A stretch of DNA of 64,000 bases from an uncultured Oscillospiraceae bacterium (GTDB taxonomy: Bacteria > Bacillota > Clostridia > Oscillospirales > Oscillospiraceae). The stretch lies in assembly GCA_934565655.1 (NCBI GenBank), contig CAKTIE010000006.1, positions 1-64,000 on the forward strand. Direction: 5' to 3'. Of this stretch, positions 1 to 64,000 are shown piece after piece. Made by a program: the position numbers and the translations under genes. The notes beneath the pieces are model-generated. The model had not been told where the DNA came from. It did no database searches and saw nothing but the letters and a program-made list of their open reading frames with translations. Within the stretch, counting starts at the first letter, position 1; every line of letters begins with the position of its first letter.

Positions 1-106
1 GGCTTGGTTCGCTATACTCATTTCCCAGTAACGCTACGTTAAAATTTCTACTTGACTTTTCTTAGCAGGTCTTTTTACGATTTCTTCATTCCCCGCTATT
101 ATGCCA

Positions 107-145
107 CAAAAAAAGAGGGAGCGCAAGAGCGCTCCCTTATTTTGC
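107..145. terminator. Rho-independent terminator
   Basis: An inverted repeat (AGGGAGCG / CGCTCCCT, about 116-137) is flanked by an A-run on the left and a T-rich run on the right. It can act on both strands and probably ends a gene lying left of the window. Nothing coding is recognisable in 1-106. Confidence 0.6.
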
Positions 146-175
146 ATATGGGGGTTGCAGGACGCTGCACGCACC

Positions 176-350
176 AAAGGCCCCCTTGTGTAAAGGGGGC
201 TGTCGAGCGAAGCGAGACTGGGGGATTGTCGGTTACCGGACAACCCCTCCGTCGGGGCGTTAAGAAAACATGCCGGTGGCATGTTTTTAGCCCCGATCTC
301 GGCGGCTGTGCCGCCGTAGCTGACACCTCCCCTTACACAGGGGAGGCTTT
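176..350. repeat. MITE-like intergenic repeat, copy 1
   Basis: The element is bounded by inverted ends (AAAGGCCCCCTTGTGTAAAG on the left, CCCCTTACACAGGGGAGGC on the right), each of which is itself a hairpin. The interior shares GGGATTGTCG and CGGACAACC blocks with the copy at 15386-15516. This copy is longer and carries two extra small palindromes (about 268-285 and 298-315). It contains no plausible gene. A non-autonomous mobile or structural repeat is inferred. Confidence 0.6.
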
Positions 351-377
351 GGATGATGCGCTCCCACAATTCGATCC

Positions 378-419
378 GTGCCGCCATCGGCGGCACGCCG
401 AAGCTTTTCTCTCTTCACT
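378..419 (-). repeat. Hairpin plus purine-tail repeat, copy 1
   Basis: A TGCCGCC-ATC-GGCGGCA hairpin is followed by the pyrimidine tract CTTTTCTCTCTTCACT. The same arrangement occurs at 7793-7845 and 37667-37716. This copy abuts the stop codon of the minus-strand lipoprotein gene. Confidence 0.5.
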
Positions 420-1656
420 GCGTCTCGTCAGGGGCGCTTTCGTTCCAGCCGTAAATTTTGATCAGCCGGTGGCTGGTGTAGTAATATGCGCCTGCCGGGA
501 AGTCCGTATAGTTGGTGGTGTTGGAGCACAGCAGATAGTCCACCGTCTCCCCCGCCGCATTGCGGACGATGCCGGAAATGACGGTGGTGTGGTTATGGCC
601 GCCGTCGGGGCCAAGGATCAGGACATCCCCCACCTCGCCGGTATAATAGTTGGCCTCGGTGTCCGCCACAAGGCCGTAACCCCGGTTTTCCCGGGCATAG
701 CTGTAAAAACGGCCCACATTGATCCAGGACAGATCCAGCGTGTTCTGACCGTGCCAGAACCACTTGCTGCCGCCTTCTTCATCCATGGGGATGCCGCCCG
801 CCAGCAGCACCTGCGAGCCGAAGTTCATGCAGTTGCCGCCCACGTCGTCATAGGCGTACCACCGGTCATTGCGCTGGTGGTCATACTGCCGCATGTACTG
901 CTCCGCCGCGGCGCGGTCATAGGGATGGTCACATCTCAGCGTCACCTGCACCGTCTCCTGCCGTTGGAGCTGCCGCCGCTCGATGGCCCGCAGCAGCTGC
1001 TGGAGCCGCCCGTCCACCGAAGCGCCCTCCTCATAGGTCAGGCTGAAATAGGGGTTGTCGTCCGCCTCATGATGCTTGATCAGCCAGCTGCCGTCTGCCT
1101 CAGGCACCAGCTCGAAGATGTGAGGCACATCGTACATTTTGCTGTCCACATCGGGCGTGGCGGCAAAGTGCATCACCGTGGTCTCGTCGGCTTCGATATG
1201 TATCTGCCCCTCCGCGGCGTCCTCCTCGGAGGAGGGCTCCGCCTTGGTGACGGTCAGCACGAAGTCCACGTCCCGCATCCGCAGGTCGGTCAGCGCCTGC
1301 TGGCGGATGGCGGTCAGGGTGCGGATGGACGCCTCGTGCATGGCGGAGTCCTTCTCATCGGAGAACAGCGTACCCAGCTGCGGCTGGTCGAACAGAGCGA
1401 TATCGGTATACCAATCGGTCAGCAGGCGAACCATCAGCTGCTTCTGCTCCTCCGTCACCAGCCCCTCCGGGTCCTCCACCTGTCCGCCGACGGAGGTGGA
1501 AAAGCCGTCCTCCGGCGGCGTCTGATCCTGGGCCTGCTGCTCCCGGCCCGGCTGGGTCTGCCCATCCGGCTGCGCCGGGTCGCCGGAGGGCTTTTGGCCG
1601 CAGGCGGTCAGAAGCATGCAGAGCGCCAGCAGCAAAGGTAAAAGCTTTCGTTTCAT
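415..1656 (-). CDS. Lipoprotein with putative amidase domain
   Basis: This is a 413-aa exported lipoprotein. The N-terminus has a Lys/Arg-rich start, a Leu-rich core and a lipobox ending LLTAC (Cys19). A low-complexity Gln/Pro/Asp linker follows. The C-terminal third (about 250-405) carries the signature of the putative amidase domain Amidase_6 (PF12671): a DDVGGNCMNFGSQ core with the probable nucleophile Cys, a Trp-rich stretch, and a GDVLILGPDGGHNHTTVISG block with the likely catalytic His. A role in peptidoglycan or peptide amide hydrolysis at the outer membrane face is inferred from the domain. The start at 1656 is chosen because GGGAGG precedes it and the lipoprotein signal begins there. 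The gene follows rny on the same strand with a 68-bp gap holding a hairpin (1679-1713). Confidence 0.75.
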   Translation of the reverse strand: MKRKLLPLLLALCMLLTACGQKPSGDPAQPDGQTQPGREQQAQDQTPPEDGFSTSVGGQVEDPEGLVTEEQKQLMVRLLTDWYTDIALFDQPQLGTLFSDEKDSAMHEASIRTLTAIRQQALTDLRMRDVDFVLTVTKAEPSSEEDAAEGQIHIEADETTVMHFAATPDVDSKMYDVPHIFELVPEADGSWLIKHHEADDNPYFSLTYEEGASVDGRLQQLLRAIERRQLQRQETVQVTLRCDHPYDRAAAEQYMRQYDHQRNDRWYAYDDVGGNCMNFGSQVLLAGGIPMDEEGGSKWFWHGQNTLDLSWINVGRFYSYARENRGYGLVADTEANYYTGEVGDVLILGPDGGHNHTTVISGIVRNAAGETVDYLLCSNTTNYTDFPAGAYYYTSHRLIKIYGWNESAPDETQ

Positions 1657-1678
1657 AGGATATCCCTCCCAAGATGCG

Positions 1679-1713
1679 ACTGTGCGGCACCCCGGGGAAG
1701 GGTGTCGCACAGT
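1679..1713. terminator. Hairpin between rny and lipoprotein gene
   Basis: Arms CTGTGCG(A)CACCC and GGGTG(C)CGCACAG form a long stem. The T-run lies on the plus-strand side only, so it is a good terminator only for plus-strand transcription. On the minus strand it may just stabilise the rny 3' end or attenuate read-through. Confidence 0.4.
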
Positions 1714-1724
1714 TTTGTTTCTGT

Positions 1725-3278
1725 TTACTTGGCGTATTCCACGACCTTGGTCTCACGCAGGACGTGAACCTTGATCTGGCCGGGGTATTCCAGCTCGTTC
1801 TCGATACGCTTGGCCAGCTCGCGGGCCAGAATGACCATCTGATCCTCGCTGACCTGCTCGGGCTTCACCATCACGCGCACCTCGCGGCCCGCCTGAATGG
1901 CATAGCTCTTCTCCACACCGGGATAGGTGCCGGTGATCTCCTCCAGCTTCTGCAAACGCTTAATGTAGTTCTCAAGGTTTTCGCGGCGTGCGCCGGGACG
2001 GGCGGCGGAGATGGCGTCGGCAGCCTGCACCAGACATGCCACCAGCGTCTTGCACTCCACGTCGCCGTGATGGGCCTGGATGGCGTGGACGATCTCTTCC
2101 TTCTCCTTGTACTTCCGGGCGTACTCCACACCCAGAGACACATGGGTGCCTTCAAACTCGTGATCCAGCGCCTTGCCGATATCGTGCAACAGACCCGCGC
2201 GCTTGGCGGCGTGGACGTCGGCGCCCAGCTCGGCGGCCATCATGCCTGCGATATGGGACACCTCGATAGAGTGCTGCAGCACGTTCTGGCCATAGCTGGT
2301 GCGGTAATGGAGACGGCCCAGCAGCTTCTGCAGCTCGGGATGCAGGCCGCGGACGCCGGTCTCCAGCACGGCGCGCTCGCCCTCGGAGCGGATGACGGCA
2401 TCCACCTCGCGTCTGGCCTTCTCCACCATCTCCTCGATGTGGGTGGGGTGGATGCGGCCGTCGGCAATGAGCTTTTCCAGGGCAAGGCGGGCCACCTCGC
2501 GGCGTACCGGCTCGAAGCAGGACACCGTGATGGCCTCGGGGGTATCGTCGATAATGAGATCGGCGCCGGTCAGCGTCTCGATGGCGCGGATGTTGCGGCC
2601 TTCGCGGCCGATGATGCGGCCCTTCATCTCGTCATTGGGCAGGGGTACCACACTGACGGTGATCTCGGCCACATGGTCGGCGGCGCAGCGCTGGATCGCG
2701 GTGGCCACGATCTCGCGGGCGCGGGTGTCGGCCTCTTCCTTGGCGCGTGCTTCGATCTCCTTGATCTTCAGGGCAGTCTCGTGGGTGACCTCGGACTCCA
2801 CCTGTGCGATCAGGTACTGCTTGGCCTCGTCGGCGGTGAAGCCGGAGATACGCTCCAGCATCTCCGTCTGGCTGCGCTTGATGAGCTTGATCTCCTCCTG
2901 CTCACGGTCGGCGGCAGCGTGCTTGGCGGCCAATGCTTCTTCCTTCTTCTCGATCTGCTCGGTCTTATGATCGAGATTCTCTTCCTTCTGCTGTAAACGG
3001 CGCTCCTGCTTCTGCAGGTCGGCGCGGCGTTCCTTGACTTCCTTCTCGTATTCGTTTCTGGAGCGCAGGATCTCCTCCTTCGCCTCCACCAATGCTTCGC
3101 GTTTCTTACTCTCGCCATTCTTGATGGCTTCGTTGACGATGCGCAGCGCTTCCTGCTCGGCGTCCTGGATCTTGCCCTGGTCGCGCTTCTGTTTCTGCCG
3201 ATGGATCAGAATACAAGTGAGGATGCCAAGACCAAACGCCGCCACCGCGATCAGCACCGCGTAAACGATCTTGATCAT
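1725..3278 (-). CDS. rny: Ribonuclease Y
   Basis: Membrane-anchored endoribonuclease that initiates mRNA decay in Firmicutes. The 517-aa length matches the family. Order of domains: one transmembrane helix (about 3-25), a long charged coiled coil (about 28-200), a KH RNA-binding domain with [13 protein letters not shown] (about 219-231), then an HD phosphohydrolase domain with the metal-binding pair in LLHDIGK (His365-Asp366). Start 3278 is supported by CAGGAGG seven bases upstream and by the hydrophobic N-terminus; an earlier in-frame ATG (3377) has no such support. A consensus minus-strand promoter lies at 3411-3439, giving a leader of about 125 nt. Confidence 0.97.
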
Positions 3279-3410
3279 GGTTTCCTCCTGTAAATATGGT
3301 GTATCCGGACAATCGCCCTCCATCCGGGGACAAGCGGGGATGGGGATGGTGGCTGTCCTCAGAAAATAATCAGACAATTCCCCTAAATCATCTGATAATA
3401 ATCCTTCATA

Positions 3411-3439
3411 ATTCTAACCTCATTACAAGAAACTGTCAA
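3411..3439 (-). promoter_or_regulatory. Sigma-A promoter of rny
   Basis: Reading the minus strand: TTGACA (3439-3434), 17 bp, TAGAAT (3416-3411). It is the only strong promoter in the 223-bp gap between the amidase gene and rny. Confidence 0.8.
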
Positions 3440-3501
3440 GCACAAAAACACACTGTCGTGGAATTTTTGTCCGCACGGGAAAAACATTTTGTCGAATCTG
3501 C

Positions 3502-4245
3502 CTATACGCGCACATAGTCCGACCGTACATAGCCTGCCAGATTCCCGTAGCCGATGCTGTACCAGCCATCATACCGGCCGTACACCGTCAGCTGCGCCTC
3601 ACGGGGCACGCTGCCCACCACCTGCCCGCTCAGGGACGGGAAGGATCGCACGTTCAGGGCGCTCTCCTCTGTGACCACCGTCCCCGTCCGAGGCGTCATG
3701 GGATAGATGAAGGGCAGGGCGAAATACTCCGTCATGGAGCGGGAGAGATTCTCCGCGATGTTCTGGACGTTCTCCTGGATCCACAGCGCGTCGGCGGTGT
3801 TGTCGTGATAGCCGATCTCCAGCAGCACCGCCGGCATTTTGGGCTGGCGCACCTCCCCCAGGGCCGTGGTGGCGCGGGCCGTCACCAGCGCGGGCAGGGG
3901 ATAGATCTCCTTCAGATTCTCCACGAAGATATCGGCGGCCCGCCTGCCGTTGGTGCTGGTGGGGTAGTAAAAGGCAATGATGCCCCGCACCCGGCCCTCG
4001 CTGGAGCCGTCGCCGCTGGCGTTGGAGTGGAGGGCCAGATAGAAGTCATAGCTGCCTCGTGCCGCCTGGGCGATGGAGGACGCGGCGGTCATCTCCGGGG
4101 TATTGCGGGTAAAACGGATGGTATTGGCCCGCAGATACGGCTCCATGGCGTCGGCGATGCGGTTCATCCAGTATTCCTCGCTGCCGGAGCCGGTGATGTA
4201 GGGATTATATTCTTGTGTGCTTGGCGAAATATAAATGTTGGGCAT
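3502..4245 (-). CDS. Amidase_3 N-acetylmuramoyl-L-alanine amidase with SH3 domain
   Basis: This 247-aa protein is expected to cleave the MurNAc-L-Ala bond of peptidoglycan. Residues 1-180 resemble Amidase_3: the N-terminal ISPSTQEYN, a Glu pair in SEEYWMNRIAD, the zinc-binding His in LALHSNASGDG, and the catalytic Glu in LLEIGYHDN. Residues about 190-247 form a bacterial SH3 domain (ALNVRSFPS to GYVRSDYVRV) that likely binds wall. The usual first zinc His (GHGG motif) is replaced by a Ser/Thr stretch, a variant I associate with phage-like and clostridial members. No signal peptide is visible, so release may need a holin, lysis or sporulation context. AAAGGAGGT precedes the start. Confidence 0.8.
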   Translation of the reverse strand: MPNIYISPSTQEYNPYITGSGSEEYWMNRIADAMEPYLRANTIRFTRNTPEMTAASSIAQAARGSYDFYLALHSNASGDGSSEGRVRGIIAFYYPTSTNGRRAADIFVENLKEIYPLPALVTARATTALGEVRQPKMPAVLLEIGYHDNTADALWIQENVQNIAENLSRSMTEYFALPFIYPMTPRTGTVVTEESALNVRSFPSLSGQVVGSVPREAQLTVYGRYDGWYSIGYGNLAGYVRSDYVRV

Positions 4246-4305
4246 GGCGGGACCTCCTTTTTCGGTTTCTCCCTCATATATATGTAGCGCACAGCGAAAC
4301 CATGT

Positions 4306-4313
4306 GCTATAAT
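4306..4313 (+). promoter_or_regulatory. Extended -10 promoter of the rlmI-like gene
   Basis: TGC followed by TATAAT (4308-4313) with a poor -35 lies 34 bp before the methyltransferase start, in the divergent 101-bp gap with the amidase gene. Confidence 0.55.
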
Positions 4314-4346
4314 AGGATATTATTCACACGACAGGAGAGAACCGCC

Positions 4347-5576
4347 ATGAAAGCACTGCGTCCCTATCCCAAGATCACCATCACTCCCAAGGGGGAGGCC
4401 GCCCTGACGGGAGGACACCCGTGGGTCTATGAGGGCGAAGTGACCGCCATGGACGGCACGCCGGAGGACGGTGCGCTGGTGGACGTGGTAAGCCGGAAGG
4501 GCAGCTGGCTGGGCTGCGGCTTCTACAACAGCCACTCCAAAATTCGCGTGCGGCTTCTCAGCCGCAACGCCAACGACGATTTCTCCGACGCCTTCTGGGA
4601 GCGCCGTGTCCGCTACGCCTGGGACTATCGCAAGACCGTCATGGGCGAGACCGACAGCCGCTGCTGCCGCGTCATTTTTGGTGAGGCCGATCTGTTCCCC
4701 GGACTGACGGTGGACCGGTTCGAGTCCGTGCTGGTGACCCAGACCCTGAGCCTTGGCATGGAGCGCATCAAGGATCGCCTGTTCCCGCTGCTGGCAAAGG
4801 TGCTGCGGGAGGACGGGCAGGACATCCGGGGCATCTACGAGCGCAACGACGTGGCCCTGCGGGAGCGGGAGGGCATGGCGCAGAACAAGGGTTGGTACGC
4901 CCTGCCCGGCGAGACGCCGCCGGAGAAAAACTGCGTGGACATCACGGAAAACGGCATCGTCTATACGGTGGACTTTGAAAACGGCCAGAAAACCGGATTC
5001 TTTCTGGATCAGAAGTATAACCGCCTTGCCGTGGCCAGGCTGGCGAAGGGCAGGACGGTGCTGGACTGCTTCACCCATACCGGCAGCTTCGCCCTGAACG
5101 CCGCCAGGGGCGGCGCGGCCCACGTCACCGCCGTGGACATTTCGGAATTTGCCGTGCAGTGCGCGGCGGAGAACGCCCGCCGCAACGGGCTGGACGGTGT
5201 CATGGACTGCATGGCCGCCAACGTGTTCGATCTGCTTCCGGAGCTGGAGAAGCAGCCCCGGAAATACGACTTCATCATCCTCGATCCCCCGGCCTTTACC
5301 AAGAGCCGCAAGACCGTTCACAACGCCATGAGCGGCTATAAGGAGATCAACTACCGGGCCATGAAGCTGCTGCCCCGGGGCGGGTATCTGGCTACCTGCT
5401 CGTGCAGCCACTTCGCCACCGAGGAGCTGTTCATCAAAATGCTCCACAGCGCCGCCCGCGACGCCGGAGTGCAGCTGCGGCAGATCGAGGCCCGGCAGCA
5501 GTGCGCCGACCATCCCATCCTCTGGGGCGTGGAGGAGACGAACTATCTGAAATTCTTTATTTTCCAGGTGGTGTGA
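4347..5576 (+). CDS. RlmI-family class I SAM-dependent rRNA methyltransferase
   Basis: 409-aa protein of the RlmI/RlmK-like family (23S rRNA m5C methyltransferases such as RlmI). The N-terminus (about 1-75) is a PUA-type RNA-binding domain with GHPWVYEGEV. A central EEHUD-like region follows, then a Rossmann methyltransferase domain: VLDCFTHTGSFALNAA (SAM motif I, about 234-249), AVDIS, and the catalytic-loop type motif ILDPPAFTKSR (about 314-324). A CSCSHF segment follows. The exact target base cannot be fixed from sequence. AGGAGAG lies eight bases before the ATG. It is followed 44 bp later by rsmA, making a small ribosome-maturation pair. Confidence 0.85.
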   Translation: MKALRPYPKITITPKGEAALTGGHPWVYEGEVTAMDGTPEDGALVDVVSRKGSWLGCGFYNSHSKIRVRLLSRNANDDFSDAFWERRVRYAWDYRKTVMGETDSRCCRVIFGEADLFPGLTVDRFESVLVTQTLSLGMERIKDRLFPLLAKVLREDGQDIRGIYERNDVALREREGMAQNKGWYALPGETPPEKNCVDITENGIVYTVDFENGQKTGFFLDQKYNRLAVARLAKGRTVLDCFTHTGSFALNAARGGAAHVTAVDISEFAVQCAAENARRNGLDGVMDCMAANVFDLLPELEKQPRKYDFIILDPPAFTKSRKTVHNAMSGYKEINYRAMKLLPRGGYLATCSCSHFATEELFIKMLHSAARDAGVQLRQIEARQQCADHPILWGVEETNYLKFFIFQVV

Positions 5577-5620
5577 GCCTTTGCTCCGCCACACTCTATC
5601 AACGATAAGGAGCAGCAGTA

Positions 5621-6484
5621 ATGGATCTTTGCGACCGCTGGGAGATACAGGCGCTTCTGGAGCGCCACGGTTTCCGTTTTTCCAAGGCCATGGGCCAGAA
5701 TTTTCTCATTGAGGGCTGGGTGCCCCGTGATATCGCCGACGCCAGCGGCGCGGATGAACACACCGGCGTGCTGGAGATCGGCCCCGGCATCGGCCCGCTG
5801 ACGGCCCAGCTGGTGCGCCGGGCGGGCAGGGTGGTGTCGGTGGAGCTGGACGAGCGGCTCTATCCCGTGCTGCGGGAGACCATGGCGGACGCCGGGAACT
5901 TCACCCTGATCGAGGGTGACGCCATGAAGCTGGACTTTTCCCAGGTGGTACAGGAGCATTTTGCCGGACTGCGGCCCATTCTGTGCGCCAACCTGCCCTA
6001 TAACATCACCACCCCCGTGCTGACCAAGTGCGTGGAGAGCCGCTGCTTCGACAGTCTTACGGTGCTGATCCAGAAGGAGGTGGCGGAGCGCATCTGCGCC
6101 CGGGCCGGGACGGCGGAGTACGGCGCGTTTACCGTGCTGATGCAGTACTACACCGCGCCGGAGCTGCTGTTCACCGTACCACCCTCCTGCTTCCTTCCCG
6201 CGCCCAAGGTCACCTCCGCCGTGATCCACTGCCCCGTGCGGAAGGCTCCGCCGGTGGAGGTGGTGTCCGAGGCCGCCCTGTGGCGGACGGTGAAGGCCGC
6301 CTTTGCCCTGCGGCGCAAGACGCTGGTGAACTCCCTTCAGACCGGCTATCAGCTGCCCAAGGAGCAGCTGGCGGGAATCGTCACCGCCTGCGGCTTACCC
6401 GCCGCCGTCCGGGGCGAGCGGCTGACGCTTCAGGACTTTGCCGCCCTGACCAATGCGCTGGCCGGCGCGGAGCAGACAAAATAA
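5621..6484 (+). CDS. rsmA: 16S rRNA (adenine1518/1519-N6)-dimethyltransferase
   Basis: KsgA/RsmA dimethylates two adjacent adenines in helix 45 of 16S rRNA late in 30S assembly. The 287-aa length is standard. Visible motifs: SKAMGQNFLIE near the N-terminus, VLEIGPGIGPLTAQL (SAM motif I), VELDERL (acidic motif II), and NLPYNITTP (catalytic motif IV). The C-terminal helical domain includes KAAFALRRKTLVNSL. AAGGAG precedes the ATG at 5621. An in-frame continuation upstream is not needed. Probably co-transcribed with the upstream methyltransferase. Confidence 0.96.
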   Translation: MDLCDRWEIQALLERHGFRFSKAMGQNFLIEGWVPRDIADASGADEHTGVLEIGPGIGPLTAQLVRRAGRVVSVELDERLYPVLRETMADAGNFTLIEGDAMKLDFSQVVQEHFAGLRPILCANLPYNITTPVLTKCVESRCFDSLTVLIQKEVAERICARAGTAEYGAFTVLMQYYTAPELLFTVPPSCFLPAPKVTSAVIHCPVRKAPPVEVVSEAALWRTVKAAFALRRKTLVNSLQTGYQLPKEQLAGIVTACGLPAAVRGERLTLQDFAALTNALAGAEQTK

Positions 6485-6529
6485 GCCATCGTTTACAAAA
6501 CCTTCACCCACTATTAACGGGAATTATGG

Positions 6530-6535
6530 TATACT
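6530..6535 (+). promoter_or_regulatory. Extended -10 promoter upstream of the AI-2E permease
   Basis: TGG-TATACT (extended -10, hexamer 6530-6535) is preceded by a weak -35. It implies a transcript start near 6542, only about 30 nt before the first plausible codon of the permease. Confidence 0.55.
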
Positions 6536-6631
6536 GGAAGCCAGATTTTACAGAGAAATGAGTGACGACTTCTGGAACTGAACCGAAAAACCATCCGCAA
6601 TGTACTGCTGATCGCCTGCGGCGTCACGCTG

Positions 6632-7717
6632 GTGTGGTGGCTGGTGAACCACTTCGACCTGCTGCTGAATATTCTGGATACCGTTATGGGTATCCTCTCC
6701 CCCATCCTCATCGGACTGGTTCTCGCCTTTGTGTTGAACCTGCTGCTGGCGCCGCTGGAGCGGCTGTGGAACAAGCTGTTTCTGAAGGAAAACAGCAAGC
6801 CCATTGTGAAGAAGCTGCGGCGGCCTGTGTGCCTGCTGCTGAGCTTTCTGATCGTGCTGGGCGTGATCTTCGCCGTGTGCTTCGTGGTGATCCCCCGCCT
6901 GGGCAGCACCGTGGTAGACATGGTGAACACCATCACCGCCTACGTTAAGACGCTGGATGTACGGTATGATGACCTGCGCGCCACGCTGGAGCAGTACGCC
7001 ATCACCCTGCCGGAGATCGACCTGGGCAAAAACGACCTGCTGACCAAGGTCACCGATCTGGTGGCCAAGGGCGGCTCCGCCCTGCTGAATACCACCCTCA
7101 GCGTCACCACGTCGGTGCTGTCGGCGGTGGTTGACCTGCTGATGGGCGTGGTGTTCTCCGTGTACATTCTGGCCCAGAAGGAGACGCTGGGCCGCCAGAT
7201 CAAGCGGCTGCTGTACGCCCTCTTCCCGGAAAATCGGGTCACGCCGTTTCTGGCGTTCCTGGGCCGGGTCAGCCGCACCTTCTCCCAGTTCGTCACCGGC
7301 CAGACCATCGAGGCCGTCATTCTGGGGACACTGGTCTTTCTGGGGATGCTGATCCTCCGGCTGCCCTACGCGTCGGTCATCGCCGTGCTGGTGGGCGTCA
7401 CCGCCCTGATCCCCATTCTCGGCTCGTGGATCGGGGCCATCGTGGGCGCGCTGCTGATCCTGCCGGTGTCCTTCATGCAGGCCATCTGGTTCGTGGTGTT
7501 CCTGATCGTCCTGCAGCAGATCGAGGGCAACCTGATCTATCCCCATGTGGTGGGCAAGTCCGTGGGCCTGCCGGGTATCTGGGTGTTCTTCGCCGTTATC
7601 GTGGGCAGCGGTCTGGGCGGCATCGCCGGTATGCTGCTGGGTGTGCCGGTGTGCGCCGTGATCTATGACGAGGTACGCCGCGCCATGCGCAAAAAGGAAG
7701 CGGCAAAGGCGGCATGA
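6632..7717 (+). CDS. AI-2E family transporter
   Basis: This is a 361-aa polytopic membrane protein with about eight hydrophobic segments. It has the family's conserved second half, including LGRVSRTFSQFVTGQTIEA and PILGSWIGAIVGAL, followed by QQIEGNLIYPHVVGKSVGL. The family includes AI-2 exporter candidates such as TqsA and several ion antiporters, so the substrate is unknown. The first standard start is GTG 6632, but the frame stays open back to 6566 and encodes a basic, family-like ELNRKTIRNVLL stretch. A non-standard CTG at 6572 may therefore be the real start. The stop codon lies inside a REP repeat (7708-7733). Confidence 0.85.
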   Translation: MWWLVNHFDLLLNILDTVMGILSPILIGLVLAFVLNLLLAPLERLWNKLFLKENSKPIVKKLRRPVCLLLSFLIVLGVIFAVCFVVIPRLGSTVVDMVNTITAYVKTLDVRYDDLRATLEQYAITLPEIDLGKNDLLTKVTDLVAKGGSALLNTTLSVTTSVLSAVVDLLMGVVFSVYILAQKETLGRQIKRLLYALFPENRVTPFLAFLGRVSRTFSQFVTGQTIEAVILGTLVFLGMLILRLPYASVIAVLVGVTALIPILGSWIGAIVGALLILPVSFMQAIWFVVFLIVLQQIEGNLIYPHVVGKSVGLPGIWVFFAVIVGSGLGGIAGMLLGVPVCAVIYDEVRRAMRKKEAAKAA

Positions 7718-7733
7718 CCACATGCCGCCCTGC
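7708..7733 (-). repeat. REP-like palindrome, minus orientation
   Basis: Reading the minus strand: GCAGGGCGG, then CATG, then GGTCATGCCGCC. It is paired with an inverted partner at 7754-7783 (BIME-like) and supplies the stop codon of the permease gene. Confidence 0.6.
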
Positions 7734-7753
7734 AAAGCACTATCGGCGGTCAT

Positions 7754-7783
7754 TCCGTAGGGCGGGGTGACCTCACCCCGCCG
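7754..7783 (+). repeat. REP-like palindrome, plus orientation
   Basis: TCCGTAGGGCGG followed by GGTGACCTCACCCCGCCG. Same family as 7708, 29067, 29238, 34896 and 34943; the presumed substrate of the RAYT at 28887-29381. Confidence 0.65.
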
Positions 7784-7792
7784 CTTTCAATT

Positions 7793-7845
7793 CATGCCGC
7801 TTTAGCGGCATACCGCTTCTCTTCACTTTTCTCTTATCTCTTCAC
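7793..7845 (-). repeat. Hairpin plus purine-tail repeat, copy 2
   Basis: CATGCCGC-TTTA-GCGGCAT hairpin followed by a CTTCTCTTCACTTTTCTCTT pyrimidine tract, matching 378-419 and 37667-37716. Confidence 0.5.
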
Positions 7846-7880
7846 GCAGAAAAGCCGCCTCGTTGAGGCGGCTTTTCTGC
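7846..7880. terminator. Rho-independent terminator
   Basis: Near-perfect palindrome GCAGAAAAGCCGCCT-CGTTG-AGGCGGCTTTTCTGC, ending transcription from the AI-2E permease gene before the next promoter. Confidence 0.85.
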
Positions 7881-7895
7881 TTCGGTGGGGAAAAC

Positions 7896-7924
7896 TTGAC
7901 AAGTTTTGCCGAAACTGCTATACT
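7896..7924 (+). promoter_or_regulatory. Consensus sigma-A promoter
   Basis: TTGACA (7896-7901), 17 bp, TATACT (7919-7924), with TGC making an extended -10. It drives the G5/3D protein gene, start 7998. Confidence 0.9.
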
Positions 7925-7997
7925 TTGTGGCGTATTTTTCCATTTTGGCCCCATCCGCGGTTTACCCCGGCGGCCAAATGGATATCATCGAGGTATT

Positions 7998-9284
7998 ATG
8001 AAAGAACGACTGCAACAACTCTGGCCCAACATCAAATTCGCCTGGCGCTGCATGGGGGACAACCTCCGCATCTTCGGTGAAATGGACGAGGTTCGGGCCT
8101 TGAAGCGGGCCTTTCGGGTATTCTGGTGGCGGCTGGGCGACGTATTCGCCCTGATCGGCCGCCTGCTGTGGGCATGGTTCCTGAATACCCGCATGGTGCG
8201 CTCGGCAAAAGCGTGGTGGCAGCGGACGAAAAAGGCTGTGTGGGAGCTGCCCCAGTACCAGTTCCTGCGCCGCTTCTTCGGCAGGCTGAAGGCCAATGTC
8301 TGGCTGCGCTGGCTGGTATTCGGCGGCTTCGCCATTCTGATCTCCCTGCCCTGGTGCCTGTCGGACACCACCAGCGAGACGTACACCTATCTGGTGGTCA
8401 CCGACGAGATCACCGAGGTGGTGGACGGCTATCCCGATTTCACCTATGAAAGCGATACCCTTCGTGTGCTGGACAATACCGGCGGCGACGCCCAGATCAT
8501 TCTGACCGCCGGGCAGACGGTGCTGATCCGTCACGGCGATGAGCTGCTGACGGTGGAGTCCTACACCGAAACGGTGCAGAACCTGCTGGAGCGCTATGAC
8601 ATCCATGTGGGCAAGGACGAGATGATCGGCGTCAACAACACCGGCCTCAAGACCCTGATCCACATCAGCGACGAGCTGCGCTGCCGCCGCCGCGAGACCA
8701 CGGTGGACACCTATAAAACAAAGGTGCTGTACGACTACCTGCTGCCCTATGGCGAGCATGTGATCCTGCAGGAGGGCACCCCCGGCATCACCACCGACAC
8801 CTATGATGACGTATACCGCAGCGGCGAAATGGTCAACACCGTGCTGGTGGACCGCAGCGACAGCACCGCCCGGGCGCAGATCATCGTCTATGGCCGTCTG
8901 GTGAAGGAGGTGGAGCAGGATGACCGCATTGAGCGTGACGTTCCCTACGGCGGCGGACGCTCCGGCGGCTATCTGGTGTTCCAGTCCGGTTACAGCATGA
9001 CCTATTACGACAAGCTCGTCTGCAACTCCACCGCCTATTACAGCGGCGGCGAGAAGGGCGCGGCATGGACCACCGCCACCGGTCACTCGGTGGGGCTGGG
9101 CATCGTCGCCGCCGACCCCAAGACCTTCCCCTACCACTCCCGGATGTTCATCCAGTCCTACGGCATGGGACAGGTGGAGGACACCGGCGGCATGAAGGGC
9201 AACGTGATCGACGTGTGGTTCCCCTCTTACGCAGACTGCGTATCCTGGGGCCGCCGCAACGTGACCGTGTGGCTGCTGGACTGA
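7998..9284 (+). CDS. G5 and 3D domain cell-wall protein (YabE/RpfB-like)
   Basis: A 428-aa membrane-anchored protein. Residues 1-108 are an unusual Trp/Arg-rich cytoplasmic region; a transmembrane helix follows (about 109-130). The outside part has a YabE-type ubiquitin-like (DUF348) segment including TVQNLLERYDIHVGKDEMIG, a G5-like stretch (about 230-300), and a C-terminal 3D domain with the spaced aspartates in AADPKTFP, VEDTGG and VIDVWF. 3D domains occur in lytic transglycosylase-like proteins such as Sps and YabE, so muralytic activity is likely but not shown. GAGGT lies before the ATG. It is a single-gene unit with its own consensus promoter and terminator. Confidence 0.8.
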   Translation: MKERLQQLWPNIKFAWRCMGDNLRIFGEMDEVRALKRAFRVFWWRLGDVFALIGRLLWAWFLNTRMVRSAKAWWQRTKKAVWELPQYQFLRRFFGRLKANVWLRWLVFGGFAILISLPWCLSDTTSETYTYLVVTDEITEVVDGYPDFTYESDTLRVLDNTGGDAQIILTAGQTVLIRHGDELLTVESYTETVQNLLERYDIHVGKDEMIGVNNTGLKTLIHISDELRCRRRETTVDTYKTKVLYDYLLPYGEHVILQEGTPGITTDTYDDVYRSGEMVNTVLVDRSDSTARAQIIVYGRLVKEVEQDDRIERDVPYGGGRSGGYLVFQSGYSMTYYDKLVCNSTAYYSGGEKGAAWTTATGHSVGLGIVAADPKTFPYHSRMFIQSYGMGQVEDTGGMKGNVIDVWFPSYADCVSWGRRNVTVWLLD

Positions 9285-9288
9285 AAGC

Positions 9289-9333
9289 GTGATAAAAAGA
9301 GTGCGTTCCTTTGGAACGCACTCTTTTTATCAC
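9289..9333. terminator. Bidirectional terminator
   Basis: GTGATAAAAAGAGTGCGTTCC / GGAACGCACTCTTTTTATCAC palindrome between convergent genes. The stop codon of the minus-strand GIY-YIG gene lies inside its right arm. Confidence 0.9.
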
Positions 9334-9632
9334 TTGTCCGCCGACACATCCCATTCCCCTGTCTCCGGCAGCAGCTCCGCCAGCCGCTCCGGCGCGGCGG
9401 CAAGCTGTGCCTTCTGCTGATGGGTCAGGTGCTTCTTGATGGCGTATTCCACCCTTGCCGCCGTGGACTTGTCACCGCAGCGCCACACCGCCGCGATGGC
9501 CTCCGGCGGATAGGAACGGGTGAACTTCGCGCCCTTGCCCGACAGATGCTGCCGATAGCGCTTTTCTACATCCGCCGCAAGGCCTGTGTAGTACACGCCG
9601 CCCCGGCATAGGAGCATATATACAAAATACAT
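9330..9632 (-). CDS. GIY-YIG nuclease domain protein
   Basis: 100-aa protein of the YhbQ/UPF0213 type. MYFVYMLLC opens the fold, followed by GGVYYTGLAADVEKRYRQH with the two signature tyrosine blocks, the conserved Arg (KRYRQH), and KKHLTHQQKAQL near the C-terminus. The catalytic Glu of the fold is in ARVEYAIKKH. The biological substrate of these stand-alone domains is unclear. The start at 9632 is preferred over 9677 because GGGGAG precedes it and the domain begins immediately. Confidence 0.85.
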   Translation of the reverse strand: MYFVYMLLCRGGVYYTGLAADVEKRYRQHLSGKGAKFTRSYPPEAIAAVWRCGDKSTAARVEYAIKKHLTHQQKAQLAAAPERLAELLPETGEWDVSADK

Positions 9633-9671
9633 CCGCCATCTCCCCTTTTGTCCCATTTTACCGGAATTTCC

Positions 9672-9700
9672 TTGCAATTACAACCGCCGTGTGGTAAAAT
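9672..9700 (+). promoter_or_regulatory. Sigma-A promoter
   Basis: TTGCAA (9672-9677), 17 bp, TAAAAT (9695-9700). Drives the hypothetical gene at 9735 and, 11 bp further, the PLP enzyme gene. Confidence 0.75.
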
Positions 9701-9734
9701 TTTTGGTTGAAATCTGTGCAATAAGGAGCCTTTT

Positions 9735-10487
9735 ATGGGACTTTTTGATTACTATCTGCGGTATATGACTGAGCTGCTGGAGGGCAGCCGTCCCGCGCCG
9801 GAGGGCATCACCCTGACGGCGGAGGACGAGGAGGGGCGCACCCGCCAGATCACGGAGCAGCTGGCGTCCATGGGTGCGGCGGACTTCGTCCGGGCCTGCG
9901 CGGCGCAGGACGGCGAAACGCTGCCGGAGGAGCTGTTCAGCGGCGACAGCGGCATGGCAGGCTTTGAGGCGTTTCTGAAAAGCGCCCGGCAGGAGGAAGC
10001 CCCTCAGCCGGAAGCGTCCGGTGAGCCTGACCCCGACGCAGGCAAGCACGCCTTCGAGGTATTTCTGGACTGCGTGGCCATGGATGACGGACTGGTGCAG
10101 TATCTCATCGACGTGCTGAAGCGCCGGGACTGGAAGGAGTTCTACAAGCTGAGCCAGATCACCACCCGCATGGATCTTGACCCGGAGGAATTCCTCTACT
10201 GGCTGGGCCACCGGGAGGACTATGCCGATGACGAGGAGCGCTCCTGCGCCGTCATCATGGACAGCTGTCTGGAGCGGCTGATGAACGAGGGGAAGCTGGA
10301 GCTGGCGGCGGCGCTGCTCAGCGGCGACCAGACCACCTTTGACCGCTTCCGCTGCGACGCGCCGGAGCTGGTGCACCTGCCTCAGGCCACCTACGAGTGG
10401 TTCAGCCGTAACTATCTGGATCGGGACTACCCCATCCGGGTGCTGATGAAATGGAACGGCGTCACCTTCCCGGAAGAGCGCCAGTAA
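9735..10487 (+). CDS. Acidic hypothetical protein
   Basis: 250 aa, not recognised. It is strongly acidic, mostly helical in appearance, without signal peptide or membrane segment. An Ala/Glu/Pro-rich linker (about 92-113) separates an N-terminal part from a C-terminal part that begins HAFEVFLDCVAMDDGLVQYL. AAGGAG sits before the ATG. It is the first gene of a two-gene unit with the methionine gamma-lyase family protein (11-bp gap), which is the only functional hint. A cytosolic role is inferred. Confidence 0.75.
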   Translation: MGLFDYYLRYMTELLEGSRPAPEGITLTAEDEEGRTRQITEQLASMGAADFVRACAAQDGETLPEELFSGDSGMAGFEAFLKSARQEEAPQPEASGEPDPDAGKHAFEVFLDCVAMDDGLVQYLIDVLKRRDWKEFYKLSQITTRMDLDPEEFLYWLGHREDYADDEERSCAVIMDSCLERLMNEGKLELAAALLSGDQTTFDRFRCDAPELVHLPQATYEWFSRNYLDRDYPIRVLMKWNGVTFPEERQ

Positions 10488-10498
10488 GGAGAGAGCAT

Positions 10499-11779
10499 AT
10501 GACCACCAATGAACTGTACGCCCAGATGGGCGTTTCCCAGCGGGTGCTGGATTTCGGCGCGGCGGTGCTGGCGGAGATCGCGCCCCAGTTCGCCCATATC
10601 GACGCCGTGGCTGAGCACAATCAGGCCAAGGTGATACAGGCCATGCAGGAGAACCGTCTGGCCGCCATGCACTTCAACCCCTCCACCGGCTACGGCTACG
10701 ACGATGACGGCCGGGATAATCTGGAGCGCATTTATGCCCGCATCTTCGGCACCGAGGCGGCGCTGGTCCGGCCCCAGATCACCTGCGGCACCCACGCGCT
10801 GGCGCTGGCGCTGGCGGCCAACCTGCTGCCGGGCGACGAGCTGCTGTCGCCGGTGGGCGCACCCTATGACACGCTGGCAGGTGTGATCGGCACGCGGCCC
10901 ACCCCCGGCTCGCTGGCGGAGTACGGCGTCAGCTACCGGCAGGTGGAGCTGCTGGAGGGCGGCGCCTTCGACTATGACGGCATCCGCGCCGCCATCAACG
11001 AGAAAACCAAGCTCATCACCATCCAGCGCTCCAAGGGCTACGCCACCCGCCCCAGCTACTCCGTGGCCCAGATCGGTGAGCTGATCGCCTTCTGCAAGCA
11101 GTGCAAGCCGGATGTGATCTGCATGGTGGACAACTGCTACGGCGAGTTCGTGGAGACCGACGAGCCTACCAACGTGGGCGCGGACATGGCCGTGGGCAGT
11201 CTCATCAAGAATCTGGGCGGCGGACTGGCTCCCACCGGCGGCTACATCTGCGGCCGTCAGGACTTGATCGACCGCTGCGCCTATCGCCTGACCGCGCCCG
11301 GCCTGGGCCGCGAGGTAGGCGCGAATCTGGGCGTACTGCCCGCCTTCTATCAGGGGCTGTTTCTGGCCCCCACGGTGGTGTCCTCCGCCGTGAAGGGCGC
11401 GGTGTTCGCCGCCGCCTGCTATGAAAAGCTGGGCTTCCGTGTGGTGCCCTCCTCCCGCGAGACCCGCCGGGACATCATTCAGGCGGTGGAGCTGAAGAGC
11501 CGCGCGGGCATGGTGGCCTTCTGCAAGGGTATTCAGGCCGCCGCGCCGGTGGACAGCTACGTCACACCGGAGCCGTGGGCCATGCCGGGCTATGACGACG
11601 AGGTCATCATGGCGGCGGGCGCGTTCATTCAGGGCGCGTCCATCGAGCTTTCCGCCGACGGCCCCATCCGCGAGCCCTACGCCGTGTACTTTCAGGGCGG
11701 CCTGACCTGGTATCACGCCAAGCTGGGCATCCTCATGAGCCTGCAAAACATGCTGGACGCAGGATTGATCGAGCTATAA
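10499..11779 (+). CDS. Methionine gamma-lyase family (aluminium resistance) PLP enzyme
   Basis: 426 aa, matching PF06838 (methionine gamma-lyase family, historically 'aluminium resistance protein'). It is a fold-type I PLP enzyme. Visible: an N-terminal HFNPSTGYGYDDDGRD, the cofactor region CGTHALALALAANL, DNCYGEFVE with the PLP-interacting Asp, and the Schiff-base lysine in SLIKNLGGGLAPTGGY. The enzyme is expected to act on a sulfur amino acid, but its physiological substrate is not settled in the family. The ATG at 10499 follows AAGGAGAG; the same frame is open further upstream but overlaps the previous gene. Ends at a strong terminator. Confidence 0.85.
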   Translation: MTTNELYAQMGVSQRVLDFGAAVLAEIAPQFAHIDAVAEHNQAKVIQAMQENRLAAMHFNPSTGYGYDDDGRDNLERIYARIFGTEAALVRPQITCGTHALALALAANLLPGDELLSPVGAPYDTLAGVIGTRPTPGSLAEYGVSYRQVELLEGGAFDYDGIRAAINEKTKLITIQRSKGYATRPSYSVAQIGELIAFCKQCKPDVICMVDNCYGEFVETDEPTNVGADMAVGSLIKNLGGGLAPTGGYICGRQDLIDRCAYRLTAPGLGREVGANLGVLPAFYQGLFLAPTVVSSAVKGAVFAAACYEKLGFRVVPSSRETRRDIIQAVELKSRAGMVAFCKGIQAAAPVDSYVTPEPWAMPGYDDEVIMAAGAFIQGASIELSADGPIREPYAVYFQGGLTWYHAKLGILMSLQNMLDAGLIEL

Positions 11780-11820
11780 GCAAAAAGAGAGACTGGCAAA
11801 GCCAGTCTCTCTTTTTGCTT
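11780..11820. terminator. Bidirectional terminator
   Basis: GCAAAAAGAGAGACTGGC-AAA-GCCAGTCTCTCTTTTTGC, shared by the convergent PLP enzyme and lipoprotein genes. Confidence 0.92.
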
Positions 11821-12316
11821 ATTCCGCTTGGCCGGTCACGATGCCGTACATGGTCACCAGCAGCTCCTCCGTGACGTTCTCCGTCATGCCCAGCGTATAG
11901 CTGACGCCGTCGGTATGCCACAGGGCCATGCCCTGCCCCTCGTCGGTGAAGTAGCAGGTATAGGGCACATCCTCGGAATCGTTGGTGGTCTTTGTCCACT
12001 CATAGTACATGCCGGAGATGTCCTGCACCGTCTGGGTCTTCTGGCCCCGGTAGGTGTAGGTCTGTCCCTGATAGACGAAGCTCACCTGGGCCAGGGGCTC
12101 TTTATCGCCGTCGATGTAGCTGTACGTCACATCCACCGCCGTGATGGGCACATTCAGCGTGATGCCGGTCTTCTCCGCCACCTCTTCGGCGGTGGACTCA
12201 TGCACCGGGTTAGGAAGCTGGCTGACGTCGCCGCTCTCCTGAGGCTTTTTCACCGTGCAGGCAGCCAGCGCCAGCACGCAGCAGGCAGACAACGCAAACA
12301 CAAGCAGTTTTTTCAT
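11819..12316 (-). CDS. Small lipoprotein of unknown function
   Basis: 165-aa exported protein. A signal peptide of type II is clear: MKKLLVFALSACCVLALAAC with the lipobox Cys at 20. The mature part has a Ser/Glu-rich linker, then a single globular region with TGITLNVPITAVDVTYSYID and later QMALWHTDGVSYTL-like content; it looks like a compact beta domain. No family is recognised. Start 12316 is chosen for the signal peptide and the AAAGGAAG upstream, over an ATG ten codons earlier. It faces the PLP enzyme gene across the terminator and is probably monocistronic. Confidence 0.75.
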   Translation of the reverse strand: MKKLLVFALSACCVLALAACTVKKPQESGDVSQLPNPVHESTAEEVAEKTGITLNVPITAVDVTYSYIDGDKEPLAQVSFVYQGQTYTYRGQKTQTVQDISGMYYEWTKTTNDSEDVPYTCYFTDEGQGMALWHTDGVSYTLGMTENVTEELLVTMYGIVTGQAE

Positions 12317-12409
12317 AATGATAACTTCCTTTCTCTGGAATGACACTCCTTAGACGTGTCTCTCCCGCAAAAGGTTCCCACAGAGGGAAGATTTCTCAAC
12401 ACACAAAAT

Positions 12410-13486
12410 TTACACCAGCTCCGACAGGTGGTGGGGCTGCTCCTCCCCCGCCAGCACGCGGCACGCACCGGCGGCCAGGGCCTCCATCTCAAACTCGCCG
12501 GCCATGACCTCCACCGGCGCGATGAAGGACAGCTTCTTCGTCAGATAGTCCACCACATACCGGGAGTGGGCGATGCCGCCGGTGAGGATGATGCGGTCGA
12601 TCTGTCCGTCGGCCGCCGCCGCCAGCGCGCCAAGGGACTTGGCCGCGCCGTACAGCATGGCGTCGTACACCAGCTTGGCCTTCTCGTCGCCTGCGGCGAT
12701 GCGCTGCTCCACCTCGCGGGCGTCGCTGGTGCCCAGATGGGCCTTCAGGCCGCCTGCGCCCCGGACGAACTTCATCAGCTCCTTCTCCGTGTACTGGCCG
12801 GAGAAGCACAGATGGATCAGGCTCTGGCAGTCCTCGCCGCCGCTGCGCTCCGGAGCGAACATGATCTCGTCATCACGGACACCGTCCACCATTTTGCCGC
12901 CGATGAACAGCCGCGCCGAAGCGCCGCCGCCCAGATGCAGCACGATGAAGCGGCACTGCTCCAGTGGCTTATGCATGACCTCCCTGGCGCAGCGGATGGC
13001 CATGGCCCGGCAGTTCAGGGCGTGGCCCAGCATCCGGCGCTGCAGCATGGGCATGCCGGTAATGCGGGTGACGGGAGTCATTTCGTCCACCGCCACGGGA
13101 TCGTACACATAGGCGGGAATACCCTGCTTCTCTGCGATGTGCAGGGCGATGACCGCGCCCAGATTGGAGGCGTGGGCCGCCTCCTTCACGCCGTATAGAT
13201 AGTCGCACATCTGCTTGTCCACCACGAAGGCGCCGGAGGGGCAGGGCGGGATCTGGCCGCCCCGGGCACACACGGCGTTCAGGCTCTCCGGGGCAATATT
13301 CTTCTCGTCCAGCACCTTCTCCACCAGAGCGCGGCGGAAGTCCACCTGATCCATGATCTGGGCGAAGGGGGCAAGCTCATCGGCGCTGTGGCGCAGCGTC
13401 TCCTGAAAGACGCACTGCTCGCCGTCAAAGACGCCCATCTTGGTGGAGGTGGAGCCGGGATTGATCACAAGGATGCGATAGTTCAT
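12410..13486 (-). CDS. buk: Butyrate kinase
   Basis: Converts butyryl-phosphate and ADP to butyrate and ATP (ASKHA acetokinase superfamily), the last step of one butyrate route. 358 aa, the family norm. Motifs: ILVINPGSTSTKMGVF (ADENOSINE/phosphate 1), ARGGQIPPCPSGAFVV, FIVLHLGGGAS (phosphate 2), and RIILTGGIAHSRYVVDYL (adenosine). An ATG two codons upstream (13492) is only three bases from the AGGAG, so 13486 is preferred. It lies 21 bp downstream of pfkA on the same strand. No phosphotransbutyrylase (ptb) gene is present in the window, although buk often follows ptb. Confidence 0.93.
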   Translation of the reverse strand: MNYRILVINPGSTSTKMGVFDGEQCVFQETLRHSADELAPFAQIMDQVDFRRALVEKVLDEKNIAPESLNAVCARGGQIPPCPSGAFVVDKQMCDYLYGVKEAAHASNLGAVIALHIAEKQGIPAYVYDPVAVDEMTPVTRITGMPMLQRRMLGHALNCRAMAIRCAREVMHKPLEQCRFIVLHLGGGASARLFIGGKMVDGVRDDEIMFAPERSGGEDCQSLIHLCFSGQYTEKELMKFVRGAGGLKAHLGTSDAREVEQRIAAGDEKAKLVYDAMLYGAAKSLGALAAAADGQIDRIILTGGIAHSRYVVDYLTKKLSFIAPVEVMAGEFEMEALAAGACRVLAGEEQPHHLSELV

Positions 13487-13507
13487 TGGCATGCTCTCCT
13501 TTTTGGC

Positions 13508-14485
13508 TTATTGACCGGTCATGGTCTTCATGACCTGGAACTCCTCCTGGTTCAGGGTCTTCATCATGGCCAGACCCTCGTCGATGTCCAGATCGGACAC
13601 CTGGTCGCTGTGGATCACGATGACCCGGTTGGTGCCGCCCTCGGCCAGCACGCGCACCGCCTCATAGCCCATGCGGGTGGCGATGACGCGATCCTTGGCG
13701 GTGGGGCTGCCGCCCCGCTGGATGTGACCCAGAATGGTGACGCGGGGGTCGAGACCCAGCTCGCTCTTGATCTGCTCGCCCACCTTCATGGCGCTGACGC
13801 AGCCCTCGGCCACCACGATCATGAAGTTGGTCTTGCCCATCAGGCGGGCCTGACGGATCTTCTCGGCCACATGAGCCTCGAAGTCATACTCTGTCTCCGG
13901 CACCAGCACCGCCGTGGCGCCCACGGCAAGGCCCACATACAGCGCCAGATATCCGGCGTGGCGGCCCATGACCTCCACCACGGAGCAGCGCTCATGGGAC
14001 TGCATGGTGTCCCGCAGCTTGTCGATGCACTCCACTGCCGTGTTGGCGGCGGTATCGAAGCCGATGGTATAATCGGTACAGACGATATCGTTGTCGATGG
14101 TGCCGGGGATGCCCACCACGGAGATGCCCCACTTGCTCAGATCCTGCGCACCCCGGAAGGTGCCGTCGCCGCCGATGGCCACGATGCCGTCCAGACCCAG
14201 CAGCTTGCAGGTGTTATAGGCCTTCTCCTGTCCTTCCTTGGTGCGGAATTCGTCGCTGCGGGCGGTATACAGGATGGTGCCGCCCCGGTTGATGATGCGG
14301 CTGACGCTGGAGCTGTCCATCTGCACGAAGTCGCCGTTGATGAGGCCCTGCCAGCCGCGGCGGATGCCCACCACCTCGATGCCCCGGCTCAGGGCGCTGC
14401 GCACCACGGCGCGGATGGCGGCGTTCATACCCGGCGCGTCGCCGCCGGAGGTCAGGACACCGATGCGTTTTACTGCGTTTTCCAT
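13508..14485 (-). CDS. pfkA: ATP-dependent 6-phosphofructokinase
   Basis: Phosphorylates fructose 6-phosphate at the committed step of glycolysis. 325 aa. Motifs: IGVLTSGGDAPGMNAAIRA (ATP-binding loop), AIGGDGTFRGA (Gly, not Asp, at the discriminator position, so ATP rather than PPi), GIPGTIDNDI (catalytic Asp), VVEVMGRHAGYLAL, and GHIQRGGSPTAKDR. AGAGGTG precedes the ATG. First gene of a pfkA-buk unit, driven by a minus-strand promoter at 14545-14573. Confidence 0.97.
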   Translation of the reverse strand: MENAVKRIGVLTSGGDAPGMNAAIRAVVRSALSRGIEVVGIRRGWQGLINGDFVQMDSSSVSRIINRGGTILYTARSDEFRTKEGQEKAYNTCKLLGLDGIVAIGGDGTFRGAQDLSKWGISVVGIPGTIDNDIVCTDYTIGFDTAANTAVECIDKLRDTMQSHERCSVVEVMGRHAGYLALYVGLAVGATAVLVPETEYDFEAHVAEKIRQARLMGKTNFMIVVAEGCVSAMKVGEQIKSELGLDPRVTILGHIQRGGSPTAKDRVIATRMGYEAVRVLAEGGTNRVIVIHSDQVSDLDIDEGLAMMKTLNQEEFQVMKTMTGQ

Positions 14486-14544
14486 AGTACATACACCTCT
14501 GTTATCATGAGTTTATGTTTACCATCGATTTTATTCCATGATAT

Positions 14545-14573
14545 AGTATACCACGGCGGACGGCGCAAGGCAA
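14545..14573 (-). promoter_or_regulatory. Promoter of pfkA-buk
   Basis: Minus strand: TTGCCT (14573-14568), 17 bp, TATACT (14550-14545). It lies three bp from the -35 of the plus-strand promoter at 14577-14605. Confidence 0.7.
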
Positions 14574-14576
14574 CCG

Positions 14577-14605
14577 TTGAAATAATCGCCGGCCTGTGCT
14601 AAAAT
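14577..14605 (+). promoter_or_regulatory. Promoter of the 14639-15353 genes
   Basis: TTGAAA (14577-14582), 17 bp, TAAAAT (14600-14605); back to back with the pfkA promoter. Confidence 0.7.
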
Positions 14606-14638
14606 GGTGAAAAATCTGCGTCAAAGGGAGAGATGACC

Positions 14639-14899
14639 ATGCATCCCCAGTTCGAGGGCCTTACGCCCCAGTGGTTCAAGCGGGCCAACGTATACACCGG
14701 CTCCATCGGTGATTTCCGCTACCGCTTCGCCACGGACAAGAAGGAGAATACGCTGCGCGCGTCGGTATACAGCGTCTATTGCTACGAGGTGGCTGACGAT
14801 GTGGTGGAGAAGACCTTCCCGTGGGACGAGGAGGGCGTAAAGGCGCTGCAGCAATGGGTACAGGCGAAATACGAAGCGTTTGCAAAGGAGCACAGCTGA
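14639..14899 (+). CDS. Small conserved-looking hypothetical protein
   Basis: 86 aa, not assigned to a family. Soluble, aromatic-rich (several Trp, Tyr and Phe), with the central block VYTGSIGDFRYRFATDKKEN followed by a helical C-terminus WVQAKYEAFAKEHS. ATG 14639 has AAAGGGAGAG at a normal distance; the ATG two codons earlier is too close. One base separates it from the NUDIX gene, so the two are almost certainly translated from one message. Confidence 0.75.
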   Translation: MHPQFEGLTPQWFKRANVYTGSIGDFRYRFATDKKENTLRASVYSVYCYEVADDVVEKTFPWDEEGVKALQQWVQAKYEAFAKEHS

Positions 14900-14900
14900 T

Positions 14901-15353
14901 ATGTCACAGCATTTTCTCTGCTACTCGGCGGTATTCCCGCTGCTGCTGAGAGAGCATGACGGCAGGCGGGAGATCCTGCTGCACCACCGGTATCACACCG
15001 GCTACATGGACGGCAAGTGGGATATTGCCGCCTCCGGCCATGTAGAGGAGGGTGAGACGGCCCGTCAGGCGCTGGCCCGCGAGTGCTATGAGGAGCTGGG
15101 CATCCGCGTCCGGCCGGAGGATGCCGAATTTGCCCATGTCTGCCACCGTCTGGGTCAGGAGGGTGATCGTACCTATTATGACCTGTATTTCTTCGTCCAT
15201 GCCTATGAGGGCACACCCGCCATCATGGAGCCGGACAAGTGCGACGGTCTGGGCTGGTTCCCGCTGGACGCACTGCCGGAGGATATGATCGGCGTCCGCC
15301 GCCTGCACCTTCATCAGGCGCTGAACGGCGAGGTATACGACGAGCTGTTTTAA
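14901..15353 (+). CDS. NUDIX hydrolase
   Basis: 150-aa pyrophosphohydrolase acting on a nucleoside diphosphate linked to a variable moiety. The full Nudix box is visible: GHVEEGETARQALARECYEELGI, listed here in two parts, G-x5-E in GHVEEGE and RE-x2-EE-x-G in RECYEELG. The N-terminus LLREHDGRREILLHHRYHTG resembles housecleaning enzymes of the IPP isomerase/MutT-like group, but substrate cannot be read from the sequence. AAAGGAG overlaps the end of the preceding gene. Confidence 0.9.
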   Translation: MSQHFLCYSAVFPLLLREHDGRREILLHHRYHTGYMDGKWDIAASGHVEEGETARQALARECYEELGIRVRPEDAEFAHVCHRLGQEGDRTYYDLYFFVHAYEGTPAIMEPDKCDGLGWFPLDALPEDMIGVRRLHLHQALNGEVYDELF

Positions 15354-15385
15354 GAAAGAAACGCATCTTCAGCTTTTCCGGAAGC

Positions 15386-15516
15386 AAAGCCTCCCTTGTG
15401 TAAAGGGAGGTGTCACCGAAGGTGACGGAGGGATTGTCGTAAAACGGACAACCACCCAGTCAACCCCTCAGTCACGGCTTTCGCCGCGACAGCTCCCCTT
15501 GCACAGGGGAGCCTTT
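15386..15516. repeat. MITE-like intergenic repeat, copy 2
   Basis: Inverted ends AAAGCCTCCCTTGTGTAAAG and CCCCTTGCACAGGGGAGCC bound a 131-bp unit. The interior has GGGATTGTCG and CGGACAACC in common with 176-350. It fills most of the gap between the NUDIX and Fe-S protein genes and has no coding content. Confidence 0.65.
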
Positions 15517-15552
15517 GAAAGCACGCCGCATGGCAGTTCTCTGATAAGCCGC

Positions 15553-15584
15553 AAAGAAACGCACCCGGACGGGTGCGTTTCTTT
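15553..15584. terminator. Bidirectional terminator
   Basis: AAAGAAACGCACCC-GGAC-GGGTGCGTTTCTTT between convergent genes. Confidence 0.9.
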
Positions 15585-15596
15585 CACGTTATGGGC

Positions 15597-16289
15597 TCAG
15601 TTTTCCCGCAGGGTGCCGTCGATGTTGACGGTGACCACCTGCCAGGGGATGAATTTTCCGCTGTTCTGCAGGGCCGTTTTGGCGGCGAACTCCAGCCCGC
15701 CGCAGCAGGGCACCTCCATCCGCACGATGGTCAGGGAGCGGATGTCGTTGCGGCTGATGATCTCCGTCAGCTTCTCCGTGTAGTCCACGCCGTCCAGCTT
15801 GGGACAGCCGATGAGACAGACCTTCCCTGCCAGCAGGCGGCTGTGGAAGCCGCCGTAGGTGAACGCGGAGCAGTCCGCCGCCACCAGCAGCGACGCGCCG
15901 TCAAAATACGGGGCCTGCACCGGAGCCAGCTTGATCTGCACCGGCCAGTTGGTCAGCTGGCCCTCCTGCTCTCCGGCGGCAGGCGCAGGCTTTTTCCGCT
16001 GCATCTGCCGCATGGCCGCGCCGGGACATCCGGTGTGGACAGGGCGCTCCTTGGCAGCCTTGGCGGCCAGCACGGCGGCCTCGTCATAGGCGGGCGCCTC
16101 CCGCTCCTCAAAGGTGATGGCATTGGTATGACAGGCGGGCAGGCAATCGCCCAGACCGTCGCAGTAATGCTCGTGCATCAGCTTCGCCTTGCCGTTCGCC
16201 AGGCCGATGGCGCCCTCGTGACAGGCGTTGACGCAGGCCCCGCAGCCGTCGCACTTCTCCTCGTCGATATGGATGATCTTGCGGATCAT
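15597..16289 (-). CDS. 4Fe-4S ferredoxin-domain protein
   Basis: 230-aa soluble electron-transfer-type protein. The N-terminus holds a complete cluster motif CDGCGACVNAC (about 12-22) and a second set YCDGLGDCLPACH with only three cysteines. A charged linker with CPGAAM follows, then a C-terminal domain with LLVAADCSAFTYGGFH, LIGCPKL and a vicinal Cys pair in RMEVPCCGG. Proteins of this layout occur in clostridia and may pass electrons to a partner, but no partner gene is adjacent. Start 16289 is favoured by GAGGAGG at normal spacing; the ATG at 16295 is too close. Confidence 0.8.
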   Translation of the reverse strand: MIRKIIHIDEEKCDGCGACVNACHEGAIGLANGKAKLMHEHYCDGLGDCLPACHTNAITFEEREAPAYDEAAVLAAKAAKERPVHTGCPGAAMRQMQRKKPAPAAGEQEGQLTNWPVQIKLAPVQAPYFDGASLLVAADCSAFTYGGFHSRLLAGKVCLIGCPKLDGVDYTEKLTEIISRNDIRSLTIVRMEVPCCGGLEFAAKTALQNSGKFIPWQVVTVNIDGTLREN

Positions 16290-16557
16290 GGACATGACCT
16301 CCTCGTTAGATTCTAATGGCAGTATACCCCGCCGCGCACATTTCGTCTGTTGCATTTATCACATATTTGTCATCTTCTCCTGCCTTTCTCTGACATTGCT
16401 GGACAATTTTGGTTTTCATGTCGCTAATTTGCGTACACTTGCAAGAAATTTTGCAAAAAACGGCAGATCATTGTCGGTTTTTCCTAAGAAGAAACCGGTC
16501 GGAATCGGTGTTTTTTTGTTGCAATGTACAGTATGTTGTGTTAAAATTAACAATTGG

Positions 16558-16586
16558 TTAACACTTTTCTTTTTCCCTGTTATAAA
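16558..16586 (+). promoter_or_regulatory. Promoter of the antiporter operon
   Basis: TTAACA (16558-16563), 17 bp, TATAAA (16581-16586). It lies in the AT-rich 388-bp gap 16290-16677, which holds nothing else I can identify, and leaves an 85-nt leader before mnhE. Confidence 0.7.
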
Positions 16587-16677
16587 GAAGTCAAGCCACC
16601 GCCGGATACAGCCCTGTCGCCGTACAGACGCATGCATTTGGCGGTTATTTGTAAGGATTGGAGTGGAGCGAGAAACA

Positions 16678-17154
16678 ATGATCATGTGTGTGTTTTTGTT
16701 CGCCCTGTGGCTGCTGCTCAACGGCAGAGTCACCGTGGAGATCTGCCTGTTCGGCGTGGTGATCGCTGGTGCGGTGTACGCCTTCTGCGTATACGCGCTG
16801 GGGTATCATCCCAGTCACGAGCGGCGGCTTCTGAAGCGGCTGGGCGGCTATGTGGTGTACGTCGCCGTACTGATCTGGGAGATCATCAAGGCGAATCTGG
16901 CGGTAATCAAAATCATTCTGGTGCCGCCCCACAAATATCATCCCGCCATCGTGCGGATGAAGATCCCCTTTGAGAAGAATATTTCCCGGGTACTGCTGAG
17001 CAATTCCATCACCCTGACGCCGGGCACCGTCACCATCGAGCAGAGCGGCGACGATTTTCTGGTGCTGTGTCTGGATAAGTCCAACGCTGACAGCATCCCC
17101 GACTGGAATCTGACGAGGATGCTGCGGAAAATGGAGGGCGAAGAATGGAACTGA
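16678..17154 (+). CDS. mnhE: Na+/H+ antiporter subunit E (MnhE/MrpE)
   Basis: 158 aa. Two or three N-terminal membrane helices (IMCVFLFALWLLLNG and the following segments) and a soluble C-terminal part with LSNSITLTPGTVTIE, which is typical of MrpE. It is the first gene of a ten-gene operon. In Mrp complexes subunit E is needed for stability rather than transport. GGAGTGGAG lies upstream of the ATG. The C-terminus overlaps the next start by 10 bp, indicating translational coupling. Confidence 0.88.
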   Translation: MIMCVFLFALWLLLNGRVTVEICLFGVVIAGAVYAFCVYALGYHPSHERRLLKRLGGYVVYVAVLIWEIIKANLAVIKIILVPPHKYHPAIVRMKIPFEKNISRVLLSNSITLTPGTVTIEQSGDDFLVLCLDKSNADSIPDWNLTRMLRKMEGEEWN

Positions 17155-17459
17155 TCCAACAATGCTACAGCGGCCTCTTCTGGGGCGTGCTGGCGGCGCT
17201 GGCTCTGTGCGTCATCGCGGTGCTGGTCTATATCCTGAAGGCCCATCTGACGGTGGACCGCATTATCGGCATCAACCTGATCGGCACGCTGGTGGTCATC
17301 ATCATCTGCGCGCTGACCTATATCCTGGGGGAGGATTATCTGGCGGACATCGCCGTCATCTATGTGGTCATGTCCTTCATCGCCGTGATGATGCTGTGCC
17401 GCATTTACATCAACCTTTATGACCGCAGGCGAAAGGAGAAGGAACAGCATGATCGGTGA
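17145..17459 (+). CDS. mnhF: Monovalent cation/H+ antiporter subunit F (MnhF/MrpF)
   Basis: 104 aa with three membrane helices. LTVDRIIGINLIGT with the conserved DR motif and the later DIAVIYVVMSF are characteristic of MrpF/MbhB. It overlaps its neighbours on both sides (10 and 11 bp), so its expression is coupled to E and G. In known Mrp structures F packs near B and C in the ion path. Confidence 0.87.
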   Translation: MELIQQCYSGLFWGVLAALALCVIAVLVYILKAHLTVDRIIGINLIGTLVVIIICALTYILGEDYLADIAVIYVVMSFIAVMMLCRIYINLYDRRRKEKEQHDR

Positions 17460-17820
17460 ATGGATCCGTTTCGGCCTGTGCGCCGCGTTTATGCTGGCGG
17501 GACTGTTCATCATGGTGGTATCCATCATCGGCCTGTTCCGCTTTGACTTCGCTCTGCAGCGCATCCATGCCGCCGCGCTGGGTGACACCCTGAGCCTGCT
17601 GCTGTTCACCATCGGCATCCTGATCGCCGTGGGCTTCCATGCTGTGGCGTGGAAACTGGTGCTGGTGCTGGCCCTGCAGTGGATGACCTCGCCGCTGAGC
17701 AGCCATATGCTCAGCATGTTTGAATACCGTGCTGACGAGAATCTGGCCGACCATCTGGATCTCAGCGACGCGGAGTATCACACGGAAGAGACTGCCGAAG
17801 AGGAGGTGGCTGCCAGATGA
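17449..17820 (+). CDS. mnhG: Monovalent cation/H+ antiporter subunit G (MnhG/MrpG)
   Basis: 123 aa, three membrane helices; GLFRFDFALQRIHAAALGDT is the MrpG signature (the usual form is FPDxxxRxHA). The last 40 residues form an acidic tail (DENLADHLDLSDAE) that is longer than in many homologues. The internal start at 17449 follows AAAGGAGAAGG; the longer frame from 17419 lies wholly in mnhF. Confidence 0.87.
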   Translation: MIGEWIRFGLCAAFMLAGLFIMVVSIIGLFRFDFALQRIHAAALGDTLSLLLFTIGILIAVGFHAVAWKLVLVLALQWMTSPLSSHMLSMFEYRADENLADHLDLSDAEYHTEETAEEEVAAR

Positions 17821-18149
17821 TGACGACCTTTCGCCTGATCCTGCTGGTGGGGCTGATCGTATGCGCCGCCGCCACCGCCCTGACCAAAAAGCCCATGCAG
17901 GCCGTGATCATCTACATGGCCTATTCCGTCATTATGTCGGTGATCTGGATCATGCTGGAATCCCCCGACCTTGCCATCACCGAGGCGGCGGTGGGCGCGG
18001 GCATCACCAGCCTGCTGCTGTTCCTGACGCTGCGGCGGCTGAACCTCATCGATCGGGACGAGGAACACCGCAAGCACGAGGAGGAGACCATCCGCCAGCA
18101 CGCCGCCCTTGAGGAAGCGCGGAGAGAGGAGGACAGCCATGAGCAGTGA
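17817..18149 (+). CDS. MbhD-type subunit (DUF4040)
   Basis: 110 aa. Three helices with PMQAVIIYMAYSVIMSVIW and the conserved ESPDLAITEAAVGAGIT, the signature of MbhD/DUF4040. In bacterial Mrp systems this unit is fused to the C-terminus of MrpA; here it is a separate gene as in archaeal Mbh. An ATGA overlap joins it to mnhG. The C-terminal 35 residues are charged and cytoplasmic. Confidence 0.85.
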   Translation: MMTTFRLILLVGLIVCAAATALTKKPMQAVIIYMAYSVIMSVIWIMLESPDLAITEAAVGAGITSLLLFLTLRRLNLIDRDEEHRKHEEETIRQHAALEEARREEDSHEQ

Positions 18150-19029
18150 GAAAAACTTCCTCCGCCGCTGGCTGGACGGCCAGGTGGACTGGTCGGCCAT
18201 GCTGGAGCAGGAGAAGCCCGCTGAAAAAGCGGCCACCGTCCCCTATGAGCCTCATTACGACGCCGCCTCCGCTAAGGAAGCCGTGGAGCGGGGCCAGATC
18301 GCCTATACGGTGCTGGCCATCGTGGCATGCATCGTCTTTGCCGTCTTCATGCTGCTGACGGTGGCCAACCTGCCCGCCTACGGCAGCGACGACGCGCCCA
18401 CCGTCAACGAGGTGGCGGAGCGCTATGTGGAAAAGGGCACCGAGGAGACCGGCGCGGTGAACACCGTGGCGGGCATGATCCTGGACTACCGTGCCTTCGA
18501 TACGCTGGGCGAGTCCTTCGTGCTGTTCACCGCCATGTGCGCCGTGACCATGCTGATGAACGCGCCGGGACGCCGCCGTGTGCGGAAGCTGGACTATGAG
18601 GTGCTGGACTACTATCAGGATCCCATCATCCGCACGGTGTGCAAATTCGTCATCCCCATCATTCTGGTGTTCGGCGTGTATATTCTGCTGAACGGCCACC
18701 TGTCTCCCGGCGGCGGCTTCTCCGGCGGCGCCATTATGGCGTCGGCGCTGATCATCTACGGTCTGGTGTGGGGCGGCGAGCGGGCCTCCAAAGCCATCCC
18801 CGCCAAGGTGCTGAAGATCATCGTGCTGTGTGCGCTGGGCTTCTACGCCTGCTCCAAGACCTACTCCTTCTTCACCGGCGCCAACCATCTGCACTCCATC
18901 ATCTCTCCCGGCGTACCGGGCCGCATCCTGTCCGCCGGACTGATCCTGCCGCTGAACGTGGCGGTTGGCTTCGTAGTGTGCTGCACCATGTATAGCTTTT
19001 ATATGTATTTCCAAAGGGGGGAGCTGTAA
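18139..19029 (+). CDS. mnhB: Fused MbhE-MnhB antiporter subunit
   Basis: 296 aa made of two parts. About 50-145 resembles MbhE (the last part of bacterial MrpA): a helix, then NEVAERYVEKGTEETGAVN and VAGMILDYRAFDTLGESFVL with the conserved DYR and DT-GE. About 160-294 is MrpB/MbhF: GHLSPGGGFSGGAIMASAL, several helices and HSIISPGVPGRI-like content. A 45-residue charged N-terminal tail precedes them. The ATG at 18139 follows GAGGAGGACAGCC. The fusion is consistent with close packing of these subunits. Confidence 0.85.
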   Translation: MSSEKNFLRRWLDGQVDWSAMLEQEKPAEKAATVPYEPHYDAASAKEAVERGQIAYTVLAIVACIVFAVFMLLTVANLPAYGSDDAPTVNEVAERYVEKGTEETGAVNTVAGMILDYRAFDTLGESFVLFTAMCAVTMLMNAPGRRRVRKLDYEVLDYYQDPIIRTVCKFVIPIILVFGVYILLNGHLSPGGGFSGGAIMASALIIYGLVWGGERASKAIPAKVLKIIVLCALGFYACSKTYSFFTGANHLHSIISPGVPGRILSAGLILPLNVAVGFVVCCTMYSFYMYFQRGEL

Positions 19030-19424
19030 TGAACAACATGTTTACCCACCTGTCGGAAAATTACGAGGCCTGCGTGGCGGTGATCCTGTTCGCCATCGGC
19101 ATGTGCATGCTGCTGTTTGACCGGAACCTGCTGAAAAAGGTCATCGGTCTGGACATCATGGACAGCGGCACCTTCCTGCTGCTGGCCGACCGGGGCTATA
19201 TCACCGGCCGCACCGTCCCCATCGTCACGGATGGCGTCACCGATATGGCCAACTACATCAATCCCATCCCCGCCGGCCTGGTGCTGACGGGCATCGTGGT
19301 GTCGGTCAGCGTGTCGGCCCTGATGCTGAGCCTGACCATCCGCATTTATAAGAAGTACCACACGCTGGACATCGACGCGCTGTACCTGATGATGTCCGAC
19401 CGGCGGAAGGGAGGGCGCATATGA
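19029..19424 (+). CDS. mnhC: Antiporter subunit C (MnhC/NuoK-like)
   Basis: 131 aa, three helices: VAVILFAIGMCMLLFDRNLLKKVIGLDI, with the MrpC/NuoK signature GLDIMDSGTFLLL, and IPAGLVLTGIVVSVSVSALML. Its NuoK-like core lies between the peripheral subunits and the ND-type proton-pump subunits in known complexes. The start overlaps the previous stop by one base, and its own stop overlaps the next start (ATGA). Confidence 0.88.
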   Translation: MNNMFTHLSENYEACVAVILFAIGMCMLLFDRNLLKKVIGLDIMDSGTFLLLADRGYITGRTVPIVTDGVTDMANYINPIPAGLVLTGIVVSVSVSALMLSLTIRIYKKYHTLDIDALYLMMSDRRKGGRI

Positions 19425-20917
19425 GCTTCGTCCAGAACTTTCCCTTCTTCTCCATCATCCTGTGCCTGCTGTGCGCCGTCACCACCTTTGTGGCAGGCGA
19501 CAGGTGGGGCCGCCGGCTGACCATCGGCCTTTTGTGCGTGTCCACCGTGCTGCAGAGCTGCGTGCTGTGGTTCTGCGCCAGCAATAACACCAGCTATTCT
19601 TACATGATGGGCCACTTCCCCGCGCCCTGGGGCAACGAGATCGCCGCGGGCGTGATCGAGCCGCTGATGGCGCTGCTGTTCTCGGTGGTGATGCTGCTGA
19701 GCGTGCTGGGCGGCATGGACCGCATCCTGAAGGACATTCCCGACAAGCGCCGCCACCTCTACTGGAGCATGGTGGATCTGACGCTGGTGTCCCTGCTGGC
19801 CCTGTCCTACACCAACGATATCTTCACCGGCTATGTGTTCATCGAGATCTGCACCATCGCCTCCTGCGCGCTGCTGTCCGCCAAGTCCACCGGCCGCGCC
19901 CTGATCGCGTCGGCCCGGTACATGGTGTTCGCGCTGGTGGGCTCCGGCCTGTTCCTGATCGGCGTGATCTATACCTACTCCATCACCGGCCATCTGCTGT
20001 TCCCCCAGCTGCACGACACCATCGCCGCGCTGTGGACGGAGGGAACGTATCAGTTCTCCATGACGGTGGCCATCGGTCTGATGACGGCGGGTCTTGCCAT
20101 CAAGTCCGGTCTGTTCCCCTTCCACTTCTGGATGCCGGATACCTACGGCCGGGCCACCCCCGCCTCCTCCGGTATCCTCTCCGGCGTGGTGTCCAAGGCG
20201 TATATTCTGCTGCTGATCAAGATCATCTACCGCGCCGTGGGCATCGAGGTCTTTGCCGGGAGCGGCATCCAGTCGGTGCTGCTGCTCTTCGGCATCGCCG
20301 GGATGATCGTGGGCTCCGTGTCCGCCATCCGCTCCAAGCGGCTGACCACCATGGTGGCCTATTCCTCTGCCGCCCAGATCGGCTATATCTACATGGGTCT
20401 GGGCATGGGGACGCAGGCGGCGCTGCTGGCGGCGTTCCTGCACATCTTCTCCCACGCGCTGACCAAGCCCATGCTGTTTCTGTCCGCCTCCGGACTGCGT
20501 GACGTTTCCGGCGGCCACAACGACTTCCCCAGCCTGCAGGGCGCGGGCCACCGCAACGTGGTGGCAGGCGCGCTGTTCACCACGGGCGCTCTCAGCATGG
20601 TGGGCGTGCCGCTGTTCATCGGCTTTATCCCCAAGCTGCAATTCGCCCAGGCCGCCTTCTCCCTGACGTGGCAGAAGTGGCCCGTGCTGCTGGCGCTGGC
20701 CATCTCCACGCTGCTGAACGTGCTGTACTTCCTGTACACCGCCATGGTGCTGTGGCTGCCCCAGAAGGACGGCTCCGCCGCCGTGGCCCAGAAGGTCAAC
20801 TGGGGCAAGGCCGTGCCTGCCGCGGTGCTGCTGGCCATCGGCCTTGTCATCGGTATCCATTCCGCACCGCTGACGGCGCTGCTGCAGCAGGGCTTCGGCC
20901 TGTTCTGCCACTATTAA
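19421..20917 (+). CDS. Proton-conducting ND-type subunit 1 (MnhD/MbhH-like)
   Basis: 498 aa with about 14 predicted helices. Key features of the NuoL/M/N and MrpD family: a Glu in the helix FIEICTIASCALL (about 141-153), HFWMPDTYGRATPASSGILSG with the broken-helix Pro, and the following Lys in VVSKAYILL. It sits where MrpD/MbhH is found. The protein is expected to carry a proton or cation half-channel. First of four such genes in a row. Confidence 0.85.
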   Translation: MSFVQNFPFFSIILCLLCAVTTFVAGDRWGRRLTIGLLCVSTVLQSCVLWFCASNNTSYSYMMGHFPAPWGNEIAAGVIEPLMALLFSVVMLLSVLGGMDRILKDIPDKRRHLYWSMVDLTLVSLLALSYTNDIFTGYVFIEICTIASCALLSAKSTGRALIASARYMVFALVGSGLFLIGVIYTYSITGHLLFPQLHDTIAALWTEGTYQFSMTVAIGLMTAGLAIKSGLFPFHFWMPDTYGRATPASSGILSGVVSKAYILLLIKIIYRAVGIEVFAGSGIQSVLLLFGIAGMIVGSVSAIRSKRLTTMVAYSSAAQIGYIYMGLGMGTQAALLAAFLHIFSHALTKPMLFLSASGLRDVSGGHNDFPSLQGAGHRNVVAGALFTTGALSMVGVPLFIGFIPKLQFAQAAFSLTWQKWPVLLALAISTLLNVLYFLYTAMVLWLPQKDGSAAVAQKVNWGKAVPAAVLLAIGLVIGIHSAPLTALLQQGFGLFCHY

Positions 20918-20930
20918 GGAAAGGAGTGGA

Positions 20931-22388
20931 ATGTATCATATGTTATATTTGATCCTTCTGCTGCCCTTCCTGCTGGGGATCGCCTGCGCCTTCTGTAAGG
21001 AGGAAAACGCACGGCGGCTGACTCCGGTGCTGGCGGCGGCCCAGGCTGTGCTGACGGCGCTGGTGATCTACGCCGCCGTGTCCGGCCGCGACTGGGCCAC
21101 CAGCACGGTGTATCTCACCGAATCGCTGACCTTCTCGCTGAAGATGGACGGCGTGGCGGCGGTGTTCGCCGTGGTGACGGCGGTGTGCTGGCTGCTGACC
21201 ATCCCCTACGCCGCCGTGTATATGCCTCACAGCGGCGGCGAGCCCCGGTTCTATGTGTTCCTGTTCACCACCGAGGCGGTGCTGCTGGGCACCGCGCTGG
21301 CGGCGGACATGGTGACGCTGTACCTGTTCTATGAGCTGACCACCCTGTGCAGCGCGCCGCTGGTGCTGCACGAGCTGAAGAAAAAGGCCATCGTGGGCGC
21401 GTACAAGTACCTGTTCTACTCGGTGGGCGGCGCGTTCGTGGCGCTGTTCGGCGTGGTGGTGCTGTACTTCCACTGTGAAAGCCTGTCCTTTACGGTGGGC
21501 GGCACCATGACCGAGGCCACACCCCTGACGCTGGCAGCGGTGTTCTGCATGATTCTGGGCTTCGGCGCGAAGGCGGGTCTGTTCCCCCTGCACAACTGGC
21601 TGCCCAGCGCCCATCCGGCGGCTCCCGCCCCGGCTTCGGCGCTCCTCAGCGGCCTGATCGCCAAGGCGGGCGTTATTGCCGTGCTGCGCACCATCTTCTT
21701 CACCGCTGGGGCGGGGCTCCTGCGGGGCACGTGGGTGCAGACGGTGTGCCTGATTCTGGTGCTGATCTCCATTTTCATGGGCTCCTTCATGGGATGCCTG
21801 GAAAAGGAGCTGAAAAAGCGGCTGGCCTATTCCAGTATCTCCCAGATCTCCTATGTGCTGCTGGGCCTGTTCATCCTGTCTCCCGACGGGTTTACCGGCT
21901 CCATGCTGCAACTGTTCTTCCACGCGGCGGCCAAGATTGCCATCTTCCAGTGCGCCGGCTCCATCATCCTGCTGGCCCACAAGCCCCGCGTGGACGAGCT
22001 GCGGGGCCTTGGCCGCCGGATGCCGGTGACCTTCATCTGCTTCGCGCTGGTATCCCTGTCGCTGGTGGGCATCCCGCCCTTCGGCGGCTTCCACAGCAAG
22101 TGGTATCTGGCCACGGCGGCGCTGGATGCGCTGCCCGGCGCACTGGGCTATCTGGTGCCGGTAACGCTGATCCTGTCGGCGCTGTTCACCGCCGGATACC
22201 TGTTCCCGCCGGTGATCTCCGCCTTCTTCCCCGGCCACGATACCGAGGGACTGGACCTGTCCCCCATCCGCGAGCCTGCGGGCATCGTGGTGCCGCTGGT
22301 GATCTTCGCGGCCATCTGCGGACTGATGGGTCTGTTCCCCAACGGTGTGCTCTCGGTGATGCAGTACATCGCCGGGGCCATCGCGTAA
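20931..22388 (+). CDS. Proton-conducting ND-type subunit 2
   Basis: 485 aa, about 14 helices. It has LYLFYELTTLCSAPLVLHE (key Glu), HNWLPSAHPAAPAPASALLSG and the channel lysine in LIAKAGVIAV, then KKRLAYSSISQISYVLLG. The Pro-rich discontinuous helix matches antiporter-like subunits of complex I and Mrp. AAGGAAAGGAG is placed before the ATG, 13 bp after the previous stop. It is a paralogue of the other three ND-type proteins. Confidence 0.85.
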   Translation: MYHMLYLILLLPFLLGIACAFCKEENARRLTPVLAAAQAVLTALVIYAAVSGRDWATSTVYLTESLTFSLKMDGVAAVFAVVTAVCWLLTIPYAAVYMPHSGGEPRFYVFLFTTEAVLLGTALAADMVTLYLFYELTTLCSAPLVLHELKKKAIVGAYKYLFYSVGGAFVALFGVVVLYFHCESLSFTVGGTMTEATPLTLAAVFCMILGFGAKAGLFPLHNWLPSAHPAAPAPASALLSGLIAKAGVIAVLRTIFFTAGAGLLRGTWVQTVCLILVLISIFMGSFMGCLEKELKKRLAYSSISQISYVLLGLFILSPDGFTGSMLQLFFHAAAKIAIFQCAGSIILLAHKPRVDELRGLGRRMPVTFICFALVSLSLVGIPPFGGFHSKWYLATAALDALPGALGYLVPVTLILSALFTAGYLFPPVISAFFPGHDTEGLDLSPIREPAGIVVPLVIFAAICGLMGLFPNGVLSVMQYIAGAIA

Positions 22389-22401
22389 GGGAGGTGCTGA
22401 C

Positions 22402-23862
22402 ATGAACGGAATTTTGCTTTGTCTGCCGGTGTTCCTGCCTATCGCGGCAGGTCTGGCGGCCTACTTCATCCCCTTCCGCACCGACCGGGCGCGGCACACC
22501 CTGTACGCCGTTATCATCGGCGCCACCACTATCTTGGCGTGGCTGGCCATCCTGCAATGCGACGGCTCCGCCTTCACCTTCCTGCGGTTTACCGATTCCC
22601 TGCACTTCACCCTCCGCATGGACGGCGCGGCCAAGCTGTTTGCGGGCCTGTCGGCCTCCCTGTGGCCCTTTACCATGGTGTACGCATGGGACTATATGAA
22701 GCACGAGGGCCACAAGCCCATGTTCTGGGCCTTCTTCACGGCATCCTTTGGCGTAACGCTGGGCATCGCCTTCGCCGCCAATATGATGACCATGTACCTG
22801 TTCTATGAGCTGCTGACGCTGGCCACCATCCCGCTGGTGATGCACGCCATGACCAAGCAGGCCATCCACGCAGGCGTGAAATACGCCGCCTACTCCATCG
22901 CGGGCGCGGCGCTGGCCTTTATCGGCATGGTGTTCCTGATCGTCAACGACGCCCAGGAGTTCGTTCCCGGCGGTCATCTGGCGGGCTATACCGGCAATAT
23001 GACGCTGCTGCTGAGCGTATTCGTGCTGGCCTTTGTAGGCTGCGGCGTCAAGGCCGCCATCTGGCCCATGCACAGCTGGCTCATCAGCGCCGCCGTGGCT
23101 CCCACGCCGGTAACGGCGCTGCTGCACGCGGTGGCGGTGGTCAAGGCGGGCGCTTTCGCCTGCATCCGGCTGACCTATTTTACCTTCGGCGTGGACATTC
23201 TTTACGGCACATGGGGCCAGTACACCGTGATGGCGCTGGCCATGATCACGGTGGTGTTCGGCTCCGCCATGGCGCTGAAGCAGCGCCACTTCAAGCGGCG
23301 GCTGGCCTACTCCACCGTGTCCAACCTGAGCTATATCCTGTTTGCCGCCGCCGTCATGACGCCGGTGGGCATGACGGCCTCGTTCCTGCACCTGATCGTC
23401 CACTCGGTGGTGAAGATCATGGCCTTCTTCTGCGCGGGCAGCGTGCTGCACTACGCCCACCGGGAGTATGTCAGTGAGCTGGAGGGTCTGGGCAAGCGGA
23501 TGCCCCTGACCTTCGCCTGCTTCACCGCGGCCGCCTGCGCCCTGACGGGCATCCCGCCCTTCAACGGCTTTGTCAGCAAGTGGTACATCGGTCTTGCGGC
23601 CGTGGGCGAGGGTAGTACGGCCTCTTATCTGGGCTTCATCGCCATTCTCATCTCCGCGCTGCTGACGGCCATCTACATGTTCCAGGTGGTGGCCAAGGCC
23701 TGGTTCCCCGCTGAGGGAACGGAGCTTCCCACCCCCGAAAGCGCCCATGAGGCGGGGCCGTTCATGATCGTGCCTATGCTGATCCTGGCGGCGCTGTGCC
23801 TGCTGATGGGCCTGTTCCCCGATATCCTGCTGAACGCGATCAGAGAGGCGGTGATCCTGTAA
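22402..23862 (+). CDS. Proton-conducting ND-type subunit 3
   Basis: 486 aa, about 14 helices. LYLFYELLTLATIPLVMHA (key Glu), HSWLISAAVAPTPVTALLHA instead of the common HxWLPxAHPxAPxPxSALLSG, then VVKAGAFACIRL with the channel Lys, and KRRLAYSTVSNLSYIL. The altered Pro helix makes it the most divergent of the four at this site. AAGGGAGGTGCTGAC precedes the ATG; the stop overlaps the next start. Confidence 0.85.
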   Translation: MNGILLCLPVFLPIAAGLAAYFIPFRTDRARHTLYAVIIGATTILAWLAILQCDGSAFTFLRFTDSLHFTLRMDGAAKLFAGLSASLWPFTMVYAWDYMKHEGHKPMFWAFFTASFGVTLGIAFAANMMTMYLFYELLTLATIPLVMHAMTKQAIHAGVKYAAYSIAGAALAFIGMVFLIVNDAQEFVPGGHLAGYTGNMTLLLSVFVLAFVGCGVKAAIWPMHSWLISAAVAPTPVTALLHAVAVVKAGAFACIRLTYFTFGVDILYGTWGQYTVMALAMITVVFGSAMALKQRHFKRRLAYSTVSNLSYILFAAAVMTPVGMTASFLHLIVHSVVKIMAFFCAGSVLHYAHREYVSELEGLGKRMPLTFACFTAAACALTGIPPFNGFVSKWYIGLAAVGEGSTASYLGFIAILISALLTAIYMFQVVAKAWFPAEGTELPTPESAHEAGPFMIVPMLILAALCLLMGLFPDILLNAIREAVIL

Positions 23863-25823
23863 TGACAACATTTGCTCTGTTGGCCGTTGTGCTGCTGCCG
23901 GTGCTGTCGGCGCTGGTCATTGCTCTGCTGCCGGATCGCCACGATGACGGAAAGCAGTTGGGCGCGCTGTCCATCGTGTTCACGCTGCTGACGCTGCTGG
24001 CCATGGTGTATGTGGCCGCCGCTGCCGACGGCTCCACCGTCACCGTTCCGGTGATGCGCCTGAGCTTCTGGGCCGGCGGGTTCCAGAAGCTGTACGGCAT
24101 TGTGGTATGCTTCATGTGGTTCGTCTCGGCCCTGCTGAGTCCCCAGTATTTCCACGGCCACCATCACCTGAAGCGGTACTATTTCTTCTTCCTGATCTGC
24201 CTGGGCTTCACGGCGGGCGTGTTCCTGTCCGCCGACCTGTATACCACCTTCCTGTTCTTCGAGCTGATGTCCCTCAGCTCCTATGTGTGGGTGGTGCAGG
24301 AGGAGACCCCCGACGCCATGGACGCCGGCAAGACCTACCTGACCATTGCGGTGCTGGGCGGTCTGGTAACGCTGATGGGCCTGTTCCTGCTGTATAACGC
24401 CACCGGTACGCTGGTGATCGCGGGGCTGCACGACGCCGTGGCCTCCATGGAGCGCAGCCGCCTGTGGGCCGCCGCCCTGTGCATCCTGTTCGGCTTTGCC
24501 GCCAAGGCGGGCCTGTTCTCGGTGCATATCTGGCTTCCCAAGGCCCATCCGGTGGCCCCTGCCCCTGCCTCCGCCCTGCTGAGCGGCGTGCTGACCAAGG
24601 CCGGTATCTTCGGCGTACTGCTGCTGACCGGTCAGGTGCTGACGGGCGACCACAGCTGGGGCATGCTGCTGCTTGTGCTGGGCGCCATCACCATGGTGCT
24701 GGGCGCGGTGCTGGCGGTGTTCTCCACCAATCTCAAGTACATTCTGGCCTGCTCCTCCCTGTCCCAGATCGGTTTTATCACCGTGGGCGCATCCATGCTG
24801 TGCCTGCTGGGCGAGCATAACGCGCTGGCCGCCAACGGCACGGTGCTGTACATGATGAACCACTCGCTGGTGAAGCTGGCGCTGTTCCTTTTCGCCGGTG
24901 TGGTGTATTACAACACTCACGCGCTGGATCTCAACGACATCAAGGGCTTCGGCCGGGGCAAGCCGCTGCTGCATGTGCTGTTCCTGTGCGGCGCCTGCTC
25001 GCTGGCGGGTATTCCGGGCTTCCTGGGCTATCTCAGCAAGACGCTGGTGCATGAGGCGCTGGTAGAATACGCCCACATGAGCGGCATGACTCTCATCACC
25101 GTGGTGGAGTGGCTGTTCCTGTTCTCCGGCGGTCTGACGGCGGCGTATCTCACCAAGATCTATGTGGCCATCTTCTGGCAGAAGGGCAAGGAATACGGTA
25201 AACAGTGGGGTAAACCCCTGTCGGTCATCGCCCTGTGCCTGGCAGCCGTGGCGCTGCCGGTGCTGGGTCTGACGCCCCACGCCATTGCCGAGAGGATCAG
25301 CGGCGCCACGCTGGACTTCACCGGCGGGCACGCCTTCGACCACGCCATCCACTACTTCGCGTGGACGAATCTCAAGGGCGTGGTGATCTCGCTGGCCATC
25401 GGCATGATCGTGTACTTCCTGTTCATCCGCAAGGTGCTGATGACCAAGGAGGGCTTCTACCTCAGCCGCTGGCCCAAGTGGCTCAGTCTGGAGGACAGCG
25501 TCTACAAGCCCTTCTTCCGCGCACTGTTCGCGGTGGTTGGCGTGGTGTGCCGCATCGCCTGCGACGCCTTCGACGTGGTGGTGCTGGCGGTACAGCGGGT
25601 GCTGCTGCGGTACAGTAAGGAGAAGGAGACCCAGTCCTACTCCCCGCTGGTGCAGGCCATTGCCCGCCAGAGCGGCGACAAGGCCGCCCAGGAGGCCGCC
25701 GACCGGCTGGATACCAAGCAGGATCTACTGGACCGCATGACCCACAGCCTGTCCTTCGGCCTGCTGATGACATGCCTGGGCTTGTGCGTAGTGCTGACGG
25801 TCGTGATCTGCCATGTGTTTTAA
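23862..25823 (+). CDS. Proton-conducting ND-type subunit 4 with C-terminal extension
   Basis: 653 aa, the longest of the set. The core shows FFELMSLSSYVWVV (key Glu), HIWLPKAHPVAPAPASALLSG and VLTKAGIFGVL. Beyond about residue 500 it continues for 150 residues: an amphipathic, charged segment (RYSKEKETQSYSPLVQAIA, later AAQEAADRLDTKQD) and a last helix LLMTCLGLCVVLTVVICHVF. This layout recalls NuoL, whose lateral helix runs along the other antiporter subunits and is anchored by a final helix, so it may occupy the distal, MrpA/NuoL-like place. Overlap of the start with the previous stop supports coupling. Confidence 0.85.
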   Translation: MTTFALLAVVLLPVLSALVIALLPDRHDDGKQLGALSIVFTLLTLLAMVYVAAAADGSTVTVPVMRLSFWAGGFQKLYGIVVCFMWFVSALLSPQYFHGHHHLKRYYFFFLICLGFTAGVFLSADLYTTFLFFELMSLSSYVWVVQEETPDAMDAGKTYLTIAVLGGLVTLMGLFLLYNATGTLVIAGLHDAVASMERSRLWAAALCILFGFAAKAGLFSVHIWLPKAHPVAPAPASALLSGVLTKAGIFGVLLLTGQVLTGDHSWGMLLLVLGAITMVLGAVLAVFSTNLKYILACSSLSQIGFITVGASMLCLLGEHNALAANGTVLYMMNHSLVKLALFLFAGVVYYNTHALDLNDIKGFGRGKPLLHVLFLCGACSLAGIPGFLGYLSKTLVHEALVEYAHMSGMTLITVVEWLFLFSGGLTAAYLTKIYVAIFWQKGKEYGKQWGKPLSVIALCLAAVALPVLGLTPHAIAERISGATLDFTGGHAFDHAIHYFAWTNLKGVVISLAIGMIVYFLFIRKVLMTKEGFYLSRWPKWLSLEDSVYKPFFRALFAVVGVVCRIACDAFDVVVLAVQRVLLRYSKEKETQSYSPLVQAIARQSGDKAAQEAADRLDTKQDLLDRMTHSLSFGLLMTCLGLCVVLTVVICHVF

Positions 25824-25858
25824 ACTGGCATGAAATCTGACGATTTCATTGCCAAACA

Positions 25859-25901
25859 GCATAAAAAATGTCCTCCCCTTTGGGGAGGACATTTTTTATG
25901 C
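25859..25901. terminator. Bidirectional terminator
   Basis: GCATAAAAAATGTCCTCCCC-TTTG-GGGAGGACATTTTTTATGC, between the antiporter operon and ygfK. A second imperfect hairpin (TGGCATGAAATC / GATTTCATTGCCA, 25827-25855) lies just before it. Confidence 0.93.
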
Positions 25902-25913
25902 GCTTGCGATCGG

Positions 25914-28868
25914 TTACGCGAACAGGTAGCCGTACTTGTCGCGGAGGGTGACGATCAGCGTCTCCAGATCGGCAGGCAGGCCGTTGCTGGCGTCGCCCAG
26001 ATCGTAGTCCTTGGGCTCACCGAAGGTGCGGACGCGAACCTTGTCGCCGCCCAGGAACAGCACGCCTGCGTTGTGGGAATCCACCATATCCTCAGCGGTC
26101 TGGAACAGGGTGAACTTATCGTGGCAGGGCTCGGAGACGTAGGGGCAGAACTGGGTGCAGTTGCCGCACTCGTTGCACATCTTGTCCACATGGACAATCT
26201 GGTGCTTGCCGTCGGCCATGGCGATGGCCACATTGGCGCGGTTGGGGCAGGAATCCACACAGTTCTCGCACAGCGTCTTGCACTGCAGGCAGCGCTGGCC
26301 CTCCTGGCAGGGATACTCCGCCATCTTCAGCACGCCCTTCTTGGCGGCGGCGTCAGCGATGGTGACATAGGCCTGCGCGGGGATCTCGTAAGTATGGGGC
26401 GCGCCGATGACCTCGGCGGCGAAGGCGGCGGCATCGGCAATGCCCTCCACCACGGTGGCGGGGCCGCGGGTAGCGTCACCGGCGGCGTACACGCCCTCGA
26501 TATTGGTCTTGAAGGCGGGACGGCCCTTCTTATCCAGCTCGATGCCGTTGGCGGCCATGAGCGCGTCGTCCACCTGCTCGCCCACGGCGGAGATCACCAG
26601 ATCGCAGGGGATGTCGAAGAACTCACCGCTGCCCACGGGGCTGCGGCGGCCGGAGGCGTCAGCCTCGCCCAGCACCATCTTCTCGCAGGTGAGGACGCCG
26701 TCGGCCTGCTTCACAGGAGCGGCCAGCTCAGCGAACACCACGCCGTCAGCCAGCGCCAGCGCCAGCTCATGCTCGTCGGCGGGCATGTACTTGCGGGTAC
26801 GGCGATAGACCAGCGTCACGTTCCTGGCGCCGCTGCGCTTGGCAAGGCGGGCCGCATCCATGGCGGTGTTGCCGCCGCCGATCACGGCGACGTTGCCGGC
26901 CACGGAGATGTTGCCGGCCTTCACGCCCTTCATCCACTGGATGGTGCCGGCAACGTCGCCTGCGATATCCAGCTTGCCGGGCTTCCATGCGCCCACGGCG
27001 AACAGGATGTGGGTATAGCCCTGCTGCTTCAGCTCGGTCACGGAGGGCGCGGGCGCGCCGCACTTGACCTCAACGCCGTACTTCTCCATCATGGCGATGT
27101 CCTTGGCGATGGTCTCGTTGGCGATACGGAAGCTGGGGATGACGTGACGGGGCACGCCGCCCAGCTCCTTCTCACGCTCGAAGATAGTGACGGCGATACC
27201 GGCGCGGGCCAGGAAGTTGGCGGCAGCAATACCGGTGGGGCCGCCGCCGATGATGGCGGCCTTCTTGCCGGAGATCTTCTCGGTGGGACGGATGCTGGCC
27301 ATGACGGCGCTGTAACCGTTCCTGGCGGCCACCAGCTTGGCGTCACGGATGTGGACGGACTCCTCATAGAAGTTGCGGGAGCACTTGGTCTGGCAGCGGT
27401 GGGCACAGATGGTGCCGGTCAGGAAGGGCAGGGGGTTCTTCTCGCAGATGAGCTTCAGGGCCGGGCCGTATAGGCCCTTGTTCACCAGCTCCAGATACTC
27501 GGGGATGTCCTGGGCGATGGGGCAGCCGCCCTTGCAGGGCGCGCTGAAGCAGTCGATCCAGGGTACGCTCTTCTCGCTCTTGCGGCTGGGCAGGGGCTTG
27601 ATGGGCTTGACGTGGTGAACGTCGGTGTGGCTGGCGGTGCTCATCTCGCAGATGGCCTGGGTATCGGTGCCGCAGAAGGGCTTGTAGGTCATGTGCTCCA
27701 CCTTCTCCACCATCTGGAGCAGGCGGTTGTAGCCGCCGGGCTTCAGGATCGTGGTGGCCACGGTGATGGGCCAGATACCGGCTGCAAACAGCTTGTCGCA
27801 GTTGAAGTACTCCGCGCCGCCGGCGAAGGAGATGCGCATCTTGCCCTTGAACTGGCGGGAAATGCGGTGGCACATCTCGATGGTCAGGGGGAACAGGGAG
27901 CGGCCGGACATGTACATCTCGTCATTGGGCAACTCGCCGCGGGTGGTGTCCACCGGGAAGGTGTTGCTGAGCTTCAGGCCGAACTCCAGGCCGCAGCTGT
28001 CAGCCAGCGCCTGCAGCCGCTCGAACATAGGAACGGCGTCGGCCCACTGGAGATCCTCGTTGAAGTGGTGCTCATCAAACACGATATAGTCGTAGCCCAT
28101 GCTGTCCAGCGTGCGGCGTGCGGTCTCGTAGCCCAGAATGGTGGGGTTGCACTTGACGAAGGTGTGCAGGTGCTTCTCGGAGATCAGATAGCTGGCGATG
28201 CGCTCGATCTCATCGGGGGGACAGCCGTGCAGGGTGGACACGGTGACGCTGCGGCTGACGCGGGGATCAATGGCGTCGATGTAGGCGCTCTCCTCCGGGA
28301 ACAGCTCCTTCAGAACGGCCTTGCACTCGCCGAAGATGGCGGTCTTGGTGGCGTCCTTCATGCCCTCGATATAGGTGTTGACCTTGTCGCCCTTGATGCC
28401 TTCCAGATCATAGCCCACGGACATGTTGAACACGAAGCCGTTGGGGTCGCCCAGACCATATACCTTGCTGAGCACCTTCAGGGCGCACCAGGCCTTGATA
28501 TACTCGTCCATGGCCTGGGGAACGGTCAGCTCGGTGGACCACTCCTGGTTGTAGCCCTCGTCATTGGCCAGAATGCAGGGACGGGGCACACAGGCGGCCA
28601 GATCGGCGCCGTCCATCTTCTGGACGGTCTTGACCTCGAAGAAGCGGGCGCCGGCCATATAGGCGGCGATGATGTTCTGGGCCAGCTGGCTGTTGGGGCC
28701 TGCGGCGGGGCCGAAGGGGGTCTCAATCCGCTCGCCGAAGATGGGCAGGGACTTGCCGGTGGCGTGATAGGCCTTGCGGACGCCGAAGATCTCGCCGCAG
28801 TTGGCGTACTCGGTGACCACCCAGTTCATCAGGGATTTAAAGGGAATGGGATACATTTTTTCAGACAT
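25914..28868 (-). CDS. ygfK: YgfK family putative selenate reductase subunit
   Basis: 984-aa iron-sulfur flavoprotein. Order: a dihydroorotate-dehydrogenase-like barrel (about 1-420, with TPFGPAAGPNSQLAQNI); a cysteine-rich segment of the GltD small-subunit type, CFSAPCKGGCP and CAHRCQTKCSRNF (about 440-500); an FAD/NAD disulfide-reductase domain with AAIIGGGPTGIAAANFLARAG and VAVIGGGNTAMDAARLA; and a C-terminal ferredoxin part with CLQCKTLCENCVDSCP and CNECGNCTQFCP. It matches TIGR03315. In E. coli it belongs to the xdhD-ssnA region, and in gut bacteria to gene sets induced by uric acid (established knowledge). Its role here in purine breakdown is inferred. AAGGAGGAGA precedes the ATG. Confidence 0.93.
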   Translation of the reverse strand: MSEKMYPIPFKSLMNWVVTEYANCGEIFGVRKAYHATGKSLPIFGERIETPFGPAAGPNSQLAQNIIAAYMAGARFFEVKTVQKMDGADLAACVPRPCILANDEGYNQEWSTELTVPQAMDEYIKAWCALKVLSKVYGLGDPNGFVFNMSVGYDLEGIKGDKVNTYIEGMKDATKTAIFGECKAVLKELFPEESAYIDAIDPRVSRSVTVSTLHGCPPDEIERIASYLISEKHLHTFVKCNPTILGYETARRTLDSMGYDYIVFDEHHFNEDLQWADAVPMFERLQALADSCGLEFGLKLSNTFPVDTTRGELPNDEMYMSGRSLFPLTIEMCHRISRQFKGKMRISFAGGAEYFNCDKLFAAGIWPITVATTILKPGGYNRLLQMVEKVEHMTYKPFCGTDTQAICEMSTASHTDVHHVKPIKPLPSRKSEKSVPWIDCFSAPCKGGCPIAQDIPEYLELVNKGLYGPALKLICEKNPLPFLTGTICAHRCQTKCSRNFYEESVHIRDAKLVAARNGYSAVMASIRPTEKISGKKAAIIGGGPTGIAAANFLARAGIAVTIFEREKELGGVPRHVIPSFRIANETIAKDIAMMEKYGVEVKCGAPAPSVTELKQQGYTHILFAVGAWKPGKLDIAGDVAGTIQWMKGVKAGNISVAGNVAVIGGGNTAMDAARLAKRSGARNVTLVYRRTRKYMPADEHELALALADGVVFAELAAPVKQADGVLTCEKMVLGEADASGRRSPVGSGEFFDIPCDLVISAVGEQVDDALMAANGIELDKKGRPAFKTNIEGVYAAGDATRGPATVVEGIADAAAFAAEVIGAPHTYEIPAQAYVTIADAAAKKGVLKMAEYPCQEGQRCLQCKTLCENCVDSCPNRANVAIAMADGKHQIVHVDKMCNECGNCTQFCPYVSEPCHDKFTLFQTAEDMVDSHNAGVLFLGGDKVRVRTFGEPKDYDLGDASNGLPADLETLIVTLRDKYGYLFA

Positions 28869-29066
28869 GGGATCTCCTCCTTGTCGTTATTCGGAATAGT
28901 ATTCGTCCTCCGCCCAACAGGCGGGGTTCTCGTCAATATATTGCCAGATACGGAGATAGTCCGCCTCAGTGCGGATGACGTGGTCGTAAAAGGATGTTTG
29001 CCATATGGAGTATCCAAGTTCGCGGGTAACCATTGCCTTGACGGATCGGACGATATCCGAAAGTGT

Positions 29067-29094
29067 CGTAGGGCGGGGTGCCCTCACCCCGCCG
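29067..29094 (+). repeat. REP-like palindrome inside the RAYT gene
   Basis: CGTAGGGCGGGGTGCCCTCA then CCCCGCCG. Plus orientation, on the strand opposite the gene's sense. It encodes the GGGVRAPRP stretch of the transposase in antisense reading. Confidence 0.75.
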
Positions 29095-29237
29095 CCTGCG
29101 GCAGGCTCAATGGCGACGATCAGATGCACATGGTTGGGCATGATCACAAACGTGTTTATCGAAACATTTGGATATACATCATTCGTCCGAAAAATGTGCT
29201 TTTTAACCACGCGCCCGATATCGGACAATTCCACGCA

Positions 29238-29266
29238 CGGCGGGGTGAGGGCACCCCGCCCTACGG
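29238..29266 (-). repeat. REP-like palindrome inside the RAYT gene, inverted copy
   Basis: Minus strand: CCGTAGGGCGGGGTGCCCTC then ACCCCGCCG. Inverted with respect to 29067-29094, 143 bp away. It encodes VGRGALTPP in the transposase. Confidence 0.75.
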
Positions 29267-29385
29267 AAATGCGGCTCAATATCCTTTTGCGTTTATCGGT
29301 GCATATGGTCACAAAATACCAACCATGGCTGTAATCAAAGCCCTTTAACCGCGGGTGTCTCCGCTGTGGCAATCCTGGCATTTTC

Positions 29386-30729
29386 TCAATAGGTGCGGTG
29401 GTTCAGATCGCCCCAGAGCTTCTTGGCGGCCTCGAGGATATGGGCGTTCTCGGCCTCCTCGTCGATACCCACCAGCACGCGGTCCTTCATCAGCAGCTTA
29501 CCGGCGGCGATGGTGGTCTGGCACTGGCGGCCGGTCATACCGAAGAGCATGTGGCCGTCGATATTCTCGTCGGAGAAGGGGGTGAAGGGCTTGTAGTCCA
29601 TGACGATGATGTCCGCCGCAGCGCCGGCCTTCAGCACGCCCAGCTGCTGGGGGAAGTACTTCTCGCCGATCTTGGCGTTGTTCTTGAACAGCATGTCCGT
29701 GACCTCACACCAGCCCACGTTGGGCAGGCAGTTCTGGCTGCGCTGGGAGCACAGGGCCACCTTGATGGACTCCAGCATATCGTTGGTATAGGCGTCGGTG
29801 CCCATGCCCAGCAGGATGCCCCGCTTATAGAGCTGGATCACCGGGCAGATGCCGATGGCGTTGCCCATGTTGGACTCGGGATTATTGACCACCATGGTGC
29901 CGGTCTCCTTGATGATCTCCATCTCGGCGGTGTTCACATGGATGCAGTGGCCCAGAATGGTCTTTTCGCCCAGAATGCCGTGATCCTGCAGACGCTGCAC
30001 GGGGCGGCGGCCGTAGTTCTGAAGGGAATCGTACACATCGTTCATGCCCTCGGACACATGGATGTGATAGCCGGTGCGGCCGTTGTTGGCCTCTACCATA
30101 CGGTCAAAGGTCTTGTCGGAGATGGTGAACAGGGCGTGGCCGCCGAACATGGCCGCCAGCATGGGATCCTTGCGCTGCTCACACTCGGTGATGAAGTCGG
30201 CGTTCTCCTTGATGGCCTGCAGGCACTTCTCCTCGCCGTCACGGTCGGACACCTCATAGCACAGGCAGGAACGCAGGCCCAGACGCTTGCTCTCCTCGGC
30301 GATGGTGTGCAGCGTGCCGGGGATCTCGCCATAGCTGGCGTGATGGTCGAACACAGTGGTGACGCCCTGCTTGATGGAGTCGATGTACAGCGCGGTGGCG
30401 GATGCGCGGGTGCCGTCCATCATCAGATGGCGGTCGATGGCCCACCATGTGCCGTCCAGCACCTCATAGAAGTTGGTGGGGTTGTTGCCCACGATGCTCA
30501 GGCCGCGGGCCAGCGCGGAATAGATATGGGTATGGGCGTTGATGAGGGCCGGCATGATGACGCCGCCCTTGGCGTCGATGATCTCCGCCTGGGGGTACTT
30601 GGCCCGCAGGGCGGCCTCCTCGCCTACCTCCACGATGTTGGCGCCCTCGTAGGCCACCGCACCGTGCTCGTAATAGCCCTTACCCTCGCTGTCGCGGGTA
30701 ATGAGTCTGCCGTTGGTCACTAAAGTCAT
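29386..30729 (-). CDS. ssnA: Putative aminohydrolase SsnA
   Basis: 447-aa amidohydrolase of the SsnA family (TIGR03314), related to guanine deaminase and chlorohydrolases. Metal-site motifs: ALINAHTHIYSALARG (HxH), GYHIHVSEG, GHCIHVN, and GMGTDAYTNDM (metal Asp). The family occurs beside ygfK, ygfM and xdhD, and in uric-acid-responsive clusters of gut anaerobes. A deamination or ring-opening step in purine catabolism is inferred; the substrate is not proven. ACAGGAGGAAACGACC precedes the start. The transcript has a long structured leader (30730-30893). Confidence 0.93.
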   Translation of the reverse strand: MTLVTNGRLITRDSEGKGYYEHGAVAYEGANIVEVGEEAALRAKYPQAEIIDAKGGVIMPALINAHTHIYSALARGLSIVGNNPTNFYEVLDGTWWAIDRHLMMDGTRASATALYIDSIKQGVTTVFDHHASYGEIPGTLHTIAEESKRLGLRSCLCYEVSDRDGEEKCLQAIKENADFITECEQRKDPMLAAMFGGHALFTISDKTFDRMVEANNGRTGYHIHVSEGMNDVYDSLQNYGRRPVQRLQDHGILGEKTILGHCIHVNTAEMEIIKETGTMVVNNPESNMGNAIGICPVIQLYKRGILLGMGTDAYTNDMLESIKVALCSQRSQNCLPNVGWCEVTDMLFKNNAKIGEKYFPQQLGVLKAGAAADIIVMDYKPFTPFSDENIDGHMLFGMTGRQCQTTIAAGKLLMKDRVLVGIDEEAENAHILEAAKKLWGDLNHRTY

Positions 30730-30893
30730 GGTCGTTTCCTCCTGTAAAAAAGTTCCAATAGACCATCACTGCCGCAAAATGCAAAAAATGTTTCAGACCT
30801 CAACGAAGTCTGAAACACTCAAGCCATTGCGCCGAGTGATAGTTGCAGCCCGTGCGCGAAGCACTTCCTTACAGCTACCAATCTTGGATTGTT
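30730..30893 (-). ncRNA. Structured leader of ssnA, riboswitch-like, class unknown
   Basis: From the predicted start near 30893 the minus-strand RNA can form four hairpins: CAATC-CAA-GATTG (30891-30879); GTAGC/GCTGC (30878-30845) enclosing a GTGC-TTCGC-GCAC stem; CACTC/GAGTG (30838-30816); and an intrinsic terminator (30817-30781). About 50 nt follow before the ssnA start. An AUCACU segment (30840-30835) can also pair with AGUGAU after the terminator. I could not match it to purine, lysine, TPP, SAM, Moco or ykkC classes. It is a candidate attenuator that could sense a purine-related ligand (inference). Confidence 0.5.
30781..30817 (-). terminator. Intrinsic terminator in the ssnA leader
   Basis: Minus strand: TGTTTCAGAC-(9 nt)-GTCTGAAACA followed by a T6 tract. 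It lies upstream of the gene it precedes, so it is an attenuator rather than an end-of-operon signal. Confidence 0.8.
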
Positions 30894-30899
30894 ACCTCT

Positions 30900-30928
30900 A
30901 TTTTACCCGAAACAGCAGCCGGATGCAA
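30900..30928 (-). promoter_or_regulatory. Promoter of ssnA-RAYT-ygfK
   Basis: Minus strand: TTGCAT (30928-30923), 17 bp, TAAAAT (30905-30900). Confidence 0.7.
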
Positions 30929-30993
30929 GTCCTAATTGTACCCTTTTCACGAAAAAATCTCCGATTTTCAACGGGCAGGCCGCAAATTGTATA

Positions 30994-31022
30994 TTGACGT
31001 ACGTCATCTTGTGTGCTATATT
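30994..31022 (+). promoter_or_regulatory. Promoter of the SGNH hydrolase gene
   Basis: TTGACG (30994-30999), 17 bp, TATATT (31017-31022). Confidence 0.8.
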
Positions 31023-31051
31023 AGATGCAAAGATTTGGGAGGTGCCATGTG

Positions 31052-31732
31052 ATGCGCAATGTGTATATTTACGGGGATTCTCTGCTGAAGGCCACCGTGC
31101 CGGACGAGGAGCTGAAATACCATTTTCACCTGCCGGAGATCATGGCCCGCTACCCCTCCGACCGGGTGCAGGTGACCAACCGGGCCAAGATGGGGGCCAC
31201 GGTGTCCAAGGGACTGTCGCTGGTGGAGCATGACGCCCAGCGGGGCCTGGATGCCGACTACGCCCTGATCTGCTACGGCGGCAACGACAGTGACTATGAC
31301 TGGGCCGCCATCGCCGCCGATCCCGAGGGCGACCACCAGCCCCACACCAAGCAGGAGACCTTCCGCCAGACGCTGGGCGATATGCTGAAGGTACTGTATC
31401 AGCAGGGCGTGCAGCCGGTGCTGATGAGCCTGCCGCCCATCGACCCCCGGCGGTATCTGCGCTTTATCTGCCGCAACGGACTGGACAGGAACGCCATCAT
31501 GCGCTGGCTGGGGGACGAGGATATGATCTACCGCCATCAGGAGCTGTACAGCGACACGGTGACGGAGCTGGCCTATGCCAACAATGTACCCCTGATCCAT
31601 GTGCGGCAGGCGTTTCTGGCAGATCACCACATGAACGACCTGCTGTCCGCCGACGGCATCCATCTCACCATGGACGGCTACGGCAAGCTGTTCGACACGC
31701 TGGCCGACTGGCTGCGGCCCAAGCTGGACTGA
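31052..31732 (+). CDS. SGNH/GDSL family hydrolase
   Basis: 226-aa esterase-type protein without a signal peptide. The four SGNH blocks are visible: YIYGDSLLKA (catalytic Ser, block I), the Gly-containing TNRAKMGATV (block II), CYGGNDSDYDW (Asn, block III) and SADGIHLTMDGY (Asp and His, block V). The substrate may be an acylated sugar or lipid, but is unknown. ATG 31052 is preferred to an ATG at 31025 because GGGAGG falls between them; a GTG at 31049 is also possible. It is monocistronic, between its own promoter and a strong terminator. Confidence 0.85.
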   Translation: MRNVYIYGDSLLKATVPDEELKYHFHLPEIMARYPSDRVQVTNRAKMGATVSKGLSLVEHDAQRGLDADYALICYGGNDSDYDWAAIAADPEGDHQPHTKQETFRQTLGDMLKVLYQQGVQPVLMSLPPIDPRRYLRFICRNGLDRNAIMRWLGDEDMIYRHQELYSDTVTELAYANNVPLIHVRQAFLADHHMNDLLSADGIHLTMDGYGKLFDTLADWLRPKLD

Positions 31733-31750
31733 CCCGCCGCCTATCCACAT

Positions 31751-31788
31751 AACCGAAAAGCCCCGCCTTACGGCGGGGCTTTTCGGTT
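31751..31788. terminator. Bidirectional terminator
   Basis: AACCGAAAAGCCCCGCC-TTAC-GGCGGGGCTTTTCGGTT between convergent genes. Confidence 0.92.
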
Positions 31789-31847
31789 GACAACATGTTT
31801 GTTACACACCGTCAAATAACGCAAAGCAGAGAGCAGAAGAAAGCTTT

Positions 31848-32408
31848 TTATTTCGCGGCCAGCAAATCCTCGCCCGTCAGATACTTCTTCAGGGGCTTGT
31901 AGGCCACGGCAAACACCACCAGTGTGATGGCAATGTTGGGCAGCATGTAGGCCAGGTTATACAGCAGGGAGTAGAACCAGGGAGACTTCATGGTCATGCC
32001 GAAGAACACGTCGGGCATATACTCGGCCCAGATGGTGGCGCCCACCACATAGTGTACCAGGAAGCGGGCAAAACCGGCGATCAGCGTACCGGTGAAAACG
32101 CCGCTCTTCTTGCGGGCCACCAGACCAGCAAAGCCCAGCACCGTGAATGCCAGCAGATAGTCGCCGATAATGGACTGCCAGCCGATGGCGAAGCCGCCGT
32201 CAAACACGAACTGCAGCACGCCGAAAACAAAGCCGCTCAGCAGGCCGGGCCCAAGGCCCCAGCGCACGGCGTACAGCACCAGCGGAACCATGGACAGCAC
32301 GACGCTGCCGCCCCAGGGCATCTCCCACAGCTTGATAAAGCTGAGGATCTCGGCCACAGCCACCAGAACAGCGCCCTCGCACAGGGCACGAAGCTTCATG
32401 TGATTCAT
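31848..32408 (-). CDS. thiT: Energy-coupled thiamine transporter ThiT
   Basis: 186-aa ECF-type S component that binds thiamine and associates with a shared ECF module (not in this window). It has six hydrophobic segments, and the N-terminal ALCEGAVLVAVAEILSFIK followed by WEMPWGGSVVLSMVPLV fits the ThiT (YuaJ) family, with GYIGDYLLA-like sequence (IIGDYLLAFTVLGFAGL) further on. AGGAGGTAACAAC precedes the ATG. A TPP riboswitch and terminator lie immediately upstream, which confirms the thiamine assignment. Confidence 0.95.
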   Translation of the reverse strand: MNHMKLRALCEGAVLVAVAEILSFIKLWEMPWGGSVVLSMVPLVLYAVRWGLGPGLLSGFVFGVLQFVFDGGFAIGWQSIIGDYLLAFTVLGFAGLVARKKSGVFTGTLIAGFARFLVHYVVGATIWAEYMPDVFFGMTMKSPWFYSLLYNLAYMLPNIAITLVVFAVAYKPLKKYLTGEDLLAAK

Positions 32409-32449
32409 TGTTGTTACCTCCTAAGAAAACATGCTCTGTCCGGAGGCGG

Positions 32450-32488
32450 CTTTTAAAAACACCGCATTGCGGCGATGCAATGCGGTGA
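32450..32488 (-). terminator. Riboswitch-controlled terminator
   Basis: Minus strand: CACCGCATTGC / GCAATGCGGTG followed by TTTTTAAAA, between the TPP aptamer and thiT. It is the likely expression platform. Confidence 0.85.
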
Positions 32489-32508
32489 AAGAAACCATTC
32501 ACTATGAC

Positions 32509-32600
32509 CACATTCCTACGCCGGCATTATCCGGATCAGGTTCGAGGGATCACAGCGGCGGTACGCTGTATCTCAGCCGGTTTGCACCAGCACCCCTTGT
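32509..32600 (-). promoter_or_regulatory. TPP riboswitch (THI element)
   Basis: Minus strand shows the conserved aptamer pieces: GGGGTGC near the 5' end, CCGGCTGAGATACAGC, CGAACCTGATCCGGATAATG, and CCGGCGTAGG. High TPP should favour the terminator at 32450-32488 and lower thiT expression. Confidence 0.96.
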
Positions 32601-32611
32601 ATTGTAGGGCA

Positions 32612-32640
32612 ATCATAGCATATCGGTCGGATTTTGTCAA
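32612..32640 (-). promoter_or_regulatory. Promoter of thiT
   Basis: Minus strand: TTGACA (32640-32635), 17 bp, TATGAT (32617-32612), directly upstream of the TPP aptamer. Confidence 0.85.
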
Positions 32641-32670
32641 TATGCGTCAGCAGGAAATTTTACCACTCTT

Positions 32671-33267
32671 TTACACCTGGTCCAGATGGCCGGTGGCCTC
32701 CAGTGTGGCAAAGCGATCCAGGGCGATATATCCGGCGGCGAAGATCACATACAGGCCCGCCAGTGCCAGCAGCGGCTTGAGGGCGTTGGCCCAGCCCGGC
32801 TCGCTGTACAGCACCGTGCCGTCCTCCGCCGTCACCTGTGCCGCCAGCATCTCATGGCGCAGGGTGTACGCCGTGCCGTCGGCGGCGGTAAAGTTGCGGC
32901 GCAGGGGCTTCAGCGCCTTGTATACCGCGCCGCCCTCGTCGGTCTTGCTGTCAACGGCGTTTCCCTGAAGGTCAAGCGTGGTCACCACCTTGCCGGTGGA
33001 CAGCACCAGCTGTCCCTCACGGATGGTGAACACAAAGCTCTTGTCCACTTCGGGCGCGATCACATCGACTTTCTGTCCGGCTTCGTATACCTCGATCTTG
33101 CCGCCCCGGCCCAGATACAGCCGCCCGGCGTCGTCTACGGCAATGCCGCTGTAAGACAGGGCCATTGCCCCTGTGGCCATGGCGATGATGGCCAGCACAA
33201 AGATCAGCGCCGCCGGGATGGCCAGCATACGCATCAGCTTACGGTATTTCGGTTCCAACAGTTTCAT
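32671..33267 (-). CDS. Membrane protein of unknown function
   Basis: 198 aa with two helices: near the N-terminus (LAIPAALIFVLAIIAMATGAM) and near the C-terminus (PLLALAGLYVIFAAGYIAL). Between them is a 120-residue outer or periplasm-side beta-rich region with short repeats such as DDAGRLYLGRGGKIEVYEAG, reminiscent of a small propeller blade or PQQ-like motif, but no family is assigned. GAGGTAGACCT precedes the ATG. It starts 24 bp after the cardiolipin synthase gene on the same strand, so a link to envelope lipids is possible. Confidence 0.7.
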   Translation of the reverse strand: MKLLEPKYRKLMRMLAIPAALIFVLAIIAMATGAMALSYSGIAVDDAGRLYLGRGGKIEVYEAGQKVDVIAPEVDKSFVFTIREGQLVLSTGKVVTTLDLQGNAVDSKTDEGGAVYKALKPLRRNFTAADGTAYTLRHEMLAAQVTAEDGTVLYSEPGWANALKPLLALAGLYVIFAAGYIALDRFATLEATGHLDQV

Positions 33268-33291
33268 AGGTCTACCTCATATCAGAAAAGC

Positions 33292-34845
33292 TCACATCCA
33301 CATGGCGAACAGCCGCAGCAGCGTACCCAGCGCCTTCTGATACCAGGGACGTCCCTTCCAGCGCTCCATGGTCACCCGCTGACCGGAAGCCATGATCCGG
33401 GCCATGTCCTTCGCCAGCGGCCGGGACACCGCCGTGCCGTACAGCAGCGTACCGCACTCGAAATGCAGCTGGAAGCTGCGGTAATCCATATTCACCGAGC
33501 CCACGAAGGCCGCGCGGCCATCCGCCAGCACCGTTTTGCCGTGGAGCAGGCCCGGCGTGAAGGTATAGATCTCCACGCCGTGGCGCATCAGCTCGCCCCA
33601 GTAGCTCTGGGCCACCAGATAGGCAAATTTGTGATCGGGGATACCTGGCATCAGCAGCTGTGTTTCTACGCCGCAGTCCGCCGCCAGACACAGAGCGCGC
33701 ATCATAGGCTCGTCGATGGCCAGATACGGCGTGGTGATGGTCAGCGTCTCCCGCGCGCCGGTGATCAGCTGCAAAAAGGCATCCTCAGCGGTATTGACGG
33801 GGTTGTTGTCCGGGCCGTCCACAAAGGGCTGGACAAAGCCCTCCCCCTCCGCGGCCGACCGCGGGCGGTAAAAGTCATAGCCGTTGTCCAGCGTACCGCC
33901 CATCCGCTCCCACAGATGGATGAACTCGCGGGTCAGGCCCCAGGCGCCCCGGCCTGTCAGCCGCACGCCGCAGTCCTTCCAGTAGCCGAAGCGCTCCATC
34001 AAATTGGCGTACTCGTCCGCCAGATTGGCGCCGCCGGTATAGGCCACCTCGCCGTCGATGCAGGCGATCTTCCGGTGGTCACGGTAGTTGAAGTACAGCC
34101 GGTTCACATACTCATGCACCGGGTTGAAGATCATGACCTCCACGCCGATGTCCTTCAGGGCGGCAAGCTCCTCATTGCCGAAGCGCATCATGCTGCCGAA
34201 ATCGTCAAAGAGGAATTTGATCTCCACGCCTTCCGCCCGCTTGCGGCGAAAGATATCCAGCATCCGGTCGAACAGGTCGCCCCGTGCCACGATATAGTAC
34301 TCCAGAAAGATGAACCGCTCCGCCTGCTCCATATGCTCCAGCAGGTCGTTGAGATATACCTCGCCGGTCTCCAGATACACCGCCTCGGTGCCGCCGTACA
34401 GTGGGAAGCCCTGCCGGGTCATGTATGCCGCCAGACGGCTCCACTCCGGCTCCTGCTGCCGCAGCGCCGTCATGGCGGCGGCGCACTGCTCCGTCTGGGC
34501 CGGGCTTTCCGCCGGAACGGGAACCTTTTTCAGTGACAGGCGCTTGGCGCTGCTCTCGCCGTTCCACAGCCAGTAGAGGATCAGGCCCGCCACAGGCACC
34601 GCCAGGATCAGCAGGATCCAGCCGATCTTATAGCTGCTGCTGCCGGGACGGGTATAGACCCGCACGGCGCTGAACAGCGCCGCGATCTCCAGCAGCGTAT
34701 AGGCCACGGCCATCCGCTGCTGCAGGAGCTTGGAAAGGCCGATGACCAGCGCGATCTGGGCCAGCAGCAATATGGCCACCAGCACGAGCCGCAGGCCCGC
34801 GCCGATCCGGCGTTCCGTTTTCTGTTGTACCCGGTATTTTTTCAT
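33292..34845 (-). CDS. cls: Cardiolipin synthase
   Basis: 517-aa phospholipase-D-type enzyme that condenses two phosphatidylglycerols to cardiolipin and glycerol. It has N-terminal membrane helices (about 16-100), then two HKD motifs: HRKIACIDGEVAYTGGANLA and HGKTVLADGRAAFVGSVNMD. GSSSYKIGWILLILAVPVAG precedes the catalytic part, as in Firmicute Cls. The first gene of a two-gene unit with the small membrane protein. Confidence 0.93.
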   Translation of the reverse strand: MKKYRVQQKTERRIGAGLRLVLVAILLLAQIALVIGLSKLLQQRMAVAYTLLEIAALFSAVRVYTRPGSSSYKIGWILLILAVPVAGLILYWLWNGESSAKRLSLKKVPVPAESPAQTEQCAAAMTALRQQEPEWSRLAAYMTRQGFPLYGGTEAVYLETGEVYLNDLLEHMEQAERFIFLEYYIVARGDLFDRMLDIFRRKRAEGVEIKFLFDDFGSMMRFGNEELAALKDIGVEVMIFNPVHEYVNRLYFNYRDHRKIACIDGEVAYTGGANLADEYANLMERFGYWKDCGVRLTGRGAWGLTREFIHLWERMGGTLDNGYDFYRPRSAAEGEGFVQPFVDGPDNNPVNTAEDAFLQLITGARETLTITTPYLAIDEPMMRALCLAADCGVETQLLMPGIPDHKFAYLVAQSYWGELMRHGVEIYTFTPGLLHGKTVLADGRAAFVGSVNMDYRSFQLHFECGTLLYGTAVSRPLAKDMARIMASGQRVTMERWKGRPWYQKALGTLLRLFAMWM

Positions 34846-34895
34846 ACGGCTCCTTTCGGTGTAGGGTTGGGGATAACGGGGAATTTCGTAGAGGA

Positions 34896-34922
34896 CGGCG
34901 GGGTGTGGTCACCTCGCCCTAC
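34896..34922 (-). repeat. REP-like palindrome, minus orientation
   Basis: Minus strand: TGTAGGGCGAGGTGACCACA then CCCCGCCG; slightly degenerate. Paired with 34943-34972 in the 166-bp gap between cls and pncB. Confidence 0.6.
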
Positions 34923-34942
34923 AAGACGGTTGGCGGTAAAAT

Positions 34943-34972
34943 TCCGTAGGGCGGCATGACCACATGCCGCCG
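34943..34972 (+). repeat. REP-like palindrome, plus orientation
   Basis: TCCGTAGGGCGGCATGACCA then CATGCCGCCG, the inverted partner of 34896-34922. Confidence 0.65.
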
Positions 34973-35011
34973 CATATCGCGCAGCGGGCTCTTGCCGTCA
35001 TGTTTCCGTTG

Positions 35012-36463
35012 TCAGTTCCGGTTCTTCCGCAGCAGCTCCTGCTGGATGTCCCACAGCTTCTGGCTGAGATCCACATAGTAGGTCTGGGGGTTATCAAAGC
35101 GCTTGATCTCGTCCCACAGGGTATTCACCTGCTGCTTGCAGTAGGTTTGGATGTCCTTCAGGGCTGGGGATTCATACACCTTCTTGCCGTTCAGGAACAC
35201 CGGCACCAGCAGCTCGCGGGCCTGGAAATTGCAGACGTTCTTGGTCTTCCAGGTGGCGTAGGGGTCAAACAGCATCAGCGGCTCGTTCTCGTCCACCACC
35301 TCGTCATGGACGGTCATGTAGTCGGCAATGGCCTTGCCGTTGTCCTTGTTATACAGGCGGTACACCTTCTTGAAGTGGGGAATGGTGATCTTCTCCACAT
35401 TCTCGCTGCACTTGATCTTGGGGATGATCTCACCCTTTTCGTTCTCCACGGCGGTCAGCTTATACACGCCGCCGAACACCGGCTCGCTCTTGGCGGTGAT
35501 CATCCGCTCGCCCACGCCGAACATGTCGATCTGGGCGCCCTGCAGGAACAGGTTCTGGATCAGCCGCTCGTCCAGGGAGTTGGACACGCTGATCTGGCAC
35601 TCCGGCCAGCCGGCCTCGTCCAGCATCTTGCGGGCCTTCTGGCTGAGATAGGCCATATCGCCGCTGTCCAGACGGATGCCGCACTTGCTGATGCCCATGG
35701 GGCGCAGCACCTCGTTAAAGGCGCGGATGGCGTTGGGCACGCCGGATTTCAGGGTGTTGTAGGTATCCACCAGCAGCGTGGCGTTGGTGGGATAGGTCTC
35801 GCAATAGGTCTTGAAGGCCTCATACTCGGTGTCAAACATCTGCACCCAGGCGTGGGCCATGGTGCCGCCGGCAGGCACGCCGTACAGCTGGTCGGAGATG
35901 GTGCAGGCCGTACCGGCGCAGCCGCCGATGTACGCCGCCCGCGCGCCGATGATGGCCGCGTCCGCGCCCTGGGCGCGGCGGGAGCCGAACTCCAGCACCG
36001 TGCGGCCGTTGGCGGCGCGGCAGATGCGGTTGGCCTTGGTGGCAATGAGACTCTGGTGGTTGATGGTCAGCAGCGTGAAGGTCTCGATCAGCTGGGCCTC
36101 GATAGACGGAGCGCGGACCACCACCAGCGGCTCGCGGGGGAACACGGGGGTGCCCTCAGGAATGGCGTAGATATCGCCGGTAAAGCGGAAGTCCTTCAGA
36201 TAGTCCAGGAACTCCTCGCAGAACAGGTTCCGGCCCCGGAGGTAGGCGATGTCCTCCTCGCTGAAGTGCAGGTTTTCAATGTAGTCGATCAGCTGCTCCA
36301 GACCGGCCGCGATGGCGAAGCCGCCCTGATCCGGCACCTTGCGGAAGAACACATCGAAATAGGTGATGCGATCCTTATAACCGTTGCGGAAGTATCCGTT
36401 GCCCATGGTCAGCTCATAAAAGTCGCACAGCATGGTCATGTTCAGCTTTTCAGCAGTATTCAT
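35012..36463 (-). CDS. pncB: Nicotinate phosphoribosyltransferase
   Basis: Makes nicotinate mononucleotide from nicotinate and PRPP (ATP-assisted) in NAD salvage. 483 aa. Features: LCDFYELTMGNGYF near the N-terminus, FGSRRAQGADAAI (family block), MAHAWVQMF (active-site His region), TLLVDTYNTLKSG (about 245), and GIRLDSGDMAYLS. The long C-terminal part is typical of the Gram-positive form. CAGGAA precedes the start. Own promoter at 36524-36551. Confidence 0.95.
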   Translation of the reverse strand: MNTAEKLNMTMLCDFYELTMGNGYFRNGYKDRITYFDVFFRKVPDQGGFAIAAGLEQLIDYIENLHFSEEDIAYLRGRNLFCEEFLDYLKDFRFTGDIYAIPEGTPVFPREPLVVVRAPSIEAQLIETFTLLTINHQSLIATKANRICRAANGRTVLEFGSRRAQGADAAIIGARAAYIGGCAGTACTISDQLYGVPAGGTMAHAWVQMFDTEYEAFKTYCETYPTNATLLVDTYNTLKSGVPNAIRAFNEVLRPMGISKCGIRLDSGDMAYLSQKARKMLDEAGWPECQISVSNSLDERLIQNLFLQGAQIDMFGVGERMITAKSEPVFGGVYKLTAVENEKGEIIPKIKCSENVEKITIPHFKKVYRLYNKDNGKAIADYMTVHDEVVDENEPLMLFDPYATWKTKNVCNFQARELLVPVFLNGKKVYESPALKDIQTYCKQQVNTLWDEIKRFDNPQTYYVDLSQKLWDIQQELLRKNRN

Positions 36464-36523
36464 TTCCTGTTAAACCTCAAATTCTCAATAATACCCCGGT
36501 CACGGGGCGCAGCGTATCTGATT

Positions 36524-36551
36524 ATTATAGCACAATTTTAACATTTCGCAA
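36524..36551 (-). promoter_or_regulatory. Promoter of pncB
   Basis: Minus strand: TTGCGA (36551-36546), 16 bp, TGC-TATAAT (36529-36524). The leader has a small GCCCCGTGACCGGGGT hairpin (36493-36508). Confidence 0.65.
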
Positions 36552-36602
36552 CCGTTTCTCCCATATATTTCGGTATTTGAGGGCAGCTAAACCGCTGGTC
36601 GG

Positions 36603-36630
36603 TTGCATTTTCCTCCGCTTCTGATACAAT
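36603..36630 (+). promoter_or_regulatory. Promoter of the XRE regulator gene
   Basis: TTGCAT (36603-36608), 16 bp ending in TGA, TACAAT (36625-36630). The -10 covers the ATG at 36629, so translation cannot begin there on this transcript. Confidence 0.75.
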
Positions 36631-36649
36631 GAACAGCGAGGTGATCACT

Positions 36650-37636
36650 TTGGACAAACAGCAGCTGGGCGTTTTCATCGCCGAAAACCGAAAGCGGCAG
36701 GGCCTGACCCAGCAGCAGCTGGCACAGGCGCTGCACGTTACCGACAAAGCCGTCAGCAAATGGGAGCGGGGACTCAGCTACCCCGACGTGACCCTTTTAC
36801 AGCCGCTGGCGGCGGCCTTCGGCCTGCGTGTGGACGACCTGCTGACCTGCCGCGCCGCAGAAAAGGCGGAGCTTTTGGCACCTGACATCACCCCCATTCC
36901 GGAGCCCACCGCTTCGGAATCGACCGCCCCGGAGGCCGCCTCTCCCGCCGTGCAGGCGGTGCTGGAAATTTCACAGGAAAGCCTGTGGCAGCGAAAAAAG
37001 CAGCTGATCCAGCGGATCGCGGCCGGTGTGATCCTGCTGGCCGTACTGGTCTTTGCCGCCCTTGGCGTCTTTCTGATCTACAACCAGCACATCGGCGAGA
37101 CCTACAACATCATCGAGCGGTCACACTCTCCCGCCGACGAGACCATCAGCATCGAGGCGTATCCCGCCAGCCTGTTCAATGATGACAAGACGCTGATCCG
37201 CATGTGGAAGGGCCGGTACTATCTGGCGGATTCCGGCAGCGACAGAACCTATGTCAGCTTTGCGCTGGACGAGAACGAGGAATTTGGCTTTTTTAACTGG
37301 GCCCGCAGCGGCTCCTATGTTCTTGTTTCGATCTATGACCACACCACATCCCAGTATAGAGACGATCTGTGGGATGTGCGGGAGTTCAAAAAGACCCGTC
37401 TGGCCGCCGTTCATACGGATATGGAAGCCCGCGTCCGTGAGCTGCTGCCCCAGAGCGGACTGCTGCCCGAGGGCTGCGACGCTGATGAAGTCCGCGTGGA
37501 TATCGCCGGCTTCACATACGACGATTGCCATTTGGATGTGTATCTGCGCGACATACAGATCGACAGCGAGGAGCCGTCATACCTGCGCCTTGCATACGAC
37601 ATTGCCGCCGACGCGCTGACCCCGTTTGAACTATAA
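36650..37636 (+). CDS. XRE-type transcriptional regulator with membrane-anchored C-terminal domain
   Basis: 328 aa. Residues 1-60 are a helix-turn-helix: LGVFIAENRKRQGLTQQQLA, then LHVTDKAVSKWERGLSYPDV. A Pro/Ala/Glu linker leads to one membrane helix (about 125-148, IAAGVILLAVLVFAALGVFL). An extracytoplasmic domain of 180 residues of unknown fold follows. This resembles one-component sensors that bind DNA from the membrane; the signal is unknown. TTG 36650 is chosen as the start: GAGGTGAT lies before it and the -10 overlaps the upstream ATG. Confidence 0.8.
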   Translation: MDKQQLGVFIAENRKRQGLTQQQLAQALHVTDKAVSKWERGLSYPDVTLLQPLAAAFGLRVDDLLTCRAAEKAELLAPDITPIPEPTASESTAPEAASPAVQAVLEISQESLWQRKKQLIQRIAAGVILLAVLVFAALGVFLIYNQHIGETYNIIERSHSPADETISIEAYPASLFNDDKTLIRMWKGRYYLADSGSDRTYVSFALDENEEFGFFNWARSGSYVLVSIYDHTTSQYRDDLWDVREFKKTRLAAVHTDMEARVRELLPQSGLLPEGCDADEVRVDIAGFTYDDCHLDVYLRDIQIDSEEPSYLRLAYDIAADALTPFEL

Positions 37637-37664
37637 AAAGAGAGCCTTTCGGCTCTCTTTTTAT
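37633..37664. terminator. Rho-independent terminator
   Basis: ATAAAAAGAGAGCC-TTTC-GGCTCTCTTTTTAT; the left arm includes the stop of the XRE regulator gene. Confidence 0.9.
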
Positions 37665-37666
37665 AA

Positions 37667-37716
37667 CATGCCGCCAACGGCGGCATACCTCAACTTTTCT
37701 CTTTTCTCTTTTCACT
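37667..37716 (-). repeat. Hairpin plus purine-tail repeat, copy 3
   Basis: CATGCCGCC-AAC-GGCGGCAT followed by a CTTTTCTCTTTTCTCTTTTC tract, as in 378-419 and 7793-7845. Confidence 0.5.
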
Positions 37717-37755
37717 AAAAAAAAGAAGGGCCATCCGGCCCTTCCTTTTTTATTT
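37717..37755. terminator. Terminator of the efp-proximal zinc-ribbon gene
   Basis: AAAAAAAGAAGGGCC-ATCC-GGCCCTTCCTTTTTT; a good bidirectional terminator. Confidence 0.88.
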
Positions 37756-38189
37756 TACTCGTCGTCCTCGTCGGTGGCCTCGTTCAGTGCGTTGGCCAGG
37801 TCGCTGAGATCAAACTCCAGCTTGGTGCCGCAGTTGGGGCACACCACCTCGCCGTCCTCCAGGACGGTCTCGTCGAAATAGACTTCTTCTTCACACTCGG
37901 GGCAGGTGGTCATGAAGCACTCTTCATCCTCGTCCTCATCGTCCCACTCTTCCTCGTCCTCGTCGTCCAGCTCGTAGAGGGACTCCTCCACCTCGCTGAG
38001 GTCATCGCTGACGGCATCCAGACCGTCCTCGATGTCCACCATCTCGTCCTGCATGTCGGCGATCTCGTCGGCCATGTTGTCCAGCACGTCGATGATGGCG
38101 GCGATCAGCTTGCCTTCCTTGCTCTCGGTGTCCAGTGCCAGACCCTCGGCCAGGCCCTTCAGATATGCTACCTTCTCAGAAATACCCAT
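37755..38189 (-). CDS. CD1247-type acidic zinc-ribbon protein
   Basis: 144 aa. The N-terminus GISEKVAYLKGLAEGL begins the CD1247 N-terminal domain. A very acidic, coiled-coil-like middle (about 45-90, runs of Asp and Glu) leads to a zinc ribbon with CPECEEE and CPNCGTKLEFDL. Members sit beside efp in many clostridia, and their function is not known to me. It begins 44 bp after efp and probably shares its transcript. Confidence 0.82.
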   Translation of the reverse strand: MGISEKVAYLKGLAEGLALDTESKEGKLIAAIIDVLDNMADEIADMQDEMVDIEDGLDAVSDDLSEVEESLYELDDEDEEEWDDEDEDEECFMTTCPECEEEVYFDETVLEDGEVVCPNCGTKLEFDLSDLANALNEATDEDDE

Positions 38190-38233
38190 ATTCGGCTCCT
38201 TTCTTTACGGTCGGTTGGTTGCTACGGATGAAA

Positions 38234-38800
38234 TTACTTGCAGCGGCCGATATACTCGCCGGTGCGGGTGTCGATGGTGATCTTGTCACCGATGTTGATG
38301 AACAGAGGCACCTTCACCTCGGCGCCGGTCTCCACGGTGGCGGGCTTCAGGGTGTTGGTGGCGGTGTTGCCGGCCAGGCCGGGCTCGGTCTCGGTGACCT
38401 CCAGATCCATGAAGTTGGGGCACTCCAGGCCGAACACGCTGCCCTTATAGCTCAGCACCTTGCAGACGGTGTTCTCGGTGATGAAGCGGAAGGCGTCGCC
38501 CAGCAGATCCTTGCCCAGAGGCACCATGTCGAAGGTCTCCTGATCCATGAAGTAATACAGGTCGCCGTCGTTGTAGCTGTACGCCATGTCGCGGCGATCC
38601 ACGAAAGCTTCCTCAAACTTGGCGGTGGGGTTGAAAGAGGTCTCGGTCACAGCGCCGGTCACCACGTTGCGCATCTTGGTGCGGACGAAGGCCGCGCCCT
38701 TGCCGGGCTTGACGTGCTGGAACTCCACGACCTGCATGATCTTGCCGTCCATCTCAAAGGTCTTGCCGTTTCTGAAATCACCGGCGGTAATAGTTGCCAT
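38234..38800 (-). CDS. efp: Elongation factor P
   Basis: 188-aa translation factor that rescues ribosomes stalled at polyproline. Domain I has the tip [14 protein letters not shown], where the modifiable Lys lies in PGKGA; the OB-fold domains end with [27 protein letters not shown] precedes the ATG, at 38800. The frame is open for 44 further codons upstream, but a good promoter (38880-38908) within that stretch excludes them. The leader has two competing hairpins, see 38803-38846. Confidence 0.96.
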
Positions 38801-38802
38801 AT

Positions 38803-38846
38803 TGATATTCCTCCCATGTGATGAGGGAATATCAACATTCCCTCGA
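38803..38846 (-). promoter_or_regulatory. efp leader with two mutually exclusive hairpins
   Basis: Minus strand: hairpin A is GAGGGAAT-GTTGAT-ATTCCCTC (38844-38823), a perfect 8-bp stem. Hairpin B uses TTGATATTCCCTC (loop and right arm of A) to pair with GGGAGGAATATCAA, which is the Shine-Dalgarno of efp: 10 continuous pairs plus three more across a one-base bulge, loop of seven. A exposes and B hides the ribosome binding site, so the leader looks like a translational switch. The trigger is unknown. Confidence 0.55.
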
Positions 38847-38879
38847 ATAAAATAATTCCGGCCACAAAAAGCCTTATAT

Positions 38880-38908
38880 ATTTTACATGATGCTGTATGG
38901 TTTGGCAA
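38880..38908 (-). promoter_or_regulatory. Promoter of efp
   Basis: Minus strand: TTGCCA (38908-38903), 17 bp, TAAAAT (38885-38880), preceded by TG one base away. Confidence 0.75.
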
Positions 38909-38950
38909 GGGCTTTGCCGTATTTTTTGCCAAAAAACCGAAATTATTTGT

Positions 38951-40012
38951 TTACAGCACGATCAGTTCCTTGGGGGCCCTGGTAATGACCTCCGCGCCAT
39001 CATGGCGCAGCATCATCACATCCTCAATGCGGACGCCGAACTTGCCGGGGAGGTAGATGCCCGGCTCGGCGCTGACCACCGCGCCCTCCGGCATGGGCTC
39101 GCCGTTGCTGGGCGCGGCGTTGGGGGATTCGTGGATGTCGATGCCCAGACTGTGGCCGAAGCTGTGGCCGAAATAGGGGCCGTAGCCCGCGTCCTCGATG
39201 ACCTTGCGGGCGGCGGCGTCGATGGCCGCGCCGGTGACGCCCGCTCTGGCGGCGGCGATACCGGCCAGCTGGGCCTCCAGCACGATGTGATAGACCTTCT
39301 TCATCTCCTCGCTGGGCTCGCCCAGCGCCACGGTGCGGGTCATGTCGCTGCAATAGCCCTTGTACACGCAGCCGAAGTCCATGGTGATGAATTCGCCCTG
39401 CTGCACCTGGCGCATGCTGGGCACGGCGTGGGGCATGGAGCCATTGGGGCCGGAGGCGATGATGGTATCAAAGGAGGTCTTTTCCGCGCCGGCGGACACC
39501 ATCAGGTAGTTCAGGCGGGCGGCGATCTCCTTCTCGGTCATGCCGGGATGGATCTCCTTGCAGATCTGCTCCAGCGCGCCCTCGGCGATCCGCTGGGCGG
39601 CGATCATGTACGCCAGCTCCTCCTCGTCCTTGCTGCCCCGCAGCTTGGTCATCATGGCGGTGGCAGGCACCAGCGTGCAGTGCAGCTTCTCCGTATAGGC
39701 CGTATGGGCGGCCACGGTCATGACCTCCTCCTCAAAGCCCACCTTCTGCGCGCCGGCCTCGGCCAGCGCCTTGTTGATCAGCGCGGCAAAGGGGTTCTCG
39801 CGGCTGGTCTCCCAGATCACGGCGGCGTCGCCGATGGCCTTACCCGCCGCCTCGGTATAGCGGCTGTCGGTAAAATACCAGCTGCCCTTGCGGGTCACCA
39901 CCGCCACGCCCTCACCCATAAAGCCGGTGGCGTAATAGCAGTTGGAGTCGCCGGTCAGCAGCATGGCGTCCAGCTCGCCCAGATGGGCCGCAATGTGTTC
40001 CAGATGATTCAT
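38951..40012 (-). CDS. Xaa-Pro aminopeptidase (M24B)
   Basis: 353-aa dinuclear-metal peptidase that removes the residue before a proline. An N-terminal creatinase-like domain (about 1-125) is followed by the pita-bread catalytic domain. Metal ligands appear in TMDFGCVYKGYCSDMTRTV (two Asp), FGHSFGHSLGIDIHE (His), VVSAEPGIYLP (Glu) and VRIEDVMML (Glu). Placement upstream of efp is usual in Firmicutes. GATATAGGAGGAATC precedes the start. Confidence 0.93.
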   Translation of the reverse strand: MNHLEHIAAHLGELDAMLLTGDSNCYYATGFMGEGVAVVTRKGSWYFTDSRYTEAAGKAIGDAAVIWETSRENPFAALINKALAEAGAQKVGFEEEVMTVAAHTAYTEKLHCTLVPATAMMTKLRGSKDEEELAYMIAAQRIAEGALEQICKEIHPGMTEKEIAARLNYLMVSAGAEKTSFDTIIASGPNGSMPHAVPSMRQVQQGEFITMDFGCVYKGYCSDMTRTVALGEPSEEMKKVYHIVLEAQLAGIAAARAGVTGAAIDAAARKVIEDAGYGPYFGHSFGHSLGIDIHESPNAAPSNGEPMPEGAVVSAEPGIYLPGKFGVRIEDVMMLRHDGAEVITRAPKELIVL

Positions 40013-40045
40013 GATGATTCCTCCTATATCACATTTTTCCTGTTG

Positions 40046-40543
40046 TTATTTTTCCCGTGCCAGCTTCTTGAAGGGGGCCTGCATGGCATGGAGCACCTTC
40101 TGCCACGGCGTCACCGCGCCGCCCACCGGCTCCACCATCAGCGCGGCGGCGCCCGCCAGATTGGCGGCCAGCACATCCGTCAGCAGCTTGTCGCCCAGCA
40201 TGGCGGTCTCTCCGGCGGTAACGCCCGCCCTGGCCATGGCCCGGCGCAGCCCCTTGGGCAGAGGCTTCTGAGCGTGGCCCACATAGTCGATGCCCAGCGC
40301 ATGGCAGAAATCGTCCACCCGCTTTCCGCTGCGGTTGTTGGACAGGATCATCACCGTGATCCCGGCGGCCTTCAGGCTGTCGATCCACGGCTTCACGCCC
40401 TCCGGCGGCGTTTTCACCGACTTGGGCGCCAGCGTATAGTCCAGATCGCACAGCAGCAGCTTTATGCCCTTTCCCCGCAGCAGCTCCGGTGTCACATTGT
40501 CATAGGCCGCCAGCAATCGGTCGGGCCGCAGGGAAAACCGCAT
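40046..40543 (-). CDS. yqeG: YqeG family HAD IIIA-type phosphatase
   Basis: 165-aa HAD-superfamily phosphatase. Motif I is LLLCDLDYTLAPKS (nucleophile Asp), motif II VMILSNNRSGKR, and motif III MLGDKLLTDVLAANLAG. YqeG-like proteins are typically encoded with the yqeH/aroD or efp regions of Firmicutes; a phosphatidylglycerophosphate phosphatase activity is known for related members (PgpP-like), which is only a suggestion here. 33 bp upstream of the aminopeptidase gene on the same strand. Confidence 0.88.
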   Translation of the reverse strand: MRFSLRPDRLLAAYDNVTPELLRGKGIKLLLCDLDYTLAPKSVKTPPEGVKPWIDSLKAAGITVMILSNNRSGKRVDDFCHALGIDYVGHAQKPLPKGLRRAMARAGVTAGETAMLGDKLLTDVLAANLAGAAALMVEPVGGAVTPWQKVLHAMQAPFKKLAREK

Positions 40544-40622
40544 ACTTTCTCTCCCCTTCGCATACTCATGAAATCAGGAACAGTATAGCAGTTTCCGGCG
40601 AAAAAAACAAGGGGGCATGGGC

Positions 40623-41357
40623 ATGCAGTTCTATCTGGCGGCGGATGCGGGCGACACACTGCCCAGGGGGCATTTCCGCCCCGTGTGGGCCGTCTACCGG
40701 GTGGGGCCGCGGCTGCTGACGGTACAGGGAAGCACCCCGCCTCAGGGCGGGCTGATGCTGGTGGGCGACAGCCGGGAGTGCGGCGGCGACGACGTTCTGG
40801 CGCAGGATATCCTGCGCCAGTGCCTGCGGCGCGGCTGTGACGGCATCGTGCTGGACTGGTATCACCGGGGGACGGACCGGGGCGGCCTGACCGCCAGAGT
40901 CGGCCAGCTCTGCACCCGGTACGGCCGCCGCCTGTTCATCCCGGAGCAATACGCCGCCCACGCGCCCCGGGCCTCGGTGCTGGTGAACACCGCCGTGGCG
41001 GGCGGGACGCTGAAAAGCTGTCTGGAGGACGCTGTCCGGCGCTTCGGCCCGGCCCGGATCGCGCTGGATCTGGAGCGGCTGCGGCTGGACTATACGCTCC
41101 CCCACTCTGCCAACCTTCGCCGCGCGCTGTCCCTTACCGAGCTGCGGCGGCTGCGGGAGGGCAAGACCGTCTATTTTTCCGAGGAGCTGTGCGCCCGGTA
41201 TTTCACCTACCGCTCCGGCAACGACAACCACTATGTGCTGTTCGATGACGCCCAGACCCTGCGGAAAAAGGCGGCGCTGGCGGAAAACATGGGTATCCGT
41301 GAGGCGTTTTTCATGCTGCCGGAGGTATCGGACATCGCCGGTGATTTGCTGGGATAA
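40623..41357 (+). CDS. Hypothetical protein, possible TIM-barrel fold
   Basis: 244 aa without a recognised family. Several beta-alpha looking units: DILRQCLRRGCDGIVLDWYH, LCTRYGRRLFIPEQYA, and ARIALDLERLRLDYTLP, so a barrel similar to glycoside-hydrolase-18-like or spore germination proteins is possible. No signal peptide or membrane segment. The ATG at 40623 is favoured since GGGGG precedes it; an ATG two codons earlier touches that site. It is divergently placed from yqeG and ends at a terminator shared with the GerMN lipoprotein gene. Confidence 0.7.
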   Translation: MQFYLAADAGDTLPRGHFRPVWAVYRVGPRLLTVQGSTPPQGGLMLVGDSRECGGDDVLAQDILRQCLRRGCDGIVLDWYHRGTDRGGLTARVGQLCTRYGRRLFIPEQYAAHAPRASVLVNTAVAGGTLKSCLEDAVRRFGPARIALDLERLRLDYTLPHSANLRRALSLTELRRLREGKTVYFSEELCARYFTYRSGNDNHYVLFDDAQTLRKKAALAENMGIREAFFMLPEVSDIAGDLLG

Positions 41358-41390
41358 AAAATGCCCTGCTTCAGGCAGGGCATTTTTCTT
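41355..41390. terminator. Bidirectional terminator
   Basis: AAAAAATGCCCTGC-TTCAG-GCAGGGCATTTTT between convergent genes. Confidence 0.9.
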
Positions 41391-42258
41391 ATTCGTAGGC
41401 ATCCGTATACACGCCGTCCACATACAGCTGCACCGTGGAGACGCCCTCCAGCGACTGCAGCGAGGACATTACGCCCTGCAGCATCTGCCGCACCGCGGCG
41501 CTGTCCATATCCTCCACGCTGGCGGAGAGCATATTCAGCTGGCACACGCCGTCCTCCACCCGGGCGGTCAGGCCGGTGAATTCCTCCGGCAGCAGCGGCT
41601 GCAAGCCCTCCTGAGACGGGCCGTCCGCCAGCGCCGAGAGCACCACGTCCGCCGCCGACTGCCCCTCGTACTGGGTCAGCAGCCGCTCCTCCGCCGTCAG
41701 CGTTCCGCTTTCGTCGGGGAAGTACAGCTGCGCCGTCAGCGTCCGCACCACGTCGTCCATGGAGGTCAGCAGCACATCGCCCGCCAGGAACATATTGCTG
41801 TCACGATAGGCCAGCTCCTGCCCGTTGACGGTGATATGCACGGCGTAGACTCTCTCCAGCTGGGTCAGGGACAGCGTCACGCAGTAGTCGGCAATGGTCA
41901 GCGCCATGCCGCTGAGCTGGCCGTAGCTTCCGGCAAAATCCACCCACGCGGTGCCGCCCTTCATATCCACAGAGCGCAGCGTCGTTCCGGCGGGAATGGG
42001 CGTTCTGAAGCCCTTTTCCTGGCACCCGCCCAGCAGCAGAGACAATACCGCCTCCACCTGGGCCGCCTTGTCATCCGCCGGCAGCGTGTCCCAATCCACG
42101 GTCACATGGTCGATGGCGTCGCCGCCCCGGTGGGTATCCAGCGCCGCGGCGTAGTACAGGCGAAGGCCGTCCTTTTCCCCGGCGCTCTTCACGGCGGCGC
42201 AGCCCGCCAGCAGGCACAGACTCAGCGCCAGTGCCGCCAGCATCCGCAGTCTTCTCAT
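41389..42258 (-). CDS. GerMN domain lipoprotein
   Basis: 289-aa lipoprotein: MRRLRMLAALALSLCLLAGC gives the lipobox Cys20. Two GerMN domains follow (about 50-150 and 175-285). The first has SLLLGGCQEKGFRTPIPAGT and VDFAGSYG; the second has SALADGPSQEGLQPLLPEEF and CQLNMLSAS. GerM takes part in spore cortex formation, and similar lipoproteins accompany two-component systems (LpqB-type in actinobacteria). It overlaps the histidine kinase gene by 4 bp, so it may adjust signalling by this kinase (inference). Confidence 0.87.
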   Translation of the reverse strand: MRRLRMLAALALSLCLLAGCAAVKSAGEKDGLRLYYAAALDTHRGGDAIDHVTVDWDTLPADDKAAQVEAVLSLLLGGCQEKGFRTPIPAGTTLRSVDMKGGTAWVDFAGSYGQLSGMALTIADYCVTLSLTQLERVYAVHITVNGQELAYRDSNMFLAGDVLLTSMDDVVRTLTAQLYFPDESGTLTAEERLLTQYEGQSAADVVLSALADGPSQEGLQPLLPEEFTGLTARVEDGVCQLNMLSASVEDMDSAAVRQMLQGVMSSLQSLEGVSTVQLYVDGVYTDAYE

Positions 42259-43619
42259 TCCGCCTCACCGCCTTCCTCCGCCCGGGGCAGATGCACGGTG
42301 AACACCGTGCCGCCGCCCTCCCGTGCCGCCGCGGTAATGCGGCCGCCCCGGCTCTCTACCGTATCCTTCACGATGGACAGGCCCAGTCCCGTGCCGCCGA
42401 TGGCGCGGGAGCGCATCTTGTCCACCCGGTAGAACCGCTCGAAAATATGGGGCAGATCGTCCTCCGGAATGCCGATGCCGTTGTCCTCCACCGTCATGAT
42501 CACCCAGTCGCCCTCCGCACGGGCGGCGGCATGGACGAAGCCGTCGGTGCCGGAATATTTGATGCCGTTGTCCATCAGGTTATAGAGGATCTGGTGTACG
42601 TCATCCTCCGTGGCCAGCGCCACCGTATCCTCCGCCGCCTCCCAGGTCAGCGTCACGTTCTTTTCCCGCGCCAGAATGGCCAGCATGCGGGCCACGCGCT
42701 CCAGTACCGGGGCCACCTTCACCGGCGCCACCGGCTGCACCGCGCCGCTGTCCAGCCGCGTCAGCCGCAGCAGATTCTCCGTGATACGGGTCAGGCGCTC
42801 GGCCTCGCGGCCGATGTCGCCCACAAACTCGCGGGTGGTGTCGGGATCCATGTCGCCGGTCTGCAAAATGGAATCCGTCAGCAGCCGGATACCGGCCAGC
42901 GGCGTTTTCAGCTCGTGGCTGGCGTCGGACACGAACCGGCGTCGGGCGTCCTCCGTGGTTTGCAGGCGATCCGTCAGGCTGTTGAACTCCGCCGCGATCT
43001 GGCCGATCTCGTCGCTGCCCTTTACGGCGGCGCGGTGGCTGTACGCGCCCTCACGCACCTTGCGGATGGCCGACAGCAGGTCGGTGATCTGGGCCGTCAG
43101 CACCCGGCTCAGCAGGATGGACAGCGCAATGACCCCCAGCGCGATCAGCACGGAGATCTTCATCAGATTGGACTGGAAGCTTTTCAGAATGTCCGCCTGC
43201 TCCGTATCATACTCATAGGCGTATACCGCGCCCACGATCTGGTTGTGGTACACCACCGGAGAGGCCATGCGGCTGAGGAACGCGGTGGAATCGTAATAGC
43301 TGTAAAAGGCGTCGTTGCCCTCCAGCGCCTGCACGATCTCCGTATAGAAGGCGTACAGGCCCACCGCGCCGTTCTCCTCGCGGGTGTCGTACAGGATGCG
43401 GCCCGCCGTATCGGTCACCAGCACGCGGGACGCGCCCGTCTCCCGCACGGAGCTGAGGGCGCGGGTCACATTCTCCTCGTCCAGCTGCTTCAGGCCGCCC
43501 AGCGACGCCTCGATGATCTTCACGGCGCTTTTCATGGAGGTCTCCTTGGACTTGAACACCATATTCTGAGATTGCAGCAGCGGATAGGTGTTCAGCAGCA
43601 CCAGCACCGCGGCGATCAC
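42255..43619 (-). CDS. Sensor histidine kinase (PhoR/WalK-like)
   Basis: 454 aa from GTG 43619. A first helix, a 150-residue extracytoplasmic sensor part, a second helix (KISVLIALGVIALSILLSRV) and HAMP are followed by the kinase core: H box FVSDASHELKTPLAGIRLL, N box YNLMDNGIKYS, G1 VEDNGIGIPEDDLP, F FERFYRVD, G2 GGTGLGLSIVK. The frame continues upstream of the GTG with FKFGVSYIL, which would complete the first membrane helix, but no ATG, GTG or TTG exists there. The gene may therefore start at a rare codon (see finding). Pairs with the regulator gene 22 bp upstream. Confidence 0.9.
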   Translation of the reverse strand: MIAAVLVLLNTYPLLQSQNMVFKSKETSMKSAVKIIEASLGGLKQLDEENVTRALSSVRETGASRVLVTDTAGRILYDTREENGAVGLYAFYTEIVQALEGNDAFYSYYDSTAFLSRMASPVVYHNQIVGAVYAYEYDTEQADILKSFQSNLMKISVLIALGVIALSILLSRVLTAQITDLLSAIRKVREGAYSHRAAVKGSDEIGQIAAEFNSLTDRLQTTEDARRRFVSDASHELKTPLAGIRLLTDSILQTGDMDPDTTREFVGDIGREAERLTRITENLLRLTRLDSGAVQPVAPVKVAPVLERVARMLAILAREKNVTLTWEAAEDTVALATEDDVHQILYNLMDNGIKYSGTDGFVHAAARAEGDWVIMTVEDNGIGIPEDDLPHIFERFYRVDKMRSRAIGGTGLGLSIVKDTVESRGGRITAAAREGGGTVFTVHLPRAEEGGEAE

Positions 43620-43641
43620 CAGAATGTAGCTGACGCCGAAC

Positions 43642-44337
43642 TTAAATTGTAGGCTGGTTTTCCCCCTGAAAATAGTAACCCACTCCCCACTTGGTCAAGA
43701 TATACACCGGCTCGGCCGGTACGCGCTCCAGCTTCTCCCGCAGGCGGCGCACATGCACATCCACCGTGCGGTAATCTCCGGCGTAGGAATAGCCCCACAC
43801 CAGATCCATCAGGCTCTCCCGGCTGTATACCCGCCGGGGATTCTTCATCAGCAGCTCCAGCAGGTCATACTCCTTGGCGGTCAGGTCAATGGTCTTGCCG
43901 TCCCGGATGGCCACCCGCTGCTGGGTGTCCAGACTCAGGTCGCCCACCGTCAGCAGCGTCCGGTTCATCTCCGGCCGGCCGGCGCTGCGCTTCAGAAGCG
44001 CCCGGATGCGGGCCTTCAGCTCCAGAATATTGAAGGGCTTGGTCACATAATCGTCCGCCCCGCAGGCAAAGCCCATCAGCTTGTCGGCATCCTCGCTGCG
44101 GGCCGTCAGCATGATGATAGGCACGTCGGAAAACTCACGGATCTTCATGCAGGCCTCGGTGCCTGACAGCACCGGCATCATCAGATCCAGAATGATCAGG
44201 TCGAAATTCTCCTTTTTCGCCAGCTCCACGGCGGCTTCGCCATCATAGGCGGCCGTCACCTCATAGCCCTCGTTGGCCAGATTGAACGTGATGCCCTTCA
44301 CCAGCAGCTTTTCATCATCCACCACTAATATCTTCAT
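43642..44337 (-). CDS. OmpR/PhoB family response regulator
   Basis: 231 aa. Receiver domain: ILVVDDEKLLVKG (acid pocket), LIILDLMMPVLSG (phospho-acceptor Asp), TARSED and YVTKPFN (Thr and Lys). The C-terminal winged helix ends with DYRTVDVHVRRLREKLE and ILTKWGVGYYF. Together with the kinase and GerMN lipoprotein it forms a three-gene unit. AGGAGGTGACGCC precedes the ATG. Divergent to the dacF gene, suggesting control of cell-wall functions (inference). Confidence 0.95.
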   Translation of the reverse strand: MKILVVDDEKLLVKGITFNLANEGYEVTAAYDGEAAVELAKKENFDLIILDLMMPVLSGTEACMKIREFSDVPIIMLTARSEDADKLMGFACGADDYVTKPFNILELKARIRALLKRSAGRPEMNRTLLTVGDLSLDTQQRVAIRDGKTIDLTAKEYDLLELLMKNPRRVYSRESLMDLVWGYSYAGDYRTVDVHVRRLREKLERVPAEPVYILTKWGVGYYFQGENQPTI

Positions 44338-44384
44338 GGCGTCACCTCCTGAAAAATTGTTTACAATTGGCAGTTCCCTTCCCG

Positions 44385-44413
44385 TTGACGGAAGCGGTTA
44401 TCTCGTTTATAAT
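44385..44413 (+). promoter_or_regulatory. Promoter of the dacF-like gene
   Basis: TTGACG (44385-44390), 17 bp, TATAAT (44408-44413); leader of about 85 nt. Confidence 0.85.
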
Positions 44414-44505
44414 AATGAGTTGAACACTGATCGCGGACCCTGTGCGCTCCCTGCTCTGACATACATTACTCACCTCATTATAGCACATATGGAGAAAAAG
44501 TCATT

Positions 44506-45873
44506 ATGAAATTCCGCCGTTTTTGCACCGTTTTTCTGCTGTTGGCCCTGCTGCTGACCCAGCTTCTGCCTGTGACCGCCTATGGCGCGGAAAATATACA
44601 GATCGACGCCCGCGCCGCCCTGCTGGTGGACGGCGCCACCGGCACGGTGCTGCTGGATCAGGACGCCCATACCAAGCAGTACCCCGCCAGCATCACCAAG
44701 GTGATGACGGCGCTGCTGGTATTCGAGGCCATCGACCGGGGCGAGCTGCGGCTGGATACCCCCGTGACCGCCAGCGCCAACAGCGTGGCGGGCCTGCCGG
44801 ATGACGCCAGCACCGCCGACATCGTGGCGGGCGAGACGCTGACGGTGGAGCAGCTGCTGTACTGTCTGCTGGTGGTGTCCGCCAATGAGGTGGGCAACAT
44901 TCTGGGCGAGGCCGTCAGCGGCAGCGTCACCGCCTTCGTGGCGGATATGAACCGCCGCGCCCAGGAACTGGGCTGCGAAAACACCCATTTCGTCAACACC
45001 TCCGGCCTGCCGGATAACGAGCATTACACCACCGCGTGGGATATCTATCTCTTCACCAGAGAGGCCATGAAGTACGACGAATTCATGACCATCTGCAACA
45101 CCAAGGCCTATGAGGTCCCCGCCACCAACAAGAGCGAGGCCCGCGAGCTACACAGCACCAACTACCTGATCTCCAACTGGCGTGCCACCGGATATCTTTA
45201 CAGCGGCGCGCAGGGCATCAAGACCGGCTCCACCGACTCGGCGGGCTACTGTCTGGTCTCCTCCGCCGTCCGGGCCGACCGGCAGCTGATCTCCGTGGTG
45301 CTGGGCGCGAAGCTGATGAAAACCGAGGACGGCGACACCAGAGTGGGCAGCTTTACCGAGACCAGCCGCCTGTTTGACTGGGGCTTTGAGAACTTCACCA
45401 CCAAAACGGTGCTGACGGAGGACGAGATGATCCAGGAGGTGCCAGTGGCCCTCAGCAAGGAGACCGCGCAGGTGGCCGTCCATCCGGCCTATACCGCCGA
45501 AACGGTGCTGCCCAGCGATCTGGAGCCGGAGTCTCTCGAACGCACCGTCACCCTGTATGAGGATGTGGTGGACGCACCGGTGACCGCCGGGCAGGAGCTG
45601 GGCACCATCACCCTCAGCTACGGCGGCGTGGACTACGTCACCGTGCCGCTGCTGGCGGTGGCCGACGTGAACGCCAGCCGCTTCCTGATCGTCAAGCACG
45701 CCCTGAAGGAGTTCTTCTCCCGCACCATCGTCAAGATCCTGCTGGTGGTACTGGTGATCCTTGTGGTGCTGGTATTCCTGTTCGGCAGGACCTTCCTGCG
45801 CCGCCGCCGTTACGGCAGTGCCCGCAATAAGCGGATGCGCCACCGCAGCTATCGCGGCCGCCGCTTCCGGTAA
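44506..45873 (+). CDS. dacF: D-alanyl-D-alanine carboxypeptidase (S11)
   Basis: 455-aa penicillin-binding carboxypeptidase that trims pentapeptide stems. A signal peptide ends near YGAENI. Active site: SITK (Ser62-Lys65), SAN (Ser125-Asn127), KTG (Lys240). A C-terminal beta domain (about 310-400) is followed by a membrane anchor ILLVVLVILVVLVFLFG and a very basic tail RRRRYGSARNKRMRHR. The anchor is a full helix, unlike the amphipathic anchor of many PBP5 homologues. The exact paralogue (dacA, dacB or dacF) is a guess. GGAG lies 11 bases before the ATG. Confidence 0.9.
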   Translation: MKFRRFCTVFLLLALLLTQLLPVTAYGAENIQIDARAALLVDGATGTVLLDQDAHTKQYPASITKVMTALLVFEAIDRGELRLDTPVTASANSVAGLPDDASTADIVAGETLTVEQLLYCLLVVSANEVGNILGEAVSGSVTAFVADMNRRAQELGCENTHFVNTSGLPDNEHYTTAWDIYLFTREAMKYDEFMTICNTKAYEVPATNKSEARELHSTNYLISNWRATGYLYSGAQGIKTGSTDSAGYCLVSSAVRADRQLISVVLGAKLMKTEDGDTRVGSFTETSRLFDWGFENFTTKTVLTEDEMIQEVPVALSKETAQVAVHPAYTAETVLPSDLEPESLERTVTLYEDVVDAPVTAGQELGTITLSYGGVDYVTVPLLAVADVNASRFLIVKHALKEFFSRTIVKILLVVLVILVVLVFLFGRTFLRRRRYGSARNKRMRHRSYRGRRFR

Positions 45874-45879
45874 GCGCCC

Positions 45880-46539
45880 ATGACCATTCTCTATCAGGAC
45901 AGATACCTTGTGGTGGCCGTCAAGCCGGTGGGCGTGCTGTCAGAGGACGATCCCAAGGCCGCCTGCATGCCGGCGCTGCTGCGGGAGCATTACCGCGCAC
46001 TGGGCGAAAAGGACTATATCGCCACCGTACACCGGCTGGATCGCGTTACCGGTGGCGTGATGGTATTCTCCCGCCGCAGAGAGGTCACGGGAAAGCTGAC
46101 CGCCGCCGTGGCCGCCCACGAGATCACCAAGGAATATCTGGCGGTGCTGCGGGGCCATCCGGAGAGGGACGCCGACACCCTGACCGATCTCCTGTTCCGT
46201 GACGCCGCCCATAACAAGAGCTATGTGGTGCAGCGGATGCGCAAGGGCGTCCGGGAGGCCACGCTGGACTATACCGTGCTGGACAGGACCGCCGCGCTGA
46301 CGCTGGTAAAGGTCCGGCTCCATACAGGACGCACCCACCAAATCCGGGTACAGTTCTCACACCGGGGGCTGCCGCTGCTGGGCGATATCCGCTACGGCAG
46401 CAAGGCGGACTGCTCCGCCGCGCTGTGGTCGTATCATCTGGCCTTCACCCACCCCGTTACCGGCAAGCCGGTGGACGTGACCTGTCCCCCGCCGGAAGCG
46501 TATCCCTGGACATTATTTGATATGGAAAAAGAGGAATGA
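45880..46539 (+). CDS. RluA family pseudouridine synthase
   Basis: 219 aa. The catalytic Asp lies in ATVHRLDRVTGGVMVFSR. Other family blocks: VKPVGVLSEDDP at the N-terminus, VRLHTGRTHQIRVQFSH, and GLPLLGDIRYG. No S4 domain is present, so it is a short, RluC/D-unlike type. The rRNA or tRNA target cannot be deduced. It begins six bases after the carboxypeptidase stop with no good ribosome binding site, so coupling is likely. Confidence 0.92.
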   Translation: MTILYQDRYLVVAVKPVGVLSEDDPKAACMPALLREHYRALGEKDYIATVHRLDRVTGGVMVFSRRREVTGKLTAAVAAHEITKEYLAVLRGHPERDADTLTDLLFRDAAHNKSYVVQRMRKGVREATLDYTVLDRTAALTLVKVRLHTGRTHQIRVQFSHRGLPLLGDIRYGSKADCSAALWSYHLAFTHPVTGKPVDVTCPPPEAYPWTLFDMEKEE

Positions 46540-46565
46540 CATCTTTGATGTCATTCCTCTTTTGC
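46528..46565. terminator. Bidirectional terminator
   Basis: AAAGAGGAATGACATC-TTT-GATGTCATTCCTCTTT; the left arm contains the end of the pseudouridine synthase gene. Confidence 0.9.
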
Positions 46566-46820
46566 TTATTCCGCTTTTTTCAGCGCTTCCTCCAGCGCTC
46601 TGGCCAGCTGGTCGGGACAGGACGTGGGCTTGCCGCCGCAGGAAATGCCCTTCATCCGCTCGATGGCGTCGGTGGCCTTCATACCCACCACCAGCCGGGA
46701 GATGCCCTGCAGATTGCCGCTGCAGCCGCCCTCCACCTTCACATTTTTGATGATGCCGTCGTCCAGCTCCACCGTCATACGGCGGGAACAGACGCCGCGG
46801 GGCGTAAACGTATAAGTCAT
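46566..46820 (-). CDS. TIGR03905 family TSCPD domain protein
   Basis: 84 aa. The TSCPD domain is found at the end of class II ribonucleotide reductases and as stand-alone proteins; here FTPRGVCSRRMTVELDDGI, VEGGCSGNLQGISRLVVG, and ISCGGKPTSCPDQLARAL show the five conserved cysteines. Function unknown, a metal- or nucleotide-related role is assumed. A good AAAGGAGGAACG is upstream of the ATG. Downstream gene of the SLOG protein, gap of 21 bp. Confidence 0.9.
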   Translation of the reverse strand: MTYTFTPRGVCSRRMTVELDDGIIKNVKVEGGCSGNLQGISRLVVGMKATDAIERMKGISCGGKPTSCPDQLARALEEALKKAE

Positions 46821-46841
46821 GATCGTTCCTCCTTTTCCGGA

Positions 46842-47348
46842 TCACCGCGGCACCGGCAGGATCAGCACATCCTTCCGGTTCCGCAGCGCGTATTCAATGG
46901 TATATCGGGTGCCGCCGGGGCTCCCGTCATGGACGGCGATCAGCAGCTGGCTGTGATCCACCATATAGCGGTTGCGCCGGTGCATGCAGCCGGGGTCGTA
47001 CTTCTCCTGCACCACCGTGCGGTAGCTGCACAGCGCCGTCAGATCCCGGTAGCGTTCCTGCTGCTCCGCCGTCCAGCCGTCACACTGGCTCAGGCAGGGG
47101 ATGGCCGCCTCCACGGTGATATCCTGCACCCGGCCCCGCAGGCGCAGCACCTCTTCGCAGAAATAGGTATCGCAGCCGCGGGCCATGCCGCAGATGAAGT
47201 GACGGTAGCCGTCGGCGTAAGCCTTCTCCACCATCTCGCGGATGGCGTCCTTCAGCGCCAGACAGCGCTCGTCCCGTTCGTTGTCGCCCCAGGGCAGCTT
47301 CTCCGGCCGGTGGCCGGAAAAGCTGCAGCTAATCTGCGGTGCGCGCAT
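46842..47348 (-). CDS. SLOG-family (DUF1273-like) protein
   Basis: 168 aa, a Rossmann-like nucleotide-binding protein of the YspA/DUF1273 SLOG group. CSFSGHRPEKLPWG opens the fold; FICGMARGCDTYFCEEVLRL has the Gly-rich loop; MVDHSQLLIAVHDGSPGGTRYTI ends it. SLOG proteins are predicted to bind nucleotide-derived ligands. It is placed with the TSCPD gene, downstream of the PBP gene in the opposite reading order. Confidence 0.85.
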   Translation of the reverse strand: MRAPQISCSFSGHRPEKLPWGDNERDERCLALKDAIREMVEKAYADGYRHFICGMARGCDTYFCEEVLRLRGRVQDITVEAAIPCLSQCDGWTAEQQERYRDLTALCSYRTVVQEKYDPGCMHRRNRYMVDHSQLLIAVHDGSPGGTRYTIEYALRNRKDVLILPVPR

Positions 47349-47425
47349 GCGGCCGCCTCCCTTCCCTGTTGTCGCCGGGTCAAGTTCAGCGCCCGGCGGC
47401 CATAGCCGCAGAGCGCTGAACGGTC

Positions 47426-49969
47426 TTATCTCAGAATTTGGCCGATCCGCCTTCGCGCATCATCAGCCAGCGCGCCAAGACCTCCCAGCAGATCCTCCGC
47501 CGAGAAATCATCATCGCCCGGCAGCGGGCTGCTGTCATCGTCAGAGTCCGGCGGCTGATAGCCGGGATCTCTGGGCAGCAGATCGCCCCGTCCCGGAGGC
47601 ACGGAGGTCCCATCGCCGCCGATGGCGTTGCCCCATTGGACGTAATCGCTGTCCTCCGCCACCACATCGGGGAAGTTGGCGAAGTAATCGCGGTAATAAT
47701 TCAGCGTGCTGCTGCCGTCATGCATGGTACACAATTGCGTGGGCTGGTTGTCCACCGCCACAAGCTCCGTGCGGACACGGCTGCCGCGGGGATCCATTTC
47801 GCACAGATTGGTGGCCAGCATGCCGCTGTCGGCACAGACGGTGACCTGCACCAGGTCGCTGCTGGAGAAGAAGCTCTTATTCTCCAGACCCTCGTGGATC
47901 TGGGACATGACCTGCTTCCACAGTGCCGCCGCCGGGTTCACACCGCCGGAGGACACGCGGCTGTTGCTCTTGTAGCCCACCCAGCAGGCGCCCACATAGT
48001 AGGGGCTGTAGCCCACGAAATAGCGGTCCTTCTGGTCGTTGGTAGTACCGGTCTTACCGGCCAGGGTCATGCCGCTGAAGTTGGCGGAGGAGCCGGTGCC
48101 GCCGTTGACCACGTCGTGGAGGAAGCTGTTCATCAGCGCGGCGGTGCTGGCCTTCATGGCCACGTTGGACTGGATCTCATTCTCCAGGATCACATTGCCG
48201 TTGCTGTCCTCCACGCGGGTGAAGGTGCGGGGCCGGGTATAGATGCCCTCGTTGACGAAGGCGCCGTAGGCCGCCGCCATCTCCTCGGTGGTGACGCCGT
48301 TGGCATAGCCGCCCAGCGCCATGGCGCCCACCTGCTCGCTGTCGGACTGGGTCAGGGTGGTGAAGCCCAGGCGGCTGGTCATGAAGTCATAGGACTTATA
48401 GGTGCCAAGCTCCATGTTCACCCGCACGGCGCAGGTGTTCAGAGACTGCACCAGCGCGCGGCGCACGGTGACCAGACCCTGGAACCGGCCGTTGTCGTTC
48501 TTGGGATAGGGGCTGTCGTTCAGCTCCAGCACAGGGAAATCGTCGATGGTGGACGCGCCGGTGATGACGCCCTGATCCAGTGCCGGGGCATAGGTGCTGA
48601 TGGGCTTGGCGGCAGAACCGCAGGGCCGCACGGAGGTGGCCCAGTTCCAGCCGCGATCCGCCGTCTTGGCGCCGGTGCCGCCTACCATGGCCACCACATA
48701 GCCGGTATAGGGGTCAATGATGGTGATGGCGCCCTGCAGCTGCTCGGTCTCGCCATTGCTGTCGGTACGGGTATAGGGGGTATTGCTGAGATCCTCGAAC
48801 ACGCTCTCGGCGATCTTCTGATACTCGTAGTTCTGGGTGGTGTAGATCTTATAGCCCTTGCTGAACAGCGCGTTCTCCGCCGTGCCGCGGTCATAGCCGA
48901 ACTCGTCCATCAGCGCCTCGATCACATCGTCGATCAGCGCGTCGGTGAAGTAGGAGTTGCGGGCCGTGTACTGGGCCGTCGCCGTCTTGGTCTCCTCCTG
49001 CTTCTGATCCTCGGTGGTGTCCACCACGGCGTCGCCGTAGTAGTTGCCGGTATTGCTGTAACCGTTGCTGAAGATGACCTCCTCCGCCTTGGCGGCGTCA
49101 TACTCCTCCTGGCTGATCTTGCCCTGCTCCAGCATGGCGTCCAGCACCAGCAGCTCGCGCTTGCGGTTCTGCTCCCGGTTCCAGTCGCCCTGCAGGGGAT
49201 CATATTGGCTGGGGTTGTTGGTAATGGCGATCAGGCTGGCGCACTGGGCCAGAGACAGCTCGGTGACGCTCTTGCCGAAATAGGTGCGGGCCGCCGCCTC
49301 CACGCCGTAGCTGGACTGGCCCAGGAAGATGCGGTTCAGGTACGCCTCCAGGATCTGATCCTTGTCATAGCGCTTTTCCAGCTCCAGTGCGCGGTAGATC
49401 TCCATGACCTTACGCTTGACGGTGCTCTCGTTGTCGCCGGTCACGTTCTTGATGAGCTGCTGGGTGATGGTGGAACCGCCCTGCACGCCCCGGCCCGTCA
49501 GGGTACTGAGGATGGCGCGCACCGTGCCCCGGAAGTCCACGCCGTTGTGCTTCTCAAAGCGCTTGTCCTCGATGGCGATGGCGGCATCCTTCATGTACTG
49601 GGGGATGTTCTCCAGGTCGATCCAGATGCGGTTCTCGCCGTCGCTGTACAGGGTCTGGTACATGACCCATTCATCGGTCTTGGCGTCCAGATAGTACAGC
49701 TCCGTGGAGACCTTGGTCTCCAGCTCGTCCACATAGACCTCCACATGTCCCTTCAGGGACGTATTGATCCACGTCATGAAAATGCCGGTGAAAATGGCGA
49801 CGGTCAGCACCATCACCAGCAGGATCGTGCCGATGATGAAGCCGGCCCGGCCCTTCTTTTTGGGGCGGGGCGCACGGGGCGTCTCCTGATGGGTCTCTTC
49901 CTGTCTGTGACCGGCGCTCTGCTGTGGGCGGCCGAACAGGCCGCTGCGCTTCTTCTTGTTCTCACTCAT
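47426..49969 (-). CDS. Class A penicillin-binding protein (PBP1A-type)
   Basis: 847-aa bifunctional peptidoglycan synthase. A basic cytoplasmic N-terminus with Pro/Lys repeats (about 1-40) and one helix (about 42-64) lead to the GT51 glycosyltransferase domain: EDKRFEKHNGVDFRGTVRAI (catalytic Glu), GGSTITQQLIKN. The transpeptidase has GSAAKPISTYAPAL (SxxK), SLNTCAVRV (SxN) and AGKTGTTND (KTG). A Pro/Asp-rich C-terminal tail follows (about 770-847). AAAGGAGGTGCCC precedes the start at 49969; a longer frame from 50044 lacks a site. Confidence 0.94.
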   Translation of the reverse strand: MSENKKKRSGLFGRPQQSAGHRQEETHQETPRAPRPKKKGRAGFIIGTILLVMVLTVAIFTGIFMTWINTSLKGHVEVYVDELETKVSTELYYLDAKTDEWVMYQTLYSDGENRIWIDLENIPQYMKDAAIAIEDKRFEKHNGVDFRGTVRAILSTLTGRGVQGGSTITQQLIKNVTGDNESTVKRKVMEIYRALELEKRYDKDQILEAYLNRIFLGQSSYGVEAAARTYFGKSVTELSLAQCASLIAITNNPSQYDPLQGDWNREQNRKRELLVLDAMLEQGKISQEEYDAAKAEEVIFSNGYSNTGNYYGDAVVDTTEDQKQEETKTATAQYTARNSYFTDALIDDVIEALMDEFGYDRGTAENALFSKGYKIYTTQNYEYQKIAESVFEDLSNTPYTRTDSNGETEQLQGAITIIDPYTGYVVAMVGGTGAKTADRGWNWATSVRPCGSAAKPISTYAPALDQGVITGASTIDDFPVLELNDSPYPKNDNGRFQGLVTVRRALVQSLNTCAVRVNMELGTYKSYDFMTSRLGFTTLTQSDSEQVGAMALGGYANGVTTEEMAAAYGAFVNEGIYTRPRTFTRVEDSNGNVILENEIQSNVAMKASTAALMNSFLHDVVNGGTGSSANFSGMTLAGKTGTTNDQKDRYFVGYSPYYVGACWVGYKSNSRVSSGGVNPAAALWKQVMSQIHEGLENKSFFSSSDLVQVTVCADSGMLATNLCEMDPRGSRVRTELVAVDNQPTQLCTMHDGSSTLNYYRDYFANFPDVVAEDSDYVQWGNAIGGDGTSVPPGRGDLLPRDPGYQPPDSDDDSSPLPGDDDFSAEDLLGGLGALADDARRRIGQILR

Positions 49970-50073
49970 AACAGGGCACCTCCTTTTCTTTGTTGTATTC
50001 TGACGTATATCCGGCGCCGCGCGGCGGCCCTTTGCCGGATACACATACTAGCCCAGTTTCATGCTATTTAAGT

Positions 50074-50079
50074 ATTGTA
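50074..50079 (-). promoter_or_regulatory. Extended -10 promoter of the PBP gene
   Basis: Minus strand: TGG followed by TACAAT (50079-50074); the -35 is weak. It gives a leader of about 100 nt. Confidence 0.5.
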
Positions 50080-50210
50080 CCACATCTGTCAAATGTTAAA
50101 AACCCCTTCTTTTGACAAATTCCTGCCAAAAAGCGTGGGAATTCTTTTCATATCTGTACTTTCGGCGGACTTTTTCGTCCTCTGGCGCAAAAAAGTCATG
50201 CAGCCGCCGC

Positions 50211-50239
50211 TTGCATTCCGGCGGAAGATAGGGTACAAT
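50211..50239 (+). promoter_or_regulatory. Promoter of the DUF1292 gene
   Basis: TTGCAT (50211-50216), 17 bp, TACAAT (50234-50239). Confidence 0.8.
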
Positions 50240-50273
50240 ACCACATACCGAACGATACAAGGAGGCAACACTC

Positions 50274-50564
50274 ATGAGCGAAGATTTCGGCCCGAATTTC
50301 ATCACCCTGACCGATGAGGACGGCAACGAGTTTGAATTGGAGTATATCGACGCGCTGGAGCTGGACGGCCAGACCTATATGGCCTTCTTCCCCGCTGTGG
50401 AGGAGGACGAGGCCGATGAGGAGGATCTGGGGCTGGTGATCCTCAAGTCCATCATGGTGGACGGCGAGGAGCAGCTGTCCACGCTGGACAGCGACGAGGA
50501 GCTGGAACGGGTCTACGACCTGTTCATGGAGCAGCTGCTGGCGGACGAGGAAGAAGATTCCTGA
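50274..50564 (+). CDS. DUF1292 domain protein
   Basis: 96 aa, extremely acidic. FITLTDEDGNEFELEYIDAL and ILKSIMVDGEEQLSTLDSDE are the DUF1292 consensus blocks; YrzB-like members occur beside RuvX and alanyl-tRNA synthetase genes in Firmicutes. Cytosolic, function unknown. AAGGAGG precedes the ATG. It is monocistronic here. Confidence 0.9.
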   Translation: MSEDFGPNFITLTDEDGNEFELEYIDALELDGQTYMAFFPAVEEDEADEEDLGLVILKSIMVDGEEQLSTLDSDEELERVYDLFMEQLLADEEEDS

Positions 50565-50606
50565 AAAAAATAGCAAATTTCTCTTTTCTTTTTCCTGCCC
50601 GCGTGG

Positions 50607-50868
50607 TATACTATGCCCAAGGTGAGCGTGTTGTATGACGCGCCCCGCCTTACAAACGATGTATGCGGGTCTTTTTTATCCTCACATCTTGTTATAGGGG
50701 ATGTCGGATCAGCATGTGGTTTGCAGGCCTCCCGGCTGCCGTCTGCGGCTGGATGATGGAAGCAGTAAAGCAAGCTGGAGACAACCCACCTGCTAGGAAA
50801 CGGTGCAGGTTATAACTTGGCCCGATGCAATGGAGAAGCAGCCGAAAGGCTGCTTCTCTCTTTTTTTT
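50607..50868 (+). ncRNA. Structured small RNA, 6S RNA (ssrS) candidate
   Basis: An extended -10 (TGG-TATACT, 50607-50612) starts a non-coding stretch near 50619 that ends with a strong terminator (GGAGAAGCAGCC / GGCTGCTTCTC plus T8, 50832-50868). The ends can pair (CCAA/TTGG and GTTGTA/TATAAC, about 50617-50635 with 50811-50820). Inside are perfect arms such as ACCTGC/GCAGGT (50787-50810) and GCTGC/GCGGC. About 200 nt between promoter and terminator, a terminal stem and an isolated location fit 6S RNA, but I cannot confirm the conserved bubble. Confidence 0.45.
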
Positions 50869-50902
50869 AATCAAAAGAGGGCTTATCGTCCTCTTTTGAT
50901 TA
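50868..50902. terminator. Palindrome after the small RNA
   Basis: TAATCAAAAGAGG / CCTCTTTTGATTA with a 9-nt loop, starting at the last T of the previous terminator. A second, bidirectional stop signal. Confidence 0.55.
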
Positions 50903-51003
50903 AGCTGAGATTCGCTCCGAACCGGTTCGCCGCCTGTGGGCTGCGAATTCTGCGAAGCCTTCTACCGCTTTCGCACCTTTTCCTGCCTGCCAAAATATAA
51001 TAC

Positions 51004-51032
51004 TTGCACATTTGGCAAATCTACGGTATAAT
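51004..51032 (+). promoter_or_regulatory. Promoter of the foldase gene
   Basis: TTGCAC (51004-51009), 17 bp, TATAAT (51027-51032). Confidence 0.85.
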
Positions 51033-51092
51033 AGGCAGGTATTTTACGACCAAGGGCGTATTGCGCCTATCACTTGAGAGGACTGAAAACAA

Positions 51093-52664
51093 ATGAGTGC
51101 ATCCAGAGAAAAGAAAAACCGCCAGGAGCTGGCCGCGCAGGGTCATGTGGATCCCCGTGTGGAGCGCGAGGCCAAAGAGGCCGCCGAGCGGAAAAAGAAT
51201 AAGCTTCTTTACGGCGGCATCGCTGTTCTGTTCGTGATCGTGGCCGCCGTGGTGCTGCTGTACAACTCCGGCATCTTCCAGCGCAAGGCCACTGCCCTGA
51301 CCGTGGACGGCAAGGATTTCACCGCCGCGCAGGTGGACTACTATTATTACACCGCGCTTAACTCCATCAGCAGCTCCCAGTACAGCAACTATATGGGACT
51401 GAGCACCAGCACTTCCCTGAAGGAGCAGACCATCAACGCCATGGCGAAGATGCTGCTGCAGATCTCCGACGAGGGCGACATCACCTGGGATCAGTACCTG
51501 AAGGATACCGCCAAGACCAATCTGACCCAGACCTATCTGCTCAGTGAAAAGGCCAAGGCCGAGGGCCTGACCTTCAACGACGATATGCAGGCCGAGCTGG
51601 ACGCCACCCTGGATCAGATCACCGCCTATGCCAAGCAGAACGGCTATACGCTTTCCGCCTATATCAAGCTGCTCTACGGCTCCAACATGACGGTCGGCAC
51701 CTTCAAGGAGCTTTTCCAGATGCAGGAGCTGGCCGCCCATTACAGCCAGGAGTACACGGACAGCCTGACCTACACCGATGATCAGCTGCAGGCCTGCTAC
51801 GACGCGGACAAGAACAGCTTCGATGTGGCCGATTACCAGTACATCTCCTTCAAGGCCACCGCCGACAGCACCAAGGACGCTGACGGCAACACCGTGGAGC
51901 CTACGGATGAGGAGACGGCCGCCGCCAAGAAGGCTGCCGAGGATGCCGCCGCTGACGCCGCTGCCCGTTATGCCGCCGGTGAGTCTCTGGAGGATATCGC
52001 CGCTTCCTATGAGGACATCGCCTCCTATATCCATCAGGACAGCGCCACCTATGCGGACACCGATCTGCTGAACTGGGTGTTTGACGCTTCCCGCGCGGAG
52101 GGCGATACCACTACCGTCACTACCGATTCCAACATCTATTTCGCCGTGTTTGCCAGCCGAAGCCGTCAGGACTACAATCTGGTCAACGTGCGCCATATTC
52201 TCTTCCTTGCCGACGCTTCTACGCTGGACAAGGAGTCCGAGACCTACGAGGCCGACCTGGCCGCGCTGAAGGAGACCGCTCATGCCAACGCCGAGAAGGC
52301 GCTGAAGGAGTGGCAGGACGGCGGCGCCACCGCTGAGCTGTTCGCTCAGATGGCCAGTGAGCAGTCCGCCGACGGCGGCAGCTCCGATAACGGCGGCCTG
52401 TACGAGGGCATCAGCAAGTCCACCAGCTTCGTGCAGGAGTTCCTGGACTGGTGCTTCGCCGATGGCCGCAAGGTGGGCGACGCCGGTGTCATTGACAGCA
52501 GCTACGGCAGCCACGTCATGTATCTGGACAGCTTCGGCGAGCCTTACTGGAAGACGTTGGCCGCCAATCAGCTGAAGAACGACGATTACAGCGCCTGGCT
52601 GGCTGAGCAGACTGCCGCCGAGACCGTGACGGAAGGCTCCGGCATGAAGTACGTCGGTTTCTAA
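51093..52664 (+). CDS. SurA/PrsA-type peptidylprolyl isomerase
   Basis: 523-aa membrane-anchored foldase. A basic cytoplasmic N-terminus and one helix (LLYGGIAVLFVIVAAVVLLYN, about 37-57) precede a SurA N-like domain (about 66-225), an Ala/Asp-rich segment, and a parvulin domain starting with VNVRHILFLAD and continuing through QMASEQSADGGSSDNGGLYEG. No lipobox is seen, so it is anchored by the helix rather than a lipid as in PrsA. It likely helps exported proteins fold outside the membrane. Codon use and the run of Ala/Asp (about 270-300) look normal for such linkers. Own promoter and terminator. Confidence 0.88.
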   Translation: MSASREKKNRQELAAQGHVDPRVEREAKEAAERKKNKLLYGGIAVLFVIVAAVVLLYNSGIFQRKATALTVDGKDFTAAQVDYYYYTALNSISSSQYSNYMGLSTSTSLKEQTINAMAKMLLQISDEGDITWDQYLKDTAKTNLTQTYLLSEKAKAEGLTFNDDMQAELDATLDQITAYAKQNGYTLSAYIKLLYGSNMTVGTFKELFQMQELAAHYSQEYTDSLTYTDDQLQACYDADKNSFDVADYQYISFKATADSTKDADGNTVEPTDEETAAAKKAAEDAAADAAARYAAGESLEDIAASYEDIASYIHQDSATYADTDLLNWVFDASRAEGDTTTVTTDSNIYFAVFASRSRQDYNLVNVRHILFLADASTLDKESETYEADLAALKETAHANAEKALKEWQDGGATAELFAQMASEQSADGGSSDNGGLYEGISKSTSFVQEFLDWCFADGRKVGDAGVIDSSYGSHVMYLDSFGEPYWKTLAANQLKNDDYSAWLAEQTAAETVTEGSGMKYVGF

Positions 52665-52682
52665 TCGATCCGCATCCAACAA

Positions 52683-52709
52683 AAAGGACCGGCGCAACGC
52701 CGGTCCTTT
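52683..52709 (+). terminator. Rho-independent terminator
   Basis: AAAGGACCGGCG-CAA-CGCCGGTCCTTT after the foldase gene, 20 bp before the tcdA start. Confidence 0.85.
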
Positions 52710-52729
52710 CCTGTATTTGAGGGACACCT

Positions 52730-53455
52730 ATGCATGAAGAATTTTTAAGGACGGAAATGCTCCTGGGCGGTGACGCGCTGGAAAAGCTGCGCCGCAGCCA
52801 TGTGGCCGTGTTCGGTCTGGGCGGCGTGGGCAGCTATGTGACCGAGGCCCTGTGCCGCGCCGGTGTGGGTGAGCTGACGCTGATCGACGGCGACACCGTG
52901 TCCGTCAGCAACATCAATCGCCAGCTGTACGCGCTGCACTCCACCATCGGCATGCCGAAGGCGGAGGCCGCCGCCGCCCGCTGCCGGGACATCTGCCCGG
53001 ATACGGCGGTGCACCCCATCGTGGGGCTGTACGACGCCGCCCACCGGGAGGATTTCTTTGCCGCCCGGTATGACTACATCGTGGACGCCATTGATCTGGT
53101 CAGCTGCAAGCTGGATCTGATCGAGCAGGCCCGGCAGCGCCGCATCCCCATTCTGACGGCGCTGGGCACCGGCAACAAGCTGCACCCGGAGCTGCTGACC
53201 ATCACCGACATTGCCAAAACCTCCGGCTGCCCGCTGGCACGGGTCATGCGCAAGGAGCTGCGGACCCAGAACATCCACCACCTGAAGGTGGTATTCAGCC
53301 CGGAGCAGCCCGGCGAGACACAGCAGCTGGAAGCACCGCCTCCCGGACGGCGCAGCGTTCCCGCCAGCGTATCGTGGGTGCCCTCCGTGGCGGGCCTGCT
53401 GATGGCAGGCACGGTGGTGCAGGACTTACTGAATGAAGGAGGGTTGATCCCATGA
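52730..53455 (+). CDS. tcdA: tRNA threonylcarbamoyladenosine dehydratase
   Basis: 241-aa E1-like enzyme (TcdA, formerly YgdL) that cyclises t6A to ct6A in tRNA using ATP. AVFGLGGVGSYVTEALCRAG is the nucleotide loop; LTLIDGDTVSVSNINRQLYA contains the E1 Asp and Asn-Arg-Q motif; DAIDLVSCKLDLI follows; the C-terminal ASVSWVPSVAGLLMAG is typical. The C-terminal cysteine motif of ThiF-like sulfur carriers is absent. GAGGG precedes the ATG. ATGA overlap with the next gene. Confidence 0.92.
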   Translation: MHEEFLRTEMLLGGDALEKLRRSHVAVFGLGGVGSYVTEALCRAGVGELTLIDGDTVSVSNINRQLYALHSTIGMPKAEAAAARCRDICPDTAVHPIVGLYDAAHREDFFAARYDYIVDAIDLVSCKLDLIEQARQRRIPILTALGTGNKLHPELLTITDIAKTSGCPLARVMRKELRTQNIHHLKVVFSPEQPGETQQLEAPPPGRRSVPASVSWVPSVAGLLMAGTVVQDLLNEGGLIP

Positions 53456-54126
53456 TCTTACTGGGTTCCCTTGTCAATGGCGCCGCTGTCGTAGTAGGCG
53501 GCCTGGTGGGTATGTTTGCCGGAAAGCTGCTGCCGGAGCGCCTGCGCGGCTCCGTTATGGCCGCGCTGTCTCTGATCACAATAGGCATCGCCATACCCGG
53601 ACTGATGAAAAGCAGCAGCGCCCTGATCCCCATTCTTTCCATGGTGATCGGCACCATCATCGGTGAGCTGCTGAACATTGATGCCGCCGTCAACCGTCTG
53701 GGTGACGCGCTGCAGAAGAAATGCAACGGCAGCCCCATCACCGAGGGCTTCGTCACCGGCTCGCTGGTATTCGCCGTCGGTGCGCTGGCCGTCATGGGTG
53801 CGCTGGAAAGCGGCCTGCAGCACCAGCACAGCATCCTGATCTCCAAGGCCGTCATCGACGGTGTGGGTGCGCTGGTCTTTGCCTCCACCATGGGACTGGG
53901 CGTGGCGCTCTCCGGCGTAACGGTCTTTGTGGTCGAGGGCTCCATGGCGCTTCTGGCCTCGCTGGTGGCCCCCTATCTGGGTGAGGCTGTGGTCAATGAG
54001 ATCACCTTTGTGGGTTCCCTGCTGATCGTGGGCATCAGCCTGAACCTGCTGGGCGTCACCAAGCTGCGGATTTTGAACATGGTGCCGGCGATCCTGCTGC
54101 CGATCCTGCTCTGCCGTTTTTTGTAA
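53452..54126 (+). CDS. DUF554 membrane protein
   Basis: 224 aa with about seven hydrophobic segments: LLGSLVNGAAVVVGGLVG at the start, ALSLITIGIAIPGLM, SMVIGTIIGELLNID, LVFAVGALAVMGALESGL and a C-terminal pair. This is the YdfK/YqgA-type DUF554 family, possible transporters without known substrate. Coupled to tcdA by an ATGA overlap. Followed by proC after 33 bp. Confidence 0.88.
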   Translation: MILLGSLVNGAAVVVGGLVGMFAGKLLPERLRGSVMAALSLITIGIAIPGLMKSSSALIPILSMVIGTIIGELLNIDAAVNRLGDALQKKCNGSPITEGFVTGSLVFAVGALAVMGALESGLQHQHSILISKAVIDGVGALVFASTMGLGVALSGVTVFVVEGSMALLASLVAPYLGEAVVNEITFVGSLLIVGISLNLLGVTKLRILNMVPAILLPILLCRFL

Positions 54127-54159
54127 ACGATCATTTCATTATACAAGGAGGGGCTTTTT

Positions 54160-54960
54160 ATGACCTATGGATTCATTGGCACCGGCAATATGGGCGGTGC
54201 GCTGGCCCGCGCCGCCGCCAAAACGGTGGAGGTGCGCAGCAGCATCGTTCTGGCCAACCGCACCCCGGAGAAGGCCGCGAGGCTGGCCGATGAGATCGGT
54301 GCTTCTGTGGCGGATAACCTGACTGTCGCCCGTGAGTGCGACTATATCCTGCTGGGTGTCAAGCCCCAGATGATGGCCGGGATGCTCGCTGAGATCGCAC
54401 CGGCCCTGAAGGAACGCACCACCCCCTTCGTGCTGTTGAGCATGGCGGCGGGCCTGACGGTGGCACGCATCCGCGAAATGGCCGGCGGCGACTATCCGGT
54501 GATCCGCATCATGCCCAATACCGCCGTATCCGTGGGCGAGGGCGTGACGCTGTACTGCTGCTCCGACAATGTGACGGAGGCCCAGCGTGAGGGCTTTATC
54601 TCCCTGCTGCACTGCTCCGGCCTGCTGGAGGAGCTGGAGGAAAAGCTGATGGACGCGGGAAGCGCTGTGGCCGGCTGCGGCGGCGCGTTCGCGTACCTGT
54701 TTCTGGAGGCGCTGGCCGACGGCGGCGTCTATGCCGGTCTGCCCCGGGCCAAGGCCCAGCGCTACGCCGCCCAGATGCTGCTGGGCGCGGCAAAGCTGGC
54801 GCTGGAAAGCGATGACCACACCGCCGCGCTGAAGGACGCCGTCTGCTCTCCCGGCGGCACCACCATCGCCGGTGTCCGCGCGCTGGAGGAGCATGGCTTC
54901 CGCGCCGCCGCCATCGACGCGGTTCTTGCCGCCTATGACCGGACAAAGGCGCTGCAATAG
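54160..54960 (+). CDS. proC: Pyrroline-5-carboxylate reductase
   Basis: 266 aa; last step of proline biosynthesis using NAD(P)H. The Rossmann motif GFIGTGNMGGALARA is at the N-terminus, LLGVKPQMMAGML and VIRIMPNTAVSVGEGVT follow, and DAVCSPGGTTIAGVRALE is the signature of the dimer/active-site domain. CAAGGAGGGGC precedes the ATG. No proA/proB gene is close by. Confidence 0.95.
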   Translation: MTYGFIGTGNMGGALARAAAKTVEVRSSIVLANRTPEKAARLADEIGASVADNLTVARECDYILLGVKPQMMAGMLAEIAPALKERTTPFVLLSMAAGLTVARIREMAGGDYPVIRIMPNTAVSVGEGVTLYCCSDNVTEAQREGFISLLHCSGLLEELEEKLMDAGSAVAGCGGAFAYLFLEALADGGVYAGLPRAKAQRYAAQMLLGAAKLALESDDHTAALKDAVCSPGGTTIAGVRALEEHGFRAAAIDAVLAAYDRTKALQ

Positions 54961-55004
54961 GCCTCTATTCGTTAGTAAACAATCGTTTCGTAATAATTCC
55001 GCAC

Positions 55005-55038
55005 ATAAAAAACGGACAGCGGCGCTGTCCGTTTTTTT
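55005..55038 (+). terminator. Rho-independent terminator
   Basis: AAAAACGGACAGCG-GC-GCTGTCCGTTTTTTT after proC. Confidence 0.92.
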
Positions 55039-55091
55039 CGTTATGTAGATTCTCCACGGGAAAACAATATATGATTGAGGAGGAATAGGGC

Positions 55092-55122
55092 GATGGCTGC
55101 ACGGGGCGACCGTGCAGCCATC
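55092..55122. repeat. Isolated perfect 13-bp inverted repeat
   Basis: GATGGCTGCACGG-GGCGA-CCGTGCAGCCATC. No T-run follows on the plus strand, so it does not look like a terminator there. It could be a protein-binding palindrome, or a hairpin of a transcript reading into the LysR region. Confidence 0.5.
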
Positions 55123-55207
55123 AAAAGGGATTTGAGGATAGAAAGGAAAAGTAATATGTGGAGAATTACTGTATATAAAATACACAATGTTGCAAGATTT
55201 GTAAAGC

Positions 55208-55239
55208 GACATTTTTTCATCTTTATATGAAGAAATGTC
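55208..55239. promoter_or_regulatory. Inverted repeat upstream of the LysR promoter
   Basis: GACATTTTTTCAT-CTTTAT-ATGAAGAAATGTC, 13 bp per arm with one G-T pair, 11 bp before the -35. AT-rich and palindromic, as expected of an autoregulatory operator (inference). Confidence 0.5.
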
Positions 55240-55250
55240 ATATTAGATGG

Positions 55251-55279
55251 TTGCATTTGCAGCAGTATCATGGTAAAAT
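55251..55279 (+). promoter_or_regulatory. Promoter of the LysR regulator gene
   Basis: TTGCAT (55251-55256), 17 bp, TGG-TAAAAT (55274-55279). The -10 region overlaps the ATG at 55270, excluding it as start. Confidence 0.75.
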
Positions 55280-55311
55280 CTGTGATATCCTACGGAAAGG
55301 ACGTGATCTGT

Positions 55312-56184
55312 GTGGACAGCAAAAAACTGGAGGCCCTGGCGGCAGCCGCGGAGCAGGGCAGCTTTACCCGTGCGGCGGAGCAGCTGGGCTATACCCAGTC
55401 GGGCCTGACCCATATGATGAACAGCCTTGAGCGGGAGATCGGTTTTTCCGTGCTGGTGCGCGACCGGCGCGGCGTCCGCCTGACGCCCGCGGGACAGCGG
55501 ATACTGCCGCTGGTGCAGCAGTGTCTCGCCGCCAATCAGGCGCTGGAGCGGGAGATCACGCTGATCAACACCCATCAGGAGGACACCCTCCGCGTGGCCT
55601 CCTACGCCAGCATCGCCATGCACTGGCTGCCGGAGCTGATCGAGCAGTTCCGCCGGGTCAACAGCGGCGTCGGCGTGGATGTGCAGATGGGCTCGGTGGA
55701 GGAGGTATACCGCTGGGTAAAAGAGGGCAAGGTGGATATGGCCTTTGCCAGCCGCCAGGAGAACAGTACGCTGGACTGGACGCCGCTGAAGCCCGATCCC
55801 CTGCTGGTGATCCTGCCCCGGAATTTTGATACCGGCGGCGCGGCCAGTCTGGACGTGCGGCGGCTGGAGGGGCAGGAGTTCCTGATGCCGTCGCTGGGCT
55901 TCCATCTGGACATCATGCGGGCGCTGGACCGCTGCGGCGTGACGCCCATCATCCGGGACACGCAGGTCAGCGACACGGTCATCATCTCCATGGTGGAGCA
56001 CGGACTGGGCGTCAGCATCCTCAGCCGCCTTGTGCTGAAGGGGCGCTCCGACGACGTGCTGGCCCTGCCGCTGGATCCGCCCGCTGTGCGGGAGCTGGGC
56101 GTGGCCACCCTGCCCCGCAAGGATCTGCGGCCCATTGCCCGCCGCTTTATCAGCTTTACTGAAGAAATGGTGGACAAGCTATAA
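55312..56184 (+). CDS. LysR family transcriptional regulator
   Basis: 290 aa. N-terminal winged helix: LEALAAAAEQGSFTRAAEQL followed by GYTQSGLTHMMNSLEREIGF and RDRRGVRLTPAGQRIL. The effector domain follows (about 92-288) with GVGVDVQMGSVEEV and SDTVIISMVEHGLGVSILS. The inducer is unknown, and no divergent target gene flanks it directly. GTG 55312 is chosen because AAAGGA precedes it and the promoter lies across the earlier ATG. Confidence 0.9.
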   Translation: MDSKKLEALAAAAEQGSFTRAAEQLGYTQSGLTHMMNSLEREIGFSVLVRDRRGVRLTPAGQRILPLVQQCLAANQALEREITLINTHQEDTLRVASYASIAMHWLPELIEQFRRVNSGVGVDVQMGSVEEVYRWVKEGKVDMAFASRQENSTLDWTPLKPDPLLVILPRNFDTGGAASLDVRRLEGQEFLMPSLGFHLDIMRALDRCGVTPIIRDTQVSDTVIISMVEHGLGVSILSRLVLKGRSDDVLALPLDPPAVRELGVATLPRKDLRPIARRFISFTEEMVDKL

Positions 56185-56690
56185 CGGATCATTTTGTATT
56201 ATGGGTATGAGAGGTATTTCGCTCTCCGGAGCGAGTTACTTTTGCCCTTGGCGGCAAAAGTAACCAAAAACGCCACTTAAACCTGCGGTTTAAGAATCCG
56301 CCCACGCTATCCCCGTCACAAGTTTGAGGCTTTTCACCGCGCGTTCACAGAACACGGTTGATTTCGCTGCGTATGACGCATCGACTTCCCTCCTGCGCCG
56401 CTGCCGCTGACGTTCTCAACGGTAGAACCAACAACGTTGTTCGGCGCAGGCATCAGCGGCAGCGGCGCCGGTGCTGAGACAATCCTATTTACCATACGAA
56501 AACAGATATCTCACGCAAACGTGCGGTAAGTCTTTTCAAATCAGCACACAGTATAGCGCGCAAGGAGGTGCAGGAACCTTGGTTCCTGCTGGCGTTCTTT
56601 CCCCCTTTCTTTCGCTACTGAAAGAAAGGGGCCGTCGGAGACCGTTACTAAAACACAAATCATTATATACACCCAACAGGAGACTTCCCT
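56185..56690. repeat. 506-bp gap with three nested inverted repeats
   Basis: No gene is apparent. Three structures: GTTACTTTTGCC / GGCAAAAGTAAC (56235-56264); GCGCCGCTGCCGCTG / CAGCGGCAGCGGCGC (about 56396-56468, a 15-bp perfect arm with a long loop); and CCCCTTTCTTTC / GAAAGAAAGGGG (56601-56630). The outer hairpins resemble ends of clostridial intergenic repeats. A degenerate mobile element or composite repeat is likely. Confidence 0.5.
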
Positions 56691-58088
56691 ATGCTGAATT
56701 TTACTCCCGTGACCGCCGAAGCCATGCCGGTTCTGCGCCCCTACTATGAAAACTGCATCTACCGCCTGTGCGAGTACAGCGCCGGCGTCAAATACATGTG
56801 GCGGGACCACCTCCACTCGGAGTACGCCGAGACGGACGGCTGTCTCATCATCCGCAACTGTATCGACGGCGTGATCCAGTTCGACTATCCCATCCCCGGC
56901 CCGGAGGGCGACGTGGACGCCGCTCTGGCCACGGTGGAGGATCATTGCCGCCAGAAGGGCGTACGGCCCATCTTCTCCGTAGTGCCGGAGTCCGAGGCGG
57001 GCAAGCTGGCCCTGCGGTGGCCCCGCGTCACCATCACCAACGAGCGGGTATGGAAGGACTACCTCTACCACGCGGAGGATCTGGCGCAGTTTGCGGGCCG
57101 CCATTACAGCGGCCAGCGCAACCACATCAACAAATTCAACAAGGAGCATCCCGGCGCGGAATTCATCCCTCTGACGGCGGAAAACGCCGACCTGCTGGCG
57201 GCCTTCTGGGCCGATTACGACCGGGAGTTCCAGAAGCAAAGCCCCGAGGCCAAGCGGGAGCTTGCGCTGGCGCAGGATCTGTTCACCCATCTGGATATGG
57301 GGCTGTTCCGGGCGGGCGGCATCCTGTGGGAGGGCCGCCTGCTGGCCATCGCGCTGGCGGAAAAATGCGGTGAAACGCTGATATGCCACATCGAAAAGGC
57401 CCTGTATTCCCATGCGGGTGTCTATCCCGCCATGGTGCAGAAATTCGCCGCCTACTACGGCGGCGACTGCCGCTGGATCAACCGGGAGGACGATGGCCGC
57501 GACCGGGGACTGCGCACCTCCAAGCTGCAATACCTGCCCGCCCAGCTGGGCAGCAAGATGCGGTTCGAGGTGGGCTGCGAGCTGGACGCCCTGCGGCATA
57601 TCCCGGAGCTGACCACTGAGCGGCTGACCCTCTCCCCCTTTACCGACGATGACAAGGCCGCCTACAACGCCCTGTGTCTGGACGACGACCGCAACCGCTG
57701 GTGGGGCTATGACTACCGCGATGACCTGAAGGGCGATCTGACGGAGGACTACTTCCTTGACGTGACCCGGCAGGACTTTGAAAACCGCATCGCCATCAAC
57801 TTTGCCGTCCGGCTGGAGGGCCGGTGCATCGGTGAGGTGGTGCTGTATAACGGCGACTGGCGGGGCACCATGGAGCAGGGCTGCCGCATCGCGCCAGAAT
57901 TCGCCGGACACGGCTACGGCACCGAGGCGTTTGCCGCCGTGGCGGACTGGGCGCTGTATCATCTGGGGCTGACCCGCGTGGTGGCCAAGTGCTACATGGA
58001 GAACGCCGCGTCGGAGCGGATGCTGTCCTCCTGCATGCGCCACACCCATGACGACGAAACGTTCCGCTATTTTGAAAAGCTGGTATAA
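56691..58088 (+). CDS. Fused DUF2156 (LPG synthase C-like) and GNAT acetyltransferase
   Basis: 465 aa with two acyltransferase-type halves. About 1-300 is DUF2156-like: YSAGVKYMWRDHLHSEYAET, YSGQRNHINKFNKEHPGAEF (the RNHIKKF-type block), and CHIEKALYSHAGVYPAMVQ. About 305-465 is a GNAT domain: ELTTERLTLSPFTDDD, then APEFAGHGYGTEAFAAV (acetyl-CoA loop) and VVAKCYMENAASERML. The first half suggests aminoacyl-transfer as in phosphatidylglycerol lysyltransferase C-terminal domains, but neither substrate is known. No membrane part. AGGAG precedes the ATG. Confidence 0.85.
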   Translation: MLNFTPVTAEAMPVLRPYYENCIYRLCEYSAGVKYMWRDHLHSEYAETDGCLIIRNCIDGVIQFDYPIPGPEGDVDAALATVEDHCRQKGVRPIFSVVPESEAGKLALRWPRVTITNERVWKDYLYHAEDLAQFAGRHYSGQRNHINKFNKEHPGAEFIPLTAENADLLAAFWADYDREFQKQSPEAKRELALAQDLFTHLDMGLFRAGGILWEGRLLAIALAEKCGETLICHIEKALYSHAGVYPAMVQKFAAYYGGDCRWINREDDGRDRGLRTSKLQYLPAQLGSKMRFEVGCELDALRHIPELTTERLTLSPFTDDDKAAYNALCLDDDRNRWWGYDYRDDLKGDLTEDYFLDVTRQDFENRIAINFAVRLEGRCIGEVVLYNGDWRGTMEQGCRIAPEFAGHGYGTEAFAAVADWALYHLGLTRVVAKCYMENAASERMLSSCMRHTHDDETFRYFEKLV

Positions 58089-58104
58089 CTGGTACAGCTG
58101 GTAT

Positions 58105-58146
58105 AAAATATGGGGCAGGATCCTGCGATCCTGCCCTATATTTTAC
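58105..58146. terminator. Bidirectional terminator
   Basis: AAAATATGGGGCAGGATC-CTGC-GATCCTGCCCTATATTTT between convergent genes; the stop of the minus gene is inside the right arm. Confidence 0.92.
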
Positions 58147-58655
58147 ATTTTCAGCAGCTTCATCCGCTCCTTATAATCCGGCAGCACCTTGGCCACCTCG
58201 GCATAAAAGGCCGGGCTGTGGTCATGGCGGCGGATATGGGCCAGCTCATGAACCACCACATAGTCGATAGCCGCCTCCGGGTACTGCATCAGGTACAGGG
58301 AAAAGCAGATGCCGTTCTTCCCCGAACAGCTGCCGAAGCGGGTCCGGGCGGATGTGATCTTCACCGACGCGGGCGTCACCCCCATGATGGCGGCGTAGTG
58401 AGCCGCCTTGCCCGGCAGCACCTCCCTGGCCCGCTGCCGCAGCGCGGCGATCTCCCGCTCCGACAGGGGCGGATGGGCGGCCTGACGGGCGGCGACCCTG
58501 GCCTGCGCCTTTTCCAGCCACGCGGCGTGGGATGCCACAAACCGCTCGATCTCCTCCCGGGACATCCGCTGCGGCGCACGCACCAGCACCCTGCCCTCCC
58601 GGGTCACCTCCAGCGCCACGGTGCGGCGGCGGGAACGGATGATCTCATAGTCCAT
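58143..58655 (-). CDS. YgjP-like metallopeptidase domain protein
   Basis: 170 aa of the M48-like YgjP/WLM group (DUF45). It has VVVHELAHIRRHDHSPAFY, which contains HExxH and a distal His, preceded by TRFGSCSGKNGICFSLYLMQ with the conserved (R)WGSC-like block. The N-terminal RSRRRTVALEVTREGRVLVRAP matches the family. The physiological substrate is unknown. The start at 58655 follows GAAGGTGAG; the longer frame from 58709 runs into the region of the mtnN promoter. Confidence 0.88.
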   Translation of the reverse strand: MDYEIIRSRRRTVALEVTREGRVLVRAPQRMSREEIERFVASHAAWLEKAQARVAARQAAHPPLSEREIAALRQRAREVLPGKAAHYAAIMGVTPASVKITSARTRFGSCSGKNGICFSLYLMQYPEAAIDYVVVHELAHIRRHDHSPAFYAEVAKVLPDYKERMKLLKM

Positions 58656-58710
58656 GGGCTCACCTTCCTTCCGATTTTTTATTTTACCCCATGCAGCAGG
58701 CAAATGCAAC

Positions 58711-58740
58711 TTGACATTTGCCCCCCACTCTCCTTACAAT
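58711..58740 (+). promoter_or_regulatory. Promoter of mtnN-luxS
   Basis: TTGACA (58711-58716), 18 bp, TACAAT (58735-58740). Confidence 0.85.
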
Positions 58741-58772
58741 AGGAGCAACACAACGAAACGAGGTCTGCACCT

Positions 58773-59438
58773 ATGAATATCGCCCTTTTCTACGCCATGC
58801 CGTCGGAGATCGACAGCCTCATCCACGGGGCCGCGCCTATGGAGACGGTACACGGCGTGTCCTTTTACCGCATCCGGCCCAACGTGATCGCCTGCTGCGG
58901 CGGCGTGGGCAAGGTGAACGCCGCCATGGCCGCCGCGGTGCTGATTGAGCGCTATCACCCCGATCTGATCCTCAACGCCGGTGTGGCGGGTTGCTTTGAG
59001 GAGGTTCCCATCGGCACGCTGGTGCTGGCGGAAAAGTTTATCCAGCACGATGTGGACACCACCGGCGTGGGCGACCCCATCGGACTGGTCTCCACCGTCA
59101 ACCGGGTAGACTTCCCCACCGCCGACTTTGCCAGAACCAGGGCCGCCATGGATAAGACCGGCTATCCCTACCGCACCGGCACCGTGGCCACCGGCGACTG
59201 GTTCGGCATCCCCGGCAGCCGCGCCGACTGGGTACGGGACACCTTCCACCCGCTGCTGTGCGAGATGGAGGGCGGCGCCGTGGCCCAGGTGTGCTATCGC
59301 TGCGGCGTGCCCTTTATGGCGCTGAAATCCGTGTCCGACTGCCTGACCAGCAGGCACGACTATAACTTTAATTTCCCCACCGCCATGCGGGATCTGAACG
59401 CCGCCGTCATGGCCCTGGTGGATCATCTGGAGGACTGA
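58773..59438 (+). CDS. mtnN: 5'-methylthioadenosine/S-adenosylhomocysteine nucleosidase
   Basis: 221 aa. It removes adenine from SAH and MTA. Catalytic Glu12 is in FYAMPSEIDS; NAGVAGCFEEVPIGTLV, DTTGVGDPIG, and LCEMEGGAVAQVCYRCGVPF (purine/ribose site) follow, with the catalytic Asp in LKSVSDCL. CGAAACGAGG precedes the ATG. It produces S-ribosylhomocysteine for LuxS, whose gene begins four bases later. The two steps recycle SAM by-products. Confidence 0.95.
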   Translation: MNIALFYAMPSEIDSLIHGAAPMETVHGVSFYRIRPNVIACCGGVGKVNAAMAAAVLIERYHPDLILNAGVAGCFEEVPIGTLVLAEKFIQHDVDTTGVGDPIGLVSTVNRVDFPTADFARTRAAMDKTGYPYRTGTVATGDWFGIPGSRADWVRDTFHPLLCEMEGGAVAQVCYRCGVPFMALKSVSDCLTSRHDYNFNFPTAMRDLNAAVMALVDHLED

Positions 59439-59441
59439 ACC

Positions 59442-59906
59442 ATGGAACGTATCGCAAGCTTTACCGTGAACCATGACGTGCTGACGCCGGGGCTGTATCT
59501 CAGCCGCCGTGACGGCAGCGTCACCACCTTTGACCTGCGCTTCAAGAAGCCCAACACCGGCGACCTGCTGACCAACGCCCAGATGCACTCGGTGGAGCAC
59601 ATCATCGCCACCGCCCTGCGCAACAGCGAGCAGAAGGATGCGGTCATCTACTTCGGCCCCATGGGCTGTCAGACCGGCTTCTATTTCCTGTTTGACAGCG
59701 CACAGCTCACCGACGCGCAGGCCATCGACCTGCTGCGTCAGGCATTCGCCCAGGGCGCGGCGTGGGAAGGCCCCATGCCCGGCAAGGCCTCCCGGGAGTG
59801 CGGAAATTATGTCAACCTCGACGTAGCGCTGGCAAGGGAGTGCTGCGCGTTTTACGCCGGTATTCTGGACGGCTGGACGGCGGAAAAGCTGGTCTATCCG
59901 GAGTAA
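59442..59906 (+). CDS. luxS: S-ribosylhomocysteine lyase
   Basis: 154 aa. It splits S-ribosylhomocysteine into homocysteine and DPD, the precursor of AI-2. The metal site is in MHSVEHIIAT (His49 and His53, catalytic Glu52) and the later Cys of SRECGNYV; FGPMGCQTGFYFL contains the catalytic Cys76. Forms an operon with mtnN. An AI-2E-family permease lies 52 kb away in this window, but there is no sign of a link in regulation. Confidence 0.97.
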   Translation: MERIASFTVNHDVLTPGLYLSRRDGSVTTFDLRFKKPNTGDLLTNAQMHSVEHIIATALRNSEQKDAVIYFGPMGCQTGFYFLFDSAQLTDAQAIDLLRQAFAQGAAWEGPMPGKASRECGNYVNLDVALARECCAFYAGILDGWTAEKLVYPE

Positions 59907-59948
59907 GGGAGAAAGTCTGTTTTTTCGCAAAAAATCCCGGTATTTCTG

Positions 59949-59977
59949 TTGACAAAGGGATTTCCCGCTGTTATACT
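59949..59977 (+). promoter_or_regulatory. Promoter of rplU-prp-rpmA
   Basis: TTGACA (59949-59954), 17 bp, TATACT (59972-59977), consensus sigma-A. Confidence 0.9.
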
Positions 59978-59983
59978 AGTAAA

Positions 59984-60071
59984 GCCGCTTTGAATGGGTC
60001 AAAAGTTTTGGCTTTCGCCAAACGCCCCCGACAGCGAGTCCGTAATAAAGGAAAGGCAGGTGCAACAAGTA
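59984..60071 (+). promoter_or_regulatory. Leader of the rplU operon, L21-leader candidate
   Basis: An 88-nt 5' region with GCCGCTTTGAATGGGT, a TTTGGC-TTTC-GCCAAA hairpin (60005-60021) and a purine tract before the start. An L21 autoregulatory leader is known upstream of rplU in Firmicutes; I cannot confirm the match by eye. Confidence 0.4.
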
Positions 60072-60383
60072 ATGCAGGCTATTATCGTGACCGGTGGTAA
60101 GCAGTACGCCGTCTCTGAGGGCGACACTCTGTTTATCGAAAAGCTGGACGCCGAGGCTGGCGCTTCCGTGGTGTTTGACCAGGTGCTGGCGATCGTGGAC
60201 GGCGAGAACACCAAGTTCGGCACTCCCGTGGTGGAGGGCGCGAAGGTGGACGCCACCATCGTGAAGAACGGCAAGGGCAAGAAGATCCGTATCTTCAAGT
60301 ACACCCCCAAGAAGGGTTACCGCAAACGTCAGGGCCATCGTCAGCCCTACACCAAGGTCGAGATCGGCAAGATCAGCTTCTAA
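60072..60383 (+). CDS. rplU: 50S ribosomal protein L21
   Basis: 103 aa. [20 protein letters not shown] is the canonical start, and the C-terminus [20 protein letters not shown] is the L21 signature. First gene of the rplU-prp-rpmA operon. ATG 60072 is the first codon consistent with family length; the open frame upstream covers the leader. Confidence 0.97.
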
Positions 60384-60392
60384 GGTGACAGC

Positions 60393-60722
60393 ATGACGAG
60401 CGTCATTTTCCACACCGTGGAAGACCGCATCATCGGATTTGATGCACAGGGACACAGCGGATACGGCGAAGAGGGCGAGGATATCGTCTGCGCCGCCGTG
60501 ACCAGCGCCGTGCGGCTGGTGGAAGCCACCGTCAACGACGTGATGGGGCTGTGCGCCTCGGTGAAGGTCGATCAGGAGACCGCCGCCATCTCGCTCCGGC
60601 TGCCCGGAGGACTGGCGCCCACAGCGGAGTCCACCTGTCAGAATCTCATGACGGGACTGATGGTCTATCTGGCTCAGCTTCACGACGAATATCCGGAAAA
60701 CATCGAAGTGATGGAGGCGTAA
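60393..60722 (+). CDS. prp: Ribosomal-processing cysteine protease Prp
   Basis: 109 aa. Catalytic His21 is in AQGHSGYGEEGEDI and Cys33 in IVCAAVTSAVRL. Prp (formerly YsxB) removes the N-terminal extension of L27, which is needed for ribosome function in Firmicutes. The substrate gene rpmA follows after 43 bp and encodes the matching extension. Operon position between rplU and rpmA is conserved. Confidence 0.95.
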   Translation: MTSVIFHTVEDRIIGFDAQGHSGYGEEGEDIVCAAVTSAVRLVEATVNDVMGLCASVKVDQETAAISLRLPGGLAPTAESTCQNLMTGLMVYLAQLHDEYPENIEVMEA

Positions 60723-60765
60723 GTCTCTCTCCTTCCGTATCTTTTAGAAAGGATGGTACTGCGAA

Positions 60766-61047
60766 ATGTTGCACATTGGTCTGCAGTTCTTCGCCCATAA
60801 AAAAGGTATGGGCTCCACCAAGAACGGCCGCGACTCCGAGTCCAAGCGCCTTGGCCCCAAGCGCGCTGACGGTCAGTTCGTTCTGGCTGGCAACATCCTT
60901 GTTCGCCAGCGCGGCACCCACATTCACCCCGGCACCAACGTGGGCAAGGGTACCGACGACACCCTGTTCGCCAAGGCTGACGGCGTTGTCCGCTTTGAGC
61001 GTCTGGGCAAGGATCGTAAGCAGGTTTCTGTTTACCCCGCCGAGTAA
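60766..61047 (+). CDS. rpmA: 50S ribosomal protein L27
   Basis: 93 aa. The N-terminus MLHIGLQFF directly before [15 protein letters not shown] is the Prp cleavage extension (cut after LQFF). The body [19 protein letters not shown] is typical of L27, whose mature tail reaches the peptidyl-transferase centre. AGAAAGGATGG precedes the ATG. Followed by a strong terminator. Confidence 0.97.
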
Positions 61048-61060
61048 TTTTGTCTTGATC

Positions 61061-61095
61061 AAAAACACGCCTGCCGCACGGCAGGCGTGTTTTTT
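61061..61095 (+). terminator. Terminator of the rplU operon
   Basis: AAAAACACGCCTGCC-GCAC-GGCAGGCGTGTTTTT, 13 bp after rpmA. Confidence 0.95.
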
Positions 61096-61109
61096 GCTGC
61101 GGACGCATA

Positions 61110-61138
61110 TTGACAAAATACGCCGCATATGATACGCT
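61110..61138 (+). promoter_or_regulatory. Promoter of the 26-codon ORF
   Basis: TTGACA (61110-61115), 17 bp, TACGCT (61133-61138). Start expected near 61145. Confidence 0.7.
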
Positions 61139-61180
61139 TGTTCGTGCAAGGGTATCTTACATAGCGGGGCGGTTTTGATC

Positions 61181-61205
61181 CTATCCCTCCGAAAGGAGGT
61201 GATAG
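61181..61205 (+). promoter_or_regulatory. Shine-Dalgarno-sequestering hairpin
   Basis: CTATCCCTCC-GAAA-GGAGGTGATAG: ten base pairs with a single bulged T (61200) and a GNRA tetraloop. The whole GGAGG of the 26-codon ORF lies in the right arm, so translation requires opening of this stem. Confidence 0.75.
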
Positions 61206-61206
61206 C

Positions 61207-61287
61207 TTGAGAATTACTTTCCATATAGGCAACTTTACGGTTACCATTATTATCAAGGAAAGAAAAAACCGCCACTCTGCCAAGTGA
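61207..61287 (+). CDS. 26-aa peptide, candidate type I toxin
   Basis: TTG start 61207, stop TGA 61285-61287, preceded by AAAGGAGGTGAT. The peptide has a hydrophobic/aromatic part of 17 residues (ITFHIGNFTVTIII) and a basic tail (KERKNRHSAK), the layout of many type I toxins and small membrane-active peptides. It has its own promoter, an SD-hiding hairpin and a terminator that overlaps the last codons. A convergent promoter yields a partner RNA (61262-61349). I do not recognise a named family. Function as toxin is inferred from the layout only; a leader peptide or other small protein is the alternative. Confidence 0.6.
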   Translation: MRITFHIGNFTVTIIIKERKNRHSAK

Positions 61288-61297
61288 CGGTTTTCTT
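61262..61297. terminator. Shared bidirectional terminator
   Basis: AAAACCG-C-CACT / AGTG-A-CGGTTTT with a 6-nt loop; T-rich on both sides (TTTTCTTCTT on plus, TTTTTTCTTTC on minus). It holds the last codons and stop of the peptide gene. Confidence 0.75.
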
Positions 61298-61349
61298 CTT
61301 AGAAAAATAGTCATGTAACAGGGATCAAACCGCTCTGCTTGATACCCTT
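61262..61349 (-). ncRNA. Convergent antisense RNA, candidate antitoxin
   Basis: Predicted to start near 61349 and stop at the shared terminator. Its 5' end folds into GGGTATCAA / TTTGATCCC (61347-61321). The 3' part is fully complementary to the end of the peptide mRNA. Its first 30 nt (GCAAGGGTATC..AGCGG..TTTGATCC) are nearly identical to the 5' end of the peptide mRNA, so both RNAs share a leader sequence. Confidence 0.55.
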
Positions 61350-61355
61350 GCTTTT

Positions 61356-61383
61356 ATTATACCCATTTTAAGTCGGTTGTCAA
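61356..61383 (-). promoter_or_regulatory. Promoter of the antisense RNA
   Basis: Minus strand: TTGACA (61383-61378), 16 bp, TATAAT (61361-61356). A perfect match in both hexamers, and stronger than the promoter of the peptide gene. Confidence 0.85.
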
Positions 61384-61404
61384 GTCCGACATATCCTCCC
61401 CCAC

Positions 61405-61433
61405 TTGACGTACCCGCAAATTTCCGCTAAAAT
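61405..61433 (+). promoter_or_regulatory. Promoter of obgE
   Basis: TTGACG (61405-61410), 17 bp, TAAAAT (61428-61433). Confidence 0.75.
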
Positions 61434-61485
61434 AGGATATACTAGGTGTAAAAGGCACATTTTTCAGATAAAACGAGGTAACACA

Positions 61486-62766
61486 ATGGCAAACGGATTC
61501 ATCGACAAGGCTCGCATCACCTGCCGCGCCGGCAACGGCGGCAACGGTGCGGTGGCCTTCCATCGGGAGAAATACATTGCCGCCGGCGGCCCGGACGGCG
61601 GCGACGGCGGCGACGGCGGCTCCATCATTCTGAAGGTGGACGACAACATGTCCACCCTGATGGACTTCCGCTACAAGCGCAAATATGTGGCGTCCAACGG
61701 CGTGGACGGTCAGGGCGGCCGCAAGTCCGGCAAGGACGGCCAGAGCCTCACCATCCGCGTCCCCCGGGGCACACTGGTGCGGGACGCCGAGACCGGCGAG
61801 ATCATCAAGGACATGTCCGACGACCAGCCCTATGTGCTGTGCAAGGGCGGCCGGGGCGGCTGGGGCAACCAGCACTTCGCCACCCCCACCCGTCAGGTGC
61901 CCCGCTTCGCCAAGGCGGGCCTGCCCGGCGAGAGCCACGACGTGGTGCTGGAGCTGAAGCTTCTGGCGGACGTGGGTCTGGTGGGCTTCCCCAATGTGGG
62001 CAAATCCACGCTGCTGAGCGTAGTCACCAAGGCCCATCCCAAGATCGCCAACTATCACTTCACCACCCTGTACCCCAATCTGGGCGTGGTATATGTGGAC
62101 GAGGGCGTCAGCTTCGTCATGGCCGACATTCCCGGCATCATTGAGGGCGCCAGCGAGGGCGCGGGTCTGGGCCACGATTTCCTGCGGCACATCGACCGCT
62201 GCCGTCTGCTGGTGCATCTGGTGGACGTTTCCGGCAGCGAGGGCCGCGACCCCATCGCGGATTTCGATGCCATCAACGCCGAGCTGAAGGAGTACAGCCC
62301 CGAGCTGGCTACCCGTCCCCAGATCGCCGTGGCCAACAAGACCGACCTTCTGATGGACGAGGAGCAGCTGGACGCCTTCCGCGCCCATGTGGAGGCGCTG
62401 GGCTACGAGTTCTTCGCCATGTCCGCCGCCACCCATCAGGGCACCCGCGAGCTGGTGCGGCACATCGCCCAGCGACTCAGCGAGCTGCCGCCGGTAACGG
62501 TGTACGAGCCGGAGTATGTGCCCCGCCCGCCCCAGATCGACACCTCCGAGCCGCTGGAGATCCACCGGGAGGACGACACATGGCTGGTGGAGGGCCCGTG
62601 GCTGCAAAGGCTCATGGCCAACATCAACTTCTCCGACTACGAAAGCCGGATGTATTTCGACAAAATGCTGCGCCAGAGCGGCCTGTTCGACCGGCTGGAG
62701 CAGATGGGGATCCAGGACGGTCACATCGTCAGCATGTACGATCTGGAATTCGAGTACCAGCGCTGA
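61486..62766 (+). CDS. obgE: GTPase Obg/CgtA
   Basis: 426-aa ribosome-assembly GTPase. The Gly-rich Obg fold (about 1-158) includes CRAGNGGNGAVAFHREKY; the G domain has GFPNVGKSTLLS (G1), ADIPGIIEGAS (G3) and VANKTDL (G4). The C-terminal OCT domain (about 340-426) with WLVEGPWLQRLMAN is present, as in Gram-positive Obg. Position after rpmA is classical. GAGGT precedes the ATG at 61486. The TA-like locus is inserted between rpmA and obgE. Confidence 0.96.
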   Translation: MANGFIDKARITCRAGNGGNGAVAFHREKYIAAGGPDGGDGGDGGSIILKVDDNMSTLMDFRYKRKYVASNGVDGQGGRKSGKDGQSLTIRVPRGTLVRDAETGEIIKDMSDDQPYVLCKGGRGGWGNQHFATPTRQVPRFAKAGLPGESHDVVLELKLLADVGLVGFPNVGKSTLLSVVTKAHPKIANYHFTTLYPNLGVVYVDEGVSFVMADIPGIIEGASEGAGLGHDFLRHIDRCRLLVHLVDVSGSEGRDPIADFDAINAELKEYSPELATRPQIAVANKTDLLMDEEQLDAFRAHVEALGYEFFAMSAATHQGTRELVRHIAQRLSELPPVTVYEPEYVPRPPQIDTSEPLEIHREDDTWLVEGPWLQRLMANINFSDYESRMYFDKMLRQSGLFDRLEQMGIQDGHIVSMYDLEFEYQR

Positions 62767-62778
62767 CCGCATAAACGA

Positions 62779-62816
62779 CACCCCCGCCGCGCACACTAGC
62801 GGCGGAGGTGTTTTTT
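62779..62816 (+). terminator. Terminator-like hairpin containing a Shine-Dalgarno
   Basis: ACACCCCCGCCGC / GCGGCGGAGGTGT then TTTTTT. It should terminate obgE, yet the GGAGG of the next small ORF is in its right arm and the T-tract leads to the ATG. Confidence 0.7.
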
Positions 62817-62996
62817 ATGAAGTATGCCATTGATCTTACCGATCTGCTCAACAACGATCCCCAGGCGTATACCTATTTCTACGCCCTGCCCGCCCAGACC
62901 CAGACCGACCTGCGCAAGCGGGACATCCGCAGCATGGAGGAGCTGAAGGCCGCCACAGCGGATCTGGCCTATGCCGACCGCCCGGACGTGTTTTAA
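62817..62996 (+). CDS. 59-aa hypothetical protein
   Basis: Small soluble protein, not assigned. YAIDLTDLLNNDPQAYTYFY, LPAQTQTDLRKRDIRSMEEL and the DRPDVF end suggest a helical protein. GGAGGTGTTTTTT precedes the ATG, within a terminator-type hairpin, so expression is probably low or conditional. A GTG at 62808 is too close to the site. Followed by a bidirectional terminator. Confidence 0.65.
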   Translation: MKYAIDLTDLLNNDPQAYTYFYALPAQTQTDLRKRDIRSMEELKAATADLAYADRPDVF

Positions 62997-63005
62997 GACA
63001 AGCAT

Positions 63006-63042
63006 AAAAATTGACCGCCTTCACAGGCGGTCAATTTTTATA
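63006..63042. terminator. Bidirectional terminator
   Basis: AAAAATTGACCGCC-TTCACA-GGCGGTCAATTTTT between the 59-aa ORF and the ABC ATPase gene. Confidence 0.92.
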
Positions 63043-63051
63043 TAAGAAGTG

Positions 63052-64000
63052 TTACCACTCCAGGTTCTTTTCGGTTTCCTTGCTGAACACATGGGCCACG
63101 TTGCCGCCGAAGATCATGTTGACCTCGCTGCCCATGGGGAAGTGGGCGGCATTGCCGTTGGTGGGTACGATGACCACCACGTCCTTGTCGCCCGCGGTGA
63201 TGTGCAGATGCACGGAGGAGCCCATCAGCTCGCTGACGTCCACCTTGCCCTTGACGCCGTCGGCGCACAGCATGATATGGTCGGGGCGGACGCCCAGCAC
63301 CACATCCTGCTCGGGGACGTTTTTGGCGCTCAGGCGCTGCTGCTTATCCTCGGCCAGCTCCACCACAATGTTATCAACAGCCACGGCATACTTGCCGTTC
63401 TGCTTCACCAGCTTGGCGTCAAACAGGTTCATCTGCGGCGTGCCGATAAAACCGGCCACGAACAGGTTGGCGGGATGGTCAAAGACCTCCTGCGGCGTGC
63501 CGATCTGCTGGATGAAGCCATCCTTCATAATGACGATACGGTCGCCCAGAGTCATGGCCTCGGTCTGGTCATGGGTGACGTAAATAAACGTGGTGTCGAT
63601 CCGCTGGCGCAGCTTGATGATCTCGGCGCGCATCTGGTTGCGCAGCTTGGCGTCCAAGTTGGACAGAGGCTCATCCATCAGGAACACGGAGGGATCGCGG
63701 ACGATGGCGCGGCCGATGGCCACACGCTGGCGCTGGCCGCCGGACAGGGCCTTGGGCTTACGATCCAGATACTGGGTGATGTCCAGGATCTCCGCCGCCT
63801 GCTTCACCTTCTTGTCGATCTCATCCTTAGGAACCTTCTTCAGCTTCAGGGAGAAGGCCATGTTCTCGTACACGGTCATGTGGGGATACAGGGCGTAGTT
63901 CTGGAACACCATGGCGATATCACGATCCTTGGGCTCCACATCGTTCATCAGCTTGTCACCGATCCACAGTTCGCCAGAGCTGATGTCCTCCAGGCCGGCG
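63052..64000 (-). CDS. ABC transporter ATP-binding protein (MsmK/UgpC type), 5' end outside window
   Basis: 316 codons are visible, and the N-terminus with the Walker A motif is beyond 64000. The Q-loop [20 protein letters not shown], signature [15 protein letters not shown], Walker [17 protein letters not shown] and H-loop [15 protein letters not shown] are complete. The C-terminal OB-fold (about the last 120 residues) with [11 protein letters not shown] is typical of carbohydrate-uptake CUT1 ATPases, which often serve several sugar transporters. The specific sugar cannot be read. No permease genes are in view. Confidence 0.93.

What the first reader, a model, noticed from the sequence alone, without database searches (positions are those of the whole stretch)
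61105..61385. Candidate type I toxin-antitoxin locus between rpmA and obgE
A 26-codon ORF with a basic tail has (i) its own promoter, (ii) a Shine-Dalgarno buried in a 10-bp GNRA-capped hairpin, (iii) a convergent, perfect-consensus promoter on the other strand, and (iv) one bidirectional terminator shared by both transcripts and overlapping the last codons. These are the defining traits of known type I loci (par/Fst, txpA-RatA, BsrG-SR4). The coding peptide is not one I recognise.
Basis: partly seen in the sequence, partly recalled or inferred. Interest (0 to 1): 0.85.

Follow-up and report, generated by a model that had tools for sequence, protein, structure and literature searches.

The report
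Mimic-leader toxin–antitoxin family in gut Clostridia
The 26-codon gene and its opposing small RNA belong to a large family of tiny toxin–antitoxin-like cassettes in gut Clostridia, in which the presumed antitoxin RNA copies the start of the toxin message instead of being its mirror image, and the same RNA frame can carry unrelated peptides.

Summary
In 207 unique loci a convergent promoter stands in 199 (shuffles 6). Shine-Dalgarno burial and strong synonymous bias in the peptide recur. It is a cassette: 18 relatives with rpmA beside obgE lack it there. Best reading: a type I-like toxin–antitoxin module with a new peptide family, modelled as a beta-hairpin with basic tail. Two features depart from the par/Fst model. 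(1) Toxin mRNA and antisense RNA share the SAME-sense 5' leader (inverted DNA repeats; z about 26), without co-evolved complementarity there; par repeats are direct and its RNAs complementary. The match is locus-specific even among paralogues. (2) In one genome the same RNA frame carries an unrelated transmembrane-type peptide (13 copies), and toxin-less RNA II copies exist. Toxicity, transcription and the pairing mechanism are untested.

The parts
61110..61138 (+). Putative weak promoter of toxin mRNA (RNA I): TTGACA 61110-61115, 17 nt, TACGCT 61133-61138 after TG; TATGAT 61128-61133 is at a too short spacing of 12
61146..61181 (+). RNA I leader with arms GCAAGGGTATC (61146-61156) and GCGGTTTTGATCC (61169-61181), repeated in the same sense at the start of RNA II
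61181..61205 (+). GAAA-capped hairpin that buries the Shine-Dalgarno sequence GGAGG (61195-61199)
61207..61287 (+). ORF of 26 codons (TTG start), MRITFHIGNFTVTIIIKERKNRHSAK, putative toxin peptide; family member modelled as beta-hairpin plus tail
61263..61296 (.). Terminator hairpin shared by both transcripts (scan: minus strand; plus-strand tail by inspection); codon CGC of R22 leaves a C.A mismatch in the RNA I stem and G.U in the RNA II stem
61320..61351 (-). 5' leader hairpin of RNA II (arms 61339-61351 and 61321-61333), same sense as the RNA I leader
61258..61352 (-). Putative antitoxin RNA (RNA II), about 90 nt: 5' hairpin, linker, terminator; covariance model R1 match 67.9 bits, E 4e-14 (the model was built with this sequence among its 45)
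61356..61383 (-). Strong convergent promoter TTGACA-16-TATAAT (12 of 12) of RNA II

Best explanation
The region is a self-contained, spreading type I-like toxin-antitoxin cassette of about 280 bp. RNA I (163 nt as drawn for the window) encodes a small beta-hairpin peptide with a basic tail, the presumed toxin; its Shine-Dalgarno sequence is locked in a GAAA-capped hairpin. A convergent promoter, stronger by consensus, makes RNA II, about 90 nt: a 5' hairpin, a linker and the complement of the shared terminator. Inferred mechanism: the complementary terminators (about 43 nt overlap if the ends are as drawn; each hairpin alone holds a mismatch or wobble that becomes a normal pair in the duplex) start pairing; the two alike, self-complementary 5' leaders then exchange arms, giving locus-specific recognition at both ends, and the complex is not translated or is cut. 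Shown by sequence: cassette, conservation, selection on the peptide, SD burial, same-sense leader co-variation confined to transcribed sequence. Inferred: transcription, toxicity, arm exchange.
For: Convergent promoter in 129 of 132 pattern-found loci (shuffles 4) and 199 of 207 HMM-found loci (6; the sets overlap); its -10 is TATAAT in 95 of 132, the toxin's in 22 of 132. Peptide: third-position entropy 1.0-1.65 bits against 0-0.3 at positions 1-2 in codons 2, 3, 4 and 8, which the search pattern did not fix (88 ORFs). SD core unpaired probability 0.05 in 196 loci against 0.33 in 100 shuffled-leader controls. Leaders same-sense: own 12.71, permuted 8.49, best of 5000 permutations 8.99; and 0 of 10000 permutations within 21 genomes or tandem loci. 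Promoter spacers z 3.7 and 25 nt upstream z 0.7 against 26.5 for transcribed leaders (126 loci). RNA II hairpin arms co-vary (z 10.9). R22 codon CGC in 183 of 185 loci (22 of 207 without the motif left out), while R2 is CGC in 4 of 148. No family ORF between rpmA and obgE in 18 of 18 relatives. Same frame with transmembrane-type peptides. Copies in viral contigs, one between phage tail genes.
Against: No transcript or toxicity data. Arm exchange is not directly supported: leader complementarity of own pairs shows no clear excess (z 1.9), cofold gain is no better for own than foreign RNA II and worse than for shuffled RNA II (-3.9, -4.1, -5.9 kcal/mol), with only a modest excess of pairing-preserving changes (91 of 171 cells, 65.5 expected). 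Against the nearest relative the own leader match is better in 80, equal in 21, worse in 31 of 132. The modelled beta-hairpin is unlike the membrane helix usual in type I toxins (recalled). The window's toxin promoter is weak, and RNA I tails are T-rich in only 74 of 190. 8 of 207 loci lack a convergent promoter at the cut-off. Presence is patchy: 10 of 295 order-wide, 5 of 398 phylum-wide, centre genome included.
Confidence: 0.8

Rival explanations
1. Decoy model: the shared leader hairpin is a binding site for a common host factor (RNA-binding protein, RNase or sRNA); RNA II titrates that factor away from the toxin mRNA rather than pairing with its leader.
For: Leaders are same-sense, not complementary; RNA I can form the same hairpin in 900 of 959 mapped pairs; the loop GACAA is the commonest, 42 of 128.
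Against: Arm sequences vary between loci and match best within a locus, even among paralogues of one genome; a common factor would favour one fixed sequence.
Confidence: 0.2
2. A par/Fst-type module in which RNA II is antisense to the toxin start site.
For: Convergent promoters, shared terminator, SD hairpin, two 5' repeats and, in several loci, an extra GC-rich 5' hairpin like the par upstream helix.
Against: Repeats are inverted, leaders alike in sense; complementarity of RNA II to leader, start region or ORF shows no own-locus excess (z -1.2 to 1.9). No Pfam or NCBIfam match of the peptide.
Confidence: 0.05
3. A MITE-like or other repeat element whose ends are inverted repeats; the matching leaders reflect terminal repeats or gene conversion, and the ORF is incidental.
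For: Multi-copy, patchy, sometimes tandem, on viral contigs and chromosomes; absent from the site in relatives; toxin-less copies exist.
Against: Matching fades outside the transcribed region: leaders z 26.5, promoter spacers 3.7, upstream 0.7. The peptide shows strong synonymous bias.
Confidence: 0.06
4. The peptide is not a toxin but a regulated effector, for example a signalling or antimicrobial beta-hairpin peptide, with the antisense RNA setting its dose.
For: Beta-hairpin model with basic tail; no known family.
Against: The same RNA frame carries hydrophobic transmembrane-type peptides in G010, which fits toxins; RNA II-only copies look like spare antitoxins. Flanking genes were not searched for export or processing functions.
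Confidence: 0.15

Closest known systems
par of pAD1 (Fst; RNA I and RNA II)
   Same: Convergent promoters, shared bidirectional terminator, SD sequestered in RNA I, repeats at both 5' ends (par features from passages of PMC7472228).
   Different: par repeats are direct on DNA and make the RNAs complementary; here they are inverted and make the leaders alike in sense. Peptide unrelated by family search; the terminator overlaps the coding end.
Clostridioides difficile CD2517.1-RCd8, CD2907.1-RCd9, CD0956.2-RCd10
   Same: Convergent, overlapping toxin and antitoxin RNA genes in Clostridia (passages of PMC6563280).
   Different: Those toxins have 50-53 residues and share a long complementary region with the antitoxin; here mostly 25-30 residues and about 43 nt at the terminator.
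Ibs/Sib, TxpA-RatA, BsrG-SR4 (recalled, no call)
   Same: Very small toxins under antisense RNA control; the transmembrane-type peptides of G010 resemble Ibs in size and make-up.
   Different: The peptide matched no curated family; I made no direct comparison with these systems.

Membership tests
Type I toxin-antitoxin (general) | Small peptide that is toxic when made | not testable with these tools
   Only conservation and architecture support it
Type I toxin-antitoxin (general) | Antitoxin is an RNA made from the opposite strand | tested here: inconclusive
   Convergent promoter in 199 of 207 loci and terminator hairpin; no transcript seen
Type I toxin-antitoxin (general) | Antitoxin RNA complementary to toxin mRNA | tested here: met
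   About 43 nt at the shared terminator if the ends are as drawn; no own-locus excess at the 5' leader
Type I toxin-antitoxin (general) | Toxin translation start held in RNA structure (frequent, not universal; recalled) | tested here: met
   SD unpaired probability 0.05 against 0.33 in control, by folding only
par/Fst | Fst-type hydrophobic peptide | tested here: not met
   No Pfam or NCBIfam match; beta-hairpin model of a family member
par/Fst | Convergent promoters | tested here: met
   (consensus matches)
par/Fst | Bidirectional terminator | tested here: inconclusive
   RNA II direction good (169 of 192 T-rich tails); RNA I direction weaker (74 of 190; not listed by the scan of the window)
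par/Fst | Direct repeats DRa/DRb giving complementary RNAs | tested here: not met
   Inverted repeats; same-sense z 25.7, complementary z 1.9; par definition
Rfam RNA families | Match above a family's gathering score | tested here: not met
   0 in 10 relative loci; window stretch 59000-63500: six sub-threshold matches, best E istR (an antitoxin RNA) 26.8 bits of 45 at 61051-61157, taken as chance

The most novel reading that the evidence does not exclude
A new class of RNA-controlled toxin module in which the antitoxin RNA is a locus-specific sense-strand mimic of the toxin mRNA's leader (recognised by arm exchange between two self-complementary hairpins, anchored at a shared terminator), and in which this RNA frame is a reusable chassis that has taken up structurally unrelated toxins (beta-hairpin and transmembrane helix) and sheds toxin-less antitoxin copies.
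Probability: 0.4. Interest if true: 0.88.

Novelty: new variant of a known kind. Interest (0 to 1): 0.74.

Why it matters
If toxic, this is a toxin family of gut Clostridia that matches no Pfam or NCBIfam model and whose RNA reached no Rfam gathering score in the loci tested, present in about a fifth of the genomes sampled from one Oscillibacter family. Its antitoxin would recognise its target through like rather than complementary leaders, a rule that I did not find described in the searches made, and one that natural variation (about 200 loci, paralogues side by side) makes directly testable. The same RNA frame carrying unrelated peptides would show that control and toxin evolve as separable parts.

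Tried and rejected
Whole-genome search of the window's own assembly: none is held. A first viral pattern anchored on the SD found nothing, as did a terminator pattern and a pattern for the transmembrane-type peptide. tblastn found no phage record, one plasmid record, and none in plasmids for the transmembrane-type peptide.

par-like complementarity of the leaders was tested in three ways and rejected. A long-distance pairing of leader GGCGGTT with terminator AACCGCC is possible in many loci but shows no co-variation (z 1.1). RNAalifold on the RNA II alignment recovered only the terminator, 13 pairs; the 5' hairpin rests on single-sequence folds and arm co-variation. Rows dropped before counts: of 154 pattern matches three (L071 false; L123 and the first match of L138 genuine peptides, cut off before or masked at the terminator), then 19 of 151 as duplicates or with short flanks; of 298 HMM hits 88 as duplicates, long ORFs or short flanks, then 3 of 210; 22 of 207 without the motif for the R22 count; near-identical copies in the paralogue test. 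The codon analysis over all codons is biased because the search pattern fixes positions; only unfixed codons are cited. L340 was a false HMM hit.

Full report
Observation. The stretch between rpmA (60766-61047) and obgE (from 61486) holds a 26-codon ORF, 61207-61287, with a TTG start. Its Shine-Dalgarno sequence GGAGG lies in the 3' arm of a GAAA-capped hairpin, 61181-61205, ten pairs with one bulged U. On the minus strand TTGACA-16-TATAAT (61383-61356) matches the consensus in 12 of 12 positions, and the hairpin 61263-61296 is listed as a terminator for that strand; for the plus strand the scan lists none there, and the tail CGGTTTTCTTCTT is my reading. The ORF's promoter is weaker than stated: TTGACA at 61110 is followed by TATGAT after only 12 nt, and the best -10 at 17 nt is TACGCT (9 of 12). 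The window holds one such locus; the RNA II model finds no other below E 0.17.

It is a family. tblastn of the 26-mer found one plasmid-collection record, an 861-kb replicon of Vescimonas fastidiosa, with four copies, two in tandem. A degenerate pattern of the peptide hit 16 viral contigs, all 16 with the peptide and most of the architecture by eye, though four are nearly identical to one another. A profile of 22 peptides (A1) at E below 1e-6 found the family in 54 of 250 genomes of one family (centre G009, an Oscillibacter-type genome), 7 of 200 of another (centre G006, Eisenbergiella), 10 of 295 order-wide and 5 of 398 phylum-wide, each count including its centre genome, which was chosen because it has the locus. 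Up to 8 copies per genome were listed. The peptide matches no Pfam or NCBIfam model and ten relative loci give no Rfam match at gathering score. None of five peptide strings occurs in the paper library.

The ORF is a gene. In 88 ORFs of equal length, codons 2, 3, 4 and 8, which the search pattern left free, show 1.0-1.65 bits of entropy at the third position and 0-0.3 at the first two; codons 9 and 15 vary more in the residue. The consensus of the 22 chosen peptides is MRITLHIGxFTVTIIVKxRNRHSAK. AlphaFold2 on a 31-row alignment gives two strands, residues 3-9 and 12-18, pLDDT 91 over residues 1-20, 62 in the tail, mean 81, pTM 0.37 (the modelled chain is L136, 30 residues, not the window's peptide). 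This is unlike the membrane helix of known type I toxins (recalled).

The control elements are conserved. Among 207 unique HMM-found loci with flanks, 199 have a convergent promoter scoring at least 10 (of 12, with a half point for spacing) within about 200 nt after the stop, against 6 shuffles; the toxin promoter reaches this in 131, against 3. In the first set the convergent -10 is TATAAT in 95 of 132 and the toxin's in 22 of 132. The SD core is unpaired with mean probability 0.05 in 196 loci (below 0.2 in 88%); with the leader shuffled 0.33 in 100 (27%). At least 7 T in the 12 bases after the stem core stand behind 169 of 192 RNA II and 74 of 190 RNA I, background 8.7%, so the terminator is better in the RNA II direction. 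Predicted RNA II is about 85-105 nt in most loci printed: a 5' hairpin, a linker and the terminator.

The leaders are alike, not complementary. RNA I leader and RNA II 5' end match in the same sense far better within a locus than between loci: z 25.7 (128 loci), and 12.71 against 8.49 with none of 5000 permutations as high (207 loci). To exclude kinship and base composition I compared copies within 21 genomes or tandem loci (55 copies, near-identical ones dropped): own 12.0, other copy 9.7; own above the best other copy in 32, tied in 11, below in 12; none of 10000 within-group permutations reached the total. The nearest-relative comparison is weaker: own better in 80, equal in 21, worse in 31 of 132. 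The match fades outside the transcripts: z 26.5 for leaders, 3.7 for promoter spacers, 0.7 upstream of -35 (126 loci), which speaks against plain terminal repeats or conversion of whole ends. The arms of the RNA II hairpin co-vary (z 10.9), while complementarity of the RNA I leader to either arm shows z about 1; cofold gains are no better for own than for foreign RNA II, and worse than for shuffled RNA II. In par of pAD1 the repeats are direct and the RNAs complementary (passages of PMC7472228). So the architecture resembles par, but the recognition rule differs. My proposal, arm exchange between two self-complementary hairpins, explains locus-specific likeness, and changes between the RNAs keep pairing somewhat more often than expected (91 of 171 cells, 65.5 expected), but that is weak and does not separate it from pairing within RNA I (double changes are too few, 4 of 1473 cells).

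A codon with a job. The arginine in the terminator stem is CGC in 183 of 185 loci, whereas arginine 2 is CGC in 4 of 148. CGC leaves a C.A mismatch in the RNA I stem and G.U in RNA II; in the window the RNA I hairpin has -13.4 kcal/mol instead of -18.5 with CGT, and the duplex gains about 8 kcal/mol relative to the two hairpins. I read this as keeping the toxin-mRNA hairpin ready to open or to pair with RNA II; this is inference.

One frame, several cargoes. A covariance model of RNA II gave 96 matches at E 0.01 in nine genomes or records. I examined 30 of them in 20 fetched stretches, chosen mainly because no toxin hit was known there: 7 lie beside the beta-type peptide by HMM (one, L338, a remnant by eye) and one more (L334) beside a diverged form below the cut-off; 10 lie beside a hydrophobic peptide such as MWKKVIIFIICFAVLVFMVSIKVY, all in G010; 4, also in G010, beside a third peptide, MLTYSKFFQFCLVVIGIINLVLQAKKK (by eye); and 8 have no toxin ORF. 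One Vescimonas copy, W01 309434-309531, also lacks one. In G010 there are 13 loci of the hydrophobic type; of 197 genomes searched only G010 and one false hit matched, so this cargo looks confined to one lineage. My script placed 12 of the 13, 11 of them distinct; all 11 have convergent promoters of 12 of 12, and the leader match is again better than permuted, though less strikingly (275 of 10000 reach it). A frame that carries both a transmembrane-type and a beta-hairpin peptide is most simply explained if both do a similar job, such as poisoning the cell.

Mobility. None of 25 relative obgE loci holds a family ORF; in 18 of them rpmA lies within about 1.1 kb of obgE, some with another gene between. 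So the window's copy looks like a gain between the rpmA terminator and the obgE promoter. In viral contig L017 the cassette lies between tape-measure and major tail protein genes, as an added gene would. Of ten proteins near five viral copies sent to PHROGs or Pfam, only those of L015 and L017 were phage-like; neighbours in L007 and L010 had no match and L019 has an MmeI-type methyltransferase, so phage carriage is shown for few.

Limits. No transcript, no toxicity and no structure probing. Promoter calls are consensus matches. The z values rest on related sequences; the within-genome permutation is the cleanest control. Literature searches cover only open-licence papers; listings were seen, plus passages of two reviews. 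I found no description of this family there, which is not proof of absence.

Noticed in passing
L034 and L113, RNA II 5' hairpin: The RNA II loop carries an AACCTCCTTT-like stretch resembling an anti-Shine-Dalgarno sequence, not seen in the other loci printed beside them.
   Followed up: no
L249-L255, L333-L335 (one genome, G849): Eight copies by HMM and three more found through RNA II in one genome, some with a long lysine/alanine-rich tail (for example MRLTFHIKKWTVTIIVSETSKKAKAKNAKKAAATPDK) and different leaders.
   Followed up: partly
several loci, just downstream of the toxin promoter: An extra GC-rich hairpin such as CCCCGAAAGGGG opens RNA I in several copies printed, like the stabilising upstream helix of par; the window copy lacks it.
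   Followed up: no
L328-L330, L332, L336, L337, second sites in L326 and L327, L001: RNA II copies without a toxin ORF, some still with promoter-like sequence by eye: possible spare antitoxins or remnants; L332 may be degenerate.
   Followed up: partly
L017:5290-5328: Cassette between phage tape-measure and major tail protein genes in a viral contig.
   Followed up: partly
window 61061-61094: Perfect 16-bp inverted repeat behind rpmA, an ordinary terminator-like hairpin.
   Followed up: no
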